A stretch of DNA of 11,831 bases from an uncultured Collinsella sp. (GTDB lineage: Bacteria > Actinomycetota > Coriobacteriia > Coriobacteriales > Coriobacteriaceae), in assembly GCA_900557505.1 (NCBI GenBank), contig USTC01000012.1, positions 1 to 11,831 of the forward strand. Direction: 5' to 3'. This document shows positions 1 through 11,831 of the stretch, piece by piece. Every line of letters starts with the position of its first letter. Position 1 is the first letter of the stretch. The translations under genes and the position numbers were made by a program. The notes below the pieces were generated by a model, which saw only the letters and a list, made by a program, of their open reading frames with translations, was not told the origin of the DNA and searched no databases.

Positions 1-2192
1 TAGCGGGTAGCTATGGCAGCTTGTACCATGCCGGCGCTCATGAGATAGGTCACCAGGAAGTAGCCGCCATAGGCCGCCAGGAAGATTGCACAGGTGAGGC
101 CCACGGTGCCGCCGATGCTCATATTTCCGAATATGCTCACCAGCTCGATGATCACCTTAAGTGCCACAAAGGAGTGCGCCAGGCCCACTGCCAGCGGGAA
201 CAGGAAGAATACAGCTTGCTGCGCCATCACCGAATGGCGAATCTGGCGGTCCTCACAGCCGATCTGTGCCAGCACACGATAGCTGCGGCTGCCGTCGGCC
301 ACGTTGGAGAGTTGCTGGATCGACAGAATCGCCGCGCATGCAACGACCAATACAAAGCCGATGTAGATGGCTAGGTAGCTAATAAGACCGTTCATTTGCG
401 CTGCTTGCGTGTACATCTCGGAGCGTGTGATAAAGATTCCCCACGACCCCGGCTCCTTGCCGTCAACGAGCAGATTGTCGAGCACAGTGTATTTAATGCT
501 CTCGTCTGCCTCGGTCGCATCCATCCCCTGTTTGTAGTTAACGAGCAGGCTACTGGAATACGGCTGCAGATTAAGTTGGGACAACAGCTCGTCGGCAACG
601 ACGACGGTACCCCCATTACTGCCCATCGCCGAGTTGGCGATGGCCGCCGTGTCCTCATCCGACTTATCGGTTGCGGGCTTGAGCGTATACCCGCCCAAGG
701 TAAGGGTATGGCCGTCAGCCATATACTTGGTGTACAGGTCGACCAGCTCGCCGCCCATATCACACGTGAGCAGGTACTGGTCGCGACCGATGTGCACCGG
801 CTCCTCGCCCATCATCTGACGCAGTTTGTTGTACTGGCTCGCCGGCGTCACAAACAGACCCATCGTATCGGCATTGCTACCCCCGAACGCCTTGGGAAGC
901 TTTTCGCCCATGGTCTTGCACATCTCACCTGGGGTCACCGAAGGGTCCGAGCCGCCAAGCGGGTAACTCAGATACGAATCGATCTGCACATGCTCACCGG
1001 CAACATCGGCGATATTGACCTTCTTGCCGGTCTCGTCGTTGTTGCCCGCCGACTTGCCCTTACCGTGCCATGCGGGGTACAAATCGACCGTACTATCGGC
1101 CAGCACCATGCGATCGGCTTCAGACGGATTGATGTACTCTTTGTAGTAGTCGAGCGTATCGGGCGTGTAATAGACATACGTCTGTGACACGTCAACAGGG
1201 TTATAGCGCTCCAGGTTTTCGTTCATCACATTGGCAATCGACATACCGCACGTCACCGAGGTGATGGCCAAAAACAGGAGCATCGCGATGACGCCCATCG
1301 AAAAGCACACCGTGTTGACCTTGGCCGCAAGCTGGCGCACGGTAAACATGTTGAGGCCGCGCCAGTACACGCCGCGCAGGCTCTGCAGCAGCTTGATGAG
1401 CATGCCCGAGAGTCCCCAGAACAGGGCAAAGGTGCCCACGGTAACCATAGCGGTCGTAATGCCAAACTGGTTCATGGCCTCTTGCAGCTTGCTGTCCGTC
1501 GCGGTTAGCGGGAACCCATCACGTAGCAGACGGTAATAGGCCACGCCCACAAGCACCACGCCCACGGCAAAGATGGCAATCGCAATCCAGGGGTTGCGCG
1601 TCTTGATGCTCTCGTTGCGACGCTCGGCACCCATAAGCTCGATGAGTTTGGTACGACGCACGGCGCGAAGGTTCAGCAGTAGCGTGAGCACAAACATTAC
1701 GAGCATGCAGGCAAGGGTCAGATTGAACGCATGCACCGAGAAAAAGAAGTGGAAATTGGCAATCTGTGTCTTAAAAAGCGAGGCCGTAAAGAACGTCATG
1801 AGCTGGGAGAGTCCCACACCCAGCACAATGCCGGCGACAAAGGCCACGACCGAGACAATCACCGTCTCGAGCGCCATGATCGTGGCGACGCGTCCGCGCC
1901 CCATGCCGAGCACCTGATACAGGCCAAACTCCTTCTTGCGGCGTTTCATGATGAAGTTATTGGCATACACCATCAAAAAGGCCATGACACCGGCCAAAAA
2001 GTACGTCAGGTCGCCGAGCATGCTGCCCATAACCTGCGCCAAGCCCTCTTCATCGATTCCGGCGATGTCGACCTGCATCGAGATGGTGTTAAAGGCATAG
2101 AAGACCGTGACGCCCAGGGTGAGCGTCAAAAGGTAGACGAGGTAGTCGCGGCCGGCGCGGCGGACGTTACCCCAAGCGAGTTTACAGAGCAT
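1..2192 (-). CDS. Bce-type ABC transporter permease (FtsX-like), C-terminus at window edge
   Basis: Membrane subunit of a peptide-type ABC exporter, of the kind that detoxifies or senses antimicrobial peptides. The reverse strand stays open for 730 codons from the ATG at 2192. Hydrophobic segments lie near residues 18-38, 55-75, 105-125, 150-175, 200-220, 240-260, 290-310, 605-625, 660-685 and 695-720. A roughly 285-residue hydrophilic region (about 315-600) lies between segments 7 and 8. Ten helices with one large extracytoplasmic domain before helix 8 is the BceB layout. The start overlaps the last 11 bases of the ATPase gene, implying translational coupling. The last two visible bases of the frame are TA, so the next codon is either a stop or Tyr; given the short tail after the last helix, the gene probably ends exactly at the edge. 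Substrate is not inferable. No two-component system is visible, though these exporters often have one nearby. Confidence 0.88.
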   Translation of the reverse strand, partial: MLCKLAWGNVRRAGRDYLVYLLTLTLGVTVFYAFNTISMQVDIAGIDEEGLAQVMGSMLGDLTYFLAGVMAFLMVYANNFIMKRRKKEFGLYQVLGMGRGRVATIMALETVIVSVVAFVAGIVLGVGLSQLMTFFTASLFKTQIANFHFFFSVHAFNLTLACMLVMFVLTLLLNLRAVRRTKLIELMGAERRNESIKTRNPWIAIAIFAVGVVLVGVAYYRLLRDGFPLTATDSKLQEAMNQFGITTAMVTVGTFALFWGLSGMLIKLLQSLRGVYWRGLNMFTVRQLAAKVNTVCFSMGVIAMLLFLAITSVTCGMSIANVMNENLERYNPVDVSQTYVYYTPDTLDYYKEYINPSEADRMVLADSTVDLYPAWHGKGKSAGNNDETGKKVNIADVAGEHVQIDSYLSYPLGGSDPSVTPGEMCKTMGEKLPKAFGGSNADTMGLFVTPASQYNKLRQMMGEEPVHIGRDQYLLTCDMGGELVDLYTKYMADGHTLTLGGYTLKPATDKSDEDTAAIANSAMGSNGGTVVVADELLSQLNLQPYSSSLLVNYKQGMDATEADESIKYTVLDNLLVDGKEPGSWGIFITRSEMYTQAAQMNGLISYLAIYIGFVLVVACAAILSIQQLSNVADGSRSYRVLAQIGCEDRQIRHSVMAQQAVFFLFPLAVGLAHSFVALKVIIELVSIFGNMSIGGTVGLTCAIFLAAYGGYFLVTYLMSAGMVQAAIATR

Positions 2193-2967
2193 CGGAGCCC
2201 TCACCGCCCATCATGGCAACGACCTCCATAATGCGGTCGAAGAACTCTCGGCGGTCGGTGTCGCCACGGCGCAGCTCGGTGAAGATCTTGCCGTCGCGAA
2301 TAAACAGCACACGGCTCGTGTAGCTGGCGGCAAAGCTGTCGTGCGTGACCATGAGCACGGTGGCGCGCAGGCGGCGGTTAAGGGCCTCCAGGCTCTCGAG
2401 CAGCAGGCGAGCGCTCTTGGAATCGAGGGCGCCGGTGGGCTCGTCGGCCATGATCATGGTGGGGTCGGTGACGAGCGCGCGAGCCGCGGCAACGCGCTGC
2501 TGCTGACCGCCGGACATCTGGTAGGGATACTTGTCGAGTACCTGACTGATGGACAGGCGCGCTGCCACATCCTGCACGCGGGTCGAGATCTCTGCCGAGT
2601 TTGTGCGGGCGATGGTGAGCGGCAGGGCGATGTTCTCGCGTGCCGTGAGCGTATCGAGCAGGTTGGAGTCCTGGAAGATAAAGCCAAGCTCCTCGCGGCG
2701 GAACTGCGAAAGCTTAGCCTGCTTCATGCGTGTTACGTCCTGCCCGTTGATGCGGATCGTGCCACTTGTGGCGCTATCGATGGTCGAGACGCAGTTGAGC
2801 AACGTCGACTTGCCCGAGCCCGAAGCACCCATGATGCCAACGAATTCGCCGCGGTTGACGGTAAAGCTGACGTCGTTGAGCGCGCGGGTCACGTTGCCCA
2901 ACGCGCCGTATACGTTTTCGAGATGCGCGACCTCCAGTACCGGGGTCGCCATGTGCGTGGTTTGCAT
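2182..2967 (-). CDS. Bce-type ABC transporter ATP-binding protein
   Basis: Cytoplasmic ATPase that powers the adjacent permease, 261 residues. All nucleotide-binding elements are present: Walker A GASGSGKST (47-55), Q-loop in FQDSNLLD (Q99), signature MSGGQQQR (151-158), Walker B IMADEP (171-176), D-loop GALD and switch His in THD (H209). FIFQDSNLLDTLT and DEPTGALDSK are close to BceA/YxdL and the wider MacB/LolD group, which fits an FtsX-type partner. The start ATG at 2967 is preceded by AAAGGA at a six-base spacing; a second in-frame ATG at residue 6 is less well placed. The stop lies inside the permease start region (11-base overlap). It diverges from the Nudix-Vsr gene across 148 bases, where I see no convincing sigma-70 promoter for either side. 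Confidence 0.93.
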   Translation of the reverse strand: MQTTHMATPVLEVAHLENVYGALGNVTRALNDVSFTVNRGEFVGIMGASGSGKSTLLNCVSTIDSATSGTIRINGQDVTRMKQAKLSQFRREELGFIFQDSNLLDTLTARENIALPLTIARTNSAEISTRVQDVAARLSISQVLDKYPYQMSGGQQQRVAAARALVTDPTMIMADEPTGALDSKSARLLLESLEALNRRLRATVLMVTHDSFAASYTSRVLFIRDGKIFTELRRGDTDRREFFDRIMEVVAMMGGEGSDAL

Positions 2968-3115
2968 ACCGAGTCCTTTCTTGCGATTAGTCTACGGCAT
3001 CTATAGTCGCAAGAAGACGAGTCGGCTACCATCGATATGGCTTACGCTTGCCTTACCGTTGTGTAAGGTACGGGTAGCTAGCCTGCCACGCGTTGATGTT
3101 GAGAGAGGACTCCTG

Positions 3116-4105
3116 TTGAAGACTGTTCATGTTGCCGCTGGGATCATTCGCAAGGAAGGATCTGACGAGCTGCTTGCCGTGCAGCGCGGCTACGGCGACA
3201 TGCGGGGACTTTGGGAGTTCCCGGGCGGCAAGCTCATGCGCGGCGAGACACCCGAAGACGCCGTACGCCGCGAGCTTATGGAAGAGTTGCAGGTAAAAGT
3301 CACCAACCTGCGTGATTTCTATACCGTTGAGTACGACTACCCCGATTTCCATCTCTCCATGGAGTGCTACTACTGCTCACTCGCCGATGAATCCGATGAG
3401 CCCCAGAAGCACGACCGCCAGCTCGATATCCGCTGGATTCCGCGTACCTCGCTTGCCACGGTGGAATGGATGCCCGCCGACAAGGGACTCATTGATGCCC
3501 TGATTGAGTTGAAGGAAGACCGGCTTGAGGCCAACGGCGCTGCCAACGACGCCGAGGCCACCGCGACCGACGAGCCCGCCACCAAGCCCAAGCGCGCACC
3601 TAAGCGCCGTAGCAAAAAGCGCCCCAAACCAGGTCTGCTCGACGGCATCGATACCTCGGACCTTTCCGCCGACGAGCGCGAACTGGTGCGCCGTCGCGCC
3701 GCCATAAAAAAGTCCATGAAGGGCAACAAACGTGCGAACACCAAGCCCGAGCTGCTCGTACGACAGCGCCTGCGCGCCGCGGGCCTTACGGGCTATCGCT
3801 TGGAATGGAAGGTTCCCGGCAAACCCGACATCGCCTTCCCCGGACGCAAGATCGCCATCTTCGTCAACGGCTGCTTTTGGCATCGCTGCCCTAAGTGCAA
3901 TCCGAGCCAGCCCAAGCGCAACGTTGAGTTTTGGGAGGCAAAGTTCCGTCGCAACGTCGAGCGCGACCGAGCAGCCATCAACGCACTCACCCAAATGGGC
4001 TGGACACCCATAACCATCTGGGAATGCGAGCTCAAAAAAGACCGCATCGACGGCACGATGGAAAAGGTCATCGAACAAGTACGCGCCGCCGCACCGCAGC
4101 GCTAG
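3116..4105 (+). CDS. Nudix hydrolase - Vsr mismatch endonuclease fusion protein
   Basis: One uninterrupted 329-residue frame carries two repair activities. Residues about 1-136 are a MutT/NudG-like Nudix hydrolase: the Nudix box at 38-60 has G38, E44, R52-E53 and E56-E57, with Gln59 in place of the usual Gly. Residues about 201-329 match very-short-patch repair endonucleases. D238 (in GKPD) and H256 (in GCFWH) keep the 18-residue spacing of E. coli D51 and H69. C253 and C304 (WEC) match the spacing of zinc ligands C66 and C117, and C258 sits where H71 would be. E. coli T63 and H64 are Val and Asn here. A Lys/Arg/Pro-rich linker (157-172) joins the domains. The TTG start at 3116 has GAGAGAGGA just upstream at ideal spacing and falls right before the first Nudix strand. 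An internal ATG at 3716 has no clear ribosome site. Likely roles: destroying damaged or modified dNTPs and nicking T:G mismatches. Substrates are inferred from family only. Confidence 0.87.
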   Translation: MKTVHVAAGIIRKEGSDELLAVQRGYGDMRGLWEFPGGKLMRGETPEDAVRRELMEELQVKVTNLRDFYTVEYDYPDFHLSMECYYCSLADESDEPQKHDRQLDIRWIPRTSLATVEWMPADKGLIDALIELKEDRLEANGAANDAEATATDEPATKPKRAPKRRSKKRPKPGLLDGIDTSDLSADERELVRRRAAIKKSMKGNKRANTKPELLVRQRLRAAGLTGYRLEWKVPGKPDIAFPGRKIAIFVNGCFWHRCPKCNPSQPKRNVEFWEAKFRRNVERDRAAINALTQMGWTPITIWECELKKDRIDGTMEKVIEQVRAAAPQR

Positions 4106-4279
4106 GAACGAGCCGTCCACACGCCCCACACAGGCGAGCCACATCCGCGCCACAAACCTTAGAAAGCCCTTAAGCTCAAAACCTTTCAAGAGTGTTACTC
4201 AATAGCCTTGACCTGCGGTTTCATTGTTACATCAAACCTGATTAAGCCTTTCTTTAGCGCTTCTTTGCAACAGCCGCGG

Positions 4280-4336
4280 CATAATACTGCCAACGCACGG
4301 AACCTAGCAGCATACCCCGTGCGCAACCTTTTGGTG
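4280..4336 (+). promoter_or_regulatory. Candidate promoter -10 and structured 5' leader upstream of a small ORF
   Basis: A perfect 7-base inverted repeat, CGCACGG (4294-4300) and CCGTGCG (4317-4323), encloses a 16-base loop. It is extended by TGCCAA (4288-4293) pairing with TTGGTG (4331-4336, two wobble pairs) across a 7-base bulge on the 3' side. A CATAAT box at 4280-4285 (five of six matches to TATAAT) lies just before it, though no good -35 is present. A transcript from it would begin in or near the hairpin and reach the strong GAGGAGG at 4343-4349. I do not recognise it as a known riboswitch class. The stretch 4106-4279 before it contains no gene I can support; TTGACC at 4208-4213 is an isolated -35-like match with a poor -10. 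Confidence 0.35.
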
Positions 4337-4359
4337 GACATCGAGGAGGCCGCATAAGC

Positions 4360-4569
4360 ATGCATTCTTCCAATGACGCAGCACAGCAGCCATCCCTAAA
4401 TCATGCAAACCTTTTCTCCTTCCCCCCGACACAGAGAAACGGTCTCCTCGACTCCCCCACCACAAAAGCAAAACGCTCAACCGACCAGAGCCACAACTTG
4501 CGAGCATCGTTCGAAAAGCTCCAAGCCTCACTAGACCAGGCATTCCCCAACCAAGCCCGAGCATACTAG
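4360..4569 (+). CDS. Small hypothetical protein, 69 residues
   Basis: Short frame starting at an ATG preceded by GAGGAGG (4343-4349), a strong ribosome site but with a long ten-base spacing. The protein is polar, rich in Ser, Gln, Asn, Ala and Pro, with a possible short amphipathic helix near its C-terminus (about residues 48-60). It shows no signal peptide, no membrane segment and no motif I recognise. Its base composition is less GC-rich than the flanking genes. The candidate leader hairpin upstream and the purine-rich site argue that something is translated here, but the frame could also be chance. It converges on the aldolase gene, with the large palindrome between them. Confidence 0.4.
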   Translation: MHSSNDAAQQPSLNHANLFSFPPTQRNGLLDSPTTKAKRSTDQSHNLRASFEKLQASLDQAFPNQARAY

Positions 4570-4637
4570 CCCCTCATCAACAAGGCGCCCCTCGCGCACC
4601 ATCCTTCCCGCCCCAACGCCACAAGGGCGATCGAGCA

Positions 4638-4789
4638 GGACGGCTTGGGCAGGTCCCCGTACTTAGTTTCCAAAATCATTCCGCAGCGCGAAGGCCCCCG
4701 TTGTCAACGCTTCGAAGAAGCGAGACAACGGGGGCCTTCATGCGCGAGGACGTTTTGGAAACTAAGTACGGGACCCGCCCAAACCGTCC
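4638..4789. repeat. 152-bp imperfect palindrome, MITE-like or giant bidirectional hairpin
   Basis: Three nested inverted repeats share one centre. The outer arms (about 4638-4675 and 4753-4789) match over almost their whole length, including a perfect 17-base block, GTACTTAGTTTCCAAAA at 4659-4675 and its complement at 4753-4769. The middle arms are a perfect 16-base G/C-rich stem at 4690-4705 and 4724-4739. The innermost hairpin is CGCTTC-GAA-GAAGCG (4708-4722). The arms differ only in an internal loop of about 13-15 bases per side and a few substitutions. It lies between the convergent small ORF and the aldolase gene, whose stop is 24 bases away, so it could end transcription from both sides. 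Neither side of the G/C stem has the T-run of a standard intrinsic terminator. No coding frame or target-site duplication is seen. Nothing else is seen in 4570-4813. Confidence 0.85.
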
Positions 4790-4813
4790 GGTGGGATCAG
4801 AGTACCCTTGCTG

Positions 4814-5671
4814 TTACTCTGCTTTGCCCACAGAGTTGAGGTTGGTCATGCGGATCTTAACCAGCTCGGTGATCTCACGCATGCCCTCCTTGGCCGGCTT
4901 CTTGGGATCGAAGCAGGCAGGGTTCTCGGCCATGTAGGCCATGAAGCCCTTAGTGTAGGCCTGACGCAGCTCGGTGGCGTAGTTGACCTTGCAGATGCCG
5001 TTCTTCACAGCCTCGGCAACCTGCTCATCGGGCACACCGGAAGTGCCGTGCAGAACCAGCGGCACGTCGACGGCGTCGCGGATGGCCTTGACCACGGACT
5101 GCTCGATGTGGGGATCGCTCGTGTACACGCCGTGGCTGGTGCCAACGCCAATAGCGAGAGAGGTGCAGCCGGTGCGCTCGACGAACTCCTTGGCCTCGGC
5201 AGGATCGGTGTAGGGGCTCTCGCCCTCAACCGCGGGACCGTCGTCCTCCTTGCCGCCAACCTTGCCGAGCTCGGCCTCGACGGGCACGCCCATGGCGCGG
5301 CCAGCATCGGCGACGGACTTGGTCAGGGCGATGTTGTCCTCGAAGGACTCGTGCGAACCGTCGATCATGACGGAGGTGTAACCAGTGCGGAAGGCCTGCA
5401 TGCAGCGGTCATAGCCATCGCCGTGATCGAGGTGCAGGGCGACGGGCACGGAAGCGCGCTCGGCGGCAGCCTTGACCATGCCGTAGAAGTAGTCCAGACC
5501 AGCGGTCTTGATGGTGCCCGGGGTGGTCTGCATGATGACGGGGGACTTGGTCTCCTCGGCAGCGGCCAGAACGGCCATAACAAACTCGAGGTTCTCGACG
5601 TTGAAAGCGCCAACAGCGTAGTGGCCGGCCTGAGCGTCCTTGAGCATCTTTTCGGTGGTAACAAGTGCCAT
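4814..5671 (-). CDS. Class II ketose-1,6-bisphosphate aldolase (fructose- or tagatose-bisphosphate)
   Basis: Zinc-dependent aldolase, 285 residues, the usual size for the FbaA/GatY/KbaY group. It cleaves a ketose bisphosphate to dihydroxyacetone phosphate and glyceraldehyde 3-phosphate in the cytoplasm. HLDHG at 80-84 gives the catalytic Asp82 and zinc ligand His83; further zinc ligands are His180 (TSHG) and His208 (LHGTSG). VEAELG at 131-136 is the usual family block. The ATG at 5671 follows AGGAG at nine bases and begins the normal first helix; the longer open frame reaching 5812 adds residues unlike the family. KbaY-like features (TPGT, and ENP...DP near the C-terminus) and a DeoR regulator next door leave tagatose-bisphosphate possible; central glycolysis is equally plausible. 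I leave the symbol blank because sequence alone does not decide the substrate. Confidence 0.92.
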   Translation of the reverse strand: MALVTTEKMLKDAQAGHYAVGAFNVENLEFVMAVLAAAEETKSPVIMQTTPGTIKTAGLDYFYGMVKAAAERASVPVALHLDHGDGYDRCMQAFRTGYTSVMIDGSHESFEDNIALTKSVADAGRAMGVPVEAELGKVGGKEDDGPAVEGESPYTDPAEAKEFVERTGCTSLAIGVGTSHGVYTSDPHIEQSVVKAIRDAVDVPLVLHGTSGVPDEQVAEAVKNGICKVNYATELRQAYTKGFMAYMAENPACFDPKKPAKEGMREITELVKIRMTNLNSVGKAE

Positions 5672-5728
5672 GAGCGTTTGCTCCTCTCCCTCGCCCGCAT
5701 CTGGACATCGGGCGTAGTTGTTCACAAG

Positions 5729-5789
5729 GCGTTTTACCTTGCGTTTTACTGCGCCCATTGTATGAAATTCGACGGCTTCGCATGTGCGA
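5729..5789 (-). promoter_or_regulatory. Aldolase promoter region with direct repeat and palindrome (candidate operators)
   Basis: Reading the minus strand, TACAAT (5762-5757) is a good -10 box, with no clear -35. A perfect dyad, TCGCA-TG-TGCGA at 5778-5789, occupies the -35 area. Two copies of the 9-mer GCGTTTTAC (plus-strand sense) at 5729-5737 and 5741-5749, twelve bases apart, cover about the first 20 transcribed bases. Sites placed like this could let a repressor or activator control the aldolase gene; the divergent DeoR-family protein is the obvious candidate. Function is inferred; the repeats are seen directly. Confidence 0.4.
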
Positions 5790-5862
5790 GATATTGAGCC
5801 CATGCAGGTCAATACAGTCGTTTTTGAAAAGTAAACGGAAGGAATTGGAGCCGAGTGGGCGT

Positions 5863-5906
5863 ATTCGATATTGAATTTTGGGCGTTCAGCGTCTTTTTTT
5901 TATAGA
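5863..5906 (+). promoter_or_regulatory. deoR-type regulator promoter with near-palindromic site
   Basis: TTGGGC (5878-5883), a 17-base spacer and TATAGA (5901-5906) make a moderate sigma-70 type promoter in a markedly AT-rich stretch that includes an eight-base T run. Just upstream, ATTCGATATTGAAT (5863-5876) is a 14-base palindrome with one mismatched pair, well placed for autoregulation. The rest of the 334-base gap (5672-6005) holds the aldolase promoter sites and an A-rich leader of about 90 bases before the regulator start. Confidence 0.35.
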
Positions 5907-6005
5907 AAAGATAAGTAATCGAAAGGTGTTTTCTTACTCAAAAAGAAAATGAACGAAAATAGACTCAACACAATTCCTACAAATTTAGCCGAGAATGGAG
6001 CAAAC

Positions 6006-6809
6006 ATGGCCCACGCAACAACCCGAGCTTTCGCCGATGAGCGTCGTTCCGCCATCATGGAGATGCTCGAGCATAACGCCTCGGTGCAAGTGGCAGAAAT
6101 CGCCCAGACCTTTGGCGTGTCCTCCGTTACCGCCCGCGCCGACCTGGACGCGCTCGCCGAGTCCGGCAAGTTGCGCCGCACGCATGGTGGCGCCGTGTCT
6201 CTCCAGAAGCGACTGACCGTATCCACCCAGGATCGCCGCATCAACGTCAATGTCGCCGCCAAGCAAGCCATCGCGCAAAGCGCCATCGAGCTCGTCGGCA
6301 ATGGTGACACCCTGCTCGTAGACTCCGGCACCACCGCTCTCGAGTTTGTCCGGCTCCTCGATCAGCGCGACGGCATCACCGTCATCACGGCCGACATTAC
6401 CATTGCCGATTACATCGACGAGAGCATGCCCTCAGTCGATGTCGTCATGTTGGGCGGGGCACTGCGCAAAGGCCATCGTTATTTGTACGGACCGCTCACT
6501 ATGCAGGCGCTCCAAATGGTCCATGCCGATCTGGCCGTCATGTGCCCCGGTGCCTTTGTCCCCAGCTGCGGCTTTACGACCGACTTTCCGCAGATGGCCG
6601 AAACCAAAGCGGCTATGGTCGGTACCGCCCGTCAAAGCGTCGCCCTCATGGACGCCAGCAAGGTTAACGGACGCGGCATGTACCGCTTTGCCAAGCTGAC
6701 CGATGTCGACACCATCGTGATGGACCGTGATCCCGATGGCGCCGTCGCCACCTCAATCGCCGAGACCGCCGACGACGCCCGCCCAAATCTCGTCATCGCC
6801 GGCGCTTAA
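6006..6809 (+). CDS. DeoR/GlpR-family sugar-phosphate-responsive transcriptional regulator
   Basis: 267-residue cytoplasmic DNA-binding regulator. The N-terminal winged helix-turn-helix (about 9-62) shows the DeoR pattern: R-x-x-I at the first helix, VAEIAQTFGVSSVTARADLDAL (28-50, given here as a range) and the RTHGGA wing at 58-63. The sensor domain has DSGTT (106-110), the usual phosphosugar-binding loop, MLGG (148-151), and DASKVNGRGMYRFA near 216-229, as in GlpR, FruR and AgaR relatives. The ATG at 6006 is chosen because GGAG lies five bases upstream; an in-frame ATG at 5949 has a weak site and adds an atypical Asn-rich leader. It diverges from the aldolase gene, so control of that gene by a phosphorylated sugar is likely. 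The effector cannot be told from sequence. Confidence 0.92.
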   Translation: MAHATTRAFADERRSAIMEMLEHNASVQVAEIAQTFGVSSVTARADLDALAESGKLRRTHGGAVSLQKRLTVSTQDRRINVNVAAKQAIAQSAIELVGNGDTLLVDSGTTALEFVRLLDQRDGITVITADITIADYIDESMPSVDVVMLGGALRKGHRYLYGPLTMQALQMVHADLAVMCPGAFVPSCGFTTDFPQMAETKAAMVGTARQSVALMDASKVNGRGMYRFAKLTDVDTIVMDRDPDGAVATSIAETADDARPNLVIAGA

Positions 6810-6814
6810 ACAAA

Positions 6815-6851
6815 AACCACCACAAAGGTGCCTGTCCCCTTTGTGGTGGTT
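6815..6851. terminator. Bidirectional intrinsic terminator between convergent genes
   Basis: A perfect 14-base stem, AACCACCACAAAGG (6815-6828) and its complement (6838-6851), with a 9-base loop. Read on the minus strand it is followed by TTTTTGTTT, a good T-tract, so it should end the flavodiiron transcript. On the plus strand the T-tract is poor, but the hairpin lies only six bases after the regulator's stop. The loop and adjoining stem bases read GGTGCCTGTCCCC. Confidence 0.82.
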
Positions 6852-6883
6852 GTGATGGCTGAGCGTCAAAAGTGAACGTGTCG

Positions 6884-8044
6884 CTACTTGGAAAGCTCGT
6901 CGGCGAGGGCCTCGATCTGAGCGCGCGAGGCGTCGTTGAGCGAGCCCAGCACAGTCACCTTGTTCTGCGCCAGGGTGATGTCCTTCATGCCCTCGAGCTC
7001 CTTGGTCATAACCTTGGCAGCTGCAGGCGCCCAGGAACCGGCCTCGACAAGCGCCACGGTACGGTTCTGATAGGCGTGCTCGGCAAGCGTGTGGATAAAG
7101 GTGCTCATGAACGGGAAGATCTCGCCCTGATAGGTGATGGAGGCAAGCACCAGACGGTCATAGCGGAACGCATCCTCAACGGCCTCGGCCATGTCGTCGC
7201 GAGCCAGGTCAAAGACGGAGACCTTCTGGCCGCGGGCCTCGAGAGCAGATGCGAGCTCCTCAACGGCAGCCTTCAGATGGCCGTACACGCTCGCATAGGC
7301 AATCGTGATGCCCTCGTCCTCGGGCTGATAGCTCGACCAGGTGTTGTAGGTGTCGAGGTAGTAGCCCAGATTCTCGGTAAGAACAGGACCATGGAGCGGG
7401 CAGATGATCTGGATGTCCAGGCCGGCGGCCTTCTTGAGCACGGCCTGCACGAACTTGCCGAACTTACCGACGATGCCAAAGTAGTAGCGGCGCGCTTCGC
7501 AAGCCCAGCCTTCCGGGTCCTCGATGTCGTTAGCACCGAACTTGCCAAAGCCGTCGGCACTAAAGAGTACCTTGTCGGTGGACTCGTAGGAGAAAATCAC
7601 CTCGGGCCAGTGAACGTTGGGAGCGCCGACAAACGTTAGGCTGTGACCGCCCAGATCGAGCACGTCGCCCTCTTTGACGACCATTTTGCGCTCGGGGTAG
7701 TCGGTGCCAAAGTAGTTGACCATCATGCGGAAAGCACCCACGCTGGCCACAATCTGTGCCTGGGGATAGCGCTCCATAAAGGCGGCGATACCGGCGGAGT
7801 GATCGGGCTCCATGTGATGAACAACCAGGTAGTCGGGCGTACGGCCATCGAGCGCGGCCTCGAGGTTGCCGAGCCACTCGTCGACAAAGCCAGCGTCGAC
7901 CGAATCGGCGACAGCGATTTTATCGCCCAAGATAACGTAGCTGTTGTATGCCATACCGTTCTCGGACACGTCGTACTGGCCCTCGAACAGGTCAATGTCG
8001 TGATCGTTGACGCCAATGTAGCGGATATCCTTGGTGATCTCCAT
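6884..8044 (-). CDS. Flavodiiron protein (A-type flavoprotein, oxygen or nitric oxide reductase)
   Basis: Cytoplasmic enzyme of 386 residues that reduces O2 to water, or NO to N2O, protecting anaerobes. The N-terminal metallo-beta-lactamase-like domain has all diiron ligands: H77, E79, D81 and H82 in HHMEPDHS, then H145 (NVHWPE), D164 (FSADGFG) and H218 (CPLHGP). The C-terminal half from about residue 245 is flavodoxin-like; its phosphate loop reads ASVYGHLKA, different from the common T-x-T/S-G-x-T form but expected in position. No rubredoxin or flavin-reductase domain follows, so this is the minimal two-domain class and needs an external electron donor. The ATG at 8044 follows AGGAGG at nine bases; the longer open frame to 8107 crosses the promoter. 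It lies 129 bases downstream of lacI on the same strand but has its own promoter signal. Confidence 0.95.
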   Translation of the reverse strand: MEITKDIRYIGVNDHDIDLFEGQYDVSENGMAYNSYVILGDKIAVADSVDAGFVDEWLGNLEAALDGRTPDYLVVHHMEPDHSAGIAAFMERYPQAQIVASVGAFRMMVNYFGTDYPERKMVVKEGDVLDLGGHSLTFVGAPNVHWPEVIFSYESTDKVLFSADGFGKFGANDIEDPEGWACEARRYYFGIVGKFGKFVQAVLKKAAGLDIQIICPLHGPVLTENLGYYLDTYNTWSSYQPEDEGITIAYASVYGHLKAAVEELASALEARGQKVSVFDLARDDMAEAVEDAFRYDRLVLASITYQGEIFPFMSTFIHTLAEHAYQNRTVALVEAGSWAPAAAKVMTKELEGMKDITLAQNKVTVLGSLNDASRAQIEALADELSK

Positions 8045-8060
8045 CAGGCAAAGCCTCCTA

Positions 8061-8087
8061 GATAGACAAAAGAACCCGTCTATCATA
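8061..8087 (-). promoter_or_regulatory. Flavodiiron gene promoter with overlapping inverted repeat
   Basis: On the minus strand, TGC followed by TATGAT (8087-8082) is an extended -10 box (five of six matches) with a weak -35. A 7-base inverted repeat, GATAGAC/GTCTATC in plus-strand arms 8061-8067 and 8078-8084 with a 10-base spacer, overlaps the -10 and the likely start point and ends just before the AGGAGG ribosome site. It could be an operator or a leader hairpin. Confidence 0.4.
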
Positions 8088-8173
8088 GCACTCGCCTTTA
8101 GAGCCACGGCTATCTGCTAGCATCCCTACCGATTGTTATTGAAATGCGATAAAGCGCCGTTTACCTGCACAAA

Positions 8174-9205
8174 CTATGCGCGCGGTGCCGCCGTACTATG
8201 TCGAATGATGAGCCGGCCGGGAATACGAATGGCAACAGTTTTGCCCGCCGTACCCGCCTCGGGAACCGCATGCTCGAATACCTCGCGTCCGCGCTGATGT
8301 AGATCGAATCGAACGGTCGTGAGCTCGTTATGCGCGACAAAGTCGTCGAGCGAGTCATCGACGCCCACCACGCTCACGTCCTCGGGCACGCGCAGGCCGC
8401 TATCGCGCAGCGCTGCAATGGCGCCGTTTGCCATCTGGTCGTTTGCCGCGTAAATCGCCGTCATGGTGCGATCGTGCTCGGCCAGGTACCTGCCAGCTTC
8501 GTAACCGCTGTTGGCAGACCAGTCACCCTCGAGCGGCGCCTGTGGCTTAATGTGCTTACGCTCGAGCGCATCCTGCCAGCCGGCGCGACGAAATTGCTCG
8601 TCAACCGAGAACGACGGTCCGCCAATATAGCGAATTTGCTCGTGTCCCAGCTCAAACAGGTGATCCATGAGCAGCAGCGAGCAGCCGTAATGGTCGGAAT
8701 CGACCGTGGTCACGCGCGGATGCGCGTACATGGTAACGATGACCGTGCCGATACCCGGCAGCGGATCAAACGTCTCAAAATCGGGAGCCATGCGGCTCAT
8801 GCCGATAATGATGCCGTCCACGGGCAGCGCGGCCATACGACGCGTTGCCTCGGCAAGCGAGAATTCCTCGGTCTTGGACATCTCGACCAGCGTGATGGCG
8901 CAGTTATGCTCGCGAGCAGCGCTGGCGATGCCGTCGATCATTGAGAGGTTGCCAAACTTGGTGACATCGTTGACGCACAGGCCGACCGAATGGTAACGGC
9001 CATCGCGCAGCGAGCGACCGGCATAACTCGGACGAAAGCCGAGCTCTTGCATAGCGGCCTGCACGCGCTGGCGCGTCTGCTCGTTAACGTTGGGCAAGCC
9101 GTTGGCAACGCGCGAAACCGTCTGCTGCGAAACACCGGCAGCGCGGGCAACGTCAGCCATGGATACCGGACGCGTACCTGTATCGTTGGAAGGGCGCCTT
9201 GCCAC
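8174..9205 (-). CDS. LacI/GalR-family transcriptional repressor
   Basis: 343-residue repressor, normal LacI-family length. Residues 14-60 are the LacI helix-turn-helix and following helices (VSMADVARAAGVSQQTVSRV), then the hinge helix GRSLRDGR at 63-70. From about 72 a periplasmic-binding-protein-like sensor follows, with VDGIIIG (129-135), GHEQIRYIGG (187-196), AIYAANDQMANGA (250-262) and VVGVDDS (279-285), the usual ligand-domain landmarks. The GTG at 9205 is preceded by AAGGTG at five bases and starts at the right distance from the DNA-binding domain. It is divergent from galK with repeated 17-base sites between, so it most likely represses galKT and itself, released by galactose or a derivative. 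The inducer is inference. Confidence 0.94.
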   Translation of the reverse strand: MARRPSNDTGTRPVSMADVARAAGVSQQTVSRVANGLPNVNEQTRQRVQAAMQELGFRPSYAGRSLRDGRYHSVGLCVNDVTKFGNLSMIDGIASAAREHNCAITLVEMSKTEEFSLAEATRRMAALPVDGIIIGMSRMAPDFETFDPLPGIGTVIVTMYAHPRVTTVDSDHYGCSLLLMDHLFELGHEQIRYIGGPSFSVDEQFRRAGWQDALERKHIKPQAPLEGDWSANSGYEAGRYLAEHDRTMTAIYAANDQMANGAIAALRDSGLRVPEDVSVVGVDDSLDDFVAHNELTTVRFDLHQRGREVFEHAVPEAGTAGKTVAIRIPGRLIIRHSTAAPRA

Positions 9206-9299
9206 AAAATCACCTTCACCCTTGCGAGATCTGAATAGCGTGAATGCCGGCCCGGGCAGAGATACACCCCGCGCCGAGGCCCGCTATCGTCGGACGCAT

Positions 9300-9344
9300 G
9301 TTAACGTACTCTACTTTTTCTATCTGCATCTCTTCTGCTTTATA
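9300..9344 (-). promoter_or_regulatory. lacI promoter -10 and partial operator copy in its leader
   Basis: On the minus strand TATAAA (9344-9339) is a good -10 with a weak -35. Plus-strand bases 9300-9311, GTTAACGTACTC, are identical to the first 12 bases of the 17-base galK operators, but the far arm (TACTT instead of ATAAC) is lost. It lies about 20-30 bases into the predicted lacI transcript, a place suited to autorepression with weaker binding. Confidence 0.5.
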
Positions 9345-9417
9345 AGTCCATACGGCACTACCGTTCACGGCCGAATATCGACCGATTACCAGATTCTCAA
9401 AAAGTGACAAGCGTTGT

Positions 9418-9434
9418 GTTATGAGTACGTTAAC
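9418..9434. promoter_or_regulatory. Putative LacI-family operator O1, overlapping the galK -35 box
   Basis: GTTATGAGTACGTTAAC is a dyad with GTTA/TAAC arms, and one base further out on each side also pairs (TGTTA...TAACA). The same 17 bases recur as the exact reverse complement at 9487-9503. Its right arm overlaps the galK promoter -35, so a bound repressor would block RNA polymerase. Confidence 0.7.
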
Positions 9435-9458
9435 ATAGCCCGTAACGTGCGGTATCGT
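9430..9458 (+). promoter_or_regulatory. galKT promoter
   Basis: TTAACA (9430-9435, five of six matches to TTGACA), a 17-base spacer and TATCGT (9453-9458, four of six). Predicted start is near 9465, giving an 80-base leader that contains the second operator. The overlap with O1 supports negative control. Confidence 0.6.
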
Positions 9459-9486
9459 GAACACTTGGTTCATGCCGCTTCAAGTT

Positions 9487-9503
9487 GTTAACGTACTCAT
9501 AAC
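9487..9503. promoter_or_regulatory. Putative LacI-family operator O2, downstream of the galK start point
   Basis: GTTAACGTACTCATAAC, the exact reverse complement of O1, centred 69 bases from it and about 30 bases into the predicted galK transcript. A pair of sites flanking the promoter fits repression by roadblock or DNA looping. Confidence 0.7.
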
Positions 9504-9543
9504 GACGCAAAACTCACCCGTGCGCGCCAAGGAAAGGACTCCC

Positions 9544-10749
9544 ATGACCACCCCCGACGAAAAGACATTCGCCACGCTCACCAAGCTGTTCGAGGAGGAG
9601 TTTGGCCCCATCGGCGATCGCCAGGTGCTCTATGTGCACGCGCCCGGCCGTTCCGAGATCAGTGGCAACCACACCGACCACGAGGGCGGCCACGTCATCG
9701 CCGGCTCGCTCGATGTCGCCGTTGACGGTATCGCCGTGGCAACCGACTCCAACAAGGTCCGCGTCGCCGACGAGGGCTACCCCACGTTTGAGATTACCCT
9801 CGACACGCTGAATGTTCAGGAGTCCGAGAAGGGCACGTCCGCAAGCCTCGTGCGCGGTATGGCCCACGAGATCGCAGCCCTTGGCGTTGAGCCCCACGGC
9901 TTCGACTTCGCCTTCACCTGCTCCGTCCCCTCGGGCGGCGGTCTTTCGAGCTCCGCTGCCGTCGAAGCCGCATACGGACGCGCCATGGAAACCCTCTGGG
10001 GCGCGCCCGCAATTGAGCCCGTCGCACTCGCCCAAATGAGCCAGCGCACCGAGAACAACTATTATGGCAAGCCCTGCGGTCTGATGGACCAGGCCGCCGT
10101 ATGTCTGGGCGGCCTTGCCTACATGGACTTTGAGGACCAGGCTCAGCCTAAAACCCAGAAGCTCGAGCTCAACTTTGAGGATCACGGCTATGCGCTCGTG
10201 CTCGTTAAGGTCGGTGCCGACCACGTGGCAGCCACCGACGACTACGCCGCCGTTCCGCGCGAGATGCAGGACGTTGCCGCCGAGTTTGGCAAGGCACGCC
10301 TGTGCGAGGTAAACGTTGCCGACTTTGACGCCAAACTCCCCGAACTGCGTGCCAAGCTGGGCGACCGTGCCTGCCTACGCGCCGTTCACTACTGGTACGA
10401 GAATGGCCTGGTCGACAAGCGCTGGGCCGCCCTGAACGCCGGCGACATCGACCAGTTCCTGATCCTGACGCGCGAGTCCGGCGCCAGCTCTGCTATGTAC
10501 CTGCAGAATGTCGTTGCCAAGCTGGGCTCCGAGCAGCCTTCCATGTATGCCCTGGCGCTGGCCGAGCACGTGCTCGACGGCCGCGGCGCCGTCCGCATCC
10601 ACGGTGGCGGCTTTGGTGGCACCATCCAGGCCTTCGTGCCCCTCGACCTGGTCGACACCTTTATCACCAAGATGAACGACTGGCTGGGCGAGGGCTCTGC
10701 CCGCCACTACGCAATTTCTGACAAGGGGGCTTACGCGGCATGGCTGTAA
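9544..10749 (+). CDS. galK: Galactokinase
   Basis: GHMP-family kinase of 401 residues that phosphorylates alpha-D-galactose with ATP to galactose 1-phosphate, the first Leloir step. The galactokinase signature reads GRSEISGNHTDH at 35-46, a variant of the textbook GRxNLIGEHTDY that keeps the catalytic Arg36 and the H-T-D core. The ATP loop is PSGGGLSSSAA (129-139), the likely catalytic Asp is D182 in CGLMDQ, and motif 3 is HGGGFGGT (353-360). The ATG at 9544 follows GGAAAGGA (9531-9538) at five bases; the open frame extends to 9457, but that part holds the operator and leader. The stop overlaps the galT start, so the two are cotranslated. Control is by the LacI-type sites upstream. Confidence 0.95.
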   Translation: MTTPDEKTFATLTKLFEEEFGPIGDRQVLYVHAPGRSEISGNHTDHEGGHVIAGSLDVAVDGIAVATDSNKVRVADEGYPTFEITLDTLNVQESEKGTSASLVRGMAHEIAALGVEPHGFDFAFTCSVPSGGGLSSSAAVEAAYGRAMETLWGAPAIEPVALAQMSQRTENNYYGKPCGLMDQAAVCLGGLAYMDFEDQAQPKTQKLELNFEDHGYALVLVKVGADHVAATDDYAAVPREMQDVAAEFGKARLCEVNVADFDAKLPELRAKLGDRACLRAVHYWYENGLVDKRWAALNAGDIDQFLILTRESGASSAMYLQNVVAKLGSEQPSMYALALAEHVLDGRGAVRIHGGGFGGTIQAFVPLDLVDTFITKMNDWLGEGSARHYAISDKGAYAAWL

Positions 10750-11831
10750 TGACCGACGTGCGCAAGGCTGCCCAGGGCCTTATCGAATATGCCATCCACC
10801 GATCGATGATCGGACAGGACGATCGCATCTGGGCATACAACACCATTTTGGAGTGCATCGGCGCCACGGGCCCCGCGCTCGACATGACCTGGGCGCTGCA
10901 GAACGAGAAGCTCTCGCTCTTGCACCCCGATACCCTGCCCGACTTTGACCTGGAGGGCACGCTTGTCTCGCTTTCCGAGGCTGCCGTTGCCAACGGCGCC
11001 GCCGAGGACACGACGTCGGGCCGCGACCGCATCGCTATGCGCATCATGGGCGTGCTCATGCCGAGGCCTTCGGTTGTAAACGAGGAGTTCAACGGACGTA
11101 TGGGCGTCAACGAGCCCCGCGCCGCGACCGACTGGTTCTACGGTCTGTGCTGCGACGCCGGCTACGTGCGCCGTGCCGCCATCGCGCGCAACATCAAATG
11201 GAGCACCCCCACCAACTGGGGTGACCTGGAGATCACCATCAACCTGTCGAAGCCCGAGAAGGACCCGCGCGATATTGCCGCGGCCGGCGCCGCCAAAAAC
11301 ACGGGCGAGAAGTATCCCGCCTGTCAGCTCTGCATCGAAAACGAGGGCTACCCCGGACGCTCCGCCGCAGCCGACGGCGGCGCCCACCCCGCTCGCCAGA
11401 ATCTGCGCGTTATCCCCATTGAGCTCAACGGCGAGCGCTGGGGCTTCCAATACAGCCCGTACGCGTACTTTAACGAGCACTGCATTGCCATGAGCTCCGA
11501 GCATCGTCCGATGCACGTCGACCGCAAGGGGCTGACCTGCCTGCTCGACTTTGTCGACCTGTTCCCGCACTACTTTATTGGCTCCAACGCCGACCTGCCC
11601 ATCGTGGGCGGCTCGATTCTGTCGCACGACCACTTCCAGGGCGGCGCGCACGAGTTCCCCATGATGCATGCCGCTGAGGTCTCGCAGTTTAGCGTGCCCG
11701 GTTTTGACCAGGTCAGCGGTACCGTGTTGCAGTGGCCGCTTTCGGTGCTGCGACTGCGCTCGCACGACCGCGCCCAGCTGCTCGACGCCGCCGAGAAGAT
11801 TATCCTCGCCTGGCGCGAGTGGACCGATGAG
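10740..11831 (+). CDS. galT: UDP-glucose-hexose-1-phosphate uridylyltransferase, class II (partial, 3' end off window)
   Basis: Second Leloir enzyme: exchanges galactose 1-phosphate with UDP-glucose to give UDP-galactose and glucose 1-phosphate. 364 codons are visible of a family that usually has about 490-510. It belongs to the class II GalT type (Bacillus, Lactobacillus), not the E. coli type: GSNADLPIVGGSILSHDHFQ ends at residue 300 with the H-D-H-F-Q active site, the second His (H298) being the expected uridylylated nucleophile. CQLCIENEGYPGR near residue 198 is also a class II block. The start at 10740 overlaps galK by ten bases with GGGGG (10725-10729) upstream; an alternative ATG at 10749 forms a TAATG junction with the galK stop. 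Both are in the same frame and differ by three residues. Confidence 0.94.
   Translation, partial: MAVMTDVRKAAQGLIEYAIHRSMIGQDDRIWAYNTILECIGATGPALDMTWALQNEKLSLLHPDTLPDFDLEGTLVSLSEAAVANGAAEDTTSGRDRIAMRIMGVLMPRPSVVNEEFNGRMGVNEPRAATDWFYGLCCDAGYVRRAAIARNIKWSTPTNWGDLEITINLSKPEKDPRDIAAAGAAKNTGEKYPACQLCIENEGYPGRSAAADGGAHPARQNLRVIPIELNGERWGFQYSPYAYFNEHCIAMSSEHRPMHVDRKGLTCLLDFVDLFPHYFIGSNADLPIVGGSILSHDHFQGGAHEFPMMHAAEVSQFSVPGFDQVSGTVLQWPLSVLRLRSHDRAQLLDAAEKIILAWREWTDE

Follow-up and report, generated by a model that had tools for sequence, protein, structure and literature searches.

Among the described systems that resemble the locus reported here, NucS/EndoMS of other Actinomycetota is a stand-alone nuclease that makes double-strand cuts, MutT and NudG are Nudix hydrolases, the former an 8-oxo-dGTP diphosphatase, and the Vsr endonucleases are exemplified by the E. 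coli enzyme. Known Vsr enzymes are stimulated by MutL, and tolerant Vsr enzymes exist in Neisseria, according to the accessible sections of PMC6116569. Caulobacter VsrA is a Vsr-like enzyme, distant from any methyltransferase gene, that works with an unlinked solitary methyltransferase; unlike the Vsr described below, it is of the DUF559 type and shares its genome with the ScmA methylase and MutS-MutL (excerpts of PMC12907096 and PMC1839093). NudG and mycobacterial MutT2 are CTP-type enzymes, and NudG acts on 5-methyl-dCTP, as given in excerpts of PMC5158307.

All Coriobacteriia analysed by Castaneda-Garcia et al. 2017 were without NucS and MutS-MutL, and the accessible part of that paper (PMC5290159) states that further unknown repair pathways cannot be discarded. 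From one member of this class, an uncultured Collinsella sp., we analysed a stretch of 11,831 nucleotides (the window) that carries a gene joining a MutT-type Nudix domain to a Vsr domain. The initial annotation knew of no earlier description of this architecture, and the best-ranked literature matches on Vsr with Nudix likewise held none, most subscription papers lying outside that coverage; a search for very short patch (VSP) repair with Collinsella returned no paper. We tentatively read the protein as a housekeeping repair enzyme, a resident, context-tolerant T:G corrector that was decoupled from its methyltransferase and then fused to MutT, and we regard this reading as just short of an even call. 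The rival explanations weighed below are not all mutually exclusive, nor do they all exclude this one.

The Nudix-Vsr fusion gene

The fusion gene occupies positions 3116..4105 of the forward strand, from a TTG start to a TAG at 4103-4105, as one open frame of 329 residues, continuous as the initial annotation had noted; both Pfam domains score above their cut-offs. In most relatives translation opens at the equivalent residue, whether its codon is ATG, GTG or TTG (MKTV/VKTV/LKTV), and this speaks for the TTG start. Both domains were found in 113 of the best 120 of 1348 database homologues. Within the family designated f1, which is Coriobacteriaceae since named Collinsella contigs fall within it, 60 of 65 genomes encode both halves in a single frame (33 by one full-length match and 27 by matches to both halves), including one, G536, with a TAG within the aligned Vsr stretch. 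The remainder comprises four genomes of one genus, in which Vsr is unfused, and G523 of the Collinsella genus, which gave no match at E up to 1e-30. Because the halves share one open frame in so many family genomes, the fusion is real and not the product of a frameshift or assembly error.

Whether the architecture is a known common one has a divided answer: it is common within one bacterial family, and among the matches listed for a 396-genome phylum sample (at most five candidates scored per genome) it occurred in f1 only. Named homologues are from Collinsella sp. and C. tanakaei, and a named-genome scan with a generic Nudix pattern added at least two C. aerofaciens fusions among the 80 loci listed. 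Independent fusions outside f1 may exist beyond the best 120 homologues and the listed phylum matches that we examined.

The MutT-type Nudix domain (residues 1-135; 3116..3520, forward strand) belongs to the Nudix superfamily by its match to PF00293 at residues 5-123 (68.7 bits against a cut-off of 21.1). The Nudix box had been called intact at residues 38-60; its position is confirmed, and every residue of the signature GX5EX7REUXEEXGU is present except the last glycine, which is Q59. Across 16 aligned fusions this site holds Q, A, H, D, K, N or G. The half scored 84.1 bits with the MutT equivalog TIGR00586 (cut-off 97.9), 61.1 bits with the NudG equivalog NF007834 (cut-off 156) and 90.6 bits with its best model, NF006530, far under the cut-off of 245. 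The proposed link to NudG-type enzymes is thus not borne out, the domain being nearer MutT and above neither cut-off; it also differs from MutT by an aspartate, D122, where the E. coli enzyme has N119.

A variable Lys/Arg-rich linker (residues 136-180; 3521..3655, forward strand), delimited by alignment, prediction confidence and dN/dS, connects the domains. It is very short in many aligned relatives. In the structure prediction for the whole protein, pLDDT fell below 50 at residues 135-168 and the relative placing of the two halves was predicted without confidence (pTM 0.43); a structure search with this whole model returned matches filled by Nudix folds.

The Vsr endonuclease domain (residues 195-305; 3698..4030, forward strand) matches TIGR00632 over its full extent (109.1 bits against 97.85) and PF03852 at residues 197-257 (62 bits against 27), and when modelled alone it adopts the Vsr fold. 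C253, C258, C261 and C304, invariant in 16 aligned fusions, probably fit the zinc site of E. coli Vsr, whose ligands we take to be C66, H71, C73 and C117; a cysteine then replaces H71, and the position of the third ligand is off by one residue. The catalytic residues listed for Vsr in excerpts of PMC12907096, E25, D51, H69 and D97 in E. coli, correspond to E212, D238, H256 and D284, which are invariant in 51 aligned Vsr domains. E. coli H64 is replaced by N251; H64 does not strictly define a Vsr, because functional Neisseria enzymes are said, in the same excerpts, to carry aspartate at that position. The active sites that the initial annotation had taken to be intact are confirmed as near-intact. 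Beyond the substitutions at H64 and H71, the protein departs from E. coli Vsr (TIGR00632; PDB 1cw0) in being fused to a Nudix domain, in having no adjoining methyltransferase and in coming from a class whose sampled genomes are without MutL.

Distribution, chromosomal place and selection

Our class sample comprised 149 genomes: 25 of f1, 23 of f2, 20 of f3 and 81 others; we take f2 to be Atopobiaceae and f3 to be Eggerthellaceae. Vsr was present in 81 of these genomes (25/25 in f1, 16/23 in f2, 15/20 in f3 and 25/81 outside the three families). At the fetched loci it was fused in 24 of 25 f1 genomes and in none of the 16 f2 or 15 f3 genomes.

The chromosomal place of the fusion is conserved. 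It is marked in the window by a divergent ABC-transporter ATPase gene (2182..2967, reverse strand; PF00005) and a putative permease of the same pair (3..2204, reverse strand), FtsX-type by place and look and cut by the window end. This ABC-FtsX pair lies near 23 of the 24 fused loci; 22 of them share the arrangement of the window, and in G079 the pair is on the other side. The remaining locus is at a contig end. The pair is also kept at the G523 locus, where a stand-alone Nudix domain, which may be a remnant of the fusion, lies about 1.9 kb away. Downstream, positions 4814-11831 of the window hold genes of ordinary sugar metabolism, namely a class II fructose-bisphosphate aldolase, DeoR and LacI regulators, an ODP-type flavoprotein, a galactokinase and a putative galT assigned by place.

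In a Vsr tree of 90 rows (omitting L065, L250 and L251 as too short and L003, L008-L020 and L112 as repeats of included loci), the window and the 24 fused loci form one clade (100/99), 13 f2 rows a second (100/99), and 10 f3 rows with one f2 row a third (100/97). Vsr from other orders that are linked to a methyltransferase fall just outside, except that one of them (G062) is placed inside the wider group; support for the deeper forks is weak. A separate mixed branch holds six rows, including the unfused f1 gene of G117, and G097 of f2 lies far away among distant Vsr. A contig assigned to a Sulfurimonadaceae metagenome-assembled genome carries, at 3881-4390 of locus L158, a Vsr 59% identical to that of the window with a C5-methyltransferase adjoining, likely a case of transfer or contamination.

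Both domains are under purifying selection: over 13 pairs, dN/dS was 0.015-0.23 for the Nudix half and 0.023-0.17 for the Vsr half. The linker is less constrained (0.156-1.02 in 12 of 13 pairs, dS being saturated in one).

An anti-phage function, in which a Nudix-nuclease would act against modified nucleotides or DNA of phages, could be read from matches of the Nudix half to the PADLOC candidate model PDC-S07 (E 1.6e-38) and of the Vsr half to the PADLOC Vsr model (E 2.4e-17). However, PDC-S07 is a candidate label that appears as table entries in excerpts of PMC11514479, and the fusion, unlike typical defence genes, is near-universal in its family, vertically inherited and placed at a fixed locus, which, judged by the conserved ABC-FtsX pair, does not resemble a variable defence island. 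We consider such a function very improbable.

The joining itself could be meaningless, a chance fusion of two unrelated housekeeping genes whose halves work alone. The length variation and weak constraint of the linker agree with this, as do the undefined arrangement of the halves in the predicted structure, the unfused Vsr kept by the other two families and the existence of stand-alone MutT-type genes. Against it stand the retention of the fused state in nearly all Coriobacteriaceae genomes examined and the f2 genome G087 (L071), where a divergent MutT-type Nudix gene adjoins an unfused Vsr; we judge a meaningless fusion somewhat unlikely. Other f2 neighbours suggest a repair setting for Vsr: at 13 of 16 f2 loci (within L067-L072 and L076-L082) an ApaH-like metallophosphoesterase gene directly follows Vsr, and at four of the 16 it is in turn followed by a gene related to DNA-deoxyinosine glycosylase (TIGR04274 on L078, 114 bits against 80).

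C5-methyltransferases and mismatch-repair background

Vsr is decoupled from C5-methyltransferases in the three families. Only one of their 56 Vsr neighbourhoods (5.7-19.9 kb) gave a C5-methyltransferase match, a 102-residue fragment 6.5 kb away in G129, and none of the 24 fused loci did. Elsewhere in the class, a C5-methyltransferase lies within about 1.6 kb of Vsr in 24 of the 25 genomes that carry Vsr, the exception (G114) having its Vsr 171 bases from a contig end. Genome-wide, a PF00145 match was missing from 16 of the 56 Vsr genomes of the three families and from none of the 25 outside. The phmmer test for methyltransferases was not fully sensitive, having failed to pick up the one next to a G050 copy of Vsr (L005) that the PF00145 scan detected.

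The initial annotation had joined 5-methyl-dCTP hydrolysis to repair of deaminated 5-methylcytosine, a logic that this distribution does not support. In f1, 45 of 65 genomes have a PF00145 match and 20 have none; 17 of these 20 are among the 60 fusion genomes, including the single-contig G143 (99% complete) and G545, which is only 76% complete. Between G001 and G143, neither of which has a PF00145 match, dN/dS was 0.027 for the Nudix half and 0.023 for the Vsr half, so that Vsr is strongly conserved there too. For classical VSP repair, neither a cognate C5-methyltransferase, adjoining or in every fusion genome, nor the MutL stimulator was found. Compositional evidence was sought as well: judged by eye on the fetched loci, genomes with and without Vsr could not be told apart by their observed/expected ratios of CTAG, CTWGG and CCWGG, CTAG was depleted in nearly all sampled genomes with or without Vsr, and CTGG was slightly lower in most Vsr-less ones. 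We therefore dropped the bias in CTAG, CTWGG and CCWGG as uninformative for VSP repair.

The 5-methylcytosine account survives only in a roaming form, in which a tolerant Vsr would mend 5-methylcytosine-to-T changes for whichever C5-methyltransferase a strain had acquired, and would hence not have to adjoin any of them. The majority of family genomes do carry a PF00145 match, and the Caulobacter and Neisseria enzymes introduced above, as described in excerpts of PMC12907096 and PMC6116569, offer precedents for working with an unlinked methyltransferase and for tolerance. This form is rather improbable in our view, given the fusion genomes without PF00145, the constraint on Vsr between two of them, and a genome GC that tracks Vsr and not the C5-methyltransferase (see below).

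The missing MutS and MutL partners, which had been remarked on for the window, proved general: neither MutS_V nor MutL_C matched above cut-off in any of the 149 class genomes (11 of 14 control genomes were positive), and sub-threshold MutS_V matches in two class genomes were set aside. The NucS model PF01939 gave matches in 20 of 149 genomes at E up to 0.001, six of them above cut-off and the best at 31 bits, against 7 of 14 positive controls; we judged these marginal matches to be general nuclease-fold resemblance and rejected them as NucS. UDG-family genes were present in 143 of 149 genomes, so uracil repair is probably covered in Coriobacteriia and plain cytosine deamination needs no Vsr.

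Like NucS/EndoMS, the Vsr of the fusion may act on mismatches as a nuclease independent of MutS-MutL; it belongs, however, to a different family, and the Pfam scan of the window protein gave no PF01939 match. Vsr is no universal replacement for mismatch repair, because in our sample it is absent from 12 of the 68 genomes in the three families and from 56 of the 81 in the rest of the class.

Genome GC content and a possible role in mismatch correction

A T:G nickase that always keeps the G should raise GC wherever it is present. We examined this in 71 genomes of the three families, with GC taken from 5.7-80 kb samples per genome, genome size and family as covariates and no genome tree; G097, G099, G117, G147, G037, G053 and G137 were scored as Vsr-bearing even though their Vsr does not group with the main clades of the families. 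After adjusting for size and family, GC was 0.10 higher with Vsr (t 7.4, n=71), and C5-methyltransferase presence had no effect (t 0.11, n=71). A within-family permutation over 34 genus-level units (eight Vsr-less, with genera holding both states counted as two units) gave p 1.5e-4. All nine genomes with GC below 0.566 were scored Vsr-less, and Vsr was present in 58 of the other 62. Within the Collinsella genus, G523 has a GC of 0.474 against 0.568-0.645 in 20 other genomes; its Vsr absence was judged at E up to 1e-30 and from one locus, and a distant Vsr may lie elsewhere in that genome. Four Vsr-less genomes do not have low GC: G093 (0.662), G113 (0.636), G135 (0.595) and G003 (0.588).

The association is a correlation, and the link could be a by-product of genome reduction and drift, which would cause both gene loss and lower GC and leave Vsr non-causal. 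Eight of the 13 Vsr-less genomes in the test are 1.5-1.7 Mb in size, and losses cluster in genera. Yet the effect survives genome size, both as a covariate and when the set is limited to genomes of at most 2.2 Mb (t 6.9, n=37); small genomes with Vsr are GC-richer, as in G517 (1.7 Mb, 0.569) against G523 of the same genus (1.7 Mb, 0.474); and another repair gene, Tag, is less strongly associated with GC (n=68; t 1.46 when fitted alone, 2.82 together with Vsr). We hold the by-product explanation to be possible but doubtful.

Under our preferred reading, that of a resident housekeeping corrector, sequence, fold, selection and decoupling together make a resident T:G endonuclease likely. The Vsr half would nick 5' of the T in T:G mismatches, presumably with little regard to sequence context, and resynthesis would yield C:G, while the MutT-type half would rid the nucleotide pool of a mutagenic (deoxy)nucleotide. 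The ancestral Vsr would have been linked to a methyltransferase and would have parted from it roughly where the order arose; thus freed, it may have been retained as a resident T:G corrector by bacteria that have no MutS, MutL or NucS, and as a later step it would have been fused to MutT in Coriobacteriaceae, where the two halves may cooperate and the fusion may bring a benefit. Vsr could then be the order's partial stand-in for mismatch repair. Such a corrector would be GC-biased and could not choose the new strand, because it always keeps the G. Two further points count against this reading: a strand-blind T:G corrector would mend part of the replication errors and turn the rest into T-to-C errors, and MutL, which stimulates known Vsr enzymes in the excerpted source cited at the outset, is absent from the class sample.

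A more far-reaching proposal, which we consider rather unlikely, is that orphan Vsr, MutT-fused in Coriobacteriaceae, would give bacteria a third means of initiating mismatch correction, free of MutS, MutL and NucS. It would convert T:G to C:G strand-blind and genome-wide, lower the number of transitions to A:T and help to set the GC of Coriobacteriales, a value that tends to drop upon loss of the gene.

The accessible part of PMC5290159 leaves open how the Coriobacteriia, which are common in the gut, control mutation without MutS-MutL or NucS, and the Nudix-Vsr protein may be part of the missing repair route. Fused or unfused, Vsr offers one conserved, testable gene for part of the mismatch-repair job in one order, with natural losses for comparison. 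If the reading is true, an accessory enzyme of restriction-modification would have turned into a core repair gene, and base composition would be steered by a repair enzyme.
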